This document shows, piece by piece, positions 1-64,000 of a stretch of DNA of 64,000 nucleotides. Origin of the DNA: Gracilibacillus salinarum (GTDB lineage: Bacteria > Bacillota > Bacilli > Bacillales > Amphibacillaceae); contig NZ_CP095071.1 in the NCBI RefSeq assembly GCF_022919575.1, forward strand, positions 3,978,001 to 4,042,000. Direction: 5' to 3'. Numbering within the stretch: the first letter of the stretch is position 1; each line of letters begins with the position of its first letter. The position numbers and the translations under genes are program-made. The notes below the pieces were generated by a model. It saw only the letters and a program-made list of their open reading frames with translations, did no database searches and was not told where the DNA came from.

Positions 1-122
1 TTTTTTACTGCATAAAAAGAGGCGGGGTGTAAGTACAAGCATCATGCTCAAGATGAATTTTGGATTATTAAAATAGAGATTATGTAAAGTAGAACTGTGA
101 ATTAATGTAGCAAACTTGATTC

Positions 123-174
123 TTTACATGTTTCAAGATAAAGTATACAATATAAATCGTAATGATTACGTTTT
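123..174 (+). promoter_or_regulatory. Promoter with overlapping Zur box
   Basis: A -35 TTTACA (123-128), a 17-bp spacer and a -10 TACAAT (146-151) form a good sigma-A promoter. A 21-bp match to the Bacillus Zur box with core ATCGTAATGATTACG lies at 154-174, over the expected transcription start. Zinc-loaded Zur bound here would block transcription, so the downstream gene should be expressed in zinc starvation. The box is seen; the regulation is inferred. Confidence 0.85.
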
Positions 175-220
175 GTTAATGAACTGATAGAATAGAAGTA
201 ATTCCAGAAAGGATACGGAT

Positions 221-583
221 ATGAATAGTAATACAGTTAACTTGTTATTACGTAAAATCTTAAACGATTACTCAGAACAAGAGCGATTCTTATACAATCG
301 TGTGATTGAAATGGAGGATGATTTAGCAGCACAGGTACATTCGACAGAAGAGCTGATGTATCAAGTGAAAACAGAATCACCACATGAGAAAATAGCGTGT
401 GATTTTGGTATGACTTTATCGGAACTTATTAAAAAAATGACAGTAATGGAGGAAGAAATTAGTCGTAAACTAGAAATCATGTATGCGAACATCCAATGGC
501 TTGACTGTACATTTTTTGTTCATTCAAGCAGAAGAAATAATAAAAGACATAAACTATTTTATTTTAATATTCCCAATTCCTAA
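221..583 (+). CDS. Hypothetical protein, first gene behind a Zur box
   Basis: A 120-residue protein of unknown family. The ATG has an AAAGGA ribosome binding site about 10 bases upstream, and a Zur-box promoter lies only 50 bases further up, so it should be made in zinc shortage. The first 90 residues are charged and look helical, with no signal peptide or membrane segment. The basic tail (SSRRNNKRHKLF) does not look like the rest. A +1 frame that starts near base 510 reads on as VHFLFIQAEEIIKDINYF to a stop near 600, so a frameshift is possible. It may be co-transcribed with the flavoprotein gene at 700. Confidence 0.6.
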   Translation: MNSNTVNLLLRKILNDYSEQERFLYNRVIEMEDDLAAQVHSTEELMYQVKTESPHEKIACDFGMTLSELIKKMTVMEEEISRKLEIMYANIQWLDCTFFVHSSRRNNKRHKLFYFNIPNS

Positions 584-699
584 TGTAATGATGCAGTAGT
601 CCAGTGGATGAGTATGATTGAAACAGAAAAAGGTTGTTTGGTATTAACCTACCTTGCTATTAAAGTAAGAGGATCATCAGAAGAAGGAGTCATTCTTAT

Positions 700-1854
700 A
701 TGTATAAGTGGATCATTATAGGGGGAGGAGTGCAAGGATGTTGTGTGGCCACCCGTTTACTTGAAAATGGCGTAAACAAAAAGGAAATGCTGGTCATCGA
801 TACCTATCCGGAACCCATGTATATGTGGCAAACGTTAACAGCCAAAACCGGTATGCCTTATTTAAGATCTCCCTCTGTTCATCATCTGGGAGCTGACCCA
901 TTTAGTCTAAAAAAATATTCACGTCATCAGGACTACGCCAGACCTTTCAAAGGAAGGTACGCAAGGCCACGTTTAGATATGTTTAATCAGCACAGTATGG
1001 ATGAAATGAATAAAGTAGGGATTCAACGTTGTTGGCGACAAGGGACAGTGAAGGAACTTACGTGGTCAAATGGCTGTTGGGAGGTAAAGACTTCCAACAA
1101 TCAAGTTGTCAGAGGAGAATGTGTTGTACTGGCAATGGGTGTAAATCATCAAGCACATTATCCAGAATGGGCTTGTCCATACAAAAAGGCAGCAACTATT
1201 AGTCATGTATTCGATATGGAAACACCTCTTCCACATGAAGGAGATATTGTTATAGTAGGAGGGGGGATGACGGCAGCTCACCTGGCATACACACTTTCCG
1301 ACAAAAATACCATACATTCTGTTACTTTAGTGAAGCGTCATCCGTTTCGAATCAAAGATTTTGATAGTGATCCAGGCTGGCTGGGCCCAAAAAATTTAAG
1401 AAACTATCAGAAAATGAATTGCTACAGTGAACGAAGAAAGGTTATTCAAGAGGCAAGACACCGAGGTTCCATAACAAGTGAGCTGCATGTGAAGTTAAGA
1501 AAACAAGTAAGGAATGGTAAACTGACGATTATCACAGAAGAAATACATGGTGCCAAAACGATAGACGATACGGTGGAATTGTTCGTAACAAATGATAAAT
1601 CCATATCAGGTCATTCCTTAATCCTTGCTACTGGTGCAGAGTCGAGATTACCAGGGGAAGAGTGGCTGAAAAAGACGATAAAGCAATGGGATCTACCTTG
1701 TTCTTCTTGTGGTTTTCCTATTGTTTCCTCTTCTCTTAAATGGAAACGGGGGCTCTATGTTGCCGGAGCTCTTGCAGAATTAGAAATTGGACCTGTTTCT
1801 AGGAATATTGCTGGGGCAAGAAAGGCAGCGGAGCGCATCGCATATAATTTATAA
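700..1854 (+). CDS. FAD/NAD(P)-binding oxidoreductase of the Zur cluster
   Basis: A 384-residue soluble flavoprotein with two dinucleotide-binding folds. The N-terminal glycine motif is GGGVQG (residues 8-13), a second Rossmann motif VGGGMTAAH lies near 186-194, and an ATG-type FAD motif (LILATGAE) near 303. This is the layout of lysine/ornithine N-monooxygenase-like or thioredoxin-reductase-like flavoproteins; the substrate cannot be read from the sequence. AAGGAG precedes the ATG. It lies 116 bases after the first Zur-controlled gene with no clear terminator between, so it probably shares its promoter. A role in making or modifying a metal-binding small molecule is possible but unproven. 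Confidence 0.8.
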   Translation: MYKWIIIGGGVQGCCVATRLLENGVNKKEMLVIDTYPEPMYMWQTLTAKTGMPYLRSPSVHHLGADPFSLKKYSRHQDYARPFKGRYARPRLDMFNQHSMDEMNKVGIQRCWRQGTVKELTWSNGCWEVKTSNNQVVRGECVVLAMGVNHQAHYPEWACPYKKAATISHVFDMETPLPHEGDIVIVGGGMTAAHLAYTLSDKNTIHSVTLVKRHPFRIKDFDSDPGWLGPKNLRNYQKMNCYSERRKVIQEARHRGSITSELHVKLRKQVRNGKLTIITEEIHGAKTIDDTVELFVTNDKSISGHSLILATGAESRLPGEEWLKKTIKQWDLPCSSCGFPIVSSSLKWKRGLYVAGALAELEIGPVSRNIAGARKAAERIAYNL

Positions 1855-1902
1855 CAAGACGAGTAAAGCAACAAATAATAGAAAAGCTTTATTGTTTTTT
1901 GT

Positions 1903-1976
1903 AAATCGTAACCATTACTATTTACATTACGAGTAATTTCGTTTATAATGATTTTTATTCGTAATTATTACGATTT
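1903..1976 (+). promoter_or_regulatory. Double Zur-box promoter of rpsN
   Basis: A strong promoter, TTTACA (1921-1926), 17-bp spacer, TATAAT (1944-1949), is bracketed by two Zur-box matches. The upstream box at 1903-1923 (core ATCGTAACCATTAC) overlaps the -35. The downstream box at 1956-1976 (core TCGTAATTATTACGA) covers the expected start. Two boxes 53 bp apart suggest cooperative, very tight zinc repression. Confidence 0.88.
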
Positions 1977-2030
1977 AACATATTAGAAACCTTGAAACGA
2001 AATTGTGAATAGCGAAAGGAGTAATTAGAA

Positions 2031-2300
2031 ATGGCTAAAAAATCCAAAATAGCTAAAGAGAAAAAACGGCAGCAAATGGTTTTGCAATATGCAGAATTAA
2101 GAAGAGAGCTAAAAGCAAAAGGTGATTATGAAGCACTAAGTAAATTACCTCGGGATTCTTCACCGACAAGGTTGAAAAACCGTTGTGAAGTGACAGGTAG
2201 ACCACGTGGCTATATGCGCAAATTCAACATGTCCCGTATTGCTTTTAGGGAATATGCGCATAAGGGTCAAGTGCCTGGTGTGAAAAAAGCAAGTTGGTAA
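2031..2300 (+). CDS. rpsN: Ribosomal protein S14, zinc-independent (C-minus) form
   Basis: An 89-residue S14 protein of the small ribosomal subunit, ending in VPGVKKASW as usual for the family. It has a single cysteine ([12 protein letters not shown]) and lacks the two CxxC zinc knuckles of the short zinc-binding S14, so it is the C-minus type, like B. subtilis RpsN2/YhzA. Such paralogues replace the zinc form in zinc starvation and free zinc from ribosomes. The double Zur-box promoter directly upstream fits this. AAAGGAG lies nine bases before the ATG. A structured repeat element begins 19 bases after the stop. Confidence 0.97.
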
Positions 2301-2319
2301 CAAAACCATGAATGTTTAT

Positions 2320-2462
2320 CACAGTGTTAAACGTCTGTAAGACCCCCATTCCAATTCTTAAGTAATAGAAAGAAGCTAAGTGGGGGTATACAGACACAAA
2401 AAGTTAAGATTCATTACTGATCAGTGAAAGTTAATAACCCTTCTGATCATAGCCTACTTTAT
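2320..2462 (+). mobile_element. Family-1 structured element, copy A (143 bp)
   Basis: A copy of the dispersed element also seen at 14292, 29043 and 34874. It follows TTTAT (2315-2319) and ends in CCTACTTTAT. It contains the conserved GTCTGTAAGACCCCC segment pairing with GTGGGGGTATACAGAC, and a second short stem GATCAG/CTGATC. It is the most diverged copy. It fills the gap between rpsN and the next gene and ends two bases before the AAGGAGG of that gene, so it could attenuate read-through. Confidence 0.75.
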
Positions 2463-2476
2463 AAGGAGGAAAAGTC

Positions 2477-3442
2477 TTGTCACAAGAAATCCCTATTCCA
2501 GTAACTATTTTAACTGGTTTCTTAGGGGCTGGGAAAACGTCATTGTTAAATAATTTGTTGCAAGATATGCCAGAACAGAATGTTGCTGTCATTATCAATG
2601 AATTTGGTGATACGTCGATTGATAGTCACTTGGTGGTGTCAACAAAGGAAGAAATTCTCGAGATAAACAGTGGTTGTATATGTTGTAATGTGCGAGCAGA
2701 TTTAATCAACATATTAACTAATATGATGAAACAGGAAACAGAAATGGACCACATTATTATTGAGACTACCGGTATGGCTAATCCAGCTCCTGTTATTCAA
2801 ACCTTTCTAATGGATGAACAGACAGCAGCATCATTTGAATTGGACAGTGTGATTACGATGGTTGATGCCAAGCATATTTGGCATCATGTAAAAGAAGAAG
2901 AGCCAGGGCAACAAATCGCCTTTGCAGATGTTCTAATAGTAAACAAAATGGATTTGATCACAGAAGCTGAAAAAAGTGAATTGGAACAACAGCTGATTAA
3001 CATGAATCCACAAGCAGAACGGATATATACGACATATGCGAATGTAGACAGTGGAGATCTAATAGGGAAAAAATCCTTTGAATTAGAATATATATTAACA
3101 ATGGATCCAAATCTATTAACTCAAACACATCACCATCATCATAATGATCAAGTCACATCTTGTGTTTTTCGAGACGACCGTCCGCTTGATTTAGAAAAAG
3201 TGAATAAATGGTTCGCTTATTTAGTCCAGTTTAAAGGAGAACATTTATATCGTTATAAGGGTGTGCTCTATATTAAGCAACTGGAGAACAGAGTGGTTTT
3301 CCAAGGTGTACATATGCTATTTGCAGGAACTGAAAGCTTTAAATGGGTGAATGATGAGTTAAGACAAAGTGAGATCGTTTTTATTGGAAAGCATCTCGAT
3401 TTTGAGGAACTGGAGAGAGGTTTTCAATATTGTCTTGCTTAA
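2477..3442 (+). CDS. COG0523 family metal GTPase, short form
   Basis: A 321-residue G3E-family GTPase of the CobW/COG0523 group, which hands metals such as zinc to client proteins. Visible motifs are Walker A GFLGAGKT (14-21), the metal-binding GCICC (Cys67, Cys69, Cys70) and the base-specificity motif NKMD. A run of five histidines near residues 217-221 (QTHHHHHND) is typical of zinc-handling members. The start is TTG behind a perfect AAGGAGG. It lies downstream of rpsN, separated by copy A of the repeat, and before a further Zur box. It is shorter than the two ZagA-like paralogues at 6286 and 8037. Confidence 0.9.
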   Translation: MSQEIPIPVTILTGFLGAGKTSLLNNLLQDMPEQNVAVIINEFGDTSIDSHLVVSTKEEILEINSGCICCNVRADLINILTNMMKQETEMDHIIIETTGMANPAPVIQTFLMDEQTAASFELDSVITMVDAKHIWHHVKEEEPGQQIAFADVLIVNKMDLITEAEKSELEQQLINMNPQAERIYTTYANVDSGDLIGKKSFELEYILTMDPNLLTQTHHHHHNDQVTSCVFRDDRPLDLEKVNKWFAYLVQFKGEHLYRYKGVLYIKQLENRVVFQGVHMLFAGTESFKWVNDELRQSEIVFIGKHLDFEELERGFQYCLA

Positions 3443-3456
3443 TTTTTTTGCGTTTT

Positions 3457-3477
3457 AAATCGTAATGATTATTATTT
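3457..3477 (+). promoter_or_regulatory. Zur box upstream of the flavoprotein/FeoB-like operon
   Basis: A 21-bp match to the Zur consensus with core ATCGTAATGATTATTA, 15 bases after the previous stop codon and 12 bases before the next ATG. No strong sigma-A promoter is visible (TTGTCT at 3430 is the best -35). The site may control an internal promoter or add repression to read-through from upstream. Confidence 0.8.
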
Positions 3478-3489
3478 GGGGTGGTATGG

Positions 3490-4602
3490 ATGAATCAAAT
3501 ATATGACGTCATTGTGGTTGGAGCAGGTCCTTCCGGAATTGGTGTCGGCGCTTTATTACAACAAATGAATTGCACTTCCTACTTAATTATAGAGAAAGAA
3601 GAAGTAGGAGCATCGTTTCAGCTTTGGCCAGAGGAAATGAGATTTATAACTCCTTCCTTTCCTGCGCAAGGTTTTGGTCAGACAGATTTAAATGCCATTG
3701 TTCCAAAAACGTCACCAGCATACACAATAGATATGGAACATCCCACTGGTGAAGCTTATGCAGAATACCTTAATGTGTTAGCAGATCATTTTACACTTCC
3801 TATTAAAGAAGGTGTTCAAGTAAATCAAATTCATAAGAGTGCAGGCATCTTTTCCATAGATACGACAGAAGGAATCTATCAAAGTCAATATGTTATCTGG
3901 GCAGCAGGGCAATATCAATATCCGGACTTGCAGCCTTTTCCGGGTGCAGAAGTTGGTGTGCACAATAGCTTGATTCCATCCTGGGAGGACGTGGAAGGTG
4001 ATGATTTTGTTATCATCGGAGGATATGAAAGTGGTATGGATGCAGCATTTCATCTAGGGCGATCAGGTAAGAGATCTACATTAATAGCAAGAACGAATAC
4101 TTGGGAGATCGATAGTAGTGATCCTAGTACTGCCCTGTCAACCTATACATATGGTCGTGTCCGCCCCTTATTGGATTCAGACTTATTAAGGGTTGTAGGC
4201 AATACAGCAGTGACACGTATCGAAAAAGTATCGTCAGGATATGACGTGTATACGAGTAGTGGGAAAGTTTTCTTTACAAAGGAGAAACCGATATTAGCTA
4301 CTGGCTTTTCAGGCAGCACATCAATGATAGAAAATTTAGTGAAGCGTGGAAAGCACGGCGAAGTTCTAGTTAATGAAAGAGACGAATCTGTAGCGACACC
4401 TGGCTTATTTCTAGCAGGACCAGAGCTTCGCCACAATGATCATATCTTCTGTTATATATACAAATTTCGTCAACGCTTTGCTGTTATAGCAGAAACAATC
4501 GGTCACCGGTTAGATTTAGATTTATCGATATTAGAGGAGTATAAACGAGAAAACTTTTATCTTAATGATCTCTCTATGTGTGGGGAGAGGTGTCAATGCT
4601 AG
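3490..4602 (+). CDS. FAD-dependent NAD(P)-binding oxidoreductase, CzcO-like
   Basis: A 370-residue single-component flavoprotein. It has an N-terminal GAGPSGIG dinucleotide motif, a central second motif VIIGGYESGMDA, and a C-terminal FAD motif ending in LFLAGPEL. It resembles flavin monooxygenase-like proteins found beside metal transporters (for example CzcO of B. subtilis); the substrate is unknown. The last residues, CGERCQC, carry three cysteines and could bind metal. The ATG at 3490 is preferred over the GTG at 3481 because GGGGTGG is correctly spaced before it. The Zur box immediately upstream and the overlap with the FeoB-like gene tie it to zinc homeostasis. Confidence 0.8.
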   Translation: MNQIYDVIVVGAGPSGIGVGALLQQMNCTSYLIIEKEEVGASFQLWPEEMRFITPSFPAQGFGQTDLNAIVPKTSPAYTIDMEHPTGEAYAEYLNVLADHFTLPIKEGVQVNQIHKSAGIFSIDTTEGIYQSQYVIWAAGQYQYPDLQPFPGAEVGVHNSLIPSWEDVEGDDFVIIGGYESGMDAAFHLGRSGKRSTLIARTNTWEIDSSDPSTALSTYTYGRVRPLLDSDLLRVVGNTAVTRIEKVSSGYDVYTSSGKVFFTKEKPILATGFSGSTSMIENLVKRGKHGEVLVNERDESVATPGLFLAGPELRHNDHIFCYIYKFRQRFAVIAETIGHRLDLDLSILEEYKRENFYLNDLSMCGERCQC

Positions 4603-6269
4603 AAAGCGTTACGCCTCCCTATGCTAATCCGGTAGAAGTCATGTTAGTAGGGTGTGAGTCAGTTGGGAAATCCGGCTTATTTCGCCATATGACTGGGGAA
4701 AACCGAGCGTTGGCTAGTAATGTAAGAGGATCAACAATAGCTGCCTTAACAGCATCATGTAAATTAAACAGTGTTATGCGATTAACAGACTTACCAGGCA
4801 TTCAATTTGATATGGACAGCCAAAATACCCAACTTACTTTAGATCATATAGAAGGGGAACAAACCTTACTTATAGTTGTAAAAGCAACGGAGCTGGCAGA
4901 AGAACTGATCCAGCTGGAGAAGGAATTGAAATTGAAAGGTAAAAAAGTAGCGATTGTTGCAACTCACCGGGATAAGTACTTACCTGCTAGAGCTGAACAA
5001 AACAGAGTGCAAGAACTCTTGCAGGTACCGGTAGTCTGGATTAATGCCAGAAAGATGGATTTTGCGGAACAAGAAAAAGTAATTACTTGTATTCAGAATG
5101 CCAGAGCATGGGCGGTGACTGCGAGTATCCTTCATTTTCTGCCTTCGTCGCCTCATCCTGTTAATAAAGTAATACCAATTTTTCGTTTGAAAATAGTAGG
5201 TCCAATGCTAGCTTGTTTAATTATTCTGACGATGTTTGCCTTGCCAGTATTGGCAGCTTATTTATTTGTCAGCTGGCTAGAACCGGTGACAGAACAATAC
5301 TTGCTGATACCGATAACCACTATGGTGGAGCAGGTTCCTGCCTTTTTAGCTAATGTGTTAGTAGGTGATTACGGTGTCATTACCTTAGGTTGGTATTCAT
5401 TTCTTTGGGCATTTCCTGTTGTCCTGTTCATCAGTATCACTACTACTCTTACAGAGGAGATTGGTATACAAGAACATTTAACAAATGCCTTAGATCCGTG
5501 GCTTCGAAAGATAGGGTTAACAGGAAGAGATTTGCTTCCTGTTATCACAGGTTTTGGCTGTAATGTTGTCGCCGTCATGCAAAGCAGAAGTTGTAGCAGT
5601 TGCACCCGGCTGTCTTGTGTATCGATGATTTCCTTTGGTTCAGCTTGCAGTTATCAAATTGGTGCTAACTTATCAATTTTCAATGCTGCACATGTCCCTT
5701 TTTTATTTTTACCTTATTTGCTCGTATTATTAGTAGTTGGTGCTATTCATACAAGGATTTGGAATAGAACAGCAACAGAAGAACTAAAAAGAATTGCCCC
5801 TTTGCCACATTTGCAGGAAATCAATTGGCGTGCATTCTGGTGGAAGTTTTCAGGTGTGATTAAGCAATTTTTATTGCAGGCTATGCCAATTTTCTTGTTA
5901 ATATGTCTGGTTGCTTCAGTACTAGATACTATCGGCATATTATCGATTTTTAGCTGGATTGCGATGCCTTTATTATATCTATTTTCATTACCAGCAGATG
6001 CAGCACCTGGTTTGATTTTTTCTTTTATTAGAAAGGATGGCTTACTTGTCTTAAATGAGGGACAGGGCAGTTTATTAATGAATATGTCTTCCAGTCAACT
6101 ATTTATTCTTGTTTACTTGGCATCGACCTTATCTGCTTGCCTTGTTACATTATTTACTATCAGCAAAGAGCTTAGCTGGAAGGATGCTGTATCAATCGGA
6201 TGGAAACAAATGTTGACAAGTGTTGTTAGTGCATCATTTCTTGCCGCAGGATTATATTTTATAAGTTGA
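4596..6269 (+). CDS. FeoB-like GTPase-permease, candidate Zur-controlled metal transporter
   Basis: A 557-residue membrane protein with a cytosolic G domain (GCESVGKS at 19-26, DLPG at 65-68, THRD at 123-126), then from about residue 200 a series of hydrophobic segments with the Gate/nucleoside-recognition layout of FeoB. The core GFGCN motif (319-323) is followed by a cysteine-rich stretch, with Cys322, Cys333, Cys336, Cys341 and Cys351. It lacks the usual FeoB length and the FeoA partner. The ATG at 4596 follows GGAGAGG and overlaps the previous stop by seven bases, so the two are translationally coupled. With Zur boxes and three COG0523 proteins around it, zinc or another divalent metal is a likelier substrate than ferrous iron, but this is inference. 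Confidence 0.82.
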   Translation: MLESVTPPYANPVEVMLVGCESVGKSGLFRHMTGENRALASNVRGSTIAALTASCKLNSVMRLTDLPGIQFDMDSQNTQLTLDHIEGEQTLLIVVKATELAEELIQLEKELKLKGKKVAIVATHRDKYLPARAEQNRVQELLQVPVVWINARKMDFAEQEKVITCIQNARAWAVTASILHFLPSSPHPVNKVIPIFRLKIVGPMLACLIILTMFALPVLAAYLFVSWLEPVTEQYLLIPITTMVEQVPAFLANVLVGDYGVITLGWYSFLWAFPVVLFISITTTLTEEIGIQEHLTNALDPWLRKIGLTGRDLLPVITGFGCNVVAVMQSRSCSSCTRLSCVSMISFGSACSYQIGANLSIFNAAHVPFLFLPYLLVLLVVGAIHTRIWNRTATEELKRIAPLPHLQEINWRAFWWKFSGVIKQFLLQAMPIFLLICLVASVLDTIGILSIFSWIAMPLLYLFSLPADAAPGLIFSFIRKDGLLVLNEGQGSLLMNMSSSQLFILVYLASTLSACLVTLFTISKELSWKDAVSIGWKQMLTSVVSASFLAAGLYFIS

Positions 6270-6285
6270 ATAGGAGGAGAAACAA

Positions 6286-7476
6286 ATGAAGAAGATTCCA
6301 GTAACTGTATTAAGTGGTTATTTAGGTGCTGGTAAAACAACATTATTGAATCATGTCTTACATAATCGTGAAGGCTTGAAGGTAGCGGTAATTGTCAATG
6401 ACATGAGTGAAGTCAATATTGATAGTGAGCTGGTCCAATCACAGGGTGGATTCTCCCGTACAGAAGAAAAGTTAGTAGAAATGTCTAACGGTTGTATTTG
6501 CTGTACATTGCGAGAGGATTTATTAGTAGAAGTGGAAAGCCTCGTGAAAAAAGGAGATATTGATTACATTCTGATTGAGTCTTCTGGAATAAGTGAGCCT
6601 GTTCCTGTTGCACAAACCTTCTCTTATATTGATGAAGAAATGGAAATTGATTTAACGAAATATTGTCGTTTGGATACGATGGTTACAGTTGTTGATGCAA
6701 ATCGATTCTGGCATGATTTTGGTTCAGGAGACAGCTTGCTGGAGAGACAACAGGCGGTAGGTGAAGGGGATACGCGTAATATTGCAGATTTGTTACTTGA
6801 CCAAATTGAATTCTGTAATGTTCTAGTCTTGAATAAGACAGATTTGGTAAAAGAGGAAGATTTACAAAAGTTAGAGAAAGTTATCCGAAAGCTACAGCCT
6901 GAAGCGGAAATTGTCCGCACACAACATAGTAAAATCGATCCGAAGGAAATACTAAATACCCGTTTGTTTAATTTTGAAAAAGCCAGTGCATCAGCAGGCT
7001 GGTTGAAGGAACTTAATGCAGGAGTGGAAAATCATACGCCGGAAACAGAGGAATATGGAATAAGTTCGTTCGTCTATAGGTCAAGGCTGCCTTTTCACAC
7101 GGATCGATTAGTAAGTTGGTATCAAGATTTACCCAAAGAGATCGTTCGGGTGAAAGGTGTGATGTGGTGTGTGACACATCATGATATCGCATTATTGTTA
7201 TCACAAGCTGGCCCTTCCGTAAATGTTGAACCACTAGCTTATTGGGTGGATTCTCTTCCGAAAGAGCAGCGTAATGAGCTATTAAGAACGAATAAAGAAG
7301 TAAGGGACTTATGGGATCCTGAATTTGGAGATCGTCATACAAAGCTTGTATTCATCGGAATGGACTTGGATGTTGAGGAGATAACCAGTGAACTAGATCG
7401 TTGTCTATTAACGGAGTCAGAGATGGAGGAAGACTGGTCACAATTCAGAAACCCATTCCATTGGCGAATTTCATAA
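6286..7476 (+). CDS. zagA: ZagA/YciC-type COG0523 GTPase
   Basis: A 396-residue GTPase very close in length and motif text to B. subtilis ZagA (YciC), the Zur-regulated zinc chaperone that keeps folate synthesis working when zinc is scarce. Visible are GYLGAGKTT (11-19), SNGCICC (Cys70, Cys72, Cys73), the G4 motif NKTD near 183, and the C-terminal CobW domain with [18 protein letters not shown] stands before the ATG, 16 bases after the FeoB-like gene, so it belongs to that operon. No histidine run is present, unlike the short paralogue at 2477. Confidence 0.95.
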
Positions 7477-7491
7477 CAGGAGTGAGAACGA

Positions 7492-8040
7492 GTGATCTTA
7501 TCAGGACATACGATTAAACAATCCATATATGAAGAACGAATTACCATTACTCCGTATAAGGAATCAAATATACAGCCAGCGTCTATTGATCTATGTCTAG
7601 GCGAGCATTTTTTAGTAGTGGATGACTTATCTACCCCTATTTTATCGGTTAACAGTCCAGCAAATTATCATGAAATGCAAGTGACAGCTGGTGAGGTTAT
7701 TACGATTCCGCCGAAAACGTTTATGTTAGGAACAACAGCAGAGCAAATTCGTTTGCCTGACATTTTAACAGCCTTTGTTGAAGGGAGAAGTTCTATCGGT
7801 AGATTAGGCGTTTTTATTCAAAATGCAGGCTGGATCGATCCGGGCTTCTCCGGTCAGATCACTTTAGAGTTATTTAATGCAAATCGTATACCCGTTCAAC
7901 TTAAAGTCGGTATGCGAGTGTGTCAATTAGTCATCGCACAAGTTGATCAGGAGACAGAGGGATATAGCGGCAAGTATTTGTTTCAGGATGGAGCTACACC
8001 TAGTCGGGTGTACTTAGACAGAGAGGAAGAAAAGGAATGA
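7492..8040 (+). CDS. dcd: dCTP deaminase family protein
   Basis: A 182-residue trimer-type nucleotide deaminase/dUTPase fold protein. It has the family signature RSSIGRLG (99-106), WIDPGF (114-119) and the presumed catalytic glutamate in ITLEL (Glu126). dCTP deaminase makes dUTP from dCTP without zinc, while cytidine deaminase and dCMP deaminase need zinc. The start is GTG behind CAGGAGTG. The gene sits between two ZagA-type genes and overlaps the second by four bases (ATGA), so it is in the Zur-linked operon. Whether it also hydrolyses dUTP to dUMP cannot be told from the sequence. Confidence 0.9.
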   Translation: MILSGHTIKQSIYEERITITPYKESNIQPASIDLCLGEHFLVVDDLSTPILSVNSPANYHEMQVTAGEVITIPPKTFMLGTTAEQIRLPDILTAFVEGRSSIGRLGVFIQNAGWIDPGFSGQITLELFNANRIPVQLKVGMRVCQLVIAQVDQETEGYSGKYLFQDGATPSRVYLDREEEKE

Positions 8041-9206
8041 GTAAAAAAATACCTGTAACGGTTTTAAGTGGTTTTCTTGGAGCTGGAAAAACAACTTTAC
8101 TTCATCATCTCCTTGAAAATCAGCTAGGTTTGAAAATAGCAATTATTGTTAACGATATGAGTGAAATTAATGTTGACGCAAAGCTTGTAAAAGAAGGAGG
8201 CCTTGTGAGAACGAAAGAAAATTTGGTAGAAATGACAAATGGGTGTATCTGCTGTACCCTGCGAGAGGACTTAGTAGTGGAATTAGAGAAATTGGCTCAA
8301 TTGGACATTGACTACGTGCTGATTGAATCAAGTGGTGTGTCTGAACCAATCCCTGTTGCGCAGAGCTTTGCTTATCATGACGAAGCATTAGGAATAGATT
8401 TAAACGCCTTTTTCCAGATTGACACCATGGTAACAATGGTCAATGGTCAGCAATTCTGGGAGGATTATCAATCAGAAGATCTATTAATAGACAGGCAATT
8501 ACATGTTTCGGATGATGATGAAAGAGGTATTGTTGATTTATTAATTGATCAAATTGAGTTTGCTAATGTGATCGTGTTAAATAAAATAGATATGCTGTCA
8601 GATAAGGAAGTTGCTAAATTAACGAATGTACTTCATAAACTAAATCCGGAAGCAAATATTATTGCAACAAGCTTTGGAGAAATTGATCCATTGCAAGTTC
8701 TCCATACCAATCAATTCAATTATGAAAAGGCAAGTCAGGGTGCTGGCTGGATCAAGGAATTGAATCAGGAGCATGTACCTGAAACAGAAGAATATGGAAT
8801 TGGTTCATTTGTTTACAGAAGCAGAAAGCCATTCCATCCAGAGAGATTTCATCAATGGTTAGAAAACTGGCCAACAGAAGTTATCCGTGCAAAAGGTTTC
8901 TTTTGGCTAGTGACAAGAAATGAGGTTGCAGGACTCTTGTCTCAGGCAGGATCAATGTTGACTTTAGAGGGAGCAGGCAGATGGCTGGCCAGCTATTCGC
9001 AAGAAGAACTAGATGAATTAAAAGTACAAGATCCTGCTTTGTTTGAAGAATGGGATGATCAAGCAGGAGATAGAATGACAGAGCTCGTATTTATAGGAAG
9101 TAATATGGATAAGGATGTGATGGTTCAATCATTGGATGAATGTTTGGTAAATGAGGAAGAACTAGATATTATGTCCTTTAAGGATCCGTTACCTTCATTT
9201 ATTTAA
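8037..9206 (+). CDS. Second ZagA-type COG0523 GTPase
   Basis: A 389-residue paralogue of the protein at 6286 with the same order of motifs: GFLGAGKTT (12-20), TNGCICC (Cys70, Cys72, Cys73), NKID and a C-terminal CobW domain. It overlaps the dCTP deaminase gene by four bases, which indicates translational coupling, and is the last gene of the operon before a terminator. Three COG0523 genes in under 7 kb suggest different client enzymes; one client could be a protein encoded in the same operon. Confidence 0.93.
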   Translation: MSKKIPVTVLSGFLGAGKTTLLHHLLENQLGLKIAIIVNDMSEINVDAKLVKEGGLVRTKENLVEMTNGCICCTLREDLVVELEKLAQLDIDYVLIESSGVSEPIPVAQSFAYHDEALGIDLNAFFQIDTMVTMVNGQQFWEDYQSEDLLIDRQLHVSDDDERGIVDLLIDQIEFANVIVLNKIDMLSDKEVAKLTNVLHKLNPEANIIATSFGEIDPLQVLHTNQFNYEKASQGAGWIKELNQEHVPETEEYGIGSFVYRSRKPFHPERFHQWLENWPTEVIRAKGFFWLVTRNEVAGLLSQAGSMLTLEGAGRWLASYSQEELDELKVQDPALFEEWDDQAGDRMTELVFIGSNMDKDVMVQSLDECLVNEEELDIMSFKDPLPSFI

Positions 9207-9210
9207 ATGA

Positions 9211-9251
9211 AAAAGGTGTTGCCTGATTTATGTATAGGTGGCATCTTTTTT
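9211..9251 (+). terminator. Rho-independent terminator of the zinc operon
   Basis: An AAAAAGGTG...CATCTTTTTT inverted repeat with some G-U pairs and a terminal T run, five bases after the last COG0523 stop codon. Confidence 0.7.
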
Positions 9252-9421
9252 AGTGGATCAACACAAACAAATGTTATAGAGAGCTTGCCAATCAATGGCG
9301 AATTACTATCAGACATTCAATTCGTAAAGATAATGTTTCTCAAACAAGACACATTCATTGCCTAAATTATACAATTCCCCTATACTCTAAGTGAAAAGCC
9401 AAATACACAGGAGGGGAAACA

Positions 9422-10399
9422 ATGAAGTACACCAATTTAGGTCGAACAGGCATGAAAGTTAGTAAACTATGTTTAGGAACGATGAATTTTGGTCCGGCAA
9501 CAGAGGAAAAGGAAGCACACAAAATAATGGATGCTGCCCTTGATGCTGGGATAAACTTCTTTGACACGGCAAATGTATATGGCGGAAAAGGTCATCATGG
9601 CTGGACAGAAGAGATTATTGGCAGATGGTTTGCGCAAGGTGGCAATCGCAGGGAAAAAGTGGTGCTTGCTACGAAAGTATATAATCATATGGGCGATGAA
9701 AACGATGGTCCAAATGAGGGGAGATTTCTTTCTGCTTATAAGGTCCGTCGTCATTTAGAAGGATCACTTAAGCGCTTGCAGACTGATCACATTGAGTTGT
9801 ACCAAATGCACCATATTGATCGCAATGTCTCATGGGAAGAACTGTGGGAAGTCTTTCAGGCGGAAGTTCAGAAAGGCACGATTGATTACGTTGGTTCCAG
9901 TAACTTTGCAGGGTGGGATCTGATTAAGGCCCAGGCAGCTGCCAAGGAACGTCATTTCTTAGGCATTGTCTCTGAACAGCATAAATACAGCTTACTATGT
10001 CGTCTTCCGGAATTGGAAGTACTGCCTGCAGCAAAGGACCAGGGCATTGGTGTGATTGCCTGGAGTCCATTAGATGGAGGACTGCTTGGTGGCAACGCAT
10101 TAAATCCAGCTCAAGGCTCACGGTCAGCTGCTCTAACAGAACGAGTGGAAAAACATCGTTCACAATTGGAAGCGTTCTCTGATCTTTGTAAGGATTTGGG
10201 AGAGCATGAAGCAGATGTAGCCCTTGCCTGGGTACTGCATAATCCAGCATTAGATGCACCAATTATCGGCCCACGAACTCTGGATCAATTTGAAAAATCC
10301 TTGCGTGCGGTCGAAATTGAATTAGATCAGGCAACACTTGACCGTTTGGATGAGATTTTCCCTGGTTACGGTGCAGCACCAAATTCTTATGCATGGTAA
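9422..10399 (+). CDS. Aldo/keto reductase
   Basis: A 325-residue (alpha/beta)8 NADPH-dependent oxidoreductase of the Tas/YhdN-like group. The catalytic tetrad is visible: Asp in FFDTANVYGG, Tyr in the same motif, Lys in ATKVY and His in YQMHHID. The C-terminal IIGPRTLDQF segment is typical for NADP phosphate binding. The ATG at 9422 follows AGGAGGGG. It is monocistronic, with a strong terminator after it. The carbonyl substrate is unknown; members reduce aldehydes, ketones or sugars. Confidence 0.92.
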   Translation: MKYTNLGRTGMKVSKLCLGTMNFGPATEEKEAHKIMDAALDAGINFFDTANVYGGKGHHGWTEEIIGRWFAQGGNRREKVVLATKVYNHMGDENDGPNEGRFLSAYKVRRHLEGSLKRLQTDHIELYQMHHIDRNVSWEELWEVFQAEVQKGTIDYVGSSNFAGWDLIKAQAAAKERHFLGIVSEQHKYSLLCRLPELEVLPAAKDQGIGVIAWSPLDGGLLGGNALNPAQGSRSAALTERVEKHRSQLEAFSDLCKDLGEHEADVALAWVLHNPALDAPIIGPRTLDQFEKSLRAVEIELDQATLDRLDEIFPGYGAAPNSYAW

Positions 10400-10418
10400 A
10401 AGATGAATAGAAGAGAGC

Positions 10419-10456
10419 GGAATACGAACCGGATGTGGTTCGTATTCCCTTTTTTT
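10419..10456 (+). terminator. Rho-independent terminator
   Basis: A perfect 12-bp stem GGAATACGAACC/GGTTCGTATTCC with a six-base loop followed by a T run. Confidence 0.95.
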
Positions 10457-10601
10457 ATTCTGTCGCAAAACAATGCCATTCATCATACTTTGCAATAACA
10501 CCAAACCCTATATTAAAATATAGAAATGAGCGTGCCTCGTTGATGAAGGCCAGCCTTCCCATTTATGTTAAAATGATAATGATAAATAAGATAAAAAGTG
10601 A

Positions 10602-11351
<750 letters not shown>

Positions 11352-11388
11352 ACGCGTGGATAGTCGTGTTACGAGTTATAAGCGTTGG

Positions 11389-11421
11389 AATAGACGATCA
11401 TCAAGTGGTCGTCTATTTTTA
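11389..11421 (+). terminator. Rho-independent terminator of map
   Basis: A nine-bp stem AATAGACGA/TCGTCTATT with an 11-base loop and a short T run, about 40 bases after map. Confidence 0.8.
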
Positions 11422-11575
11422 GATGTTAAGAAAATTAACCAGTTCGACGTAGTGAAAATTTAGAATATAGCAAGTATAAGAAGAACTCGGCATCCTTATT
11501 AAACGAGGCGAATGCCGAGTTTTTCTAATCAGAATGAAAAGTATATAACATTCTTATTAGCGAGATAAGAAAAAG
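11421..11575 (+). repeat. Family-2 hairpin repeat, copy a
   Basis: It shares with 29461, 37850 (inverted) and 62971 the segments TTCGACGTAGTGAAAATTTA, CAAGTATAAGAA, and a hairpin built from CTCGGCAT and GCGAATGCCGAG followed by TTTTTCTAAT. It continues into AATGAAAAGTATATAA and GCGAGATAAGAAAA, also present at 63151-63200. No reading frame is evident. The hairpin with its T run could act as a terminator. Confidence 0.85.
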
Positions 11576-11579
11576 TAGT

Positions 11580-11745
11580 CAAAATCAGAAAGCGATCCCA
11601 CGAGATTTGTATCATTTAATGAGAAAGGACCCAAAAGAGTAGTGCTGGTAGCCGAGATTTGTATCGTTTAGTGGGAAAGAAGACAAAACTGGGAAGCGGC
11701 GCAACAAGATTTGTAGTGTTTAAAAAGAAAGAAGACAAATGATGA
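11580..11745 (+). repeat. 52-bp tandem repeat array, about 3 units
   Basis: Units with the pattern GAGAAAGGA(G/C)CCAAAA, then GATTTGTA and CGTTTA recur at 11621, 11673 and 11725, exactly 52 bp apart. The same unit is found at 30577-30890 and 63191-63365. The right flank (11745-11830) contains AGTCTGTACCAAAGCG, CATAGACT and GACGAAAA, also found after the array at 63365. From there to 11984 nothing gene-like is visible. Confidence 0.88.
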
Positions 11746-11984
11746 TTCCCTTCTAGTTGAAGAGTCTGTACCAAAGCGAAGGGCGACACATAGACTCCGA
11801 CAAGACGAAAAGAGGTTTCCCATCACAGTGAAATTTAAAATGCTGACACTCAATAAAATACCAGAAGAATGCCGAATATCTCTAATTGAACATAATACGA
11901 TGGAATTTTATGCTAATATAATGTCATAGCCTATCGTTGATATAGGACATAATTAAATTTAGTGATGGTAAAAGGATGATGAGG

Positions 11985-12554
11985 ATGAGAGACAAAAATA
12001 ATTTTCCCGTAATCGAAACGGATAGATTGATTCTAAGACAAGTAACCAAAGATGATGCAGAAAGTATGTTAGCCTATCTGTCTGATCAAGATGTCATGAA
12101 ATACTACGGATTGGAACCTTTTAAATCGATTGATGATGCACTGGACGAACTTGCGTGGTATCAGTCAATATTTGAAGAGAACAAGGGTATAAGATGGGGC
12201 ATCACTATAAAAGAGCAAGGACGGGTTATAGGCAGTTGTGGATTTCTCAATTTTGTCTCAGAGCATCGCCGTTCTGAAATTGGTTTTGAATTAAGTAAAG
12301 AATACTGGGGATATGGCATCGCAAGTGAAGCGTTAGGAGCAATTATTACATATGGATTCGAACAATGGAACCTGCAGCGGATACAAGCATTAATTGAACC
12401 GCCTAATAGTTCATCAAAAAAATTAGTAGAAAGCAAGGGCTTTATACAAGAAGGTCTTTTGAGAAATTATGAATTTACTTGTGGCAAATTTGATGATTTA
12501 TTAATGTATTCATTATTGAAGCAAGATTATGAAAAAGATACAGATAAAAAGTAA
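11985..12554 (+). CDS. GNAT acetyltransferase, RimJ/RimL type
   Basis: An acetyl-CoA-dependent N-acyltransferase of about 189 residues. The N-terminal ETDRLILRQVTKDDAESM and the later GFELSKEYWGYGIASEAL, which ends in the acetyl-CoA pyrophosphate loop, match the RimJ/RimL ribosomal-protein acetyltransferase group, with the C-terminal ESKGFIQEGLLRNY. The ATG at 11985 is favoured because AAAGGA lies eight bases upstream; in-frame ATGs at 11976 and 11979 have no better site. The target (protein N-terminus or small amine) is unknown. Confidence 0.9.
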   Translation: MRDKNNFPVIETDRLILRQVTKDDAESMLAYLSDQDVMKYYGLEPFKSIDDALDELAWYQSIFEENKGIRWGITIKEQGRVIGSCGFLNFVSEHRRSEIGFELSKEYWGYGIASEALGAIITYGFEQWNLQRIQALIEPPNSSSKKLVESKGFIQEGLLRNYEFTCGKFDDLLMYSLLKQDYEKDTDKK

Positions 12555-12630
12555 AGAATTATAACAGATTCAAAAGTTTGCATAAGCGATTCTATGATAG
12601 TATAGAACTAAATGGATAAGAGGTGAAGAG

Positions 12631-13998
12631 ATGTATAACCAAAACAGAATTCAACCCTTCAAAGATAATCCAGCTTATTGGCAGTACAAAGGTAAACCGG
12701 TATTACTGATTGGCGCGAGTAATGATGATAATTTATACCAATGGGTGGGGGAAAGATTAACGGACCATTTAGACCTGCTTCAAACCGTTGGTGGCAACTA
12801 TGTGCGCAACACGATGTCTGACCGTGATTCTGGCAATGTATATCCGTTTAAAGAAATAAAAGCAGACACCTATGATTTAGATCAGTGGAATGATGCCTAT
12901 TGGGAGCGGTTATCTTTTTTCTTAGAGGAAACGAAAAAAAGAGAGATCATCCCCCAAATTACATTATGGGACCAGCATGATTTGAAATTATGGAATACGT
13001 TGCCATGGAATCCAAAAAATAATATTAACTATGAAGAGCGGGATTTAGAAGCTCCTGCGTCATTCACCAAAACCGTTACCGATCAAAATCATGCGGTACT
13101 TACCTATCAAAACCAATATATTGAAAAATTGATGGAAATCACCTTACAATACGATCATTGTTTGTATAACATTAATAATGAAAGCTGGGCAGGTCTGGAA
13201 TGGGAAAATTATTGGGCGACCGTCATACATCAGTCAGCTGCAAAGCAGAACAAGCAAATAGAAGTCACAACTATGCATATGCATCCTTCCAGTACAGTCC
13301 GCACTTTTCTTCAATACCCGGAACTATATAGCTTCGTTGATATTTCACAAATTAATCAGGATTCCAAAGGAGAGAAAGGGCAAGCCCATTGGGATGAGAT
13401 CCAAAAATTCAGGAATATCATCCATGCAAGAACACCTGTCCCGATGAATCACGAAAAAATATACGGAGATCATGAGCAACTTGATAAGAAACGAATCGCA
13501 TACAATACTTCAGCAGGTACGACAACAGAAGCGGTCCAGCGTTTCTGGCGCGATATTTTTGGCGGGAGTGCTTCCGCCCGTTTTCATAGAAACGAAGGGA
13601 ACTGGGGAATGGGCCTTTCTGCGACAGCACAGAACCAGCTTCGAGCAATGGACTTACTTGTAAAAAGATTGGACGTTTTTGCCTGTAGGCCTGCGAATCA
13701 TTTATTAACCAACAGAAATGAAAACGGTTGCTATTGTTTTGCGAATGTAGGTATACAGTATGCGGTCTATTTTCCGGAGGAAGGATCAGTAGAACTCGAC
13801 CCGTGGGTTTATAATGATGAGTGGAGTGTGCAATGGCTACTGATCGATGAAGCGCAGTGGAAGCCAGAAGAACGGGTGACGGTCGAATGGGTAAAAGTAA
13901 GAAATGAATATAAAATAGAAGGAAAACTGGCTTTGCGGACACCTGGCTCTGGCTCATGGGTGGCTTTGATAGAAGAGGCATCCGGTGAGAAGCAGTGA
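12631..13998 (+). CDS. Putative TIM-barrel glycoside hydrolase
   Basis: A 455-residue protein without a signal peptide. GKPVLLIGASNDDN, TVGGNYVRNTMSDRD and IPQITLWDQHDLKLW look like early strands of a cellulase/GH5-like barrel, and YNINNESWAG could hold the acid/base glutamate. The C-terminal third (GCYCFANVGIQYAVYFPEE onward) looks like an added beta domain of the type seen in proteins with DUF4038-like barrels. AGAGGTGAAGAG precedes the ATG. It is alone, without transporters or regulators, so no substrate can be inferred. It may be an intracellular glycosidase, with low certainty. Confidence 0.6.
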   Translation: MYNQNRIQPFKDNPAYWQYKGKPVLLIGASNDDNLYQWVGERLTDHLDLLQTVGGNYVRNTMSDRDSGNVYPFKEIKADTYDLDQWNDAYWERLSFFLEETKKREIIPQITLWDQHDLKLWNTLPWNPKNNINYEERDLEAPASFTKTVTDQNHAVLTYQNQYIEKLMEITLQYDHCLYNINNESWAGLEWENYWATVIHQSAAKQNKQIEVTTMHMHPSSTVRTFLQYPELYSFVDISQINQDSKGEKGQAHWDEIQKFRNIIHARTPVPMNHEKIYGDHEQLDKKRIAYNTSAGTTTEAVQRFWRDIFGGSASARFHRNEGNWGMGLSATAQNQLRAMDLLVKRLDVFACRPANHLLTNRNENGCYCFANVGIQYAVYFPEEGSVELDPWVYNDEWSVQWLLIDEAQWKPEERVTVEWVKVRNEYKIEGKLALRTPGSGSWVALIEEASGEKQ

Positions 13999-14019
13999 CA
14001 GTTTATTAAATCAAACCGT

Positions 14020-14064
14020 AATAGTTACACCCCTGTAATTCTGAAGGGAACAGGGTGTAGTTAG
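14020..14064 (+). terminator. Stem-loop after the glycosidase-like gene
   Basis: An inverted repeat AGTTACACCCcTGT/ACAgGGTGTAGTT about 25 bases after the stop codon. There is no clear T run, so its function as a terminator is uncertain. Confidence 0.5.
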
Positions 14065-14147
14065 TTTAATGATTAGATTTAAAAAGATTCCATGATCTGG
14101 TATTGTTTTAGTAGAGCACGATTAGGTGCATATAAGGTGGTGTTTAA

Positions 14148-14724
14148 ATGAAGTTTTTGGAAAAGAGTATTGTTGCTCTGCTTTCTTCGGTAATCTTCTC
14201 TCTATTTTTAGCTTTTATCGAGTATACACCAATAGCTGAGCAAGAACCAGGAGTTGGTTATTTTTCTTTTCACTCGTTATTGGTAATTTATCACGGCGCT
14301 AACCGTCCGTAATACCCCCCCACTTCAAGATTCCAGAGATAAATAAGAAGATGAGTGGGGGATAAACGGACGATAACTTCCTGATAAGTTTCGCTAGCAA
14401 TCAGTGGAGGTAAAACCCCCACTGATTGAAGTCTCACTTTATATATTCTATTCACTACCTGTATTTGCAATAGGTGGTGGGCTTTATTCTGCCTTTGTAG
14501 ATAGATATATAGAGTCAATGCGGTTTCGTAATACATACATAAAATATATGGTGGGGTTTTTGGTATACGCGATTGGTGGTTTATCCATGATTGGGTTAAT
14601 ATTTCTGTTTGATAATGATTCATTGTTAGATATAAGCAGAGCGCTGCTATTAGGTGCGTTGCCGGCTTTGTTATTTTTTCACGTATCGATTTTGTCGAAG
14701 AAAGCATTTAGTGTTTTAACATGA
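14148..14724 (+). pseudogene. Membrane-protein gene split by a family-1 element
   Basis: The ATG at 14148 (after AAGGTGG) opens a frame of 48 codons that ends ...SLLVIY at 14291. It is then interrupted by the 151-bp element at 14292-14442. The frame resumes at 14443 with IFYSLPVFAIGGG and runs to the stop at 14724. Removing the element exactly rejoins the two parts in frame to a 141-residue protein with about four hydrophobic segments and no stop. The protein family is not recognised. The interrupted gene would give only a 54-residue product. Confidence 0.9.
14292..14442 (+). mobile_element. Family-1 structured element, copy B (151 bp)
   Basis: It starts CACGGCGCTAACCGTC right after TTTAT (14287-14291) and ends GTCTCACTTTAT. 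There is no terminal inverted repeat and no target duplication. Two nested stems (CGTCCGT/ACGGACG and CCCCCAC/GTGGGGG) precede a subterminal hairpin AATCAGTGG...CCCCCACTGATT. Insertion 3' of a short fixed motif and hairpin-bearing ends are the style of IS200/IS605 elements moved by a Y1 transposase in trans. No transposase or tnpB is encoded. Confidence 0.88.
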
Positions 14725-15193
14725 AATTTGTACAAGGAGACAATACTTTTAGAGAGTTTTTTTCCATAGTTAGCCGTTCCCTTCTATCATATAATCCATT
14801 CTTACGGACAGCTGAAGAGGAAAAGAGGAAAAGTTGTCCATAAGAATCAAATGTATGAGCAATTAAGGATATCTTCAGGAGTTTTGAGGAGCCAATTCTT
14901 GCAGTTTCGAAATCGACAAAACTTCAGGAAGAGCTTTTATAAATGGTTTCATATATTTCACAAAACTCATAAAAATTCCCTTCCATACTTAGCTTGTATT
15001 CATTACGGTAACGTATTCACCTTGCTTTTTTAAAAGCCTTACCTTAACTTGAGGGCTATGAGTCGTTATATGTTTCCGATTATAACACCAGTAATGAAAC
15101 AGTAAAAAGAATGGGAAATTAAACAAAAGTGAGTATGCTATGATAAAATAAAGACAATTATTTAGTATTTTTCTAAAAGAAAGTAGGCAAAGT
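14725..15193 (+). other. Non-coding stretch with one long inverted repeat
   Basis: No convincing gene. An imperfect inverted repeat ATTCTTACGGACA (14798-14810) and TGTCCATAAGAAT (14835-14847) could form a stem with a 24-base loop. A 60-codon frame at 14851-15033 has no ribosome binding site and an odd composition and is not called. Confidence 0.5.
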
Positions 15194-15757
15194 ATGAGTT
15201 GGATCGAACCTATAATAAACTATAAACCGTATAATGAGCAGGAAGAAAAAGATAAAGAAATCGTGGTTAACTGTATAGATAAGTTTGACGATCTTCTCAC
15301 GAGAAATAACGAAATCGCACATATAACCAGTTCTGCTTTTGTTGTAAATAAAAATAGAAACAAAGCGTTAATGGTTCATCACAATATATTTAATTCCTGG
15401 TCATGGGCTGGCGGACATGCAGACGGAGATGATGACTTGCTGTATGTGGCAATTAAAGAGGTGCGAGAAGAGACCGGTGTGGAAGATATTCGTCCGATCA
15501 CAGAAGAGCTTTTATCGTTAGACATTTTACCTGTATTAGGACATGAAAAAAAAGGGAAATATGTAGCACCACATTTACACCTGTCAGTGGCTTATTTGCT
15601 GGAGGTAGATGAGGATGCGCCACTTATGGTAAAGCCTGATGAGAACAGTGATGTTCAGTGGATTCCTTTTGAGGAAATAAATACATATTCTGACGAACCA
15701 CATATGAAGGTAATCTATAACAAAATAATGGCTAAGATAGAAGAATCGCGCATATAA
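15194..15757 (+). CDS. Nudix hydrolase
   Basis: A 187-residue Nudix-fold hydrolase that should cleave a nucleoside diphosphate linked to another group. The Nudix box is GHADGDDDLLYVAIKEV followed by REETGV. It departs from the consensus by Asp for the first Glu and Lys for Arg, while the REETGV core with the metal-binding glutamates is kept. The substrate is not predictable. The start ATG has AGAAAGTAGG upstream. It is followed 20 bases later by a small membrane protein gene. Confidence 0.88.
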   Translation: MSWIEPIINYKPYNEQEEKDKEIVVNCIDKFDDLLTRNNEIAHITSSAFVVNKNRNKALMVHHNIFNSWSWAGGHADGDDDLLYVAIKEVREETGVEDIRPITEELLSLDILPVLGHEKKGKYVAPHLHLSVAYLLEVDEDAPLMVKPDENSDVQWIPFEEINTYSDEPHMKVIYNKIMAKIEESRI

Positions 15758-15777
15758 CCTAACCTAGGGGGGATTCC

Positions 15778-16026
15778 TTGGAATCTAATATAAACAGGAA
15801 AAAAGAAAATAAAACAATTGACTCAATCTTACTTGCATTAGTAATCCTGCTAATAGTAAAGCTTTCAATTGATCTATTTTTCTTTGACCTGTTGCCACCA
15901 CTGGCAGATAATATCTTTTGGGTTGGCGTCTCTGTAGCAGGTGTGATTGCTTTTTATCTAAAGAAAAGCTACATATATCTTGCTGTAATGCTGGTTATTC
16001 TAATAGCAGGATTGTTTAACTTTTAA
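15778..16026 (+). CDS. Small membrane protein
   Basis: An 82-residue protein with a charged N-terminus (NRKKENKT) and three hydrophobic segments (about residues 15-37, 42-60 and 63-81). The start is TTG behind AGGGGGG. It is 20 bases after the Nudix gene and probably co-transcribed. The family is not recognised. Confidence 0.65.
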   Translation: MESNINRKKENKTIDSILLALVILLIVKLSIDLFFFDLLPPLADNIFWVGVSVAGVIAFYLKKSYIYLAVMLVILIAGLFNF

Positions 16027-16041
16027 AAAACTATCAAACTC

Positions 16042-16638
16042 TTATTTCTTCAATTTCACACCATTATGTCGTAAAGCTGCATGAAATATTTCTAAACTGG
16101 ATGGGAGATCTGCTTTGTCTGGCCATGAGTCAGTGTTCCATACTTTTGATTGATACAATGCACGTGGACAGTGGATAAAGCACTCTTCTACATCTACCCC
16201 AATCCCTAGCAATGGCGGTTTTCCTTTCAGGCTCAAACTGCTTAGAATCTCAGGATCTTTAATAATGGTTGCACGACCATTTATACGCAGTACTTCTCCA
16301 AGCCCTGGAATAAGGAACAATAGTCCAACATGTGGATTGGATAATATATTGATGATCGAGTCAACGCGTTTATTCCCTGGACGATCCGGAATTACTAATT
16401 GTTTGTTGTTTAATACGTGAACGCCACTCGGGAAGTCCCCTTTTGGTGAGACATCGCACTTACCCTCCGCATTTGACGAAGATAGGAAAAACAGTGGTGA
16501 CATCTCGATAAATCTCTTACATTGGTCATCTATTAACGAAACATTCTTTTTAATAACATGTTCGTGTGGTGTTCCTACTATTTCCCGAAGTTCCTCTTCT
16601 GAAGTAACTGCATTGGCTGAAAAATTGATTGGCTCCAT
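16042..16638 (-). CDS. Pyridoxamine 5'-phosphate oxidase-like FMN protein
   Basis: A 198-residue split-barrel flavoprotein of the PPOX class, probably of the MSMEG_1061-like group. Typical pieces are FLSSSNAEGKCDVSPKGDFP, IPDRPGNKRVDSIINILSNP (FMN phosphate-binding region), VGLLFLIPG and VLRINGRA. The terminal ALYQSKVWNTDSWPDK is usual for this group. The function (F420 or FMN-dependent reduction, or haem/pyridoxal chemistry) is unknown. It has a promoter with a Fur-like box 50 bases upstream, so it may be induced in iron limitation. Confidence 0.88.
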   Translation of the reverse strand: MEPINFSANAVTSEEELREIVGTPHEHVIKKNVSLIDDQCKRFIEMSPLFFLSSSNAEGKCDVSPKGDFPSGVHVLNNKQLVIPDRPGNKRVDSIINILSNPHVGLLFLIPGLGEVLRINGRATIIKDPEILSSLSLKGKPPLLGIGVDVEECFIHCPRALYQSKVWNTDSWPDKADLPSSLEIFHAALRHNGVKLKK

Positions 16639-16676
16639 TATTAAAACCTCTTTCTATAACGACAAAGATAATACCT

Positions 16677-16705
16677 ATTTTACAGTGAATGAAAATCATT
16701 ATCAA
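16677..16705 (-). promoter_or_regulatory. Promoter with Fur-like box
   Basis: On the minus strand, -35 TTGATA (16700-16705), a 17-bp spacer and -10 TAAAAT (16677-16682). TGAAAATCATTATCA on the plus strand (16690-16704) matches the Bacillus 7-1-7 Fur box TGATAATNATTATCA at 14 of 15 positions and lies over the -35 and spacer. Confidence 0.75.
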
Positions 16706-16851
16706 TACTTTGGATAAAAAAGTGTTGAGCGCTATCAGCTACTGTCATACGTTGTTCAATACTCCGAAAAAATATCTTCCCTTTCCTGTTAATTTGTGAA
16801 AAAATGTAAGTAAAGGAATGAACGTTATGAATAGAGGAATGAGGTGACAGT

Positions 16852-17079
16852 ATGGGGATCTTCTTTAAAGCGATGTCTCAAAAGGAAACTAAAAATTGGG
16901 AAAAAGCGTGTATGGTTGGCTTTTACGTTTTCTTAATCTCCTTATTTACAAATCAGCTATATTTCTATCTTTTTCATCATTATTTGTTATCTAACTTTGC
17001 TATTTTTTGGATTGGATTAATAGCTGCTTTTGGCTGGTCATTTATATTAAATAGGAAAGCAGCGAAAGTACGCGCGTGA
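16852..17079 (+). CDS. Small membrane protein
   Basis: A 75-residue protein with two hydrophobic segments (about 20-40 and 47-65) and a basic C-terminus (NRKAAKVRA), so both ends probably face the cytosol. A GAGGTGACAGT ribosome binding site precedes the ATG. It lies seven bases before the next gene and forms a likely operon with it. The family is not recognised. Confidence 0.65.
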   Translation: MGIFFKAMSQKETKNWEKACMVGFYVFLISLFTNQLYFYLFHHYLLSNFAIFWIGLIAAFGWSFILNRKAAKVRA

Positions 17080-17086
17080 GAAAAAG

Positions 17087-17536
17087 ATGATGAAAATGCC
17101 CTATGGAATAACAGGCTTTTATAGAGCAGGAGAAGCCCCACCGCCAGAAGTAGATGGAAAACAATTCAAACGAATATGCTTTGAATTGGCCCTGCAGCAC
17201 AAGGGGAAAATTATTCAGTTTACCTCTCCAGCATATCCGATCAACTTTTATAACGTGCAAGTTGAAATCAAGGAAAAACAGTTTTTCATGCTGTTAAATA
17301 AACATTATCCCTATCTGGCATTTGCTTCGGAAATTAGTGATACGAACATTACATTTATAGATATACCAGCTCTCTATGATCAGCTTACCTCCAACTATAC
17401 AGTTTTCAAAACAGATGAGCTTAGCCAGCCTATGCATAAATTTAAATCGAACCATAGTTTAAGCAGTGCGGAAATTAGTCAGATTGATTGGGTACATGAC
17501 AAAGTTGGTCATGTAATTTTTAATTTTTTTGATTAG
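17087..17536 (+). CDS. Hypothetical soluble protein
   Basis: A protein of about 149 residues with no membrane segment. The N-terminus GFYRAGEAPPPEVDG and the central FYNVQVEIKEKQFFMLLN suggest a compact alpha/beta fold. No known family was recognised. The exact start is unsure: ATGs at 17087, 17090 and 17096 all lack a strong ribosome binding site. It is probably translated from the transcript of the small membrane protein just upstream. Confidence 0.6.
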   Translation: MMKMPYGITGFYRAGEAPPPEVDGKQFKRICFELALQHKGKIIQFTSPAYPINFYNVQVEIKEKQFFMLLNKHYPYLAFASEISDTNITFIDIPALYDQLTSNYTVFKTDELSQPMHKFKSNHSLSSAEISQIDWVHDKVGHVIFNFFD

Positions 17537-17631
17537 ATATGAGTGATGAGCTTTGATTTATTCAGCGTAATAAATCAAATGATAGAAGTGGAGAAAGATA
17601 GGACTCCATGCAGAAAGAAGGGCGCTATAAA

Positions 17632-17966
17632 ATGGAATTTGAATTTGGTGACTTTGCTATTGTTTTACCTTCTCTCGACATAACAATTATTGCAATTATT
17701 GTTATTTTCTTTTTGGTAAGGTGGAGTAAACAATTCAACGGGTCAGGTATTAAAGTTTTTCTTTATTTTTTGATTAGCACGTACGTAACTCCAATATATT
17801 CTCGCAGTACAATGGAAGGTGTCTTTGAGCTGTGGATTCCCTTGGGATTTATAGCAGTTTCATTTACTTGATTCGTAGTAAAAGTAACCATCCATCGAAA
17901 ATGAAAGCAAGTATTTTAGGACTTTGCGTAGCAATTTATCAGCTGGTTCTTCAATATGCTGGTTAA
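17632..17966 (+). pseudogene. Small membrane-protein gene with a frameshift
   Basis: The ATG at 17632 opens a frame with two hydrophobic segments that stops at 17871 (...GFIAVSFT). In another frame the sequence continues without a stop as YLIRSKSNHPSKMKAS, then a further hydrophobic segment, to TAA at 17966. Loss of one T in the run near 17863-17865 explains the break. The rebuilt protein would have about 111 residues and three or four membrane segments, in the style of YesK-like proteins. A sequencing error is the alternative. Confidence 0.65.
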
Positions 17967-17984
17967 TTGGAGGCACATAATCAT

Positions 17985-18022
17985 AAAAAGAGACCGTACA
18001 GTAATCTGCACGATCTCTTTTT
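17985..18022. terminator. Bidirectional terminator
   Basis: An inverted repeat AAAAAGAGACCGT/ACGATCTCTTTTT between converging genes, with A and T runs on both sides. Confidence 0.85.
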
Positions 18023-18057
18023 AAATGAGACTATGGTAAAGGCTAGGATAACTGCCC

Positions 18058-18219
18058 TTATAAATCAGGATTTTCATTTTTTGCCTGATTTACTTTCGGT
18101 TTTCGATAGCCACCAGCAATATCTGCTCGTTTAAATTCTTTTGAATAAATAACTTCCTGAGCATCTGATGGTTCATTCCCATTTATTCCGATTGGTTGAT
18201 ACTGTGTCTTTTTAGACAT
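18058..18219 (-). CDS. YfhE-like small protein
   Basis: A 53-residue hydrophilic protein. AQEVIYSKEFKRADIAGGYR in the middle resembles the small Bacillus protein YfhE, from memory of that family. AGAAAGGATG precedes the ATG on the minus strand. It faces the terminator at 17985. Function unknown; it is probably a sporulation or stationary-phase small protein. The rest of the gap up to the PadR promoter holds nothing recognisable. Confidence 0.7.
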   Translation of the reverse strand: MSKKTQYQPIGINGNEPSDAQEVIYSKEFKRADIAGGYRKPKVNQAKNENPDL

Positions 18220-18402
18220 AATGTTTCATCCTTTCTGTTGGAATCGGGTTATATATATGAATTACCCTGCGAATTTGAGTAATAAACATAGACCAAAAAA
18301 TTTTCTTCTTGCATTATGGGATAATTATATATGATGTACTGTCCGGAAATGAATAAAAGCTAGATCTGTGTTTATTTTGAAATGCCGTTATAAAAAATGC
18401 GC

Positions 18403-18445
18403 TTGACAATCACAACTAATCTGCATTACTATATACTAGTAGTAA
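18403..18445 (+). promoter_or_regulatory. padR promoter and putative PadR operator
   Basis: TTGACA (18403-18408) with a possible -10 TACTAT (18428-18433, 19-bp spacer). An inverted repeat TTACTA...TAGTAA lies at 18426-18445 and is followed by AGTAATACAG. A related sequence, AGTACTAAGTGATACAG, precedes the ABC genes at 19654-19670, so both promoters may bind the same regulator. Confidence 0.6.
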
Positions 18446-18500
18446 GTAATACAGAATACATGTATAACAGAGTACTAAAAAAAGAGAATACAAAAGAGGG

Positions 18501-18845
18501 ATGAATGTGGAAAATAACACCGAAATGATGAAAGGGGTGCTCGAGGGTTGTGTGCTGGAGATCATCAGCCGAGGAGAAACGTACGGCTATGAAATCACAC
18601 AGCAGCTGCGAAAGCTTGGCTTCACCGATGTAGTGGAGGGCACCGTCTATACGATTACAATGCGGCTGGAGCGAAACAATCTGGTCGACATCGAGAAAAA
18701 AAGATCCACCGTTGGACCGCCGCGAAAATTTTACACACTTAACGCAGCGGGTCAGGATCATCTTGCGCTTTTTTGGAGGAAATGGGAATTCATTTCGGAC
18801 AAAATGAATGAACTGAGAACGAAAGAAATTAACAGGAGTAATTAA
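18501..18845 (+). CDS. PadR family transcriptional regulator
   Basis: A 114-residue winged-helix repressor. MMKGVLEGCVLEIISRGETY, then GYEITQQL and TVYTITMRLERNNL are the PadR helix-turn-helix and wing, and KFYTLNAAGQDHL is the usual end of the wing domain. It is the first gene of a PadR/DUF1048/DUF1048 set, with the ABC exporter genes next, a common Bacillus arrangement in which PadR senses a drug-like ligand. The start could also be the GTG at 18507, better spaced from AAGAGGG. Confidence 0.93.
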   Translation: MNVENNTEMMKGVLEGCVLEIISRGETYGYEITQQLRKLGFTDVVEGTVYTITMRLERNNLVDIEKKRSTVGPPRKFYTLNAAGQDHLALFWRKWEFISDKMNELRTKEINRSN

Positions 18846-18868
18846 CATGTGTGGAAAGGAGACTGTAA

Positions 18869-19222
18869 ATGAACTTTTTTGAAAAAGTAACGGGCAGTGA
18901 TATGACGAAACAAATGAAGGGTTTTGATGCACGAGCAAAGGGCTTGCCTGCTGATTATCAAGCTGCTTGGGAAGAAATAAAAAGTAATCTTTGGCTTCAT
19001 GGCGATTTCACTGGTCGTAATTTGATGCCGATTATGGACAGCGCACTTGAACTGCTTGAAGTAACAGCAGCAGACGGCCAGCGTGTAGAGGAAGTATTAG
19101 GGGATGATATCAAAGGCTTCTGTGCGGCGCTTGTTGGGGACGAAGGTGCAAAATCATATCGAGATAAATGGCGTGAGCAGCTTAACAGGAACGTAGCAAG
19201 AAAATTAGGAGGACTAAAATGA
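18869..19222 (+). CDS. DUF1048 family protein
   Basis: A 117-residue helical protein of the DUF1048 family. It contains KGLPADYQAAWEEIKSNLW and GDDIKGFCAALVGDE, the family's repeated helical motifs. Such proteins are almost always encoded between a PadR regulator and an ABC exporter; their role is unknown. GGAAAGGAGAC precedes the ATG, and the next DUF1048 gene overlaps it by four bases. Confidence 0.9.
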   Translation: MNFFEKVTGSDMTKQMKGFDARAKGLPADYQAAWEEIKSNLWLHGDFTGRNLMPIMDSALELLEVTAADGQRVEEVLGDDIKGFCAALVGDEGAKSYRDKWREQLNRNVARKLGGLK

Positions 19223-19551
19223 GTATCAAAAAAATTATCGAAGGCAAAAAAGAATGGAGAGCCCATGTTTCCCGTGTGAAGGCACTTCCGCAGGATTACC
19301 AGATTGTCTATAAAGAGATGCAAAAATATCTCTATAAAGTCGGCCCTGTTGAGTTACATGAAGGGATAGGACCGCTCTCAGAGATTCTCCACTTCTTTGA
19401 AGAAGGTGTAGCTGATGGAAAAAGTGTGCTTGAAATCACAGGATCAGACGTTGCTGCTTTCTGCGATGCGCTGATTGAAGACTCAAAAACTTATGCGGAT
19501 CTCTATCAAGAATCGGTCAAACACAAAGCAGATAAGGCTAAGAAAAAATAA
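19219..19551 (+). CDS. Second DUF1048 family protein
   Basis: A 110-residue paralogue of the previous gene, with KALPQDYQIVYKEMQKYLY and GSDVAAFCDALIEDS matching the same two blocks. The ATGA overlap indicates translational coupling, so the two products may act as a pair. A gap of about 160 bases with a possible operator separates it from the ABC genes. Confidence 0.9.
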   Translation: MSIKKIIEGKKEWRAHVSRVKALPQDYQIVYKEMQKYLYKVGPVELHEGIGPLSEILHFFEEGVADGKSVLEITGSDVAAFCDALIEDSKTYADLYQESVKHKADKAKKK

Positions 19552-19646
19552 CATGCACTTTATCACTATGAAACAAATCGCAGATAATTTAGACTGAATA
19601 GCTGGGTATAACGGTGCGTTACCAACTTTAGTATTCAGTTTTATTT

Positions 19647-19670
19647 TTACTTTAGTACTAAGTGATACAG
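19647..19670 (+). promoter_or_regulatory. Putative PadR operator before the ABC exporter
   Basis: ACTTTAGTACTAAGT is a near-perfect dyad followed by GATACAG, and the block TAAGTRATACAG is shared with the padR promoter. No strong -35/-10 pair was identified here. Confidence 0.5.
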
Positions 19671-19713
19671 ATTATCAGTAAGACTAAATAGTGGGATGAA
19701 GGAGGAAAAACGT

Positions 19714-20487
19714 ATGAACAATACAACGATTTCTGTTAAGAGATTGCGAAAATCCATTAAAGGCAAGGACGTTTTAAAGGGGGTGGATTTTAAAATGCAA
19801 CGTGGCGAAATTTTTGCCCTGCTTGGTTCAAATGGAGCGGGCAAGACGACGACGGTTAACATTCTCTCAACGCTAATGAAGTCAGATGATGGGGAAGTAA
19901 GTATTAGCGGCTTTGACGTACAACTTCAGCCTGATTCTGTACGCCAGATCATTAGTCTGACAGGACAGTTTGCCGCTTTAGACGGTATGCTGACAGGGAG
20001 GGAGAATCTGCAAATGATTGCTAAGTTAAGAGGAGTTCCCCATTCTGCCCAAGTCGCTGAGGATCTGCTTGCAAGATTTGGCTTGATGGATGCGGCCAAC
20101 ACCCGAGCAGATAAATACTCCGGCGGGATGAAGCGGCGGTTAGACATTGCAATGAGTTTGATTGGTAATCCTGTTGTTATTTTTCTTGATGAACCGACGA
20201 CAGGGCTTGATCCCGAAGCACGACAGAAGGTCTGGAATACAGTTAAAAAGCTTGCAGACGGTGGGACGACGATTTTGCTGACCACCCAATATCTTGAAGA
20301 AGCCGAACAACTGGCAGACCGTATTGCCATCCTGCATGAAGGAAAAATTATCACGACCGGCAGCCTGGCAGAGATCAAGGAGATGTTCCCACCAACGAAA
20401 GTGGAATACATCGAGAAACAACCAACTTTAGAGGAAATATTTCTCGCGATCGTCGGCAAAAAAGGAGGAGATCTAAATGAAAAATAG
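19714..20487 (+). CDS. ABC transporter ATP-binding protein, DrrA-like
   Basis: A 257-residue ATPase of a drug-export ABC transporter. It has Walker A GSNGAGKTTT, the signature YSGGMKRRLDIA, Walker B VIFLDEPTTGLDP and a switch histidine replaced by Gln (LLTTQYLEEAEQ), which is common in the DrrA group. The ATG at 19714 is chosen because AAGGAGG stands ten bases before it. It overlaps the permease gene by 11 bases. Confidence 0.95.
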   Translation: MNNTTISVKRLRKSIKGKDVLKGVDFKMQRGEIFALLGSNGAGKTTTVNILSTLMKSDDGEVSISGFDVQLQPDSVRQIISLTGQFAALDGMLTGRENLQMIAKLRGVPHSAQVAEDLLARFGLMDAANTRADKYSGGMKRRLDIAMSLIGNPVVIFLDEPTTGLDPEARQKVWNTVKKLADGGTTILLTTQYLEEAEQLADRIAILHEGKIITTGSLAEIKEMFPPTKVEYIEKQPTLEEIFLAIVGKKGGDLNEK

Positions 20488-21226
20488 AACAGGGGTATTG
20501 CTGGGACGTTTAATGCGGAATATCATGAGAAGTCCGGATACAATTATCACGGTAGCAGTGACGCCGATCATGATGATGCTGTTGTTTGTCTATGTATTTG
20601 GTGGTGCAATCGAGACAGGAACGGCCAATTACGTCAATTATTTATTACCGGGCATCTTACTGATCACGATAGCATCAGGCGTCGCATACACCTCCTTGCG
20701 ACTATTTAACGATGTAAAGAGCGGGCTGATGACGCGTTTCACTACGATGCCGATCAAACGTTCTTCCATATTGTGGGCACACGTGTGGACCTCACTTATA
20801 TCCAATGCGCTCACTATCGCTATTGTTATCCTCGTTGCGTTACTAATGGGCTTCCGTTCGAATGCAGGTGTTTTCGATTGGCTCTCAGTAATAGGGATAC
20901 TCGGATTGTTTACACTGGCACTGACGTGGCTTGCCGTCATTCCTGGATTGACGGCAAGATCGATGGAAGGCGCAACAGCATATTCGTATCCGTTGATTTT
21001 CCTGCCATTTATCAGTTCGGCATTTGTTCCGACCGAAACCATGCCTGCGATTGTACGTGCGTTCGCGGAGAATCAACCTGTGACATCTATAGTGAATTCG
21101 ATTCGAGCCCTTTTGTATGATGGGGTTGTTGATAGCAGTATTTGGATTGCGCTTGGTTGGTGTTTGGCTATTATGGTTATGGCTTATTTTGTTACTGGAA
21201 AAGTGTTTAAACGGCAGTTACGATAG
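20477..21226 (+). CDS. ABC-2 type permease, DrrB-like
   Basis: A 249-residue membrane protein with six hydrophobic segments and the ABC-2 core ...PGILLITIASGVAYTSL and FISSAFVPTETMP. It forms an exporter with the preceding ATPase, probably for a lipophilic drug or peptide, under PadR control. AAAGGAGG sits inside the end of the ATPase gene before its ATG. Confidence 0.94.
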   Translation: MKNRTGVLLGRLMRNIMRSPDTIITVAVTPIMMMLLFVYVFGGAIETGTANYVNYLLPGILLITIASGVAYTSLRLFNDVKSGLMTRFTTMPIKRSSILWAHVWTSLISNALTIAIVILVALLMGFRSNAGVFDWLSVIGILGLFTLALTWLAVIPGLTARSMEGATAYSYPLIFLPFISSAFVPTETMPAIVRAFAENQPVTSIVNSIRALLYDGVVDSSIWIALGWCLAIMVMAYFVTGKVFKRQLR

Positions 21227-21276
21227 GTGGACCTTTGAGTTCGCAGTTTCATCCGTATAGAGTGCTAAATATTAAG

Positions 21277-21315
21277 AAACACCTCTTCCGTATTTTGAAA
21301 AAGGAAGAGGTGTTT
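21277..21315. terminator. Bidirectional terminator
   Basis: A perfect 13-bp stem AAACACCTCTTCC/GGAAGAGGTGTTT between converging genes. Confidence 0.9.
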
Positions 21316-21318
21316 GTA

Positions 21319-21861
21319 TTATACGTATCGCTTCATCCACTCTTGTAAATTAGCCATCACATTATCTAAGAAGGCGATCGTAGATTCATCTGTTAAGTTG
21401 CCTTCTGTGTCAAATTTCGTATGCACAGCTCCTACATATACTTCATTGGCACTAAGCACTGGCGAATCTAATCCAGGCGCAAATAAAATATCTCGTAAAT
21501 GCATCTGTGCTTTAACGGAGCCTAATGCTCCCATAGAAGTTCCCATAATAATAGAAGGTTTTCCAATCATTACTTGATCCACACGGCTCAACCAATCAAT
21601 CGCATTTCCTAGTACACCTGGGATGGAAGAGTTGTACTCGGGAGTGATCCAAAGTACGGTGTCCGCTTCTTTTACTTTTGCTTTGAAATCAAGCACCTCT
21701 TGTGGTGCATCTAATTCGTTATCCTGGTTATACATTGGAAGAGGACTTAAATCTAGAATTTCTACCTCGACCTGATCTGCATAGCGATTTTGCACGTGCT
21801 TCGCTAGCTGTAAATTATATGAATCTTTACGTATACTTCCTACAATAGCTGCTACTTTCAT
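21319..21861 (-). CDS. NADPH-dependent FMN reductase
   Basis: A 180-residue flavodoxin-fold reductase. GSIRKDSYNLQLAKH binds the FMN phosphate, and TPEYNSSIPGVLGNAIDWLSR is the family signature around the isoalloxazine ring. Relatives reduce azo dyes, quinones or chromate. The gene is monocistronic, with AGGAGGT before the ATG on the minus strand. Confidence 0.93.
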   Translation of the reverse strand: MKVAAIVGSIRKDSYNLQLAKHVQNRYADQVEVEILDLSPLPMYNQDNELDAPQEVLDFKAKVKEADTVLWITPEYNSSIPGVLGNAIDWLSRVDQVMIGKPSIIMGTSMGALGSVKAQMHLRDILFAPGLDSPVLSANEVYVGAVHTKFDTEGNLTDESTIAFLDNVMANLQEWMKRYV

Positions 21862-22165
21862 CGTATACCTCCTGAAAATAAATAGTGATGAGCAATTCTT
21901 ATTCTATCTATACGACCAACATCAACAATCACGAAATGCCGGCGCTAATCATGTATTATTCGTTGCACATACAAGTGATAGTTTACCAAGATAGAATAAT
22001 AGGTGCAAGTAGGGAGTCTTAGCTAGAAAGGGAGCATTCCATCGTATTATAAAAAGTATACCTATGGAATAATACAAAAAGGTTATCAGAGCCTGTTTCT
22101 GACAAGGTAAAGAAAGTATATTAGTAGAGTCATAGAAGTAAATATGCTGAACGTGAGGGTGGGTT
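21862..22165. other. Non-coding stretch upstream of a MITE-like repeat
   Basis: No gene seen. A dyad ATTCCAT...ATGGAAT lies near 22034-22074. An 87-codon minus-strand frame runs through the repeat and lacks a ribosome binding site, so it is not called. Confidence 0.4.
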
Positions 22166-22313
22166 CTTATAATATGGATTATGTCAACCAGCCTAGCTGA
22201 AACCGTGCCCACAGGACGCTGAGCCTATTTCCGGAGCTTTGCTAAGCAGATAAATTATATCAAAATGGCCATTTTGCCATACAGCCTTAGCCTTACATAA
22301 TCCATATTATAGG
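22166..22313. repeat. MITE-like repeat with 19-bp terminal inverted repeats
   Basis: CTTATAATATGGATTATGT (22166-22184) and ACATAATCCATATTATAGG (22295-22313) pair at 18 of 19 positions around about 110 bp with no reading frame. The right half (ATTATATCAAAATGGCC, and AGTTGTATA just outside) resembles 63474-63535. No clear target duplication was found. Confidence 0.7.
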
Positions 22314-22399
22314 TAGTTGTATATTTTTTCTTTGATAGAACGAAAGGACTTTCCTGTTTTTTTCTAATAACACCTTCTTGTAGAGAAGTTCGCTAACCC

Positions 22400-23470
22400 T
22401 TACGAATACACAACTTCCTTCTGCTCCTCTTTAACGGCAACCTTCAACTGCAACACAATCCGTTCTCCCAGTCGAAATTTCTCCATCATCCCGCTATGCA
22501 CAACCCAATCCATCCCATCAGCCTGAACGGTATAATGGATCTCTTTTCCTTGATATTGAACACTGGTAATTTCGCCTTCAATCCCTTGCTGATCCTTCAC
22601 AATCTCAAGCTGCTCTGGTCGAATTGGATAAATTCCCTGTTTCTTCAATGGAATCGAAACACCTAAGTCCGGCCATGTAATAGCGGGATAGGAGGCAGGT
22701 GTGAATTGATCGCTCTCCCACGTTCCTTGAATTAAATTCGCTTTTCCAACAAAATTAGCAACAAAGGCTGTTGTTGGGCGGCTGTATATCTCCTGTGGTG
22801 TACCAATTTGTTCGATCTTTCCCTTATTCATGACGACAATCCGGTCAGCCATTGCTAACGCTTCTGCTTGATCATGGGTGACATAGACGATTGTGGCATT
22901 CGTGAGATGGTGTAGTTCTTGAATTTCTTTACGCATCTCCATTCGCAGCTCTGCATCAAGATTGCTGAGCGGTTCATCCATTAATAAAAGCTCTGGTTTT
23001 GGTGCAATCGCCCGTCCCAACGCCACTCGCTGTTTCTGTCCGCCTGATAATTCATTAGGCATCCGGTTCGCCAGCTCGGTTAGTTCAATAATTTTCATTA
23101 CCTCATCCACTCGCTTAGCAGTGTTGGCGCGAATATCTGCCGGTACATACTGATGATGAAGCAGAGGGAATTCGATATGTTTTCGAACATTCAGATGTGG
23201 CCATAGCGCAAATGATTGAAACACCATCCCGATATTCCGTTTTTCCGGTGGGAGCGTGACATACTTAGTACTTACTTGCTGATCGCCAATCGTAATACTT
23301 CCATCTGATGGCGAGTCGAAACCTGCCAGTAAGCGCAGTAAGGTTGTTTTGCCACACCCTGATGGACCGAGAATGGCGATGAATTCGCCGTCCTGAATGG
23401 AGATATTGATGTTCTGTAAAGCGGTGGTCTGATCAAATTTTTTCAATAAATCTTCGATAATGGTGGTCAT
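22400..23470 (-). CDS. ABC importer ATPase, FbpC/PotA-like
   Basis: A 356-residue ATPase with Walker A GPSGCGKTTL, Q-loop QSFALWPHL, signature LSGGQKQRVALGRA, Walker B LLLMDEPLSNLD and a C-terminal TOBE-like domain. This is the layout of iron(III), spermidine or phosphonate importers. The ATG at 23470 overlaps the permease stop (ATGA), so the upstream-extended frame to 23497 is not used. It is the last gene of a three-gene operon. Confidence 0.94.
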   Translation of the reverse strand: MTTIIEDLLKKFDQTTALQNINISIQDGEFIAILGPSGCGKTTLLRLLAGFDSPSDGSITIGDQQVSTKYVTLPPEKRNIGMVFQSFALWPHLNVRKHIEFPLLHHQYVPADIRANTAKRVDEVMKIIELTELANRMPNELSGGQKQRVALGRAIAPKPELLLMDEPLSNLDAELRMEMRKEIQELHHLTNATIVYVTHDQAEALAMADRIVVMNKGKIEQIGTPQEIYSRPTTAFVANFVGKANLIQGTWESDQFTPASYPAITWPDLGVSIPLKKQGIYPIRPEQLEIVKDQQGIEGEITSVQYQGKEIHYTVQADGMDWVVHSGMMEKFRLGERIVLQLKVAVKEEQKEVVYS

Positions 23471-25197
23471 GTCCGTTTCCCTACCTTTCTGTTCCAATAG
23501 GACTGTGATACATATAAAATGATAAAGCCTAAGATAATCAACAACACAATCAGACTTGAAAAAGCGGTGGTATAAGTAGTGTAACCTGCCTGTTCGAAGC
23601 CGAAGATCACGACGCCAATCGTTTCTGAATTAGACGACCAAAGTAAGGAAGACACAGTGAGCTCGGTTAAAGCACTGAGAAAAACGAGAAAAGCACCAGT
23701 TAGTACCCCCGGAATAAGCAGTGGCAGCAGAATCTTGCGCCACTTTGACCAGCCCTTCGCTCCGCTCACATGCGCCGCCTCTTCCATCGACAGATCGACC
23801 TGCATGACGGCAGTAATGCTTCCTCTAACTTGTAAAATTAAAAATCTCGTGATATAAGCGATAAAAAGGATCATGATCGATCCGTAAATGCCAGGGTTCC
23901 AACCAGGCACAGGCTCCATCCAGGCGAAAATCATCGATAAGGCCATCACTGTTCCCGGCAGTGCATATGGCAATCCAATCGACACCTCGGTAAACTTACT
24001 TAAAAAATTTGGCTTTCGTACACGAAGATAGGCAATAGCTGTACCGATCACGATCCCGACAGCAGCTGTCACACCGGCGAGCATAGCGCTGTTCCCAAGT
24101 GCTTCCTTTGCTTTGGAGCTTGTATTAAGGATAAATTGATAGTTTTCTAAGCTGATAGTTTGTAAGGTGAAATCAACACCATACGCTGTGATCAGTGATG
24201 TCATACCCATTGAGATTAGTGGGACGACACCGGTAACGAAGAATAAGACCCAGATGATCAGTTCGACCAGCCACTTTCTTTTTCCAAGAAAATAACGCGG
24301 TTGCTTGTCTTCGATTGTTGTTTCTAACCGTTTAGATTTTCGTAAAAACAGCCATTGAATTGCTGTTCCGATTAATGCCACAATTCCTAGTAATACGGAA
24401 AAGGTTGCTGCTCTGGAGAAAGCAGAAGGACCGAAGCCGACTACTTGCTGATAAATATAAGTACTTAACACATTTATTTGCGCTGGTATACCGAGAAAAG
24501 CTGGAATGCCGAAGTTATCCAGGTTTGCCAGAAACGCAAGAAATCCGCCACTGACAATGCCGGGCAGGGCAAGTGGCATGTTTACTTTTCGAAAGGTGGT
24601 CGATCGTTTTGCACCTGAAGCCCGTGATGCTAACTCAAGCTCTCGCGGTATTTTGCGGAAGACACTGACCGTAAGTAGATAAACAAGTGGATAATGGGAA
24701 AAACCAAGCACAAAAATGATGCCTGCCAGACTGTATAAATCAATAGGCTCCACACTGAAAGGGGGCAGAGAAGCAAGCTTCATGTACAGCCCGTCCGTTC
24801 CTAGAAATTGTGTCCAGGCTAAGGTTGTAATATAGGACGGGATCACAAAGGGGAGTACGATAAAAATCTGCATGACCCGTTTGGCTCTGATATCGGTGTA
24901 AGCTACTAACCATGCCAGTGAAACACCAATAATTAGGGAAACAACTGTAGATCCTGCAACCACCAATACTGTATTCTGTACGACCTGCCATGTGGCAGCA
25001 TCCTGCAGAATGGTCGTGTAATTTAAGAAAGTTAGATTTCCATCCGAAGTGAAGCTAAGCATGATTAAGCGATAAATCGGTAATAGAAAAATTGCACAAA
25101 TGGCAAGTATCGCTAAAATCTTGATCATGTTTTTATAAGAAAAAAGAGAACGTAATGCCTGGTTCGGCATTACTTCTCTATGGTTATGATTGGCCAT
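23467..25197 (-). CDS. Fused two-domain ABC permease, FbpB-like
   Basis: A 576-residue permease with about twelve membrane segments, made of two homologous halves. Each half has an EAA-type loop (ELASRASGAKRSTTFRKVNMP and MEEAAHVSGAKGWSKWRKIL). Fused permeases are typical of FbpB/AfuB-type importers. ATG 25197 follows GGATGAGGA; the longer TTG frame at 25221 overlaps the binding-protein gene and lacks a site. It works with the ATPase at 22400 and the binding protein at 25211. Confidence 0.93.
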   Translation of the reverse strand: MANHNHREVMPNQALRSLFSYKNMIKILAILAICAIFLLPIYRLIMLSFTSDGNLTFLNYTTILQDAATWQVVQNTVLVVAGSTVVSLIIGVSLAWLVAYTDIRAKRVMQIFIVLPFVIPSYITTLAWTQFLGTDGLYMKLASLPPFSVEPIDLYSLAGIIFVLGFSHYPLVYLLTVSVFRKIPRELELASRASGAKRSTTFRKVNMPLALPGIVSGGFLAFLANLDNFGIPAFLGIPAQINVLSTYIYQQVVGFGPSAFSRAATFSVLLGIVALIGTAIQWLFLRKSKRLETTIEDKQPRYFLGKRKWLVELIIWVLFFVTGVVPLISMGMTSLITAYGVDFTLQTISLENYQFILNTSSKAKEALGNSAMLAGVTAAVGIVIGTAIAYLRVRKPNFLSKFTEVSIGLPYALPGTVMALSMIFAWMEPVPGWNPGIYGSIMILFIAYITRFLILQVRGSITAVMQVDLSMEEAAHVSGAKGWSKWRKILLPLLIPGVLTGAFLVFLSALTELTVSSLLWSSNSETIGVVIFGFEQAGYTTYTTAFSSLIVLLIILGFIILYVSQSYWNRKVGKRT

Positions 25198-25210
25198 GCT
25201 GTCCTCATCC

Positions 25211-26218
25211 TTATTCTCCAAATAATTGGTTAAATTGTTCTTTGTCTAGCTCGCGGTTTTGATAGAGTTCGTTGATGTCTGCTTCCAGTACACTCATTTC
25301 TTCGATGGTTTTCAAACCTTTTGGTGCAGAAACACCTTCTCTGATTGGGGTGTAACCAATTTCTGCTGCTAATTCTTGTCCTTCCTGTGATAAGACAAAA
25401 TCAACAAATGCTTTGGCGGCAGGCTGATTGTCTGTTTTTTGCATAATACCAATTGGTTCCGTGATCACGGGTACGCCTTCATCAGGATAAACAAGCTTGA
25501 CCGGTGATCCGTCTGCTTCTGCACGAGCGACAATGAAGTCGACGACCATACCATAGGATTTCTCACCATTTGCGACTGCTTTTAACACATCGCCATTCCC
25601 TTGCGTGATCATTGGTTCATTTGCTTTGACATTCTCATAGAATTTCCAACCAAACTCATCATTACGAGTCAGGACGCCCAAATTGTAGGCAGCCGCCCCG
25701 GAATAAAGCGGGCTGGGCATGACCACTTGACCTGATGAATCTGCGTCTGTCAACGCCGTCCATGATGTCGGCATTTCGCTTACTTTTTCACTGTTCACTA
25801 CTAAAGCAGTGGACATTACTTTTGTTCCGGTATACATACCGTCAGGATCGACAAATGATTCAGGAATTTGCTCGGCCTCATCAGACTTGTATTCCAGTAA
25901 CATCTCTTGCTTCTTTAAACTTTCAAATGTGACAGAATCTGCGACTAATAACACATCTGCCTGGACTTCGCCTGCTTGTTTTTCGGCTTGGACCTTGCTG
26001 ATGACTTCTTCTGTACCAGAGCGATATACCGTTACATTCACATCCGGGTAGTGCTCATTGAAAGCAGAAATCAATTTCTCCGCATCTGCGTCGGGCTGGG
26101 AGGTGTAGAAGTTTAGTTCACCGGAAACACTGCTTGCGTTACCTTCTTGAGCTTGTCCACATCCAGCTAAAAGAGTGAAAATAGTAATGAGTAAAAATAA
26201 AAATTTAATTTTTGACAT
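25211..26218 (-). CDS. ABC importer substrate-binding lipoprotein, FbpA/AfuA-like
   Basis: A 335-residue binding protein with a lipoprotein signal (LLAGCGQ, Cys20 lipidated). The periplasmic-type fold has FYTSQPDADAEKLISAFNEH and VYRSGTEEVISKVQAE, as in iron(III)-binding FbpA/FutA and sugar-phosphate AfuA. The tyrosine pair that binds iron in FbpA is not obvious; the region reads YSGAAAYNLG. Together with Pho-box-like repeats upstream, a phosphorus-containing substrate is as likely as iron. AAAGGAGG precedes the ATG. Confidence 0.88.
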   Translation of the reverse strand: MSKIKFLFLLITIFTLLAGCGQAQEGNASSVSGELNFYTSQPDADAEKLISAFNEHYPDVNVTVYRSGTEEVISKVQAEKQAGEVQADVLLVADSVTFESLKKQEMLLEYKSDEAEQIPESFVDPDGMYTGTKVMSTALVVNSEKVSEMPTSWTALTDADSSGQVVMPSPLYSGAAAYNLGVLTRNDEFGWKFYENVKANEPMITQGNGDVLKAVANGEKSYGMVVDFIVARAEADGSPVKLVYPDEGVPVITEPIGIMQKTDNQPAAKAFVDFVLSQEGQELAAEIGYTPIREGVSAPKGLKTIEEMSVLEADINELYQNRELDKEQFNQLFGE

Positions 26219-26261
26219 GGAAAATGCCTCCTTTGGTTGGTGGTATTACTGCCACTCATTA

Positions 26262-26289
26262 TGACAAATGAATGTTAAGTTGGTTTTAA
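26262..26289 (-). promoter_or_regulatory. Possible Pho box upstream of the ABC importer
   Basis: On the minus strand TTAAAA (26284-26289), TTAACA (26273-26278) and TTGTCA (26262-26267) begin exactly 11 bp apart. This is the spacing of PhoP direct repeats in B. subtilis (TT(A/T/C)A(C/T)A). The third is a poor match. A CATAAT hexamer overlaps the last repeat. Confidence 0.45.
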
Positions 26290-26330
26290 CTAAAGTTATG
26301 TTTTGATGAAGAGTTTGTAAATTGAAGCAA

Positions 26331-26364
26331 AAAACGCAAGGAATCAAGTGATTCCTTGCGTTTT
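26331..26364 (-). terminator. Rho-independent terminator of the deacetylase gene
   Basis: AAAACGCAAGGAATC/GATTCCTTGCGTTTT with a four-base loop, directly after the stop codon at 26363. A and T runs on both sides allow use in both directions. Confidence 0.95.
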
Positions 26365-27778
26365 AATCATTTAACTGAGAAACGGTAACGGTATAATAGC
26401 CTTCTTTTTTTAAATAGGCAGCGACCTTCTTAAATCCTTCTACAGTGGTCGAATGGATATCGTGCATGAGAATAATTGAACCATCTTCGATATTATCCTT
26501 TACCACTTCCAGAATGGCGTCTGGATCATGGGACTTCCAGTCTTCTGTATCGATCGTCCATAGTGTAGATTCTTGATCTACTACGCTTCGGACATTGTCA
26601 TTAATTGCTCCGTATGGCGGACGGAATGCGGTCGGAGCTTCGCCAGTTGCCTTTTTGATCATATCTGCAGTAGATTGCACTTCTTCCTTAATTTCTGTTG
26701 TGCCTAACGTTGTTAAGTCTTTGTGGTGCCAGGTGTGATTACCGATTTCGTGACCTCTTTTTGCTACTTCTTTGGCAATATCGGGATAGAAATCCACACG
26801 ACTTCCGAGCATGAAAAATGTGGCTTTCATCTCATATTCTTCGAGAATATTGAGGATTTTTAACGTGTTTTCAGGGTGTGGTCCATCGTCAAAGGTAATC
26901 GCTACTTTTTTAGCATCATCCGGAATCTCTGACTCTGTTGTATCCCCGTTATCTTCACTGTCGCCTTCTTCTGGCTCTGTTGGTTTCTCTTGTTCTTCTG
27001 ATTCATCTTCTTCTATTTTGAGTTTATCCTTCCACTCTTTCGAAATGATACCTTTTATATCATTTAACGGAATGCGGATGACAGGTCTTCCTGCTGCACC
27101 TGCCGTAACCTGATATTCATTAAAGATGAAGACCAGGTGATCTTCTTCGATGTACATGTTGGAGAATGTATTGGACTCATCATACAACCATTTATGTAAT
27201 TCTTCTTCAAAGAAAAAGTCTTGGTAATCTTCAGATTGCATAAAGCCTTGTTTGAGCTGCTCGTACAATTGATCTTTGTTTTCTGTTGTATTGTCAATGA
27301 TCTCATTTTGTTTAATAAATTGGCCTTTTTCCATATCTACCAGATAGACGTTGGAATCCTGTTGCATATTTGCTCCGCCTGAGTAAGTATCTTTGTAAAA
27401 TACAATAGAATACAAGTTGTCTTGTATCGGATAAATATCAAATGATAAAGAAAATGATGCTGGCCTTTTTTCTAACCATTTAGGGTCTTTATCTTTTAAA
27501 TCAGTAAAAAAATTCTCCTCTGATTTCTGTACATATGCAGCAATTTCATCATCTAGTTTAGCAATATTAAATATAGGATAGTGTGTGGCTGATCTGTACG
27601 TGTCATCATATGCAACGTCTGTGATAATATCGACTCCTTCGTACTTCGAGTGGGTAATGATTTCTTCTTTGTTTTGCTTTTGTTGATCTTTTTGAAAAAC
27701 AGTCATAAATAAGATTACAAGGATGATGATAAGTATGATACCAATAAAAATCATCATTCTCTTAGATGTCGATTTCAT
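26363..27778 (-). CDS. pdaC: PdaC-like polysaccharide deacetylase
   Basis: A 471-residue membrane-anchored enzyme: one N-terminal membrane helix (about 9-27), a DUF4163/DUF3298 region (about 50-235), an acidic linker, then a NodB (CE4) domain. The NodB motifs are ITFDDGPH, GNHTWHH, FRPPYG, DTEDWKSHD and LMHDIH, with the metal-binding Asp and two His. B. subtilis PdaC has the same order and deacetylates peptidoglycan N-acetylmuramic acid, which raises lysozyme resistance. The ATG at 27778 is preferred (AGAGGTGAC upstream). Confidence 0.9.
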   Translation of the reverse strand: MKSTSKRMMIFIGIILIIILVILFMTVFQKDQQKQNKEEIITHSKYEGVDIITDVAYDDTYRSATHYPIFNIAKLDDEIAAYVQKSEENFFTDLKDKDPKWLEKRPASFSLSFDIYPIQDNLYSIVFYKDTYSGGANMQQDSNVYLVDMEKGQFIKQNEIIDNTTENKDQLYEQLKQGFMQSEDYQDFFFEEELHKWLYDESNTFSNMYIEEDHLVFIFNEYQVTAGAAGRPVIRIPLNDIKGIISKEWKDKLKIEEDESEEQEKPTEPEEGDSEDNGDTTESEIPDDAKKVAITFDDGPHPENTLKILNILEEYEMKATFFMLGSRVDFYPDIAKEVAKRGHEIGNHTWHHKDLTTLGTTEIKEEVQSTADMIKKATGEAPTAFRPPYGAINDNVRSVVDQESTLWTIDTEDWKSHDPDAILEVVKDNIEDGSIILMHDIHSTTVEGFKKVAAYLKKEGYYTVTVSQLND

Positions 27779-27974
27779 GCAAGTCACCTCTAAAATTTTT
27801 TAATCACAAGTGTATATTTTAAACGCTTATTGCATTGGAAAGCAAGTAGAGTACAGAGAAGCAAGTAATAAAAGAGTATCAGTTGTGACAACTTCGATCG
27901 TTTATTCAATGCACCAACTGAAAGAACGGAGAGACAGAAGATGGATAGATAACAAAATATTTAAAAAGAAATCC

Positions 27975-28005
27975 TTGACTTATAGTTAACTCTAAGGTCT
28001 ACGAT
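27975..28005 (+). promoter_or_regulatory. MerR-type promoter of the aldo/keto reductase
   Basis: TTGACT (27975-27980), a 19-bp spacer and TACGAT (28000-28005). The spacer holds a dyad centred on GTTAAC (CTTATAGTTAACTCTAAG). A long 19-bp spacer with a central dyad is the mark of MerR-activated promoters. It closely matches the site at 61795. The rest of 27788-28095 shows nothing. Confidence 0.85.
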
Positions 28006-28095
28006 GATTATAGTAATTAATTTTAACGGAGTACGACATGTACTTCATTGATTTTTTTCTATTAAAAGCAACGAATACAAAAGGAGATGCTATAA

Positions 28096-28962
28096 ATGAT
28101 GTTAAACGAAAATTATACACTGGCGAATGGTGTCGAGATTCCTAAATTAGGTCTTGGCACGTGGATGATCGAGAATCAGGGTGTTGCACAGGCGGTAGTG
28201 GAGGCTGTCAAAATCGGATATCGTCATATTGACACAGCGCAGGCATATGAGAACGAAAGTGGTGTCGGCGAAGGAATTAGAGCATGTGGTGTAAATAGAG
28301 AAGATCTGTTTATTACCACAAAGCTTGCTGCTGAGGTGAAATCCTATGAAGAAGCTGTTGCAGCAATTGATCAGTCATTGGAAACAATGGGACTTGATTA
28401 TCTGGATATGATGATTATTCACAGTCCACAGCCATGGATGGAGTTCCGTGAAGAAGATCGTTATTTCGAAGGAAATCGTGAAGCGTGGAGAGCGCTTGAA
28501 GAAGCATACCAAGCAGGAAAACTTCGTGCTATCGGTGTTTCAAACTTTGAAAAAGAGGATCTGGATAACATTCTTCAAAACTGCACTGTCAAACCAATGG
28601 TCAATCAGATCTTGGCGCATATAAGTAACACGCCACAAGACTTGATCAGCTATATCCAGGAACAAGACATTCTTGTAGAAGCTTATTCTCCGATTGCCCA
28701 TGGTGAACTGTTCAAAAATCAACAAGTATTAGACATTGCAGACAAATACGGTGTTTCCGTACCACAGTTAAGTATTCGATATGATTTACAACTGGGACTT
28801 CTTCCGTTACCTAAAACGGGCAATCCAGCGCACATGAAAAACAATGCCGATGTAGACTTTATTATTTCAGATGAGGATATGGAGTTCCTGAAAAATATTG
28901 AGCGTATTAAAGATTATGGTGAGGCTAGTGTAATGCCGGTATTTGGTGGAAAGCTGAAGTAA
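28096..28962 (+). CDS. Aldo/keto reductase
   Basis: A 288-residue NADPH-dependent reductase of the AKR5-type group. The catalytic tetrad is Asp and Tyr in HIDTAQAYENE, Lys in FITTKLA and His in MIIHSPQP; ending signatures are VSNFEKEDL and LPLPKTGNP. Such enzymes reduce methylglyoxal and other toxic aldehydes. The MerR-type promoter upstream suggests induction by aldehydes or electrophiles. AAAGGAGATG precedes tandem ATG codons at 28096 and 28099. Confidence 0.94.
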   Translation: MMLNENYTLANGVEIPKLGLGTWMIENQGVAQAVVEAVKIGYRHIDTAQAYENESGVGEGIRACGVNREDLFITTKLAAEVKSYEEAVAAIDQSLETMGLDYLDMMIIHSPQPWMEFREEDRYFEGNREAWRALEEAYQAGKLRAIGVSNFEKEDLDNILQNCTVKPMVNQILAHISNTPQDLISYIQEQDILVEAYSPIAHGELFKNQQVLDIADKYGVSVPQLSIRYDLQLGLLPLPKTGNPAHMKNNADVDFIISDEDMEFLKNIERIKDYGEASVMPVFGGKLK

Positions 28963-28980
28963 ATAATTAGCGTTTAAGGG

Positions 28981-29010
28981 AAAAGCACAGGATGAGCCTG
29001 TGCTTTTTTT
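28981..29010 (+). terminator. Rho-independent terminator
   Basis: AAAAGCACAGG/CCTGTGCTTTTTTT with a five-base loop, 18 bases after the aldo/keto reductase. Confidence 0.95.
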
Positions 29011-29042
29011 ATGCTGAACAGGTGGTGGCCACTTTTTAAAAA

Positions 29043-29174
29043 AAACGGCGCTAATCGTCTGTAAGACTCCCACTTCACGCTTCGAGTATAAGTGGAAGTG
29101 TTAACACACCCTGATAAGTTTCGCTAATGTTCAGCGGGGGTCAAAAACCCCCACTGATCAAAGTCTCACTTTAT
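29043..29174 (+). mobile_element. Family-1 structured element, copy C (about 132 bp)
   Basis: It has CGGCGCTAATCGTCTGTAAG at the left, CCTGATAAGTTTCGCTAA in the middle, the subterminal hairpin TCAGCGGGGGT/CCCCCACTGA, and the right end AGTCTCACTTTAT. The left boundary is blurred by an A run. From its end to the next repeat at 29461 no gene is visible. Confidence 0.85.
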
Positions 29175-29460
29175 GTGAAGCTTTTAAATTACTTCTAATT
29201 TCAACGATTTCAAACGGCACCTTTTTCTCACTTTCATTGATTATAGTAATGAGAAGTATCCTATTTATTCTATCGCAACACCAATCAGAATGTAACGAGA
29301 TATCGTAGATGATCAGCGGGAGCCATACCGATGCCCTCTAGTAGAGGAAAAGTAAAAATTTTTAAATCATTCATGACGGACAATTTTCGTATTAAGATAT
29401 AATAAGTGTATAATGGGATTAGAAAAAACAACCAGAAGGAATATTGTTAATATTTAACGA

Positions 29461-29580
29461 TAGGAAAGTATTAAATTTTAGCAATGAAGAAGCTCGATGT
29501 AATGAAAATTTAAGTTGTACCCAAGTATAAGAAATACTACGATACTCGTTAAAACGAGGCGAATGCCGATTTTTTTAACC
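29461..29580 (+). repeat. Family-2 hairpin repeat, copy b
   Basis: It starts TAGGAAAGTATTAAATTTTAGC and contains GAAGAAGCTCGATGTAATG, CCAAGTATAAGAAA and ACGAGGCGAATGCCGATTTT, matching the copies at 37850 and 62971. It lies just upstream of the toxin-antitoxin pair. (First motif listed is 29462-29483.). Confidence 0.85.
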
Positions 29581-29632
29581 TATTACCATAAAAAATTATG
29601 TGTCTGACTATAGTAGAAAAAGGAGTGAACCC

Positions 29633-30004
29633 ATGGATGAAATGAAAGAAATTCGTTGGAAACAAAGATTTGAGAACTTCGAGAAATCCTTTAAGCTCTT
29701 AGAAAAATACGCTAGTATGAGCATTTCAACTGAATTAGAACGTGCAGGCATTATTCAATTTTTTGAGACTACTTTTGAATTGGCTTGGAAATTGTTGAAG
29801 GATTATTTGGAGGCGGAGGGCTTAGTTGCGAAAAGCCCAAGAGAATCGATTAAACAAGCATTTCAAGCTGAGATCATCGAGGATGGTCACCTATGGATGG
29901 AGGCATTATCCAAGCGGAGTTTAACAACACATACTTATGATCAAGAGTTGGCTGAGAAACTGGTTGTAGAAATACAAGAGCAATTTCTACCGATTCTGAA
30001 ATAA
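29633..30004 (+). CDS. hepT: HepT-like HEPN toxin
   Basis: A 123-residue all-helical HEPN protein of the HI0074 group. The RNase motif R-x4-H-x-Y is intact as RSLTTHTY (Arg95, His100, Tyr102); in HepT of Shewanella the tyrosine of this motif is adenylylated by the partner MntA to switch the toxin off. The ATG at 29633 follows AGGAGTG; a longer in-frame start at 29600 has no site. The MntA-type gene follows after 32 bases. The predicted action is cleavage of RNA, probably tRNA. Confidence 0.88.
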   Translation: MDEMKEIRWKQRFENFEKSFKLLEKYASMSISTELERAGIIQFFETTFELAWKLLKDYLEAEGLVAKSPRESIKQAFQAEIIEDGHLWMEALSKRSLTTHTYDQELAEKLVVEIQEQFLPILK

Positions 30005-30036
30005 TTGTATGACAAATTATTAAAGGAAAGATATTG

Positions 30037-30339
30037 ATGTTTGGATTAATTGAAAAAGATTTACGCTATATAAACGATGCGTTAGAAAAATTTGAGGAAA
30101 TCGAATACGGTATTATCTTTGGAAGCAGAGCAATGGGAAATTATAAAAAAGGCTCAGATATTGATATTGCAATCAAAGGAAAAAATATTACTTCAGATAC
30201 GCTGTTTAAATTATCTGATCTACTGAATGAAGTATATCCGTTGCCATATTACTTTGATCTTCTTCATTATGAATCGATCGCAAATAAGAAGCTGATACAA
30301 CATATTAATAAAGAAGGAAAGGTCATTTATGAAGGATGA
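30037..30339 (+). CDS. mntA: MntA-like nucleotidyltransferase antitoxin
   Basis: A 100-residue minimal nucleotidyltransferase. The catalytic motif G-S-x10-D-x-D is complete (GSRAMGNYKKGSDIDIA). It should transfer AMP to the tyrosine of the HEPN toxin encoded upstream. The ATG at 30037 is chosen behind AAAGGAAAG, one codon after an in-frame TTG. A strong terminator follows after 13 bases, closing a two-gene operon. Confidence 0.88.
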   Translation: MFGLIEKDLRYINDALEKFEEIEYGIIFGSRAMGNYKKGSDIDIAIKGKNITSDTLFKLSDLLNEVYPLPYYFDLLHYESIANKKLIQHINKEGKVIYEG

Positions 30340-30352
30340 CGATGAAAAACAT

Positions 30353-30386
30353 AAGAACACGTTGACCATCTTGTCAACGTGTTCTT
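30353..30386 (+). terminator. Rho-independent terminator of the toxin-antitoxin operon
   Basis: A perfect 14-bp stem AAGAACACGTTGAC/GTCAACGTGTTCTT with a six-base loop. Confidence 0.92.
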
Positions 30387-30524
30387 GTTATATTTAGAAA
30401 GGCAGAATTGTCATTTTATGTTAATGTAAAAAAGGAGATTGATAGCAGTAAAAATAGTGTAGAGATGAATATTTTATTCTTTGTAATACAAGTCTCGCCA
30501 ACGCAAAGTAAATGAGCAATCCAA

Positions 30525-30890
30525 AAATTTTTACATAGCAAAGGAACCTAGAACGTAAATATTCGTATCTTTTGGAAAGAAAGGAGCCAAAAGTGGGAAG
30601 CAGTGACCAGAGATTTGTATCGTTTAGCGAGAAAGGAACCAAAAGTGGGAAGCAGCGAGCAGCGATTTGTAGCGTTTAACGAGAAAGGAGCCAAAAGTGG
30701 GAAGCAGCGAGCAGCGATTTGTAGCGTTTAACGAGAAAGGAGTCAAAAGTGGGAAGCAGCGAGCAGCGATTTGTAGCGTTTAACTAGAAAGGAGCCAAAA
30801 GCGGGAAGCAGTGACCAAAGATTTGTATCGTTTAGCTAGAAAGGAACCAAAAGTGAGGAGTGTCCACCAGAGATTTGTATCCTTTAAAAA
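30525..30890. repeat. 52-bp tandem repeat array, six units
   Basis: Units begin at 30577, 30629, 30681, 30733, 30785 and 30837, each exactly 52 bp after the last, with a degenerate unit before them. The unit reads roughly GAGAAAGGAGCCAAAAG, TGGGAAGCAGCGAGCAGC, GATTTGTAGCGTTTAAC. The middle units are nearly identical. There are no unique spacers. The period is not a multiple of three, so it is not a protein repeat. Confidence 0.95.
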
Positions 30891-30976
30891 TAAACTGATG
30901 AAAATCCAGATAATTTGTAACGTTTTCTTTTATACATACACTTACAAAGTGAACCCTCTCGAAAGGAGGTACGTAA

Positions 30977-31483
30977 TTGGATGAGTTTAAGCAGTTGTAT
31001 ATTAAATATGAAAAACAGATTTATAGATATTTATTCTACTTATCAGGCAACAAATACATAGCAGAAGAATTGACGCAGGAAACATTTCTCAGAGCTTTTA
31101 AATCTATTTACAGTTTTAAAGGTCGCAGCAAACTATCTACCTGGCTATTTCAAATTGCCAAATATACCTTTTATAACTATTTGAAAAAACATAAGAATGT
31201 GGAAAGTGCTGCTGACATCTCGGCATTAGAAAATGACCCTTCCAATAAGGAAACGCCAGAAGATATCTATTTAAAGAAAGAAAATGCGATGACTTTGTTA
31301 ACCGCTATCAAGAAGTTGAAACAACCACAGCAAGAGGTTGTTATCCTGCGTCTGTACAGCGAATTGAACTTTAAAGAAATCGGGGAAATCATGGACCAGT
31401 CAGATAAATGGGCAAGGGTGAATTTTTACAGGGCAAAAAACAGACTCGCTACAATGATCAATGGAGGTGATGCAGATGAATAA
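30977..31483 (+). CDS. ECF-type RNA polymerase sigma factor
   Basis: A 168-residue group-4 sigma factor. Region 2 (YLSGNKYIAEELTQETFLRA, then FKGRSKLSTWLFQIAKYTF) and region 4 (LKQPQQEVVILRLYSELNFK, then EIGEIMDQS) are clear. The start is TTG after AAAGGAGGT. The overlapping gene encodes a zinc-finger anti-sigma factor. A TGTAACG hexamer at 30916 could be part of an autoregulated ECF promoter, with no clear -10. Confidence 0.93.
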   Translation: MDEFKQLYIKYEKQIYRYLFYLSGNKYIAEELTQETFLRAFKSIYSFKGRSKLSTWLFQIAKYTFYNYLKKHKNVESAADISALENDPSNKETPEDIYLKKENAMTLLTAIKKLKQPQQEVVILRLYSELNFKEIGEIMDQSDKWARVNFYRAKNRLATMINGGDADE

Positions 31484-31865
31484 ATGCGAAATTGTGAAGG
31501 ATTTAATTCCGATGTATGTTGAAAAACTTACAAGTGAAGACAGCAATCAGTTTATTGAAGAGCATCTTCACTCTTGCGAAGAATGCAGCCGTTTTCTTAA
31601 AAATGCTGAAGGTGATCTACCTAGGGATGAATTCCTTGATGATGAACCGGATGACAGGAAGCTGATAAAAGGTGTGAAGCGTCGAATCAATCATATGATA
31701 ATAATTGCTGTTTTAATCGGTATTGTTATTGGGCTAGTCATTTCCTTGCGAATCTTTAGTTTTTGGTTAGTTGCCATCGTCACATTTTTGCTATTTATCT
31801 ACTTTTTGATTTATTTTATGAACAGGTATTACGAATTGAAAAATAAGAAGGAGGGTAAAAAATGA
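31476..31865 (+). CDS. Anti-sigma factor with zf-HC2 domain
   Basis: A 129-residue membrane protein. The N-terminal zinc-binding anti-sigma motif is H-x3-C-x2-C (HLHSCEEC, near residue 35), followed by a cytosolic segment and two adjacent membrane helices (about 70-115). It should hold the sigma factor at the membrane. The ATG at 31476 follows GGAGGTGATG and overlaps the sigma gene by eight bases; the ATG at 31461 is less well placed. Confidence 0.9.
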   Translation: MNKCEIVKDLIPMYVEKLTSEDSNQFIEEHLHSCEECSRFLKNAEGDLPRDEFLDDEPDDRKLIKGVKRRINHMIIIAVLIGIVIGLVISLRIFSFWLVAIVTFLLFIYFLIYFMNRYYELKNKKEGKK

Positions 31866-32182
31866 TCGATTGGGGTTTGTTTAATGTAGGCAGTCTCTTA
31901 CTTGGACTTGTTGCCTGGATAATTCCAGTTATTAATCTCGTGCGATATAAAAACAATGACTACAGGAATTGGGGCGTACTTGCCGTTATCAGCATCAGTG
32001 CCTGTGCGATTTCGTTATATTTCCAGATAGTCTATCATTATCATCTGGTTGACATCGAGGATTGGTCTGCTTTAATGGATACAAGCGGAGCGGTGGTTCG
32101 GGTAGGGGGAGTGCTTCTTATCGTAACACTTTTATTGAATGCTATTACTGCGATTTTATGTCGTGACAGATCGGCAAAATAA
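31862..32182 (+). CDS. Membrane protein of the sigma-factor operon
   Basis: A 106-residue protein with three hydrophobic segments (about 9-27, 39-58 and 78-99). It overlaps the anti-sigma gene by four bases (ATGA), so it is translated with it. It may help sense the envelope signal or form part of the anti-sigma complex. The family is not recognised. Confidence 0.7.
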   Translation: MIDWGLFNVGSLLLGLVAWIIPVINLVRYKNNDYRNWGVLAVISISACAISLYFQIVYHYHLVDIEDWSALMDTSGAVVRVGGVLLIVTLLLNAITAILCRDRSAK

Positions 32183-32263
32183 AATGAAAAAATCCAAGCA
32201 AAGGGAAGGGCTACACGCCCGTCTTTCCCTTTGCCAAAATGAAATGACATGCAAGAGGTAATG

Positions 32264-32662
32264 CTATAATTGGTTGTACCATTCTTCATCAACAGGCTCC
32301 AGCCACTCGGTTTCGCCCGGAGTCATTGCCAGGTGGACGAACCAGCTATCCTTTGTTGCACCATGCCAGTGTTTTACATGTGGTGGGATATTTACAACAT
32401 CTCCGGTTTTAAGCAGCTGGGCTTGTTCGCCTTCCTTCTGATACCAGCCCTCACCACCGGTAACCAGCAATACTTGGCCAACCTTATGGGAGTGCCAGCT
32501 GTTCCGTGATTTCGGGGCAAAGGTTACATTGCCTATCGCGCTATTGAGAGGTGCTTCATCAGTGAATACCATTTGCAAATAAGCATCACCGATAAAATGG
32601 TCTGATTCCACTTTTTCTCCCAATGGAAAAATAGTGCTGTTCTTTAACGATTCGTTTTTCAT
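32264..32662 (-). CDS. Cupin domain protein
   Basis: A 132-residue single-cupin beta barrel. Motif 1 is SWHSHKVGQVLLVTGGEGWY, with two histidines and a later glutamate position, and motif 2 is GDVVNIPPHVKHWHGA, so a metal site is likely. It is the second gene after the carboxymuconolactone decarboxylase-like gene, 19 bases apart, behind one MerR-type promoter. Pairs of this kind are widespread in MerR-controlled stress loci; the reaction is unknown. Confidence 0.9.
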   Translation of the reverse strand: MKNESLKNSTIFPLGEKVESDHFIGDAYLQMVFTDEAPLNSAIGNVTFAPKSRNSWHSHKVGQVLLVTGGEGWYQKEGEQAQLLKTGDVVNIPPHVKHWHGATKDSWFVHLAMTPGETEWLEPVDEEWYNQL

Positions 32663-32681
32663 CTTCTATTCCTTCTTTCTG

Positions 32682-33002
32682 TTAGTCTTGAAAAATTTCT
32701 TTTGCAAGGTTAAATGCCGACCATGCTTTGGGCCATCCTGTATAAAAAGACAGGTGGGTAATTATTTCGGCAATTTCCTCTTTGGTTACGCCGTTTTCCT
32801 TCGCTTTGTGAAGATGGGGCGTTAACTGCTCGTAATTTCCTCCGGCGATTAATGCGGATACGGTAATCATACTTCGATCTCGAGGGGACAGTTCTTTCTC
32901 TCTGGACCAGACTTCTCCAAATAAAACATCATCGTTCAGTTCTGCGAATTTTGGTGCGAATTCTCCTAATAGTTCGCGACCAGCGGTTTGTTTTTCTGCC
33001 AA
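32682..33002 (-). CDS. Carboxymuconolactone decarboxylase family protein
   Basis: A 106-residue helical protein of the CMD/AhpD superfamily (SPRDRSMITVSALIAGGNYE, then HLHKAKENGVTKEEIAEII and FYTGWPKAWSA). The CxxC of true AhpD peroxidases is missing, so it is closer to gamma-carboxymuconolactone decarboxylase-like proteins. The start is TTG behind GGAGGG. It is the first gene of the cupin operon under a MerR-type promoter. Confidence 0.92.
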   Translation of the reverse strand: MAEKQTAGRELLGEFAPKFAELNDDVLFGEVWSREKELSPRDRSMITVSALIAGGNYEQLTPHLHKAKENGVTKEEIAEIITHLSFYTGWPKAWSAFNLAKEIFQD

Positions 33003-33043
33003 TTTTAATTCCCTCCAATTCTGTATAAGTAGTTACAAGGAAA

Positions 33044-33074
33044 AGTATAGACCTTAAAGTATACTTTAAGACAA
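33044..33074 (-). promoter_or_regulatory. MerR-type promoter of the CMD-cupin operon
   Basis: On the minus strand TTGTCT (33069-33074), a 19-bp spacer and TATACT (33044-33049). The perfect 18-bp palindrome CTTAAAGTATACTTTAAG fills 33053-33070. Confidence 0.9.
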
Positions 33075-33110
33075 ATGGAACGTTTTGCTCTCTTCTTTTT
33101 AGCTCAATTA

Positions 33111-33140
33111 TTGGCGCTTAACTTCAACAGCGTGTATGGT
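33111..33140 (+). promoter_or_regulatory. Possible promoter of the merR gene
   Basis: TTGGCG (33111-33116), an 18-bp spacer and TATGGT (33135-33140). The spacer contains CTTAACTTCAACAG, a weak relative of the dyads at the neighbouring promoters, so autoregulation is possible. Confidence 0.45.
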
Positions 33141-33174
33141 AAAAGGTAATAAATAGTTAGATGGGGGGATTGTT

Positions 33175-33573
33175 GTGACTTATTCTATCGGTGAGTTTGC
33201 AGAGCTTGTTGGTGTGGCGACGAGTACATTAAGGTATTATGAAAATGAAGAGTTGCTTGCGCCACAAAGGGATGAGAACAATATACGTATTTTTACAGAT
33301 GCTGATATTGGCTGGGTGCAATTTCTGCTTCATTTAAAAGATGCCGGGATGACGATGGCTGAATTAAAACAATATACAAAATGGCGTTCTATGGGGGAGG
33401 AAACCATACATGACAGGATGGAATTGCTGGAGAAACGGCAAGATCTAGTAAAACAGGATATTGAAAACCTGCAGCGTAATTTAGATATCATCAGTAGAAA
33501 ATTGGCATTTTATCATGATCAGCTGAATGGGGATAAATATGAGTTTGTGCTTTATCCGAATGAAGAAGAGTAA
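33175..33573 (+). CDS. MerR family regulator, AdhR-like
   Basis: A 132-residue activator with the N-terminal winged helix YSIGEFAELVGVATSTLRYY, then ENEELLAP, and a coiled-coil dimerisation helix (about 75-110). No cysteine is visible, so redox sensing through a thiol like that of B. subtilis AdhR is not supported; it could bind an organic ligand. The start is GTG behind GGGGGGA. It sits between divergent genes whose promoters all have the 19-bp MerR spacing and is the obvious candidate to control them. Confidence 0.92.
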   Translation: MTYSIGEFAELVGVATSTLRYYENEELLAPQRDENNIRIFTDADIGWVQFLLHLKDAGMTMAELKQYTKWRSMGEETIHDRMELLEKRQDLVKQDIENLQRNLDIISRKLAFYHDQLNGDKYEFVLYPNEEE

Positions 33574-33612
33574 AGAATGATGTGCTGCCACCTGAGCAGG
33601 GTGGCAGCCTTA

Positions 33613-33996
33613 TTAATGCCGAGGAGAAATCTTAACTGTTGCACTTACCGGTCCTTCCCCTAGCATAGGTGAAAGATAGTTACTGTTGCTGTATTTTTCT
33701 TCATATGCCTGATCAATTTTTTTAGTTAATGCAGGATCCCTTTCGGTAGGTTGAAAAGTGACATCATATTCTTGACCAGCGATGGAAATTTTTCCTGTTT
33801 GTTGCGCAAGAGCGGATTGATACCAGCTTGAGTGCTGACCATTATAAGCTCGGACATATAAGTGATGATCTGCGACAACCGACCAGATCCATGTCGGTGT
33901 TCCAGGCGTTTTGCCGTCACTATAAAAGGGTGAAATATAAAGATCGTCAGTCCTCGAGAATACGTTTAATTGCTCCTCAGTCCAATTCGATTCCAT
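33613..33996 (-). CDS. DUF2255 family protein
   Basis: A 127-residue protein resembling DUF2255, a flavin-reductase-like split barrel (DDLYISPFYSDGKTPGTPTW, VVADHHLYVRAYNGQHSSWY). A nitroreductase-like or F420-type function is possible but not proven. ATG 33996 follows AGGAGGTG; the in-frame GTG at 34005 lies inside that site. It has its own MerR-type promoter. Confidence 0.85.
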   Translation of the reverse strand: MESNWTEEQLNVFSRTDDLYISPFYSDGKTPGTPTWIWSVVADHHLYVRAYNGQHSSWYQSALAQQTGKISIAGQEYDVTFQPTERDPALTKKIDQAYEEKYSNSNYLSPMLGEGPVSATVKISPRH

Positions 33997-34027
33997 TGTG
34001 TTCACCTCCTAATTATTCTATATCGTT

Positions 34028-34058
34028 AGTTTAAAGGTTAGAGTGTGCTTTAAGTCAA
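34028..34058 (-). promoter_or_regulatory. MerR-type promoter of the DUF2255 gene
   Basis: On the minus strand TTGACT (34053-34058), a 19-bp spacer and TAAACT (34028-34033). The spacer begins TAAAGCACACTCTAACC, a degenerate form of the neighbouring dyads. Confidence 0.7.
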
Positions 34059-34076
34059 GATTGTTTTGTATAAAAT

Positions 34077-34107
34077 TTGCCCTCAAGTGTACTTGATGGT
34101 GTATGGT
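34077..34107 (+). promoter_or_regulatory. MerR-type promoter of the acetyltransferase gene
   Basis: TTGCCC (34077-34082), a 19-bp spacer and TATGGT (34102-34107), with the dyad TCAAGT-GT-ACTTGA at 34083-34096. It is divergent from the DUF2255 promoter, 18 bases away. Confidence 0.75.
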
Positions 34108-34168
34108 ATAGATATAGCAGAGTTGAGACAAAGCACGAAAAAAGTTAACTTACACAAGGAGGATTCTG

Positions 34169-34741
34169 ATGGATATCGATGAAATTTTGGCACATCTGAA
34201 CAAAGGAGAGGAAATAGAGGGCGGTTCTGAGATACATCAAATGATGCATAACGTTTCACAACAAGCATTAAAGATAACAGCAGAGCTGAACGGAAAATAC
34301 CATACTCCAGAAGAAATACAGGTATTATTTTCGCAATTGATTGGGAAACAGGTTGACGATACGTTCGCGATGTTTCCGCCTTTTTATACCGACTGTGGCA
34401 AAAATATTCATGTAGGAAAGAACGTCTTCATTAACTCAGGCTGCCGCTTTCAGGATCAGGGTGGCATTACGATTGGTGATGGTGCACTGATTGGGCATAA
34501 TGTGGTGTTGGCTACATTAAATCACAACCCCGATCCCAAAAAGCGCAGCAATCTGCGGCCTGCACCAATTAAGATCGGTGAAAATGTCTGGATAGGTGCA
34601 AATGCAACCGTCCTTCCAGGTGTGACCATTGGTGATGGTGCGATTATTGCAGCAGGTGCTGTAGTGACGAAGGATGTACCGGCTAATGTTGTAGCGGGAG
34701 GATTACCTGCGAAAGTAATAAAAAATATTGAGATTAATTAG
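34169..34741 (+). CDS. Sugar O-acetyltransferase, maltose acetyltransferase type
   Basis: A 190-residue left-handed beta-helix acyltransferase. The hexapeptide repeats are clear ([18 protein letters not shown], then [17 protein letters not shown] and [20 protein letters not shown]), with the catalytic histidine in ATLNHNPDP. The N-terminal domain is shorter than in Maa. ACAAGGAGG precedes the ATG. Its MerR-type promoter suggests it belongs to the local stress regulon; the acceptor is unknown. Confidence 0.93.
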
Positions 34742-34747
34742 TACGTT

Positions 34748-34787
34748 AAAAACACGTTGACAAGTGAGATAGTTGACGTGTTTTTTT
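34748..34787 (+). terminator. Rho-independent terminator
   Basis: AAAAACACGT/ACGTGTTTTTTT with an internal loop, just after the acetyltransferase. Confidence 0.88.
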
Positions 34788-34873
34788 CTGTTTTTTATGT
34801 AGAAATTTAATAGAATAATTGTAATATTATGTTAAAATGGATGGGGATTGTAATAAGATGAAATAAGTTTAAT

Positions 34874-34938
34874 CACGGTGCTAACCGTCTGTAAGATCAG
34901 TGGGGGGTTAAAATCCACTGATCAAAGTCTTACGTTAT
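34874..34938 (+). mobile_element. Family-1 structured element, copy D (65 bp, internally deleted)
   Basis: It starts CACGGTGCTAACCGTCTG after TTTAAT and ends GTCTTACGTTAT. The middle is missing: GTAAGA joins directly to the subterminal hairpin ATCAGTGG/CCACTGAT. Both ends match the long copies. The remainder of 34790-35087 has no gene. Confidence 0.82.
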
Positions 34939-35087
34939 TTTTGCTCTTTTTAACTGCTAGAGTAGAAATAACTATCAGAAAGAAAGTTATGATGCTTTAA
35001 ATATCAAATTGAAAGATATGTTAATGGTGTAGTCTTCAAAGGAATAGACAAAATTGTTTAATTAGAATAGCAACGAGGGGGATTCAT

Positions 35088-35291
35088 ATGAGGAAAGAAA
35101 AAAGGAATACACCTGCTAAAATGCTTCTCTTCTGCGTCCCATTAATCATTATTATATTTAGTGAAAGCATATTAGTTATTAACTCACCTTCTTTTTTTGC
35201 GAGAGTGCTAAACCTCATTGGAGTAATTTTATTAAATATTCAGGTATGTGAAGATTGGATTTCTGGAAAAATTTCTACACATATGAACTGA
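35088..35291 (+). CDS. Small membrane protein
   Basis: A 67-residue protein with a basic N-terminus (RKEKRNTPAK) and two hydrophobic segments (about 12-28 and 36-54). GAGGGGG precedes the ATG. The family is not recognised. The bases after it (35300-35430) contain short open pieces such as MKKNFVKLPNGEEFYSVLK at 35361 and look like gene remains. Confidence 0.55.
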   Translation: MRKEKRNTPAKMLLFCVPLIIIIFSESILVINSPSFFARVLNLIGVILLNIQVCEDWISGKISTHMN

Positions 35292-35479
35292 TAGAAGAGT
35301 TTGACAAGCAACCCAAACAAAAGTGTACATGGATTTTAGTTGGAGTTGCCGTAGTCGTGATTAATGAAAAAGAATTTTGTTAAATTACCAAATGGTGAAG
35401 AATTCTATTCTGTATTGAAATTCGTATTTTGAACAAATGTATTTAACATAATAATCTACTTTTGAGGAAGGTGTCATTA

Positions 35480-35914
35480 ATGTGGAAGCACTATATAAGA
35501 TCAATATCAGACGAATACACCTTCCGACCTCCAGCAACAAACCGGGAAATTAGTCAAATTCGTGAAAAACTAAATGTAGCATTACCAAAAAAATTGCTGG
35601 AATTATTTAGCGAAACCAATGGAATTTTTGATAGCTTCGACTATCCATTAATATGGTTAACTTCACGAATTGTGGAGGATAATTTATTTTTTAGAAACTT
35701 TGCTGACTATAAAGATATTTATATGCCATTTGATCACTTCTTATTTTTTGCTGGTGACGGCAGTGGCGATTTATTTTGCTATAGAATATTGAATGGGAGT
35801 ATTCTAACAGAGGATATTTATGTCTGGAATCATGAAGATGACAGTAGAACATGGGTTGCTTCGTCATTGGAGAAATTTGTAGAAGGTTGGATTACTGGGG
35901 AAATAACTACATAG
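35480..35914 (+). CDS. SMI1/KNR4 family protein
   Basis: A 144-residue protein of the SMI1/KNR4 fold: PPATNREISQIREKL, then PKKLLELFSETNGI, FLFFAGDGSGDLFCY and the C-terminal SLEKFVEGWI. In Bacillus such proteins are mostly immunity factors against polymorphic toxins. No toxin gene is visible in the window, so it is probably an orphan immunity gene. ATG 35480 is taken because GAGGAAGG lies upstream; an in-frame TTG at 35462 overlaps that site. Confidence 0.88.
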   Translation: MWKHYIRSISDEYTFRPPATNREISQIREKLNVALPKKLLELFSETNGIFDSFDYPLIWLTSRIVEDNLFFRNFADYKDIYMPFDHFLFFAGDGSGDLFCYRILNGSILTEDIYVWNHEDDSRTWVASSLEKFVEGWITGEITT

Positions 35915-35953
35915 CTATTGTCATTTCGTTCACACCAGGGGGATAAAATCATT

Positions 35954-36126
35954 ATGTACCTTTTCTTAACCATCATTTCAATTTTAGCTGGAATAGCTCT
36001 TATAAGTATTATAGTCGCTTTTGCTTACGATAAAAAATAGAAAGCATTCATACTCCTGGTTTATTCTGATGATGCTCGTGGTTATTTTGTATATCAGTTG
36101 CAAACCATTACTTGAAGCATTGTAAT
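35954..36126 (+). pseudogene. Remains of a small membrane-protein gene
   Basis: The ATG at 35954 (AGGGGG upstream) encodes 28 residues with one hydrophobic helix, stopping at 36040. Hydrophobic coding sense then continues as KAFILLV and, in a different frame, MMLVVILYISCKPLLEAL to a TAA at 36126. A substitution plus a frameshift in an originally longer membrane protein fits. Alternatively the 28-residue peptide is a gene of its own. Confidence 0.4.
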
Positions 36127-36152
36127 CTATTGTTTATGAGGAGGAGAAATAA

Positions 36153-36470
36153 GTGACAAAATTCGAATGTTCGCACAATACATACAAGATGGAAGCTGAT
36201 TATAGCGCCGATCCTCTGTGGTGCTCAACGTGCGGCTTTAATCTGGAAATGAATGATTTCCCTCTATCTAAACAGTTGAAAGCTGATTTAATGGAATGGA
36301 TGATGGAATATGGCGACATATTGGAACAGACGGATTGGGGCGAAAATATAATGGATGATACTGCTATTTTAATAAAGTCTCATAATAAAAAAGGCCTCCG
36401 TTTGCATCAAAAGTTGAAAATGGAACTTGGAGATGGATATAAGGTAAGTTACGTATATTCTTCACTTTAA
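36153..36470 (+). CDS. Hypothetical protein with Cys/His knuckle
   Basis: A 105-residue soluble protein. FECSHNTYKMEADYSADPLW followed by CSTCGFNL presents three cysteines and a histidine that could bind zinc, and the rest is helical (QLKADLMEWMMEYGDI). It resembles a small conserved Bacillus family often found near immunity genes, but no name is claimed. The start is GTG after AGGAGGAG. Confidence 0.7.
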   Translation: MTKFECSHNTYKMEADYSADPLWCSTCGFNLEMNDFPLSKQLKADLMEWMMEYGDILEQTDWGENIMDDTAILIKSHNKKGLRLHQKLKMELGDGYKVSYVYSSL

Positions 36471-36554
36471 AGCAATAATGATAGCAATTGCTTGGAGATG
36501 AGATTCTGCGGCAATAACTCGTCTTAAAGCTGTTTGAAAAAATGATTTGAGGAC

Positions 36555-36812
36555 GTGTTCATTATCTTTAAATATCTTTCTATGTTATGTGCAGTGACAG
36601 GGATTATATTGTATAACACATTCTATTTGGCATTATTCATCTGGGCGTTAGGCAGTGTATTCGGTGTATTAAGTATTAAGAAAAAGAGAAATGTCTTTGG
36701 TATGTCATTTTTAATCGTAAATGGTCTGGCACTATCACTTGGCCTTTTAGTCCTTCTTTTTATTTTCATTGTTATTATCATTGGCGAACTTTATATTTGG
36801 AAATATTATTGA
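36555..36812 (+). CDS. Small membrane protein
   Basis: An 85-residue very hydrophobic protein with three membrane segments. The start is uncertain: GTG 36555 has only a crowded GAGGA, and ATG 36582 has none. The family is not recognised. It belongs to a run of small membrane-protein genes at 35088-37538. Confidence 0.5.
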   Translation: MFIIFKYLSMLCAVTGIILYNTFYLALFIWALGSVFGVLSIKKKRNVFGMSFLIVNGLALSLGLLVLLFIFIVIIIGELYIWKYY

Positions 36813-36891
36813 GCATGATGCAGATAGAGTTCCAGCTTCTAATAAAAGTGAATTTTTCATGATGAAATAATTGCGAAAGAGGTGCGATGAG

Positions 36892-37056
36892 GTGAGCGTT
36901 TTGAATAAGGTTTTTGATGTTTTTAAGAACATGTTGTTAGATTTAGTTGCTATGAGTAAGGGGTTTGTATATGGTTTTGTAATGTTTGGGCTGTTTGGAG
37001 TAATCATTACCGTTGTTTTATATGGACTCATATATTTGAAGAACATTATCTTTTAA
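36892..37056 (+). CDS. Small membrane protein
   Basis: A 54-residue protein with one or two membrane helices (GFVYGFVMFGLFGVIITVVL). The GTG start follows AGAGGTG. Unknown function. It is 50 bases before the next gene. Confidence 0.5.
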   Translation: MSVLNKVFDVFKNMLLDLVAMSKGFVYGFVMFGLFGVIITVVLYGLIYLKNIIF

Positions 37057-37106
37057 TGACTAAATGAATAATCTGAATATTTTGTTTAAAAGATTGGGGG
37101 GAGTAA

Positions 37107-37538
37107 ATGAATTACACTGCAAAAATGCCATCAGATGTTCAAGTGCTTAATACCGTATTAATGTTTTTTTTAATACTTATGAATGACCATGTTATTTTGG
37201 ATTATTTTATAATTATTTTATTTTTATTTTCTCTTTTATCATTTTTTCTGAAATATACTCTGAGTATTGATGAGGACGCTCTATTATATAAGATACATAT
37301 TTTCACAATACCAATTTACAAAAAAGTAATGCAGTCTAATCAGATTGTGAGCATGAAGTGTAAGCGTGTTGGCTGGGCGAAGAAATGTGTCGTTGTGCAA
37401 ACCAATAAAGGACTTAATGTTCGTATTATTAATTTCTATCCAATGGAGATTTATAAGGATTTAATCAATTATGCTGATCAACGTGATATCCCTGTACTTA
37501 AGTCTAAGGATTATTTGATTTTAGAAAGAAAAAGATAG
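37107..37538 (+). CDS. Membrane protein with PH-like cytosolic domain
   Basis: A 143-residue protein with two N-terminal membrane segments (about 13-31 and 34-51), then about 90 residues of alternating hydrophobic strands (LSIDEDALLYKIHIFTIPIY onward) that look like a bPH or YdbT-like domain. GGGGGAG precedes the ATG. No function can be named. Confidence 0.6.
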   Translation: MNYTAKMPSDVQVLNTVLMFFLILMNDHVILDYFIIILFLFSLLSFFLKYTLSIDEDALLYKIHIFTIPIYKKVMQSNQIVSMKCKRVGWAKKCVVVQTNKGLNVRIINFYPMEIYKDLINYADQRDIPVLKSKDYLILERKR

Positions 37539-37629
37539 TGTTGTCGTGTTGTCTTGCAATTCCAGATCATTAAATTGCTGCTAGGGATATGAAACCGTAT
37601 ATCTAGTTGTATTACTGCAAAAAAGAGCT

Positions 37630-37851
37630 AGTTTTATGGGTGCGCTAGTGGAACATATTCACCTGCTCTGGATTTGATCATTGAAATCTACTTGGATTGT
37701 TATGAAGAGACAGGAGCGAAAAGATTCGAAAAGAATTAGCGAAGTGTTTTGGTTGACTTGTTTTGGATGGGAAAGAACAATGATTTCATTTTTAAAACCG
37801 GCAAGCTATTGTTAAAAGGTGACGAGGGTAAAGATGGTTCTATATATTATT
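37630..37851 (+). pseudogene. Degraded C-terminal gene fragment
   Basis: One frame reads SPALDLIIEIYLDCYEETGA then KRFEKN and stops near 37740. Another frame directly after reads VLVDLFWMGKNNDFIFKTGK and LLLKGDEGKDGS to a stop at 37851. Both have the composition of real protein, so this appears to be the end of a decayed gene with at least one frameshift. No start or family was found. Confidence 0.45.
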
Positions 37852-37968
37852 AGAAAAACTCGGTCTTCGCCTCGTCTATTAGCGAGTGCCGAAGTTTTTC
37901 TTATACTTGGTACATACTAATTTTCACTACGTCGAACTTCTTCATTGCTAAAATTTTATACTTTCCTA
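37850..37968 (-). repeat. Family-2 hairpin repeat, copy c (inverted)
   Basis: Read on the minus strand it has GTAGGAAAGTATAAAATTTT, GAAGAAGTTCGACGTAGTG, CCAAGTATAAGAAAAAC and TTCGGCACTCGC, as in the copy at 62971. The hairpin arm GCCGAG is altered here to ACCGAG. Confidence 0.85.
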
Positions 37969-37976
37969 CCGTACAA

Positions 37977-38026
37977 AAAAAGAACCGTATCTAATGTTTA
38001 TACAAACACTAGATACGGTTCTTTTT
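37977..38026. terminator. Terminator of the SDR gene
   Basis: An AAAAAGAACCGTATCTA/TAGATACGGTTCTTTTT stem with an inner loop, facing both ways, downstream of the minus-strand dehydrogenase gene. Confidence 0.9.
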
Positions 38027-38067
38027 ACTTGCTACTCAACGTTAATGAAATTTTATTATATCATCGT

Positions 38068-38820
38068 TTAAATAGCTGTAAAGCCACCATCAATTGGAAC
38101 AACAGCGCCATTTATATATGCAGCATCTTCACTTAGCAAGAAGGCGACTGTGTTGGCAACTTCTTTTGGTTGACCTAAACGTTTCTGAGGCACTGGGTCG
38201 ATTGCGTTTTTTGCTGCGTCTGGATTTCTTTCCATAAAATGTGCTACCATAGGAGTTTCCGTTGCTCCTGGAGCTACTGCATTAGAACGAATTCCTTGTG
38301 CAGCATACTCAGCGGCAATTGTTTTAGTAATACCTATGATACCATGCTTTGTCGCTGAATAAGTTCCTACTGTTTCTTGACCTACAAGACCGGCTGTAGA
38401 AGAAGTATTAACAATAGCACCTCCACCATTCTTAAGCATAACCTCTAATACATACTTAATACCATATAATGCACCACGCATATTAATATCAATTACTTGA
38501 TCAATCTGTTCAATTGTATTTTCAACAAAATTAGTCCCAGGCCCGGAAATACCTGCATTATTGTAAAACATATCGATCGTACCAAATTCTTTTACTGTTT
38601 GATCAACATAATTTTTCACATCTTCTGCCTTACTAACATCTGCCTTAACAAATATAGCCTTGGCTCCATTTTCTTCGATCATTTTTACCGTTTCTTGGCC
38701 ACCATCTTCTGATATATCCACCACACTGACATTAATACCTTTTTCTGCTAATTTAACAGCTACCGATTGTCCTAGTCCACTTCCCGCACCCGTTACAACT
38801 GCAACTTTTTGACGTGTCAT
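38068..38820 (-). CDS. Short-chain dehydrogenase/reductase
   Basis: A 250-residue classical SDR. The cofactor motif is TGAGSGLG (residues 11-18), the structural NNAG, catalytic Ser in NTSSTAG, and YSATKHG with Tyr and Lys. It resembles 3-oxoacyl-ACP reductase FabG and glucose dehydrogenase; the substrate is unknown. ATG 38820 follows AAAGGAGATG; the frame open to 38865 has no site. It is monocistronic. Confidence 0.93.
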   Translation of the reverse strand: MTRQKVAVVTGAGSGLGQSVAVKLAEKGINVSVVDISEDGGQETVKMIEENGAKAIFVKADVSKAEDVKNYVDQTVKEFGTIDMFYNNAGISGPGTNFVENTIEQIDQVIDINMRGALYGIKYVLEVMLKNGGGAIVNTSSTAGLVGQETVGTYSATKHGIIGITKTIAAEYAAQGIRSNAVAPGATETPMVAHFMERNPDAAKNAIDPVPQKRLGQPKEVANTVAFLLSEDAAYINGAVVPIDGGFTAI

Positions 38821-39080
38821 ATGTCCATCTCCTTTATGTAAGTTGAAAGCAAATAAAAAGTACATTGCATTTATTGTTTAATAAAATGCTGTGTTTGTCA
38901 ATAAAGTTGTCTCATTACTACTGATCAAATTTATCCATAAGAAGGTTATCTTTTTTGTAATATATAACGATAACCAGCCATGTTTAACAGCAGCAGATTA
39001 CAAGAAAATTTAGGCGGTGTCTGAAAGAGGATAGAGAATTTATAATGAAAGAGGGACAGATTTTCTGCCCCTCTGTCCCA

Positions 39081-41141
39081 TTAAAGTTCTATTGAATTAC
39101 CTACTTCAATTAAGGAATTTTTTACCTTTTCCAGTCCTAATTTATCTAGTTGGTCATTGTCAATGTCTGCTTCAATATCGTAATAATAATTTCCGTCATA
39201 CAAGAACAGAATTAGATGTTCCTCATTGAATAAAGCTTCTGTTCCGTTAGAGAGCTCTATCGATTCATTTTCTTCCCAATCATAGAAAGTAGGTTCATCT
39301 TGTAAGATTTCCAGGTCTACAGCAATGTCATTTTCTCCATCACCATAATAAGAGACGACATATTTATGTGTGTTATCGCTGGCATAATGATATACATTAT
39401 GACTAGAGATGATTACATCCTCGATCGGCAGTCTAGTTGGAAAATTTACTTGCTCTATTGGAAGCTCATGTGGTGTTTCTCCAGCTTCTGCAAAAGAATA
39501 TGCTAAAGCAAGATATTCTTCTTCGCTAAAATCTTCGCCATCGATGATATAACACCAATCATTTTTTACAAATGACAGTTCACCCTCATCATTATTGTAT
39601 AGGTAAAAGTAATAATCGATGCCATCTTTTGTTTCTACAAGTTCTAAGTCATCATTATAACAAGATTCTTTTTGGTCCTCCTCCGCATTATCAAATGCTT
39701 GAAATGACATATCAGTCCGCTTGTTAGAGTCAGTTGCAAACCTGATCGTTTGACCATAGGTATCCATACCAACACTGTAGTTAATCCGGTTAACTTCTTC
39801 AGGGAATTCTGTAGGATAATGAAGCGCGGCAGTGTTATTCCAAATTTTCTGATACATTGTTGTCAAGTCTTCATTTACTTCAGAAAAAGGAATACTGTCT
39901 GAACTTACTGATGAATCCATTCCAGGTCTGGTCATTTTTTCCAAGTTTTCCTCCTGTGCAAGAAAATCCGTTGTCGCATAGGAAGTAACCTCTCCAAGTG
40001 CCGCCTGATAAAGATAATTAACTTTCACTTCATCGCTCTCTTTATCAGCATAGATGATAGATATTCCATCACCTGAGAGTGTATAGTATCCAGCATAAGT
40101 ACTGTTGAAATCTAGATTAGGCAGTTGATAGGTTAGCTTTTCAGGGATCGAGTGGATATATAAATCCTCAGATTCTACTAAGAGGATTCTTCCGTTGTTA
40201 TCTATATCTCCCACATCATCATATTCAAAATCTGTATAGCTCTGGGTTTCGCCTGTTTCCAGGTTCATAAAGTTATGACTTTGATATAATGGGTCTGGCG
40301 AATTTTCACTTATCTCAAAATAGGCATATTCTCCATTTGGTGAAAGTTTTCTATTATAGAGAAAAAGATCTTCTGTATCAAATTGTTCATGATAGGAATC
40401 CAAGTTCACTAATTCCTCGAGATTTCCTGTTTCACGATCTAATAGGTATAGTCGGTAAAATGCATCTACAAGCAATTGCTGTCCATCATTAGTAATGGAA
40501 ATTTCATCAAATGATTCTGATTCATGACCTGTCATGTCAGGTAAATTATATTCTTCGCTTTCCTTCGCTTCGGGATTATAAACAGTAAGAATGTCACCAT
40601 CGATGGACCTGAGTATGACTTCCATCTCATTCGTAATGCCTTTTACTTCGCTGCCGTAGTTTTCAAAAGTTGGTTCATTATGAACGATCTCCTCTTTTTG
40701 CGAATCATATATCATGAATTCATGATCCATTTTTAGGCAATTTAGGATTATATATTGGCCATTTGGAGAAACTTGAGCTTGCCGACAAGATTCCTCTTCG
40801 TTATCAGAGGTAGAAAGATCGTTCAGATCAATCGCTTCATTTCCTTCATATTTTAGATAATTGCTACGCTCATCTTCCCGTTTGATTGATTCCACAGTAG
40901 AGAATAATACTGTACTAGCATCATTGGAAATTTTGACACTATGAATATCATAGGTGGCATTTTCCGGTTCTTCATATGTAAATAAGGCTTTTTTTTCGAG
41001 ACTTGCTTCGTTTTCTTCTTCAGTCGGTTCATTCCCGCTTATCGTTTCCGTCAAGTTCTGGGAAGAATCTTTTGACGATGAACATGCTGCAAGTAAAAAT
41101 AACGATGCGATTAATCCAATTAGATAAATATTTTTGGTCAT
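39081..41141 (-). CDS. Large acidic lipoprotein with propeller-like repeats
   Basis: A 686-residue protein with a lipoprotein signal (LFLLAACSSS, lipidated Cys20). Residues 50-400 contain repeated segments such as VKISNDASTVLFST, VSPNGQYIILNC and LSPNGEYAYFEIS, like WD40/TolB beta-propeller blades. The C-terminal 230 residues are a separate acidic domain (YYFYLYNNDEGELSFVKNDW). Strong acidity fits a salt-adapted cell surface. The function is unknown. AAGGAGTG precedes the ATG. A GGGACAGA/TCTGTCCC stem lies just after the stop. Confidence 0.75.
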   Translation of the reverse strand: MTKNIYLIGLIASLFLLAACSSSKDSSQNLTETISGNEPTEEENEASLEKKALFTYEEPENATYDIHSVKISNDASTVLFSTVESIKREDERSNYLKYEGNEAIDLNDLSTSDNEEESCRQAQVSPNGQYIILNCLKMDHEFMIYDSQKEEIVHNEPTFENYGSEVKGITNEMEVILRSIDGDILTVYNPEAKESEEYNLPDMTGHESESFDEISITNDGQQLLVDAFYRLYLLDRETGNLEELVNLDSYHEQFDTEDLFLYNRKLSPNGEYAYFEISENSPDPLYQSHNFMNLETGETQSYTDFEYDDVGDIDNNGRILLVESEDLYIHSIPEKLTYQLPNLDFNSTYAGYYTLSGDGISIIYADKESDEVKVNYLYQAALGEVTSYATTDFLAQEENLEKMTRPGMDSSVSSDSIPFSEVNEDLTTMYQKIWNNTAALHYPTEFPEEVNRINYSVGMDTYGQTIRFATDSNKRTDMSFQAFDNAEEDQKESCYNDDLELVETKDGIDYYFYLYNNDEGELSFVKNDWCYIIDGEDFSEEEYLALAYSFAEAGETPHELPIEQVNFPTRLPIEDVIISSHNVYHYASDNTHKYVVSYYGDGENDIAVDLEILQDEPTFYDWEENESIELSNGTEALFNEEHLILFLYDGNYYYDIEADIDNDQLDKLGLEKVKNSLIEVGNSIEL

Positions 41142-41489
41142 GTTAACACTCCTTCATTTGACATACTCGCTTATTATAACAAAAACAGATTACCAATATT
41201 GGAAAAATTAGATAAAATGATTCTATTTCCCTAAAAAAATATGCTAATTGAAAAAAATACAGATATATAGATGTGGGTCAATTATATTATTTCCAAAAGT
41301 GAAAAAAGTTAATGAATCAATCAAATAATCATATTTACCAATAACTTCATATTTGGGTCCCCAAGTGGGATGCACTAAATGCTTATTTTAATTCTTCTTG
41401 GGTAATGTGATATTATGAAATAATTACAAAAAGTAGTAAAAACAAGGCTTTTCTTACATTTTTTTGCATTAATCTTACCTTATTTCTTA
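41142..41489. other. Intergenic region without recognised feature
   Basis: AT-rich sequence between the lipoprotein gene and the tetR remains. No gene, repeat or strong operator was recognised. Confidence 0.4.
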
Positions 41490-42135
41490 AAAAGCTTCCG
41501 TAAGAGGAAGTTCTTGAAGCGGGATTAGAAGTTTTTGCAAGAAGAGGTTACTATAATACAACTACTGCACACATTGCAGAAAAAGCAGGCATATCACAGC
41601 CTTATGTCTTTCGATTTTTTATAACAAAGGAAGAATTGTTTATTGCAGCTTTAGTATCAATTTTTGACCGTTATTATTGATCAATCACTAAATAAATGAA
41701 GACGGTGAAAAATATGAGATTAGCCAAAATAGACTACGTTTCGATTGGACTAATTGTTGTTTGTGTCATTAGTTGGTTGGACTAGTTGGAATGATCAACC
41801 CTGTTGAAAGGATTCTTCATACTTTTAAGCATGTGGATACTGCTCCTGAACAACTTGTTGAAGAGATGGTCACAGCATATGAAGAGCTTTCTGCATTATA
41901 TCCTAATGAAATCGCATTACAGGTGATAGGAATTTCCGTTACACAAAGCGCTGTGCGAAATGCAACACAAAAAGGGTTGTTGAGCATCCATAATTATACC
42001 ATAGATCGATTTAAAGCAGCAGGGATTAAGAATGTGGAAAAGGAAGTTACGACATTTTTGGCGAGAGGAATATTATGTAATATTTCTTATTTCATAGATC
42101 TTCATGAGCTAATTGATGGTAAAAAAAATCAATAA
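41490..42135 (+). pseudogene. Interrupted TetR family regulator gene
   Basis: From 41508 a frame reads EVLEAGLEVFARRGYYNTTT, AHIAEKAGISQPYVFRFF and KEELFIAALVSIFDR, a TetR DNA-binding domain, and stops near 41680. The ligand-binding half resumes at about 41809 as RILHTFKHVDTAPEQLVEEM and runs to 42135. About 138 bp of foreign sequence (41671-41808) split the two. It includes a small frame MRLAKIDYVSIGLIVV... and ATTGATCAATCACTAA. A further frameshift is likely before 41508 because AAAAGCTTCCGTAAGAGG is in another frame. No functional repressor is expected. Confidence 0.85.
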
Positions 42136-42169
42136 TCCAGTTTAGGTGATTTCACGGGAGGTGTTATAG

Positions 42170-42250
42170 ATGAGTACAAACAATATGAAGAATTCTATTG
42201 TATTAGGTATTATAGCTATCGTGGTCGTATTGTTCACATTTTGGGATTAA
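42170..42250 (+). CDS. 26-residue membrane peptide
   Basis: A short frame with an excellent GGGAGGTG six bases before the ATG: MSTNNMKNS, then a hydrophobic helix (IVLGIIAIVVVLFTF) ending WD. Single-helix peptides of this size are known in Bacillus, but no family was recognised. Confidence 0.45.
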   Translation: MSTNNMKNSIVLGIIAIVVVLFTFWD

Positions 42251-42384
42251 GATAAAAAGCTTTATCTGTTAGAGGTATTTCATCTTAATCTTTCCTGTAG
42301 GAGGATGGAAATAGCAGAGTCGCTAACATCCTATTTTTTATTATTTTTATGATTGATTAATCACTAACTAAAGGAGTTTTGTAA

Positions 42385-43239
42385 ATGAAACCATCGATTG
42401 CTTTAGGAGCAACTGTTGGGACAGGACAGGTTTATTGTTTTGGAATTATTGAACAGAGGGATAGAAGTTATTGCTTTCGGTCGATCCAAAGTAAATTGAA
42501 TGCACTAATGGTGGAACATGATCATTATCCAAAATTAACAGTTAAACAGGGGGATATATTTGATTATCAAACAATTATAAAAGTAGCTGATACTTTAGGG
42601 AAGAAAATTGTATTTGTTGATGAAATTTACGTATATGGACATCAGGTTGCAAAGGGAGATGAAAGTCATCCGCACCAGCCACATACTAAAAAAGATAAAA
42701 TTAGAGTGGAATTTGGGAAGTTGATATTCAGTTCCAAATGGAGAAGAGCGGAAGCATTAATTGTCCGATTGGCATATTATTATGGTCCCACATCACAAGA
42801 TTCTTATTTGCAGCCAACTCTAGAAGGAAGGGCAGCTAATAAGATTACGATTTTTATTGGAAATTTGAAAACACCTCGGGAATATGTCTATTTACCAGAT
42901 GCCACTAGAATGATTGTAGATATAGCTGTAGAAGATGATTCTTATGGAGAGAACTGGAATATACCAGGCTCTGAATTGATTTCTGGTAAGGAAATTATCA
43001 AAATTGCTCGTCAAATAACTGGAAGTCGAAAGCTCATCATTCCACTAACTAAAAATGCTATTCGTTTTATTGGCTTGTTCGATCTATTTATGAGAGAGAT
43101 TGTCGAAATTATGTACCTCACTAAAGAAGGGTTTATTTTGAGTGGCGAAAAATATGAAAAACGGATCGGCATCATTCCAAAAACATCATTTAAAAAAGGA
43201 CTCGAAGAAACATTAACGCGATTGATGCGTGTAAATTAA
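42385..43239 (+). pseudogene. Degraded NAD-dependent epimerase/dehydratase gene
   Basis: The 284-codon frame is open but damaged. The Rossmann motif GATVGTGQ is followed by 19 residues of odd sequence, while the +1 frame there reads ELLNRGIEVIAFGRSK, the expected helix and strand. So two compensating frameshifts have occurred. About 40 residues are missing between DYQTIIKVAD and TLGKKIVFVD. The C-terminal two thirds (VYGHQVAKGDESHP, TPREYVYLPDATRMIVDIAV, GSELISGKEI) are well preserved. ATTGATTAATCACTAA before it repeats the sequence inside the tetR gene, so tetR probably once regulated it. A stable enzyme is unlikely. Confidence 0.7.
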
Positions 43240-43561
43240 TTGCACTGAGCAATCATCAAAATGTATCATGTAAGAAGTTATCAAATAGGGAGAAAGACCC
43301 TCTGTGTGGACAATTCTATTCAGAGGGTCATCCCACAATATTGCAAAACCCTCGCACAATTAGAAACAATCTCCGTTTGCATTGCATAGAAATTGTGATG
43401 ACTAACATCAATTACAACATTTAATCCAAGTTAACTATGTGCAGTAATCGACTCGTACATAACTTGAAATCGATTACCGTTCTTAGCACTTGCTGTAGTC
43501 AACATTCAGAAAATTTCAAGATAACTCAAAAAGCATTTAGAATTGAGGTGTAGGCAATACA
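43240..43561. other. Non-coding stretch with a terminator-like stem
   Basis: GACCCTCTG/CAGAGGGTC (about 43297-43330) forms a stem without a T run. No gene is visible. Confidence 0.45.
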
Positions 43562-44011
43562 ATGAGCAACGTGCATTTTAAAAATATTGATGATACGAAT
43601 GAATGCAAAGTTAGAAATATTAAATTAAAGAGTGGACAAGAAACATTTATCGAAACGGTAGATGAATGTTTAGATGAAGCGAAAATCCATCGTGAATGGC
43701 ATCCAGTAGCTATATATGATGCTGATGAAATAATAGGATTTGCTATGTACGGTTCTTTTGGTCCTAATAAAGATACTTGGATTGATAGAATAATAATAGA
43801 TAAAAAATATCAAGGTATGGGTTACGGAAAAATTTCGATGAGGAAGCTTATTGATATCGTTTCAGAAGAATATGGAGTAAACGTTATATACTTAAGTATC
43901 ACTGAGGACAATAGAATTGCCTATAGCTTATATGAGAGTATAGGGTTCGAGTTCATGAATGAAAGGGATCCGAATAATGATGAACTTATGTTTAAGTACA
44001 CAGTTAGATGA
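43562..44011 (+). CDS. GNAT acetyltransferase, spermidine acetyltransferase-like
   Basis: A 149-residue N-acetyltransferase. VNVIYLSITEDNRIAYSLYE then SIGFEF is the C-terminal GNAT core, and IDKKYQGMGYGKISM holds the acetyl-CoA loop. The beginning and the AIYDADEIIGFAMYG strand resemble BltD/SpeG-type polyamine acetyltransferases of Bacillus. The start ATG has a weak GAGGTG eleven bases upstream. It stands alone between decayed genes. Confidence 0.87.
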   Translation: MSNVHFKNIDDTNECKVRNIKLKSGQETFIETVDECLDEAKIHREWHPVAIYDADEIIGFAMYGSFGPNKDTWIDRIIIDKKYQGMGYGKISMRKLIDIVSEEYGVNVIYLSITEDNRIAYSLYESIGFEFMNERDPNNDELMFKYTVR

Positions 44012-44184
44012 GTGATGGAGAGGTCTAGTTCTAAAAATTTCCAAATTCCCGTGAGATGTATTGCTTTTGATTAATGTGCCACCGAATATTAATCAAATCA
44101 ATACCACACGGATGCTGAAGACATACGGTAGAATAAGCCGCCCATCTCCTATGAAAATAAATTTAATAAAGTGAGGGATATTCT

Positions 44185-44691
44185 ATTAAAAAAATATTCT
44201 TTATTGTCATATTAATTTGTATTGTTTCCCTAAGTGCTTGTAAACAAAAGGATGATAATTCAGATGAAAATATAGGAACAGAAAACTTAAATAATCCAGA
44301 CGGCAGACTAACTTACGGAGAGAGTTACAAAGATAAAGATAAAATAGTAACGATGCATACAGCATATGCAGAGAGAACAGAGGGCAAAAAGGATGCCGAA
44401 AGTATGTTCACCATCTCTTCAATTGTTTCCATCGAAAATGTTGGAGAAATGTCTTTGATTACAGAAAACTTAAATTATCATTTAGTCCATGGTGAAGAAA
44501 GATATGAAGGTGAGTTTTTAGATAATCAAAACCCTTCAATTACAAAAATAGAACCCACGGAAAAAATAACTCTCAACATATCTTTCAAAGTTCCTTTTAT
44601 TCAAGACTCATACAAATTAATAGTTGGTAGTTCAAGTTCATCATCAGATGAGCCTTGGTATATAAATGATTTGGATAAGTATGAATACTAA
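44185..44691 (+). CDS. Lipoprotein, apparent ATT start
   Basis: A 168-residue lipoprotein: IKKIFFIVILICIVSLSAC is a typical signal with the lipid-modified cysteine at position 19, followed by a hydrophilic linker and a beta-sandwich-like domain (SSIVSIENVGEMSLITENLN, then PTEKITLNISFKVPF) of DUF4352 style. In this frame a TAA lies at 44167 and no ATG, GTG or TTG occurs before the signal, but GAGGG sits seven bases before an ATT at 44185. Either ATT is used as start or the original ATG was lost by one base change. The first internal ATG (44353) would remove the whole signal. Confidence 0.7.
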   Translation: MKKIFFIVILICIVSLSACKQKDDNSDENIGTENLNNPDGRLTYGESYKDKDKIVTMHTAYAERTEGKKDAESMFTISSIVSIENVGEMSLITENLNYHLVHGEERYEGEFLDNQNPSITKIEPTEKITLNISFKVPFIQDSYKLIVGSSSSSSDEPWYINDLDKYEY

Positions 44692-44899
44692 AGTAAATGT
44701 AATTATGTATACAAACTAGCGAAGGATAACCTCAATATTGCTACAGTGGTATTTGCTTTCATGATCAAATATTGAAAAAGCTGGATGCTGTCAAACCAGC
44801 TAAAGGATTATGAGTAATAGTAAATAATTTATGAGTCGATAAGCAACATGTGATTATGATAATGCAGACAGAAAGTGCTCACTTTCTGTCTGGGTAACT

Positions 44900-45670
44900 T
44901 TAATACAAGTAAGACTCTCCGTCATCTGGAACAAACACATTAGAAGTAATACCTTTTTCATTCATGAATCGCTTTAATTCATCCCTTGATAATGTCCAAT
45001 GGTTGACAGCCTCCATGTGAACAGCAATTATTTTAGCTTGTGGAGCTGCTTGGTTGACCTGATATACATCCTCTTTCCCCATAACTAAAGAACCGCCTTG
45101 ACTGAATTGATTATCGCCTGCATTAACAATTATAATTTCTGGTTTGTGTCTGTCTATTTCTTCCTCGACTCCATCATACCAGACCGTATCACCGGCGATA
45201 TATAAAGTTTTCTCTGATGAATGTTTGAAGACAACGCCGCACACATGTCCAGCTAGCTTTAGGATCTCGCCTCTTCCATGTTCACCTTTCGTTTTCGTTA
45301 ACTGAATACCTTCGAAGATTGTATCCTCTTGTAAAACCTCGACATTTCCAAAACCATCGTTTCGAATGGTGTTTGCGTCTTCTTCATTTTGGGTGAAAAG
45401 CTTGATTTCTTTTGGCAATATTTCTTTAGCAGCATCATCCCAATGGTCAGGGTGAAGATGTGTTACGATAACGGCATCTGCCTGGATAATATGATTAACA
45501 CCGACCGGCAGGCTAACTAAAGGAAATAATTGATCTCCTTGTGGCGCGCTTGAAGCTGGATTTGGCATAGGCGGATAAGCGCCTTTTTCCGCTAGCATTG
45601 GATCAATTAAAAACTTTTTCCCTGCGTATTCAACCATTAATGTTGCATTTCGAATTTGTTGTATCTTCAT
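44900..45670 (-). CDS. MBL-fold metal-dependent hydrolase, UlaG-like
   Basis: A 256-residue metallo-beta-lactamase fold hydrolase. The metal motif is THLHPDHWDD, with further ligands in GEHGRGE, YIAGDTVWY and AVHMEAVNHW. The N-terminal IRNATLMVEYAGKKFLIDPM is typical of UPF0173/UlaG-like enzymes. ATG 45670 follows AAAAGGAGT. It is divergent from an Lrp-type regulator 130 bases away that may control it. Confidence 0.9.
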   Translation of the reverse strand: MKIQQIRNATLMVEYAGKKFLIDPMLAEKGAYPPMPNPASSAPQGDQLFPLVSLPVGVNHIIQADAVIVTHLHPDHWDDAAKEILPKEIKLFTQNEEDANTIRNDGFGNVEVLQEDTIFEGIQLTKTKGEHGRGEILKLAGHVCGVVFKHSSEKTLYIAGDTVWYDGVEEEIDRHKPEIIIVNAGDNQFSQGGSLVMGKEDVYQVNQAAPQAKIIAVHMEAVNHWTLSRDELKRFMNEKGITSNVFVPDDGESYLY

Positions 45671-45800
45671 AACAATTAACTCCTTTTCGTTGAAAATTTC
45701 TCTACACAATGTATATTCTAAACTATGACCTATTCACAAATACATGGATGAAATAAAGTCTTTTACCGATTTGACTTTATTTATGAAAGGAGGGAAAGAA

Positions 45801-46214
45801 ATGTTAGACAGAACGGATTTTCTTATCATAGATGAATTATCCAAGAACAGCCGTATTACTATGAAGGAATTAGGTGAAAAAGTGCATTTGACTGGACCTG
45901 CTGCAACGGCAAGAGTAGAAAAATTAGAAGATAGTGGTATTATTGAAGGGTATAGTATTCAACTTAACCAAGTTAAAATGGGATATGATATCCATGCTTT
46001 TCTGACGATTATTACACAAACGATTAATCATCAGCCATATTTAGCGTTTCTAAGAACTCGTGAGCAATATGTAATCCATCACTATAAAATTAGTGGAGAC
46101 GGTTGTTATCTTCTTGAATGCAAGTTCACATCCAATGAACAAATGAGTCACTTCTTAGAAGATTTAAATGAGTATGCAAACTACAAATTATCCATAGTGA
46201 TTGATGAAAAATGA
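45801..46214 (+). CDS. Lrp/AsnC family regulator
   Basis: A 137-residue regulator with an N-terminal helix-turn-helix (DFLIIDELSKNSRITMKELG, then TGPAATARVEKLEDSGII) and a C-terminal ligand-binding RAM domain (IHAFLTIITQTINHQPYLAF). It resembles the LrpC group of Bacillus. ATG 45801 follows AAAGGAGGG; the frame is open upstream to 45744. It is divergent from the MBL hydrolase gene. Confidence 0.92.
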   Translation: MLDRTDFLIIDELSKNSRITMKELGEKVHLTGPAATARVEKLEDSGIIEGYSIQLNQVKMGYDIHAFLTIITQTINHQPYLAFLRTREQYVIHHYKISGDGCYLLECKFTSNEQMSHFLEDLNEYANYKLSIVIDEK

Positions 46215-46228
46215 AAAGGGTAGGGGTC

Positions 46229-46258
46229 AAGACGGTCAGCGATTGGATCGTCTTTTTT
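46229..46258 (+). terminator. Rho-independent terminator of the lrp gene
   Basis: AAGACG...CGTCTTTTTT, 15 bases after the stop codon. Confidence 0.8.
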
Positions 46259-46353
46259 AGTTTCAAGAATAAATTAATAAGAATAATATGGAATATTATG
46301 TTAAGATATTGAGTGAAACGCAGTATTAATAAACTAATAGGTGGAATCTATTT

Positions 46354-46665
46354 ATGACAAACGATAATCAAAAATCAAATATCGGCTTTACACTATTCAA
46401 ACCTACAGGCGTAAAACATGAATATTCAGTTGTTGATGTACACAATAAGCAAGTCACTGGAACGATATCATACAATGGGAAAGTGTATATGACTGTTCAT
46501 GTAGATCTGAAAACAAATACTGTGGACATTGATGGAAGTATTAAAGAGCTTGAAGATATTGCGATGGATAAAGCATCCTACATCGATCTGTTTAAGAGCC
46601 AGGCGGAATTTTTTGTGGAAAATAATATACGTGACCCAAAGAAGTATTACAAGCAATTTGAGTAA
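46354..46665 (+). CDS. Hypothetical protein
   Basis: A 103-residue soluble protein of beta then alpha character (SVVDVHNKQVTGTISYNGKV, then SYIDLFKSQAEFFVENNI). No family was recognised. The ATG follows TAGGTGG. It is probably monocistronic. Confidence 0.6.
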   Translation: MTNDNQKSNIGFTLFKPTGVKHEYSVVDVHNKQVTGTISYNGKVYMTVHVDLKTNTVDIDGSIKELEDIAMDKASYIDLFKSQAEFFVENNIRDPKKYYKQFE

Positions 46666-46772
46666 GCCATATTATGTATAGTGATTTGGAGAGGTGTTTT
46701 TGCAAAAAAGAAATAAGACATTGACGAAGCTGCTCCAATCTAGACACGTCATTGATGGAGCCCTACAGATAA

Positions 46773-47027
46773 TTGAATAGCGAAGAATCTGTTGAAAAAC
46801 TTGAGAAAATCTACTTATCTTCTGTTACGATAACGGATGACAAAGGCAGAAAAACAGGATTCGATTTTTTGAACAAATGGATGGAAAGAGAATTGATGAT
46901 CTTTAATAATGTCTTGGATGTAAGCGATTCATATGATCGGATTTTACTCATTATTGGTAGTGATCATCTCTGGATGCTGAGGAGATTATTTGAAGGGAAA
47001 TGGCTGGAGAGTTATCAACCCTTTTAA
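46773..47027 (+). pseudogene. C-terminal remnant of a DUF5694-like protein
   Basis: Eighty-four codons directly after an in-frame TAA. FLNKWMERELMIFNNVLDVS, SYDRILLIIGSDHLWMLRRL and FEGKWLESYQPF match the end of TraB-like DUF5694 proteins, whose full length is well over 200 residues. The N-terminal part is absent, and no ribosome binding site precedes the TTG. Confidence 0.6.
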
Positions 47028-47068
47028 ACATAGTAACCTGCAAGCCATTGAACAAACTGGAGGTAAAG

Positions 47069-47652
47069 ATGGACTACATATTAAAAAAGCTAGCCAATTT
47101 GATAAGCAGTCAAGATCGAAAAATGATAATTGGCATCTCAGGTCATGGTGCATCTGGACGGATCCATATATTATAGAATCAGCTGCTATGAGGAAATATG
47201 CTGTTATCAATTATGAATATAAGAATGAAAATCATCAATATAAAATGACAGCTTGTCATCCTGGTGCTCATCATATAACTGCTTTAGAAAGAGACATAAA
47301 AATGATCAGAGACGACTTGGATTTATACACTCTGGCAACACATTATGATCAGAGTCATTATATATCTGCTGAGAACGATGTAACTATTATAGAAGGAATG
47401 AGTGTGGCGTTTTCCAATCTGGATTTATTTGATGTAACAATTTACTTATACACGAATGGTGAAACGGAATTTACCAGAAGATCCACAAGAGATATTGCTG
47501 AAAGAGGCGCAGATATAACAGCACTAAAGCAATCTCACAAAGAACGCAGAATTCAATATGAAGTATTTATGCATCCTTATCATCAAAATTTCGATATAGT
47601 TGTGAAAAATTCGAATGAAAAGTATTGCATAGAAAAAGAAGAACTAATTTGA
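47069..47652 (+). pseudogene. Uridine kinase-like gene with deletion of the P-loop end
   Basis: From ATG 47069 (GGAGGT upstream) the frame reads MDYILKKLANLISSQDRKMI and IGISGHGASGR, the start of a uridine kinase P-loop, then meets TAG. The other frame resumes at TDPYIIESAAMRKYAVINYE and continues through YKMTACHPGAHHITALERDI and FTRRSTRDIAERGADI to HPYHQNFDIVVKNSNE at 47652. The Lys-Thr of the GxxxxGKT motif and about 25 residues after it are missing and the frame is broken. No active kinase can be made. Confidence 0.85.
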
Positions 47653-47685
47653 TGGCTGTATGAACGAAAAAGTAAGGATGGAACG

Positions 47686-48666
47686 ATGACAGAAAAACAA
47701 ATGCTAAGAAACTCAAAATTCACGCTTGCATTTCGGTTTATTCTGACATTAATAGCTGTGTTTTTTATTTATGCGTTTTATATGATGGTTACGAATATAG
47801 TATTTGATAAATCAGCGATTGGAAAAGAAAATATGTATTATTCCAGTCTTGCGCTTGAATGGACAGTACCCAATGTGCGAGGTGATTTTGAGATAAAGGA
47901 AGAAGACCTGTCAGCTTTCGGAACAAAAAGTTTGTCCTATAATGTATTGAAAAAGGTTGGGACAGAAGATCTTGTAATTGGTGAGGCGCAAATAACGAAA
48001 CGACTGTCCAGCAGTTATTCAACCATTACTTATAAATATCCAGGTCAAAAGAAATTAAGTGAATTTTCCTTTTCGCTACCTGAAGACCCACGTTCAGGAG
48101 GAAAGTTAAAGGCTAATACTTCACCAAATGTGTGGGGAACATTGGAGAAGCTGCCTGAAGGAACAGTGGGCGAGTTAGCTTTTTCCACTACAGATTTTAT
48201 GAAAGCTGAGCAGCTGATACAATCATTAGCTGATTATGATCTTCGCGTATTATGGATGCCTTTGTATACCGGGGAGTTCGTTAATTATGATCCCTATGGC
48301 TGGACTGGTGGAAGCAATTTAATGATGTTATCCGATGTAATTGGTTTAACAGGCGGTATGGATCATGATGAAAACTATCATCAGTCACTCTGGATTACCT
48401 GGTTAGATGAAGGTTCACTAGAGGATAGCAAGCAGCTGATGTTAAAGAACATGGGCGACCTTCTTGAAAAGCCTGAAAGTTATTATCAGGATTTCCTGCG
48501 TCTCGGCCATTTAGAGGAAAGATATCAATATCTTGAAGAAGAAGGTTTTTCTGTATATGGGGCTGTTGTAACAGGTCCTGCAAAAGAATTATTAACATTG
48601 CAGGAGGCTGACTTTGTTCAGGGTGAACAGCTAGGAGAAGTTGAGTTGTGGAATTGGGAGGAGTGA
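47686..48666 (+). CDS. Anti-sigma factor-like membrane protein
   Basis: A 326-residue protein with one membrane helix (about 15-36) and a large extracytoplasmic part. VRGDFEIKEEDLSAFGTKSL, FSTTDFMKAEQLIQSLADYD and LDLRVLWMPLYTG-like text resemble the sigma-factor regulator N and C domains of YhdL-type anti-sigma factors. No sigma factor gene adjoins it, and the short cytosolic N-terminus lacks an obvious sigma-binding domain, so it may be an orphan. GGAACG gives only a weak ribosome binding site. Confidence 0.65.
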   Translation: MTEKQMLRNSKFTLAFRFILTLIAVFFIYAFYMMVTNIVFDKSAIGKENMYYSSLALEWTVPNVRGDFEIKEEDLSAFGTKSLSYNVLKKVGTEDLVIGEAQITKRLSSSYSTITYKYPGQKKLSEFSFSLPEDPRSGGKLKANTSPNVWGTLEKLPEGTVGELAFSTTDFMKAEQLIQSLADYDLRVLWMPLYTGEFVNYDPYGWTGGSNLMMLSDVIGLTGGMDHDENYHQSLWITWLDEGSLEDSKQLMLKNMGDLLEKPESYYQDFLRLGHLEERYQYLEEEGFSVYGAVVTGPAKELLTLQEADFVQGEQLGEVELWNWEE

Positions 48667-48777
48667 GGACGTTACGAGGCGGTATCATAGGGTCTTTAAG
48701 ACTTATGCCACGGAAAAGGGATTTGAGCATTATCGTTCTCAATCAGAGGGTAAAAAATGACCCGAATTAGTGGAAGG

Positions 48778-48808
48778 AAAAGGAGCAAAAGATTTTGCTC
48801 CTTTTTGT
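48778..48808. terminator. Bidirectional terminator
   Basis: AAAAGGAGCAAAA/TTTTGCTCCTTTTT between converging genes. Confidence 0.92.
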
Positions 48809-48815
48809 GTGACAG

Positions 48816-48944
48816 TTATTTCTTTTTCAAGTGCCTAAGATAGCCCATGGATGAGGCAAATGCTGCTGTTCTTGCAGGGACGCCTTTTTTCATTAGGTTC
48901 TCTGTCGTTTCTTCAATTTTTTCGCCGACACCTTTGCTTTTCAA
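48816..48944 (-). CDS. Small hydrophilic protein (42 residues)
   Basis: Starts at TTG 48944, six bases after AAAGGAGGG. The product, KSKGVGEKIEETTENLMKKG then VPARTAAFASSMGYLRHLKKK, is basic and helical. The good ribosome binding site and the terminator behind it support a real gene; the family is not recognised. Confidence 0.65.
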   Translation of the reverse strand: MKSKGVGEKIEETTENLMKKGVPARTAAFASSMGYLRHLKKK

Positions 48945-49168
48945 AGTAAACCCTCCTTTCTTTCTTATTATGTGTGGCGGGAGATATATCAATACGACCA
49001 AAGCTTATCAGTACCGGATATCACAAAAAGAGGAAGTCAAAATGATTCTGAGCAGACGTTGCACTGTTCACGGTTTCAACAGACCGAACCTTGATGAGAG
49101 TAGTAGTGCTATAAAGAGCAGGGGAATAATAAAATATGTGAAGAATAACATGAACAAGTCATATTACC

Positions 49169-49197
49169 TTGACATAAATTTCTTTAAACGATACTAT
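49169..49197 (+). promoter_or_regulatory. Promoter of the TPP riboswitch transcript
   Basis: TTGACA (49169-49174), a 17-bp spacer and TACTAT (49192-49197), which places the start near 49204, about 13 bases before the aptamer. Confidence 0.88.
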
Positions 49198-49216
49198 TAA
49201 AAATAATTTAATATAT

Positions 49217-49300
49217 GCACTAGGGGTGTTATTTAACTGAGATGAGTATTACCTCAAACCCTTTGAACCTGAACTAGTTGAAACTAGCGTAGGAAAGTGT
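49217..49300 (+). ncRNA. TPP riboswitch aptamer
   Basis: The conserved THI-box pieces are in order: CACTAGGGGTG (P1/P2), ACTGAGATGAG, ACCTCAAACCCTTTGAACCT, GAACTAGTTGAAACTAGCGT (P4 region) and AGGAAAGTG closing P1. It binds thiamine pyrophosphate. A terminator at 49362 supplies the expression platform, so the downstream genes should be off when thiamine is ample. Confidence 0.95.
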
Positions 49301-49361
49301 AAACTCTAATACATACTTAAAGAGCGACTGTTCTTTATGCTTAATATGTAGTTATTTAGTT

Positions 49362-49401
49362 TTACGCAATTTTCCTATGGGAAGGTTGCGTATTTTTTTT
49401 A
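49362..49401 (+). terminator. Riboswitch terminator
   Basis: TACGCAATTTTCC/GGGAAGGTTGCGTA with a three-base loop and eight or more T residues, 38 bases before the SDR start. Confidence 0.9.
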
Positions 49402-49438
49402 TTTAAGTTTCATCAAAATTAAAAATACAGGAGTTGTT

Positions 49439-50194
49439 ATGATGAGTAGAAGCGTATTAGTAACAGGTAGCAGTAGAGGTTTAGGAGCAACCATTGTAAA
49501 GACGTTGGCACAACAAGGTTTTCAAGTGGTTATCAATTATTATCAAAGCAAAGATGCTGCTGAGAAGCTAGTTTCTGAGATTGGTGAAAAGAATGCGATT
49601 GCAATTCAAGCTGATGTAACAGATCGTAAAGAAGTAGATAAATTGATAAATAAAGCAACAGAATATTTTGGTCAAATAGATGTTGTAGTTAACAATGCAT
49701 TAGTAGATTTCAAATTCGATCCAAACAAACAGAAAACCTTTACAGAACTCACTTGGGAGGATTATCAAAAACACCTAGATGGTACGTTAAAAGCAGCATT
49801 TAATGTAGTTCAAAGCGTCATACCTCAATTCATTGAACGAAAAAATGGAAGTATTATCAATATCGGTACTAATCTATACCAAAATCCAGTTGTACCCTAC
49901 CACGAATATACAACAGCTAAAGCTGGATTAATAGGATTCACACGTAATATCGCTTCTGAATTAGGACTATATGGTATAAAAGCGAATGTCGTTTCAGGTG
50001 GATTATTAAAAACGACTGACGCCAGTGCTGCTACAACTCCAGAAGTATTCGATTTAATTGCTCAATCAACGCCATTGAAGAAGGTGACCACACCTCAAGA
50101 TGTAGCCAATATGGTTGCTTATTTATCTTCGGTAAATGCGGACGGTATTACAGGTCAGAATTTCACAGTTGATGGCGGTTTGACAATGAACTAA
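49439..50194 (+). CDS. Short-chain dehydrogenase/reductase under TPP riboswitch control
   Basis: A 251-residue classical SDR with cofactor motif TGSSRGLG, NNAL in place of NNAG, catalytic YTTAKAG (written HEYTTAKAGLIGF) and the terminal GQNFTVDGGL. It is FabG-like; the substrate is unknown. ACAGGAG precedes tandem ATGs. It is the first gene behind the TPP riboswitch and is followed by the flavin monooxygenase after 68 bases with no terminator, so both should respond to thiamine. Confidence 0.92.
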   Translation: MMSRSVLVTGSSRGLGATIVKTLAQQGFQVVINYYQSKDAAEKLVSEIGEKNAIAIQADVTDRKEVDKLINKATEYFGQIDVVVNNALVDFKFDPNKQKTFTELTWEDYQKHLDGTLKAAFNVVQSVIPQFIERKNGSIINIGTNLYQNPVVPYHEYTTAKAGLIGFTRNIASELGLYGIKANVVSGGLLKTTDASAATTPEVFDLIAQSTPLKKVTTPQDVANMVAYLSSVNADGITGQNFTVDGGLTMN

Positions 50195-50262
50195 TTGCTT
50201 AATCTTTAAAATAAGGAGTATGCAAGTCAATTAATAATGCTCTATTTGGAGGTGTGAAAAAA

Positions 50263-51570
50263 ATGACAAAGACAAAAGGAAAGCAGCTACACTTAGGAGT
50301 TTTGCTGTATGGTTGTGGACACCACCAAGCAGCTTGGTTAATGCCAGATTCAAGCGTTGAACGGATTGGCGACATTTCTTATTACCAATCTTTATCACAA
50401 ATAGCGGAAAAGGGGTATTTTGACGCAGTATTCTTTGCTGATAATCAGTCATTTAAAGCGAAAGATTCTAGTGATATGCCAGCATTTTGGTTTGATCCAG
50501 TAGTCAATTTAACTGCTATTTCTCAAGTGACAAATCATGTGGGATTAGTCACAACAATTTCAAGTACTTTTTCTAATCCTTTTACAGCTTCACGACAACT
50601 ATTAAGTTTAGACCATATTACAAAAGGACGTGTTGGTTGGAATCTCGTAACGTCAATGACTGATTTAGAGGCATTAAATCATAGTATGGAAGAACTACCT
50701 TCTCATGACAAACGCTATGAAAAGGCAGATGAATTCGCTGCTTTAATGAATAAGTTATTTCTTTCATGGGACAGTAAGGAGTTTCTACATCATCGAGAAG
50801 AAAGAAAATTGATAAATCCTTCAAACATTCAGCCTTTTCATCACGAGGGTACTTATTTCACAGTGAATGGACCATCCACTACGCCAAAAAGTCCGCAAGG
50901 CAAACCAGTATCCATGCAGGCAGGGGCATCGAAACAAGGCGTTGCATTAGCTGCAAAATATGCCGATGCAGTCTATTCCGTATCGTGGAACTTAAACCAA
51001 GCCAAAAAATTTCGTGAAAGATTAGATGAACAAGTTAAACATAGCGAAGACAGCGATAGACATATCAAAGTATTTCCAGGCTTAGTAACCTATGTAGGCC
51101 GTACTCATGAAGAAGCGCTAGCCAAAAAAGCAGCATTAGATGAGCAATTACCTCTTGAAACAGCCTTAAAACAGTTGAGTTTCTTTATTCAACAAGACTG
51201 TTCTAATTGGGAAATTGATAAAGAAGTACCTCCATTACCCCCAGTAGAAGAATTTACTGGCCCAGTTGGACGTTACGAAACGATACTAGAAATTATTAAT
51301 GATAAACAACCTACAGTAAGAGAATTATTAGGATATCTAAATGCAGGTGGTGGACATCACACGCTGATAGGCACACCCGACGAAATTGTGGATCAGATGG
51401 AAGTCTGGTTTGAAGCAGGTGTGGCTGATGGATTTAATCTTATGCCTCCTACATTACCTGGTAGTTTAGAGGACTTTGTTGAACTTATCGTTCCTGAAAT
51501 GCAAAAAAGAGGTATTTTCAGAGAAAAATATGAAGGTCATACCTTTCGTGAACATTTAGGGTTGGCATAA
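50263..51570 (+). CDS. NtaA/SnaA/DszA-type FMN-dependent monooxygenase
   Basis: A 435-residue luciferase-like monooxygenase of the NtaA/SnaA/DszA group, which oxidises its substrate with FMNH2 from a separate reductase. Typical text: GVLLYGCGHHQAAWLMPDS, FFADNQSF, TTISSTFSNPFTASRQLLSL, GRVGWNLVTS and, near the end, GTPDEIVDQME and DGFNLMPPTLPG. ATG 50263 follows GGAGGTG. Known relatives attack nitrilotriacetate, EDTA or dibenzothiophene sulfone. The riboswitch suggests a substrate related to thiamine, its thiazole or its breakdown products. Confidence 0.92.
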   Translation: MTKTKGKQLHLGVLLYGCGHHQAAWLMPDSSVERIGDISYYQSLSQIAEKGYFDAVFFADNQSFKAKDSSDMPAFWFDPVVNLTAISQVTNHVGLVTTISSTFSNPFTASRQLLSLDHITKGRVGWNLVTSMTDLEALNHSMEELPSHDKRYEKADEFAALMNKLFLSWDSKEFLHHREERKLINPSNIQPFHHEGTYFTVNGPSTTPKSPQGKPVSMQAGASKQGVALAAKYADAVYSVSWNLNQAKKFRERLDEQVKHSEDSDRHIKVFPGLVTYVGRTHEEALAKKAALDEQLPLETALKQLSFFIQQDCSNWEIDKEVPPLPPVEEFTGPVGRYETILEIINDKQPTVRELLGYLNAGGGHHTLIGTPDEIVDQMEVWFEAGVADGFNLMPPTLPGSLEDFVELIVPEMQKRGIFREKYEGHTFREHLGLA

Positions 51571-52011
51571 TAAAATGACTCTACTAGTTAAGGGGTGAGA
51601 TGCTGGTATTAGTCTAAAAATGCATATGAGGGGATAATTTTTTATTATGTATCGGCCGTGATAAACGCAACCAATGGTTCGAAAGAGATCATTAGTGTTA
51701 GTATGTTTTCGATATCCAAAGGGATGATCCCTTTCCTGAATAAGTCTTCAAGCTCAGTTAACTGATGTAAAGCCTGATCGAGGTCATAAGTCTCATCGAA
51801 TAGTTCATAGGACATGCCACCTAAAGTCTGTTCATGGTGCTTAAAATAGTAGAGAAAATTACTACGATTTTGTGAACTGATCAATTATTCTACCGGATGT
51901 TTTCTTATATTTACATCAGAATTAGACGATCATCAAAAAGGTCGTTCTTATTTATGTGGAATATTATGTTAGTATAGATGTAGAGAGAACTATGTTAAGG
52001 AGCAATATAAG

Positions 52012-52479
52012 ATGAGTGAATTAAGTGATTTGTTATCAAGAAAAGTGATAGCAGCTACCATTTCTGGTTCGTTATTTGCTATCCTGTTAGGCTTAGCAGT
52101 TCCTAATCCATTCAGTGAAATTACATCGGTTGGTCAATATTTTCAAAATGTAGCCATAGCAGTTCGGGTATATCTTATGTATGGTTTTCCAGTTATCCTC
52201 TTGTACGCCACCATAACGTCTACGATAAGCGATTATATTGCCCATTGGTTAGCTGTACACACTAAGGGGAATTTGAAGATATATTTTTCATTAACATTTC
52301 ATGTTCTTTTCGGATTGATTTTACTTTGGTACAGCTTGTTTGCATCTATATTGTATTTCATCACGGATTATGTGTTGATGAAGAAAAATATTTACAAATG
52401 GAATAGTGCTCTGAAAAGCTTTTGGATTCCTGTTTTCGTTTGGGGAGTTTTTGTAGTGATTACATATGTTATTGGCTGA
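52012..52479 (+). CDS. Membrane protein
   Basis: A 155-residue protein with four hydrophobic segments (about 11-30, 55-75, 92-117 and 134-153). AAGGAGC precedes the ATG. No family was recognised. It is probably monocistronic. Confidence 0.65.
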   Translation: MSELSDLLSRKVIAATISGSLFAILLGLAVPNPFSEITSVGQYFQNVAIAVRVYLMYGFPVILLYATITSTISDYIAHWLAVHTKGNLKIYFSLTFHVLFGLILLWYSLFASILYFITDYVLMKKNIYKWNSALKSFWIPVFVWGVFVVITYVIG

Positions 52480-52582
52480 TTATAGTGGATCTTGAAAGTG
52501 AGACATCCAGACAGCGTCAAAATGAATACATTGAAATACATAAGTTGATTCTTAAGATTAACTTGTCTAAAAGGGTGGAAAT

Positions 52583-52888
52583 ATGGAATTTAATTTTTGG
52601 ATGCATATTACCGTTTTTATAGCTCAATTAATTGGCTCACTTTTAGCGATAGCCGTTTTCTCCTCTATATTTGTTGAAAATAGAAAAAGAGGATATCTAT
52701 ATCTTGCATGTATATGTGGAGGAATGGTTTATGGATTAATTTTAGGATTTAGTGGTTCAACTGTACTGGGGATAGGTATGTTAATCATTGATGTTAGTGT
52801 ACTTATCGTTGCTTATTTTGATACGAAGAAAAAGCTGAATGAGCTAATGGATAACCAGCTTGAGGAAGGCGAGAATTTTTCTAGATAG
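52583..52888 (+). CDS. Membrane protein
   Basis: A 101-residue protein with three hydrophobic segments and an acidic tail (NQLEEGENFSR). AAAGGGTGG precedes the ATG. Not recognised. A strong terminator follows. Confidence 0.6.
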   Translation: MEFNFWMHITVFIAQLIGSLLAIAVFSSIFVENRKRGYLYLACICGGMVYGLILGFSGSTVLGIGMLIIDVSVLIVAYFDTKKKLNELMDNQLEEGENFSR

Positions 52889-52929
52889 CGTGAGAAAAGT
52901 GTAGTATTATCAAATTTCATTACGCTGAT

Positions 52930-52970
52930 AAGAAAACAAGAATCTCAAATTAGGAGATTCTTGTTTTCTT
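52930..52970 (+). terminator. Rho-independent terminator
   Basis: AAGAAAACAAGAATCTC/GAGATTCTTGTTTTCTT, a 17-bp stem with a seven-base loop. Confidence 0.95.
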
Positions 52971-52972
52971 AT

Positions 52973-52999
52973 TGAAACGTTTTAGTATTATTTGGGGTC
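52973..52999 (+). promoter_or_regulatory. Possible ECF sigma promoter (autoregulation)
   Basis: TGAAACGTTTT (from 52973) matches the ECF -35 TGAAAC, and GGTC (52996-52999) stands 17 bases after it as a possible -10. It lies 28 bases before the sigma gene, where ECF factors usually drive their own operon. Confidence 0.6.
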
Positions 53000-53026
53000 T
53001 AATTATTGAAGCGAAAGGAGGAAAAT

Positions 53027-53545
53027 ATGTCGGACCAGCAGATGATTAATAAGGCAAGAAGGGGAAACCAGAAAGCCTTTCAGGAATTGATTCAACAAGA
53101 AAAAAATAAGCTTTACCGGATGGCCTATATGTATGTAAAAAATGAAAATGATGCTTTAGATATTGTGCAGGAAACCATATACAAAGCGTACATATCAATT
53201 AAAAAACTAAAGAAAAATCAATATTTCTCGACCTGGTTAACCCGAATACTGATTAACAATGCCTTGGATTTTATAAAGAAAAACAAGCGGGTCATACCTA
53301 TTGAAGCAATGGAAGAGTTTCGGACAACCGAAATTTACGAGGTAGAAGATCACATCGACTTGGTTGATGCAATTAATCAGCTGCATGACCAGTATAAAAC
53401 TGTTATCATTCTCAGGTATTATCAGGATTTTACGGTGAAACAAATTGCAGAAACATTGAATTGCCCAGAAGGAACGGTAAAGACTCATTTACATCGTGCA
53501 GTTAAACAGTTAAAAATGTATTTAAAGGAGGAAAGTATTCAATGA
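53027..53545 (+). CDS. ECF-type RNA polymerase sigma factor
   Basis: A 172-residue sigma factor. Region 2 is MYVKNENDALDIVQETIYKA followed by FSTWLTRILINNALDFIKK; region 4 is VIILRYYQDFTVKQIAETLN then CPEGTVKTHLHRAVKQLK. It is similar in type to SigV/SigW relatives of Bacillus. ATG 53027 follows AAAGGAGG. It overlaps the anti-sigma gene by four bases. Confidence 0.95.
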   Translation: MSDQQMINKARRGNQKAFQELIQQEKNKLYRMAYMYVKNENDALDIVQETIYKAYISIKKLKKNQYFSTWLTRILINNALDFIKKNKRVIPIEAMEEFRTTEIYEVEDHIDLVDAINQLHDQYKTVIILRYYQDFTVKQIAETLNCPEGTVKTHLHRAVKQLKMYLKEESIQ

Positions 53546-54621
53546 ACAATAACTTTCCGAATTTTAAGAAGGATATCGATCAAATAGAAATTCCCGAAAA
53601 GAAATTGAATCGTGCGGTAGAAAGTGCGATAAAACAAGGTAAAAGAAAAAACTGGAGTCTAAGCAAAAAAATAACCTACTTATGCAGTGCCGCAGTAATA
53701 TTCATTTCTCTGTTAATGGGTTCCACATTTGTTTCTCCCGTCATGGCGAAAGTTATTTCAAATGTTCCTTTACTAAATCAAATCTTACAAAGTATGGATC
53801 AAACGGAAGATAGGAAAGAAATGTTAAATGAATTATATAACAAGGTAAGTGAATCGTTAAGCAAGAATTATCAAGGTGTAGTTAGTGTCTCCATGTCTAG
53901 AATGTTCACCTACGACCCGCCTGAAATAAACATTTTGACTGAAGATAAAACCCTTGAACAAGAATATGGAAAAGAAATAGAAGGAATGATCAATGATTTA
54001 GCAGACTCGTTCAACATAGGTGAAGTTAACATTTCTATAGAATTAAAAAACGATGATTTTGCTGAGGTAAGCAAAGAGGACAAAGAACAAGCAGAACGCA
54101 CCGATCAATTATTTAAAATAGCTGAAGAAGTGTTGCGGCAAAAAGGGTATAAACCTGGAGTGATGAGTATGGATGCTGAAAACCCCATTCTGCAAATTGA
54201 AGTTAGAGATACCCAGCAACAATTTAATAAAGAAAAGAATGATGTTGAAAGTCTTGTACATGATGCGATTTTTAATAAAACAGATTTAGAATATCAAGTT
54301 GAAATCACCGGACGAAGCGAGGCGGAAATAAGAGATCAAAACTGGCAGCCTATTTTTAGTTCGGTGATGGATGAAGCGAATAAAAAGTTCAGTGAGGTGA
54401 ACGGATTTGCCTATTCCTTTCATCCAGAACCACTCCAAATTATTTTGAAGACTTCCTTGTCAGATGAAGAACAAGCTAAAAAACTGGCAGCAGAAATTGC
54501 GAAATACGCAAGGGAAGTAATAGAAGTAAAAAGAGATGCATTAAAAGTCGAGAAAATATCTTATAAATTGATTATCAGAGACAAAGAACATGATAATATT
54601 TATGAGATGTTATATAAATAA
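53542..54621 (+). CDS. Anti-sigma factor with DUF4179-like layout
   Basis: A 359-residue protein: a cytosolic N-terminus (IDQIEIPEKKLNRAVESAIK), one membrane helix (about 47-68) followed by a VSPVMAKVISNVPLLNQIL segment, and an acidic extracytoplasmic domain of about 270 residues. This matches anti-sigma proteins of the DUF4179/DUF4030 type coupled to an ECF sigma gene. Release of the sigma factor by an envelope signal is inferred. Confidence 0.85.
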   Translation: MNNNFPNFKKDIDQIEIPEKKLNRAVESAIKQGKRKNWSLSKKITYLCSAAVIFISLLMGSTFVSPVMAKVISNVPLLNQILQSMDQTEDRKEMLNELYNKVSESLSKNYQGVVSVSMSRMFTYDPPEINILTEDKTLEQEYGKEIEGMINDLADSFNIGEVNISIELKNDDFAEVSKEDKEQAERTDQLFKIAEEVLRQKGYKPGVMSMDAENPILQIEVRDTQQQFNKEKNDVESLVHDAIFNKTDLEYQVEITGRSEAEIRDQNWQPIFSSVMDEANKKFSEVNGFAYSFHPEPLQIILKTSLSDEEQAKKLAAEIAKYAREVIEVKRDALKVEKISYKLIIRDKEHDNIYEMLYK

Positions 54622-54644
54622 ATTTGCGTTATTAGTTGAGAAAG

Positions 54645-54690
54645 ATAGAAACAGCATTCACATGAAAGAAATGTTGTTTCTATTTTTTTG
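54645..54690 (+). terminator. Rho-independent terminator
   Basis: ATAGAAACAgCATT/AATGtTGTTTCTAT followed by TTTTTT. Confidence 0.88.
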
Positions 54691-54906
54691 GTAAATAAAT
54701 GTTGCGGTGTAATAAAAGATGTAGATAGTGCTGAACGGTGGGTGTGCTTTCTAACGCCAACAGATAGAGAAAGGGAATGGGAGGGTAGTTTCTCTGGACT
54801 TGTCGTGTTGGTTATGAAGAGAAAGGCATAAAACCACCCAACTAAAATCAATTGTTTTAGGAAGATGGCATAACCAAGTTACGGCGTCTATCACTTAAAC
54901 CGAAAC

Positions 54907-55773
54907 TCACCAAACAAACTTAGAAGGCGGCACCTGATAATATTTCTTAAACGCCTTCGAAAAACTGTATGGATCGGGGTATCCAAGCATGCTGGCAATT
55001 TCCTGAACCGAGTATTGTTTACTGTATAAAAGGTCGCGAGCCCGGTTCATTTTTAATTGATAGATATACCGCCCAGGGGTCACTCCTAGTGCTTGCTTAA
55101 AATAAGAGATAAAATATTTCTCCGACATTCCTGCTATCGTCGCGAGTTCTCCAACTGTCAGTGTTTGATGAAGGTGTTCATGAGCGAAATCAAACACAGG
55201 CTGCAGCTTATCCAAATATTTGGTCAGCTTCTGTTCGGAGGCATTTTGGATAAATTCACCTCGATAGTGACAACGGCCATAATGCTCCATAATCTTGGCT
55301 ATCAGAATCGTCAAAGCTCCCTTTAAACGCATCTGTGACATGGCCATTTGAAGTTTGTATTGATCATATGCATCCAAAAAAAGACGACGTTCCTCTTTTA
55401 CAAGCTCATTTTTTAAAATCCCTGCCAGCTGAAAATTATCCAGAATACTTAGATGATCGCCAAGACTGACGTCAAAATGAGTGAAAATAAAGATGCAACT
55501 GTCACTTGGGGTTGTTGCGGAATAAGCAACCTTTGGACTAAGAAGAATTAAATCTCCCTCTGAAGCGATGTGAACCTCATCTTGTATCCTGATTTCTACT
55601 TGCCCTTCTTGAATACACCATAAGTCATAATCTTTATACTGTCTTCTTTCTATCCAACTGTTTGGATGTTCGACTTCGCTGCAGGAATTGATCCGGACCG
55701 TTACAAGTTCTGAAAGCTCATTAAAAATATCTACACTATCCATCCCTGAAATCATCCTCATACTTTTCGACAT
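54907..55773 (-). CDS. AraC family transcriptional regulator
   Basis: A 288-residue regulator. The N-terminal part (EGQVEIRIQDEVHIASEGDL then ILLSPKVAYSA) is a cupin-like sugar-sensing barrel; the C-terminal 100 residues carry two helix-turn-helix units (TVGELATIAGMSEKYFISYF and SVQEIASMLGYPDPYSFSKA then FKKYYQVPPSKF). It is divergent from the GH4 and sugar transporter genes and should activate them when the sugar is present. Confidence 0.95.
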   Translation of the reverse strand: MSKSMRMISGMDSVDIFNELSELVTVRINSCSEVEHPNSWIERRQYKDYDLWCIQEGQVEIRIQDEVHIASEGDLILLSPKVAYSATTPSDSCIFIFTHFDVSLGDHLSILDNFQLAGILKNELVKEERRLFLDAYDQYKLQMAMSQMRLKGALTILIAKIMEHYGRCHYRGEFIQNASEQKLTKYLDKLQPVFDFAHEHLHQTLTVGELATIAGMSEKYFISYFKQALGVTPGRYIYQLKMNRARDLLYSKQYSVQEIASMLGYPDPYSFSKAFKKYYQVPPSKFVW

Positions 55774-55839
55774 ATTATTTTCTGTTCATTATATCATATG
55801 AATTTTCGCTGGATAGTTAATCTTACTTTTTGACATGAA

Positions 55840-55885
55840 GTGCTTACTTTCGTGCATGTTATTTATTGAATCCGCTTTCTATAAT
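55840..55885 (+). promoter_or_regulatory. Activator-dependent promoter of the GH4 operon
   Basis: A good -10 TATAAT (55880-55885) but no -35 match 17 bases upstream (TGTTAT). Repeated AGTGCTTACT and CGTGCATGTT just upstream are candidates for AraC half-sites. A poor -35 is usual for AraC-activated promoters. Confidence 0.5.
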
Positions 55886-55918
55886 GAAACATAACACAAG
55901 AAATGGAGGGGAATTTCA

Positions 55919-57310
55919 ATGACGATTCAAAATCCAAAGGTAGTAGTACTAGGAGCAGGAAGCTTGTTCTTTGGCCGCCAGTGTATTTGGCAGATGGTAC
56001 ATTCAAAGCATCTAAACAAAGGAACATTGGCTTTAGTGGATTCAAACGAAGAAAGGTTGAATAAACTGGTCAACTTAGCAGAAATGGTGGTCGAGGACAA
56101 TCAGGTAGATTTAAAAATCGAAGGATCGGTCGACCGCAAAGAAGTATTGCAGGATGCTGATTTTGTCGTCCTTAGTTTTGCTGTAGATACGGTGAAATAC
56201 AGAGGGATAGACTGTGATATTTCTGAAAAATATGGAATCAGAATGTGTTCCGGCGATACGATTGGTCCGGGTGGTATTTTCCGTGCGATGCGTGAACTTC
56301 CGATGATCATGGAGTGTGCCAAAGATATTGAAGCCATCTGTCCGGAAGCATGGGTGATCAATTATATTAATCCATCGACAGTGAATGGCATGGCGTTGAA
56401 AAAGTATGCACCAAATTTAAAGACGTTTGCTCTCTGTGATTCGCATCATATGCCGCATAAGAAAATCATCTATGCGGAACGGGCCGGGATCATCAAAGAC
56501 AAAGAGGAGTATACCGACGAAATCGATCGTCAATTTGATGTGCGCATAGCGGGTGTCAATCACTTCACATGGCTGTTGAAGGCGGAGTATAAAGGGAGAG
56601 ATGTACTTCCTGCAATTGCGGAATCATTGAGACGTTCTGGAGAGACAGAAACAGTCGGTGGTGATACCGGTGCCAAGGCACTTTTCAATGATGCGATCAG
56701 CTATCAATTATATGATATTTTTGGCTATGTCCCAACTTGTACGGCACATACAAAGGAATACGTTCCTTACTGGCAAGGCCTCGGCAAACTGGAAGATTCA
56801 ATTCCGCCATTATCGATTTGGGAAACAGAAGACCGTTATCAGCGTCATGATGAGATGTGGCAACAGATTGATCAGTTCTTAAGCGGTGAAACGCCAATCA
56901 GTGCATTCATGGACACATTTGGTCCGGATCATGCCACCGATATTATTGAAAATATGGTAGGGGGATTAGGTAAACCATTCTACATTAACACGGTCAATCA
57001 CGGCGCAGTCTCCAATATGAACGACGATTCCTTCCTGGAATTACTTTGCGACGTCACAATGGATGGAGTCAAGCCACTGCCTGTTGGTGAAATGCCCCGC
57101 GGAATCCGAGGTATGCAAGAGTTAGTGCTGGATACACATGAATTAACAGCAGAAGCAGTTGTAGAAGGAAATCGTGACAAGCTTAGAATGGCGATGCTGA
57201 CTGATCCACTTGTTCATTCAATTGCTGATGCCGATCAGATTATTGAAGAACTTCTGGAGTTGGAGAAGGATATGATTCCTAAGCAGTGGTATGAGAAGGA
57301 TTATGTGTAA
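55919..57310 (+). CDS. GH4 family glycosidase (alpha-galactosidase/alpha-glucosidase type)
   Basis: A 463-residue NAD+- and Mn2+-dependent glycosidase of family GH4. It has the Rossmann motif VLGAGSLFFG (10-19), NYINPS (148-153), the metal ligands in CDSHH (Cys173) and GVNHF (His215), and TGAKALFND. GH4 enzymes work by oxidation at C3 and elimination, in the cytosol. MelA-like alpha-galactosidase, alpha-glucosidase and alpha-glucuronidase share this layout, and the sugar cannot be fixed. TGGAGGGG precedes the ATG. It heads an importer operon. Confidence 0.93.
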   Translation: MTIQNPKVVVLGAGSLFFGRQCIWQMVHSKHLNKGTLALVDSNEERLNKLVNLAEMVVEDNQVDLKIEGSVDRKEVLQDADFVVLSFAVDTVKYRGIDCDISEKYGIRMCSGDTIGPGGIFRAMRELPMIMECAKDIEAICPEAWVINYINPSTVNGMALKKYAPNLKTFALCDSHHMPHKKIIYAERAGIIKDKEEYTDEIDRQFDVRIAGVNHFTWLLKAEYKGRDVLPAIAESLRRSGETETVGGDTGAKALFNDAISYQLYDIFGYVPTCTAHTKEYVPYWQGLGKLEDSIPPLSIWETEDRYQRHDEMWQQIDQFLSGETPISAFMDTFGPDHATDIIENMVGGLGKPFYINTVNHGAVSNMNDDSFLELLCDVTMDGVKPLPVGEMPRGIRGMQELVLDTHELTAEAVVEGNRDKLRMAMLTDPLVHSIADADQIIEELLELEKDMIPKQWYEKDYV

Positions 57311-57408
57311 GATTGCTTGTTAAAACAGTTAATCCTTATTTGCAACCATTTCACAGACGAATCTTTCAAACAAAAAAACTCACATATGAGTGAAGAAAGG
57401 AGATTGTT

Positions 57409-58389
57409 ATGAACGGAAACCAAGCTGAAACACAGCCAAATCATGAGCAGGAACATCAGCTTGTGTCACCAGTTAATCACTCAAGAAGAGAGCCACAAAA
57501 GGGGTTTGCAAAGAAAGTAACAAAGAAGCGATCAAAGTCAGGAAGCATTTGGTATGTTTTCCTGACTCCAGCGCTTCTTGGGATTCTGCTTTTCATGGTT
57601 TATCCCATTTTTGAATCTTTAAGACTCAGTTTCTTTCAATCTAATGGAACGAATGAGACGTTTATCGGTCTTGCAAACTTCAAGACGGTTTTGACATCGG
57701 GCCCTTTCTGGAACTCGGTATGGAATACTTTCTATATTGGTATTTTTCAGATTTTAATTACCATTCCTTTAGGTTTTATCTTTGCTTCGTTAATTAATTC
57801 TACGCCTAAGGGGCAAAACTTTTTCAAAGTAGTTTACTTCTTGCCTAATGTCACTTCGATTGTTGCGGCCGCGATGATTTTTGCTTTTGTTCTTCATCCC
57901 GAAATGGGGATTGTTAATTATGTACTTGATTCATTGGGCTTGCCAACACCTGGATGGCTATCCGACCCCAATACATCAAAATGGGGAGTCATTTTACTGT
58001 CGGTATGGCATTGGATTGGGTTTGTTATTATTATCTGTTTGGCAAATTTACAGGCAATATCGCCGGAAATGTATGAAGCAGCTCGTATTGATGGTGCTGG
58101 AAGATTTCAGCAATGGCTGTTTATCACGATACCTAACATGACTTCTACTTTTGCATTCCTACTGATCACTGGTTGGATTGGTGCTCTGCAGCGGTTTAAT
58201 GAGGTGTATGTATTAGGTGGTCCGACTGGAAGCCCTGCCCGTTCGATACAAACAATGGGTGCATTCATTTATGAAAGGGGTTTCACTGGAATGGAGTTTG
58301 GAATTGCCTCTGCTGCCACATATATAATGTTTATCATTATCCTCATATTCACATTTATTAACTTAAAAGTTTCTAACATGAAATTATGA
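57409..58389 (+). CDS. Sugar ABC transporter permease (MalF type)
   Basis: A 326-residue permease with a long charged cytosolic N-terminus (about 45 residues), six membrane segments and the EAA loop YEAARIDGAGRFQQWLFITI. It pairs with the permease at 58414 and the binding protein at 59330. GAAAGGAG precedes the ATG. Confidence 0.95.
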   Translation: MNGNQAETQPNHEQEHQLVSPVNHSRREPQKGFAKKVTKKRSKSGSIWYVFLTPALLGILLFMVYPIFESLRLSFFQSNGTNETFIGLANFKTVLTSGPFWNSVWNTFYIGIFQILITIPLGFIFASLINSTPKGQNFFKVVYFLPNVTSIVAAAMIFAFVLHPEMGIVNYVLDSLGLPTPGWLSDPNTSKWGVILLSVWHWIGFVIIICLANLQAISPEMYEAARIDGAGRFQQWLFITIPNMTSTFAFLLITGWIGALQRFNEVYVLGGPTGSPARSIQTMGAFIYERGFTGMEFGIASAATYIMFIIILIFTFINLKVSNMKL

Positions 58390-58413
58390 TGACACGGAGA
58401 GGAGGAAAGCGGA

Positions 58414-59265
58414 ATGAATAATAATCTTACTGAGAACCAAATGCAACGTTTAACCGATATTCTCAAGTTTTTTGTTTTGTTAGTGTGTGGCGTTGTACTA
58501 ATGGCACCTTTTATATGGATGGTCAGTGTCGGATTTGACCGGACGGCAAATATAAGTATGCCTTTTCCACCGAGGTTAATTCCACAAGAATTGTCTGGTT
58601 TCAACTACGGGATTGTTTTTGAAAATGGACGTTTAATCCAGTCGTATATTAATTCAGGTATCGTTACAATTAGTTCTGTTTTAATTGGAGTGTCTGCTTC
58701 TTTAATGGCTGGTTACGCTTTTTCAAAAGGGAATTTTAAAGGAAAGAAATTGTTATTCATTATTGTACTATGTACCTTAATGATACCAATGGAACCACGA
58801 TTGATACCCTTATATACTTTGTTTAACAGTGTTGATTTATTGAATACATTCTGGCCGCTCATCCTGCCACCGATTATAAATGGCATGCTGATCTTTCTAT
58901 GTAAACAGTTCTTTGATCAGCTTCCAGATACCCTTCGAGAAGCAGCGCAGATTGATGGTGCTGGTGAGTTCCGGATCTTTTTTAAGGTTTATTTACCACT
59001 GGCAGGACCTATTGCCGCAACCATGGTAATTCTTGCTTTTATATGGAGCTGGAATGATTTTATGTGGCCGTTAGTTGTACTTAATAGTCAGGAGCTTCAC
59101 ACTGTGCCGTTATATTTGGCTAGTTTTTCTTTGGAGAATGGTACGAGTCTAGGTGGGTTAACAATGGCTCTTGCGACAGTAAGTATTTTACCGATCATAG
59201 TATTGTATCTCTTCTTACAACGATACATTATTCAAAGTATTGCCCTTAGTGGGGTAAAGGGATGA
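58414..59265 (+). CDS. Sugar ABC transporter permease (MalG type)
   Basis: A 283-residue permease with six membrane segments and the EAA loop REAAQIDGAGEFRIFFKVYL. It is 24 bases after the first permease, with GGAGAGGAGG upstream. No ATPase gene is present in the operon, so a shared MsmX-type ATPase from elsewhere is probably used. Confidence 0.95.
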   Translation: MNNNLTENQMQRLTDILKFFVLLVCGVVLMAPFIWMVSVGFDRTANISMPFPPRLIPQELSGFNYGIVFENGRLIQSYINSGIVTISSVLIGVSASLMAGYAFSKGNFKGKKLLFIIVLCTLMIPMEPRLIPLYTLFNSVDLLNTFWPLILPPIINGMLIFLCKQFFDQLPDTLREAAQIDGAGEFRIFFKVYLPLAGPIAATMVILAFIWSWNDFMWPLVVLNSQELHTVPLYLASFSLENGTSLGGLTMALATVSILPIIVLYLFLQRYIIQSIALSGVKG

Positions 59266-59329
59266 TGACAACATTCCTTTTTCAAGTGGCTATATGACCT
59301 ATGATAACTTAAAAACTGGAGGGGAAGAA

Positions 59330-60715
59330 ATGAGATTTACATGGTGCAAAAAGTCTTTTTTTGGTATCGTTCTTGTGATGTTAATGGCAGTGGTACTTAT
59401 AGCTTGCAGTGATGATTCCACTTCTGAAGGGATGTCGGATCTTCCTAAAGCAGAAGTGGACAATTCTCAGGATTGGGAGGGAACGATAAAGGTTCAATTG
59501 ATTGGTAACTTTTCTATGGAATCTTCAACAGACCCCATTACTGGAGTTAAAACAGAGGGAGTAGAGGTTTTAAAGAAAGAATTTGAACGGCAACATCCAG
59601 GTGCTACTGTTGAATTTATATTAATGCCATGGGAAGGTTATACAGAAAAAACTCAGGCAATGCTCACTTCAGGTGAAGCGGATGTCTATCAAATGCCTGG
59701 GGTGGCGGATTTTGCTTCACAAGGTGTTCTAGAACCGTTACAGCCATTCATTGAAGAAGATGACGAATTCCAGGTGGATAAGTTTATTGATAATCAGGTG
59801 GAAGGGTGGAAAGCTTTAGGTCCGGAAAGCGAAGATTTGAGTATATACAGCCTTCCTTTTCTTAGCGATGCTCGTTTCATTGCATATGACAAGGAATTGT
59901 TTGATCAGTGGGGGGTAGAGTATCTCTCTGAATATCCTACTATGGAAGAAATTGCTGAAAAGGCAAGTAAGATGACTGGTGAGAATCCTGAGACAGGTGA
60001 ACAAAACTATGGTATTTGGTACCGAGGAGATTGGGGTTCTGCCTTTACTTTAACTAACACAGTTGAAGGTCAAAATGGACAGTGGGGTACAGGCTTTGCT
60101 TGGGATGAAATGGAATTTTCTTTTGATTCGCCAGAAATGTTAAAAGGATTAAATTGGTTGTTAGATATGCAAGAATTAGCACCTGAAGGAATCGTTAGCA
60201 ATCAAGGAAATGAAAAATGGATGACAAAAGAAAACGATATCGCTATTATGCTTGATCAGGCACCTGAGAACATTGTGAAACCAGCGTATGCTCAGGGGGT
60301 GGATGATAGAATTGGTATTGCACAAGTGTTTAAGAATGATCAAGGCCAAGGTGGAGTCTTTTCTGGAAGTCCGATCACTATTGCGAAAAATAGTGAAAAT
60401 AAGGATTTGGCATGGGAATGGTTGAAATTTGCTACAAGTGAATTTGCTCAACGATATATTTTTGAGGAAGTCGGTGCGATGCCTTCCCTTAAGGCGGCTA
60501 AAGACTGGGAAAGTGTGAAGGAATATGAGGAGCTGATAAATCCTGTTTTCGAAGCACTCGCTACTCCGTGGACTCCACGTTATCCATGGGGATCTGCTCA
60601 GCCGAGATTTATTTTAACTTCTGAAGTGGAAGCGGCTTTAACAGGAAAGAGATCTCCGGAAGATGCACTAAAGAAGGCGCAACAGGAAAGTACAGCATGG
60701 TTAGAGAATAGATAG
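59330..60715 (+). CDS. Sugar ABC transporter substrate-binding lipoprotein
   Basis: A 461-residue extracellular sugar-binding lipoprotein (signal ending VLIACSDD). Family-1 features are LKKEFERQHPGATVEFILMP, WEGYTEKTQAMLTSGEADVY and the C-terminal AWEWLKFATSEFAQRY. ATG 59330 follows GGAGGGG; the open frame to 59294 has no site. The last gene of the operon, it delivers the sugar that the GH4 enzyme cleaves. Confidence 0.95.
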   Translation: MRFTWCKKSFFGIVLVMLMAVVLIACSDDSTSEGMSDLPKAEVDNSQDWEGTIKVQLIGNFSMESSTDPITGVKTEGVEVLKKEFERQHPGATVEFILMPWEGYTEKTQAMLTSGEADVYQMPGVADFASQGVLEPLQPFIEEDDEFQVDKFIDNQVEGWKALGPESEDLSIYSLPFLSDARFIAYDKELFDQWGVEYLSEYPTMEEIAEKASKMTGENPETGEQNYGIWYRGDWGSAFTLTNTVEGQNGQWGTGFAWDEMEFSFDSPEMLKGLNWLLDMQELAPEGIVSNQGNEKWMTKENDIAIMLDQAPENIVKPAYAQGVDDRIGIAQVFKNDQGQGGVFSGSPITIAKNSENKDLAWEWLKFATSEFAQRYIFEEVGAMPSLKAAKDWESVKEYEELINPVFEALATPWTPRYPWGSAQPRFILTSEVEAALTGKRSPEDALKKAQQESTAWLENR

Positions 60716-60745
60716 TGAGTGAATAAGTTAGGGCAGAATAAACAT

Positions 60746-60784
60746 AATTAGAGTGATTCTAAAACAATCGGAATCACTCTAATT
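60746..60784 (+). terminator. Rho-independent terminator
   Basis: A perfect 14-bp stem AATTAGAGTGATTC/GAATCACTCTAATT after the sugar operon. Confidence 0.92.
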
Positions 60785-60836
60785 ATAAACCTTCTTTCTT
60801 TTTTTTAAGTATAGGAGAATCTTTTAATGTTTTTTA

Positions 60837-61142
60837 TTAGTTTTCTAACAACGCCTCAATCTCATCCTTCCAAGTCTCTCTTTTATTCACCACAAATTTA
60901 TACTGTTGATTCTCTTTGTCTACCACTTTCAAACCGTTTTTCATAAGTGGTATTCCTAAAACTTTATTCGTATAAAATTCCAAGCGATCAATATCTGATA
61001 AATTAATTTCCACTTTCTCTTTCTTAATGTTCATTTTATGTGCTTCATGTGTTAGCTGTTGAGAAGTTAAATACAACTTGCCACCGACGGCTTCTTTTCC
61101 TTTCCACAGGTTCGCCATTCCCTTTTTTACGACGTTTTCCAT
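60837..61142 (-). CDS. GRAM/PH-like domain protein
   Basis: A 101-residue soluble protein. GMANLWKGKEAVGGKLYLTS, INLSDIDRLEFYTNKVLGIP and LKVVDKENQQYKFVV follow the strand pattern of bacterial GRAM/PH-like domains. ATG 61142 follows GGAGAGGTG on the minus strand. Function unknown. Confidence 0.75.
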   Translation of the reverse strand: MENVVKKGMANLWKGKEAVGGKLYLTSQQLTHEAHKMNIKKEKVEINLSDIDRLEFYTNKVLGIPLMKNGLKVVDKENQQYKFVVNKRETWKDEIEALLEN

Positions 61143-61276
61143 GAGACTATCACCTCTCCTTGTCTTTCTAATGTATACGATCGAGCGCGAGAAAAGTTTC
61201 ATCCTTTCTAATGAGTTACCAATTTATTCCCTATTGGTGCAGAAATAAACCACCTGCAATATACAGGTGGTTTGCT

Positions 61277-61681
61277 TTAAATCTCTATTTTATTTGTTTT
61301 ATGAACGGCTTCAGTGCCAGCATCCAGTGCCGTCTTGTAATAGGAGCATTTATGCTCAATCAGCTCCATTGTCTTCTTCAGTTCTTCCATCTGTGCTTCC
61401 ACACTCGCTTTTCGTTCCAAAAACATGTCATATCTTTGCTGCAGTGTGTCATCTCCGTCTGAGCACCAATCAATGAAGCTCTTAATTTCCTTAATGGGCA
61501 TTCCAGTCGATTTTAGACATTCAATCACTTTTAGTGCGTCTAAGTCGGATGCTTTAAACAGGCGAGTTCCGCTAGCTGTACGTTCCACAAAGGGCAGAAG
61601 TCCTTCTTTGTCATAGTAACGCAAGGTATATACGGTAAGGTTCAATTCTCTTGCCACTTCTCCGATAGAATATGTTTTCAT
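61277..61681 (-). CDS. MerR family regulator, divergent from alcohol dehydrogenase
   Basis: A 134-residue activator with the winged helix KTYSIGEVARELNLTVYTLR and YYDKEGLLPF, then a long coiled-coil. It has Cys68 (the SFIDWCSDGD cysteine) and another in EHKCSYYK; the first is near the position used for thiol sensing in AdhR/NmlR relatives. ATG 61681 follows GGGAGATC. Its own operator candidate is the dyad at 61795, shared with the dehydrogenase. Confidence 0.93.
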   Translation of the reverse strand: MKTYSIGEVARELNLTVYTLRYYDKEGLLPFVERTASGTRLFKASDLDALKVIECLKSTGMPIKEIKSFIDWCSDGDDTLQQRYDMFLERKASVEAQMEELKKTMELIEHKCSYYKTALDAGTEAVHKTNKIEI

Positions 61682-61794
61682 CACTGATCTCCCTTTTCTG
61701 ATTAACTTCGAGTGGCAAAATACTATCACGGTATTACTGGAATGTCAAAATCTATTACATATAGAAAGTCCTTCAAATAAATAGACTTCATCAC

Positions 61795-61825
61795 TTGACC
61801 TAGAGTTAACTATAAGGCGTAGAAT
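61795..61825 (+). promoter_or_regulatory. MerR-type promoter of the alcohol dehydrogenase
   Basis: TTGACC (61795-61800), a 19-bp spacer and TAGAAT (61820-61825). The dyad CTAGAGTTAACTATAAG in the spacer is nearly the same as at 27975. Confidence 0.88.
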
Positions 61826-61880
61826 GGATGGGAAAGAGAAGAAGCTCTCTTTAAGTATTTATTTCAGGAGGTTTTTATTA

Positions 61881-62921
61881 ATGGTAACTGCTAAAGCACG
61901 TGCTGTCGACGGTCCAAAAAAATCGTTCCGCGCAGCTGAGATTACTCGACGCGAACTTGATTTACATGATGTGTTGATTGAGATTAAATATGCAGGAATC
62001 TGCCATTCTGACATTCATACTGCCCATGGTGACTGGGGAGAGGTGAACTATCCTCTTGTACCTGGACATGAGATAGCTGGGGTAGTGACGGATGTAGGAC
62101 CCGAGGTAACCAAGTATAAGGTAGGTGACCGTGTTGGTGTTGGATGTATGGTAGACTCCTGCGGTGAATGCGAGAATTGCCAGCAAGGAGAAGAACAGTA
62201 CTGTCTCAAAGGAAATGTTCCAACATACGCTGGTGTAGATAAATATGGCGAGCCGACTCAAGGTGGTTATTCCACTCACATCGTTGTAACAGAGGATTTT
62301 GTTCTTAGAATTCCTGATAACATTGGGCTTGATGTAGCTGCGCCATTACTTTGTGCTGGAATTACGACATATTCTCCATTAAACCATTGGCAAGCTGGCC
62401 CTGGTAAGAAAGTAGCCGTTGTTGGTATGGGCGGTCTTGGTCATATGGCTGTTAAGATTGCACATGCTATGGGGGCTGAGGTGACGGTATTGTCACAAAC
62501 ATTGAATAAAAAAGAGGACGGCATGCAATTCGGTGCAGATCACTACTATGCCACAAGCTCTCCCGAAACTTTCGAGCAACTGGCAGGTACCTTTGACCTG
62601 ATTATTAATACGGTAAGTGCTAATATTGATATCAATGCGCACCTCTCCTTATTAACGTTAGATGGGACGCTCGTAAATGTTGGTGCACCTGCAGAGCCAT
62701 TGGCTGTCAATGTGTTCTCTCTCATTCCTCACCGTCGTTCCTTTGCAGGTTCCATGATTGGCGGCATTCGTGAGACACAGGAAATGCTGGATTTCTGTGC
62801 AAAACATAACACCGTTCCCTCAATTGAAGTGATCTCGGCAGATCAGATTGATTACGCATATGAGCGCGTGTTAGCTTCAGATGTTAAGTATCGATTCGTG
62901 ATTGATATTAGTACGATGTAA
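61881..62921 (+). CDS. Zinc-dependent alcohol dehydrogenase, YahK/cinnamyl type
   Basis: A 346-residue medium-chain dehydrogenase. The catalytic zinc ligands are Cys41 ([16 protein letters not shown]), His63 and Glu64 (PGHEIAG). The structural zinc cysteines are 94, 97, 100 and 108 ([15 protein letters not shown]). The cofactor motif is [11 protein letters not shown] near 178, usual for NADP(H) enzymes of this group. ATG 61881 follows AGGAGG; the frame extends upstream to 61824 without a site. It probably detoxifies aldehydes under MerR control. Confidence 0.95.
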
Positions 62922-62931
62922 GTTTTTATAA

Positions 62932-62966
62932 GAAAAGGCTTGGAGGACAATCTCTAAGCCTTTTTT
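62932..62966 (+). terminator. Rho-independent terminator
   Basis: AAAAGGCTTgGAG/CTCTAAGCCTTTTTT just after the dehydrogenase gene. Confidence 0.88.
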
Positions 62967-62970
62967 ACAC

Positions 62971-63190
62971 GTTAGGAAAGTATAAAATTTTAGCAGAGAA
63001 GAAGCTCGACGTAGTGAAAATTTAAAGTGTACCAAGTATAAGAAAAACTTCGGCACTCGCTAAAGACAAGGCGAATGCCGAGTTTTTCTAATGTTAGGAA
63101 AAGTTTTAGTAATGAAGAAGCACGACGAAATGAAGATTTAGTACGTACCAAGTATAAGAATGAAAAGTATATAATCATTCTCGTTAGTGA
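62971..63190 (+). repeat. Family-2 hairpin repeat, copies d and e in tandem
   Basis: Copy d (62971-63093) is the most complete: GTTAGGAAAGTATAAAATTT, GAAGAAGCTCGACGTAGTG, CCAAGTATAAGAAAAAC and the hairpin CTTCGGCACTCGC...GCGAATGCCGAG with TTTTTCTAAT. Copy e (63093-63190) repeats the first half in degenerate form and then has AATGAAAAGTATATAATCATTC, a second hairpin region also found at 11533. (That segment spans 63159-63180.). Confidence 0.88.
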
Positions 63191-63365
63191 GATAAGAAAA
63201 GGAGCCAAAAGTAATTGCAGTGCCGTGAGATTTGTGTCGTTAGAGAGAAAGGAGCCAAAAGTTGTAAGCGAACACCAAAGATTTGTATCGTTTAGTGAGA
63301 AAGGAGCCAAAAGTGGGAAGTGAACACCAAAGATTTGTATTGTTTCGGAAGAAAGAAGACAAATC
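63191..63365 (+). repeat. 52-bp tandem repeat array, 3-4 units
   Basis: GGAGCC(AAAAG) blocks occur at 63201, 63251 and 63303 and a variant GAAGAC at 63355, with steps of 50, 52 and 52 bp. GATTTGT(A/G)T and CGTTTAG recur between them. It directly continues the family-2 repeat, as at 11575. Confidence 0.9.
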
Positions 63366-63540
63366 ATGGTGTTTCCCTGCTGGTTTTGTCTCCTTAAAGA
63401 GTCTGTACCATAGCGTAGTCCAGCCCATAGACTTCCGCAGGACGAAAAATGGCTGGTAGAAGGGGTATCAGCACATGAATTATTTCAAAATGTCCGCTAT
63501 GTGCCACTTAACTTAATCCCAGATAGTTGTATAGTATTTA
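63366..63540 (+). repeat. Right flank of the composite repeat
   Basis: AGTCTGTACCATAGCG, CATAGACT and GGACGAAAA match the flank of the array at 11745-11830, and ATTATTTCAAAATGTCC with AGTTGTATA matches the right part of the MITE-like element at 22166-22325. No gene is visible between here and 63674. Confidence 0.65.
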
Positions 63541-63674
63541 TGTCAATTAGGATCGGGTGAAGTGTGCCAGATCCCTCCAATGAGAAAAAGGATATTTTTA
63601 TCAATTGTTGCGCATGAATGACTATATTTTTGTTACAATATGGTAAATGCTGTTTGGAAAAGGGGTGCGTAAAG

Positions 63675-63845
63675 TTGAAAGAGCGGATGAAAGAGTTAGG
63701 GTGGAAAAAAATATTACTTTATTCTGTTATTAGTATCATTTTACTTGTGATCATAGGCTTTACCATAATATTTGGTGCGTTATTGATATTAGATCAATTT
63801 GATGATCGTTATCAGGAACCAGTGAGTTACGAGTTAGAGGATTGA
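63675..63845 (+). CDS. Small membrane protein
   Basis: A 56-residue protein with a basic start (KERMKELGWKK), one membrane helix (ILLYSVISIILLVIIGFTII) and an acidic outer tail (DDRYQEPVSYELED). The TTG start follows AGGGGTGCG. Function unknown. The last 155 bases of the window hold nothing recognisable. Confidence 0.6.
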   Translation: MKERMKELGWKKILLYSVISIILLVIIGFTIIFGALLILDQFDDRYQEPVSYELED

Positions 63846-64000
63846 AGCCAATTGAAAGAAGCTGCCCCAGATAAACTGTAATTTGCATGGGAGCGCTACA
63901 TTTTTGAAACTAGTTACTATTTTATGCAATCCGCAGTTTGTTAACTTCAAATCATTCCCTAAACATTTCTTGCGAATGATTAATATATTCTCAGATGTGC

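Follow-up and report, generated by a model that had tools for sequence, protein, structure and literature searches.

A TPP riboswitch-controlled pair of oxidoreductase genes in Gracilibacillus salinarum: the thiamin regulon and a possible role in precursor salvage

Why would a TPP riboswitch stand before two oxidoreductase genes in a stretch of DNA that has no evident thi gene? This arrangement occurs in Gracilibacillus salinarum, in a window of 64,000 nucleotides (contig NZ_CP095071.1, positions 3,978,001 to 4,042,000), where the aptamer precedes genes for a short-chain dehydrogenase/reductase (SDR) and an FMN-dependent monooxygenase of the bacterial luciferase family (LLM) (Table 1). TPP riboswitches turn genes off when TPP is high. 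Vitamin B1 metabolism is held to be well mapped, but enzymes from two families without a known thiamin role are tied to B1 in three phyla by riboswitches and thi operons, which puts in doubt the annotations "fatty-acid reductase" and "nitrilotriacetate monooxygenase" for these genes.

The riboswitch and its two genes

Table 1. Features of the locus, in window coordinates.
Feature	Position	Strand	Basis
DNA unit common to other genera (promoter, riboswitch, SDR, LLM)	49142..51620		DNA comparison
Putative promoter TTGACA-17-TACTAT	49169..49197	+	Top match of the region's scan
TPP riboswitch aptamer (THI element, RF00059)	49212..49312	+	Rfam 76.0 bits, E 3.4e-13, full length
Intrinsic terminator of the riboswitch	49363..49392	+	13-bp stem, then T8; T-tract to about 49400
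SDR, PRK08642 subfamily, 251 aa	49439..50194	+	NF006393/PRK08642, 400 bits
LLM, NtaA/SnaA/DmoA-family FMN-dependent monooxygenase	50254..51570	+	TIGR03860, 471 bits

The leader is one of six TPP riboswitches in the host genome. The preliminary description had recognized a THI-box aptamer, a terminator, and a full promoter. The aptamer clears the RF00059 gathering score of 54.3 bits, and the terminator has a fold z-score of -4.9, with no shuffle of equal stability among 200. Of the promoter, what stood is that the top-scoring site lies 14 bases 5' of the aptamer; the call leans on this position and is kept as putative, as the number of promoter-like sites in the scan (10 observed, 9.8 expected) is no better than chance. 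The 5' arm of the terminator can alternatively pair with the 3' end of the aptamer (-12.2 kcal/mol), an antiterminator option equalled by one of 100 shuffled arms at this locus. A terminator is present in 48 of the 49 Bacillales leaders examined, and the alternative pairing was equalled by five or fewer shuffles in just 28 of these 48; antiterminator pairing in many Bacillales leaders is weakly supported. Judging from the usual behavior of terminator platforms, the switch would follow an OFF logic, in which high TPP lets P1 and the terminator form and shuts off the SDR and LLM genes, and low TPP lets the antiterminator form and both genes be read.

Both genes were correctly called as oxidoreductases, scoring well above the cut-offs of NF006393/PRK08642 (292 bits) and TIGR03860 (279.7 bits), and the LLM match spans positions 1-422 of the 422 in the profile. 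By eye, translation of the LLM more probably starts at the ATG at 50263, which follows a GGAGG, than at the GTG at 50254. The SDR has both the glycine-rich cofactor motif and YxxxK, and G10, G14, G16, T144, Y157, and K161 do not vary among the 29 aligned homologues (the window's copy included). The catalytic Ser of the tetrad is absent from this alignment and replaced by the invariant Thr144, at the position that we take, from FabG spacing, to be the Ser site. Solved-structure relatives of the LLM include NtaA, EDTA monooxygenase, DszA, dimethyl-sulfide monooxygenase, YtnJ, and riboflavin lyase, and 27 of its positions are clade-specific (e.g., M135, H143, Q314, and C316).

The locus was said to lack a thi gene, and across the whole window 15 thiamin-related proteins of the host gave only weak ABC-ATPase matches. 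No flavin reductase linked to the pair was evident, and a third conserved neighbor is absent across 52 clustered Bacillales sources; flavin reductases of NtaA-type monooxygenases are often unlinked. Small lineage-specific synteny groups are an exception, the largest being 13 Staphylococcus loci in which genes of a ribosomal-protein region flank the pair.

Distribution of the riboswitch-gene pairing

As the preliminary description had suggested, the same pairing was sought elsewhere. With the LLM protein as sole query, 50 loci were found in a species-wide collection; all 50 are TPP riboswitch-controlled, 46 of them by an aptamer immediately upstream. The pair is contiguous with thi genes in five loci: it closes a TPP-tenI-thiO-(thiS)-thiG-thiF operon in three (L058-L060), lies at the end of TPP-thiM-thiE-thiD in one (L085), and has thiM and thiW as operon neighbors in another (L061). 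The order in Psychrobacillus is TPP-SDR-LLM-thiM-thiD-thiE-thiW. Five of five plasmid orthologue loci (from Bacillota, Rhodococcus, and the alphaproteobacterium Pseudochrobactrum) and five of five actinobacterial ones are likewise TPP-controlled, which brings the total in the Rfam scan, window excluded, to 60/60 orthologous loci in three phyla. A copy of the pair within the same genus has the riboswitch as well. The paralogue control, in contrast, yielded a TPP riboswitch in none of 15 actinobacterial and none of 20 Bacillales loci (0/35) with Rfam, and in none of 14 further loci with a purpose-built model; six of the 20 Bacillales paralogue loci are instead preceded by a SAM riboswitch in the same orientation. 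The thiamin-linked LLMs of all three phyla form one side of a branch with an SH-aLRT value of 98. Given this contrast between orthologues and paralogues, membership of the SDR-LLM pair in the thiamin regulon is very well supported, and we regard a function within this regulon as nearly certain.

We considered and rejected a riboswitch displaced from a thi gene, or paired with these genes by chance, because riboswitch and pair co-occur in relatives within one stretch of similar DNA. The recent rearrangement away from a thi gene that the preliminary description had allowed for fails in the same way, as relatives keep the riboswitch with the pair.

Comparison of window positions 47601-53600 with 21 loci delimited a unit of about 2.5 kb, with a DNA identity of 92.2% to Domibacillus (49142-51574), 90.9% to Priestia, and 90.6% to Peribacillus (both 49142-51620), and revealed no match longer than 150 bases outside it. 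The unit is closer to these copies in other genera than to the same-genus copy and therefore appears mobile: promoter, switch, and two genes appear to move as a self-regulated module, probably by horizontal transfer. On inspection the unit has no clear terminal repeats, and its ends differ between loci. This is a case in which two genes for vitamin metabolism seem to be spreading with the riboswitch that controls them.

Not every copy is complete. One locus (L046) has an LLM without an SDR, under a different TPP riboswitch, and in another (L040) most of the SDR is deleted; the SDR is therefore not always needed, or is replaced. The LLM of L059 has an internal stop, and reading frames are split in both genes of L068 and in the LLMs of L085, L086, and L096, which points either to sequencing errors or to strains that can do without the pair.

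Possible function in thiamin salvage

The preliminary description had placed the two enzymes in an undescribed thiamin salvage route. Stable regulon membership and the contiguity with thi genes support such a route in kind; the substrate and chemistry of the enzymes are proposed here by analogy. Genome content weakly favors salvage of the pyrimidine. The host has ThiG, and ThiC was not detected in it, which fits pyrimidine salvage; its TenA lies beside thiD-thiM-thiE. Among 52 pair-bearing genomes, 47 have ThiG, nine have ThiC (missing in 43), and 38 have ThiG without ThiC, and the corresponding numbers in a comparison set of 150 relatives (own genome included) are 90, 41, and 50. A general rule that the pair predicts ThiC loss, suggested by the 52 carriers, is contradicted by Staphylococcus and was rejected: among the ThiG-positive members of 84 species, ThiC occurs in 30 of the 49 that carry the LLM and in 13 of the 24 that lack it (Fisher p 0.62, in a test that ignores shared ancestry). 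The pyrimidine reading is weakened by this. Several thi neighbors of the pair (thiO, thiG, thiF, thiM, and thiW) are thiazole-side genes, an observation that also speaks against it. All told, we consider it somewhat probable that the pair supplies the pyrimidine half of thiamin.

A candidate mechanism can be drawn by analogy with the solved relatives of the LLM, with the riboflavin monooxygenase RcaE, which cuts the ribityl chain oxidatively from isoalloxazine by attack at C1' (as described in the accessible part of PMC12746152), and with thiaminase I, which yields HMP-nucleophile adducts (from the available portion of PMC2766623). The LLM, supplied with reduced FMN by an unlinked reductase, would oxidize the bridging carbon of an N- or S-linked thiamin-pyrimidine conjugate, for which a thiaminase exchange product and damaged thiamin are candidates, and would release 4-amino-2-methylpyrimidine-5-carbaldehyde. 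The SDR would convert this aldehyde to HMP, which ThiD would phosphorylate and ThiE would join to thiazole phosphate from ThiG synthesis or ThiM rescue. We infer the pyrimidine side, the substrate, and the order of the reactions, and this exact chemistry is doubtful. The statement as a whole, of a TPP-repressed, self-contained, horizontally mobile module for thiamin-precursor salvage in which LLM and SDR free HMP as proposed, is a tentative one, plausible yet short of probable. If a flavin monooxygenase does act in salvage, oxidized, damaged, and conjugated thiamin compounds open up as B1 sources; given its small size, the pair should lend itself to enzyme assays aimed directly at its substrate.

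The same neighborhoods could mean that the pair acts on the thiazole half, repairing or freeing a modified hydroxyethylthiazole that ThiM then phosphorylates. Consistent with this are thiO, thiG, and thiF in the operons of L058-L060, thiM and thiW in L061, and thiM in L085, as well as the tendency of the pair to follow ThiG in Staphylococcus (ThiG in 49/50 species with the LLM and 24/34 without, p 0.0004, shared ancestry again ignored). However, thiazole rescue would be least needed where ThiG is already present, as it is in 47 of the 52 carriers, and the enzyme missing in 43 of them, ThiC, belongs to the pyrimidine side, which makes this explanation unlikely.

The pair might instead remove thiamin antivitamins or toxic analogues and be expressed through the resulting fall in TPP. 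TPP control would indeed induce it upon such depletion, a self-regulated unit common to several genera fits a resistance-like trait, and oxidative cleavage of a modified pyrimidine lies within the chemistry of the family, judging by the names of its relatives; yet the pair is placed with thiM, thiD, and thiE, whose products reassemble thiamin from its two moieties, and we think this function rather improbable.

The presence of ThiG without ThiC in 38 of the 52 carriers would also suit a ThiC-independent, oxygen-dependent synthesis of HMP from an ordinary metabolite. Against this stand the ThiC retained in nine of the 52 carriers and in 30 of 50 carrier Staphylococcus species, and the small number of enzymes, two being few for such a synthesis. 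In addition, thiamin is called essential for the carrier species Staphylococcus xylosus in the text available from PMC8617998 and is one of three vitamins in a minimal medium in that of PMC4266091. Participation of the pair in such a synthesis has only a slim chance of being right, and it is very unlikely that ThiC-less aerobes obtain the pyrimidine by an oxygen-dependent flavoenzyme reaction from a common compound, through a unit of about 2.5 kb spreading between genera; such a route, if real, would be a new source of vitamin B1. Chance capture of the riboswitch by genes unrelated to thiamin, e.g., for fatty-acid or sulphur scavenging, is suggested by the family names (3-oxoacyl-ACP reductase and nitrilotriacetate monooxygenase) and by the SAM riboswitches before some paralogues, but is hardly credible against TPP control of every orthologous locus in three phyla, thi operons among them, and of no paralogue locus in the Rfam control.

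Relation to known systems

A survey by Rodionov et al. in 2002 reportedly included a thiamin-regulated oxidoreductase gene, oarX, a name that would presumably suit a 3-oxoacyl-ACP reductase homologue such as the SDR; neither biochemical work on oarX nor an account of an LLM partner is known to us. A literature search returned no paper on thiamin and oarX, and none on the subject for a TPP riboswitch with a monooxygenase and a short-chain dehydrogenase, or for thiamin with nitrilotriacetate monooxygenase and a riboswitch. The pair is unnamed in the main text, as far as accessible, of PMC3766115, PMC2258182, PMC2211319, and PMC5627462, and supplements or RegPrecise may list it. The portions available from S. 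xylosus transcriptome papers gave no lead on co-regulation, and the monooxygenases named in them are iron-linked.

The closest solved relatives of the LLM are YtnJ and MoxC (281 bits), from which it is set apart in that some of its paralogues sit behind SAM rather than TPP riboswitches. YtnJ and MoxC function in sulphur scavenging. In TPP-riboswitch control and scavenging of thiamin precursors, the locus resembles TenA/YlmB salvage, the thiaminase II route to HMP. TenA and YlmB, however, are hydrolases (PMC5627462, in the part available), whereas the window encodes a flavin monooxygenase and an SDR, which Pfam and NCBIfam place in families other than those of TenA and YlmB. RcaE is a more distant sequence relative of the LLM (riboflavin lyase 5w48, 174 bits, compared with the 281 bits above), and we know of no TPP control for it. 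It resembles the proposed pyrimidine salvage in the oxidative removal of an N-linked chain from a vitamin (PMC12746152, same part) and differs from it in being catabolic, with riboflavin as its substrate.

Layout of the riboswitch-controlled pair

All elements of the preliminary description (a promoter, THI-box aptamer, terminator and two oxidoreductase genes) were located in line on the plus strand, with a complete aptamer and, for the promoter, a promoter-like site only. The genes encode a short-chain dehydrogenase/reductase (SDR), which retains Y157 and K161 and has Thr144 in place of the usual Ser, and an NtaA/DmoA-family flavin monooxygenase (LLM).

Features of the TPP-controlled unit (window coordinates)
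Feature	Position	Strand	Evidence
Promoter-like site	49169-49197	+	motif scan
TPP aptamer, complete	49212-49312	+	76.0 bits
Intrinsic terminator	49363-49392	+	terminator search, fold test
SDR gene	49439-50194	+	ORF and family match
LLM gene (NtaA/DmoA-family flavin monooxygenase)	50254-51570 (likelier start 50263)	+	ORF and family match

The 5' arm of the terminator can pair with the 3' end of the aptamer (-12.2 kcal/mol in this leader), the arrangement typical of transcriptional OFF switches. Of 49 Bacillales leaders inspected, 48 contain a terminator in the aptamer-to-gene interval (the miss is L086, and the match in L046 is weak). Support is lower for the antiterminator than for the terminator, because the alternative pairing is equalled by at most five of 100 shuffled arms in only 28 of the 48 terminator-bearing leaders. 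Just 5' of the unit lies an apparently unrelated sigma-factor regulator with Sigma_reg_N and Sigma_reg_C domains (47686-48666).

TPP control, LLM orthology and probable mobility of the unit

The preliminary description had proposed looking for the same pairing in other genomes. A contig collection scanned with the LLM protein as sole query, without use of the riboswitch, yielded 50 distinct loci, all TPP-controlled; so were 5/5 orthologous plasmid loci and 5/5 actinobacterial loci. The aptamer is directly upstream in 46 of the 50 (18/18, 13/16 and 15/16 sources in three batches). In three Planococcus-group loci (L058-L060) the pair ends a TPP-tenI-thiO-(thiS)-thiG-thiF operon, with thiS assumed from a gap, and in one Arthrobacter locus (L085) it lies at the 3' end of TPP-thiM-thiE-thiD. 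In Psychrobacillus (L061), the pair is followed by thiM-thiD-thiE-thiW. Planomicrobium L058 has another TPP riboswitch about 2.8 kb 3' of the pair (8111-8217).

Six of 679 matching plasmid records were opened: the riboswitch precedes the SDR in all five with an orthologous LLM (L092-L096), and the sixth, a 41% relative (L097), has neither riboswitch nor matching SDR. A search of 394 genomes from the class to which L085 belongs gave matches in 80; the riboswitch is present at the best five new matches (67-68% identical to the Rhodococcus query) and absent at the next 15 (49-53%). We also fetched 25 Bacillales paralogue loci (33-39% identical), and none of the 20 scanned with Rfam has a TPP riboswitch. 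Loci without an Rfam scan were searched with our own model, built from 13 aptamers, which detected three positive controls and, as expected, the same-genus orthologue L009; it matched none of 14 paralogue loci (5 Bacillales, 9 actinobacterial). A same-strand SAM riboswitch lies upstream at six of the 20 Rfam-scanned paralogue loci (L022, L024, L025, L027, L028, L030), a parallel case in which riboswitch identity hints at substrate class.

In a tree of 105 LLM sequences (quick search, 448 columns), one branch with SH-aLRT 98 separates the thiamin-linked sequences (53 direct, 2 in thi operons) from all 50 unlinked ones, whose riboswitch status was set by Rfam for 36 and by our own model, after the tree was built, for 14. 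The tree omits four loci from genomes already represented and seven with a frame below 400 aa (L050, L053, L059, L071, L085, L086, L096), of which L050, L053 and L071 were dropped only because a stop precedes the true start. TPP regulation thus tracks the LLM orthologous group rather than the whole family.

When window 47601-53600 was compared with 21 loci, 49142-51620, or most of it, matched Domibacillus (92.2% DNA identity), Oceanobacillus salinisoli (91.3%), Priestia (90.9%), Peribacillus (90.6%), a Mesobacillus plasmid (89.6%) and, less closely, the own-genus copy L009 (87.1%); outside the unit no match exceeded 150 bases. The Priestia and Domibacillus units are 97.8% identical. This sharing of the riboswitch-pair unit across genera answers the refuting condition of the preliminary description, as no rearrangement at this site brought riboswitch and genes together; horizontal transfer is the natural reading of these alignments. 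In L037, a truncated ORF with transposase-like helix-turn-helix domains (2497-2853) ends approximately at the left edge of the unit; similar DNA lies left of L094, whose flank is in turn common to L039 and L044, and we take it to be an IS21-type fragment.

L046 and L040 have an LLM without an intact adjoining SDR; the best other SDRs in their genomes are 59% and 51% identical. In L046 the lone LLM stands under a TPP riboswitch whose aptamer is longer and whose terminator is a different, weak one (3750-3990), and this LLM seems to have been brought under TPP control a second time. Five copies (L059, L068, L085, L086, L096) are apparently broken, which, unless these are sequencing errors, fits genes that are not always needed.

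Thiamin gene content and the pyrimidine half

Six TPP riboswitches were found in the host genome. The targets of the other five, read from ORFs (thiS by eye) and in several cases backed by family searches, are ykoE-D-C, tenA-thiD-thiM-thiE, thiW, tenI-thiO-thiS-thiG-thiF and a thiY-like transporter operon encoding an MTH1187-family thiamine-binding protein. The last gene of the transporter operon (L090:6285-7043) was labelled by eye as a TatD-like hydrolase, which may act on the imported precursor.

ThiG is present in the host, and ThiC was not found there by a search that detected it in 13 of 14 control genomes. Thiazole genes without detectable ThiC occur in 50 of 150 relatives (own genome counted; ThiG in 90, ThiC in 41), and reliance on external pyrimidine may therefore be common in the group. 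ThiG (E <1e-60) is present in 47 of the 52 genomes that carry the pair, ThiC in 9 and ThiG without ThiC in 38, which, set against the relatives, favours pyrimidine supply. Staphylococcus counts against it: of 84 species, 50 have the LLM, and ThiG occurs in 49/50 of these versus 24/34 of the others, yet among ThiG-positive species ThiC is found in 30/49 with and 13/24 without the LLM (p 0.62, shared ancestry ignored). Separately, 18 of the 84 species have a second NtaA-family copy (39-44% identical to the window LLM). The thi neighbours of the pair include both thiazole and pyrimidine genes. On all these grounds together, we lean somewhat towards the pair supplying the pyrimidine half.

Candidate chemistry and relation to known systems

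The LLM has solved relatives that cleave C-N or C-S bonds oxidatively, among them NtaA, EDTA monooxygenase, DszA and dimethyl-sulfide monooxygenase; riboflavin lyase, of which PMC12746152 gives an account, is another relative with a solved structure. Adducts of the thiamin pyrimidine (HMP) with nucleophiles are products of thiaminase I (PMC2766623), and a genome paper suggests uptake and use of such adducts (HMP*; PMC5627462). By analogy, the LLM may oxidise the bridging carbon of an HMP-nucleophile conjugate and free a pyrimidine aldehyde, which an SDR could reduce to HMP for ThiD to take on. Such a scheme would account for two redox enzymes and for the neighbours thiM, thiD and thiE.

A 2002 survey reportedly named a thiamin-regulated oxidoreductase oarX. 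The portions of literature searched, with most subscription journals outside them, held no paper with 'oarX' and 'thiamin' and no description of the SDR-LLM pair. TPP riboswitches and the LLM and SDR families are each already known; to our knowledge, no thiamin role has yet been assigned to either enzyme family, and the unit would be a TPP-controlled salvage operon built from both.
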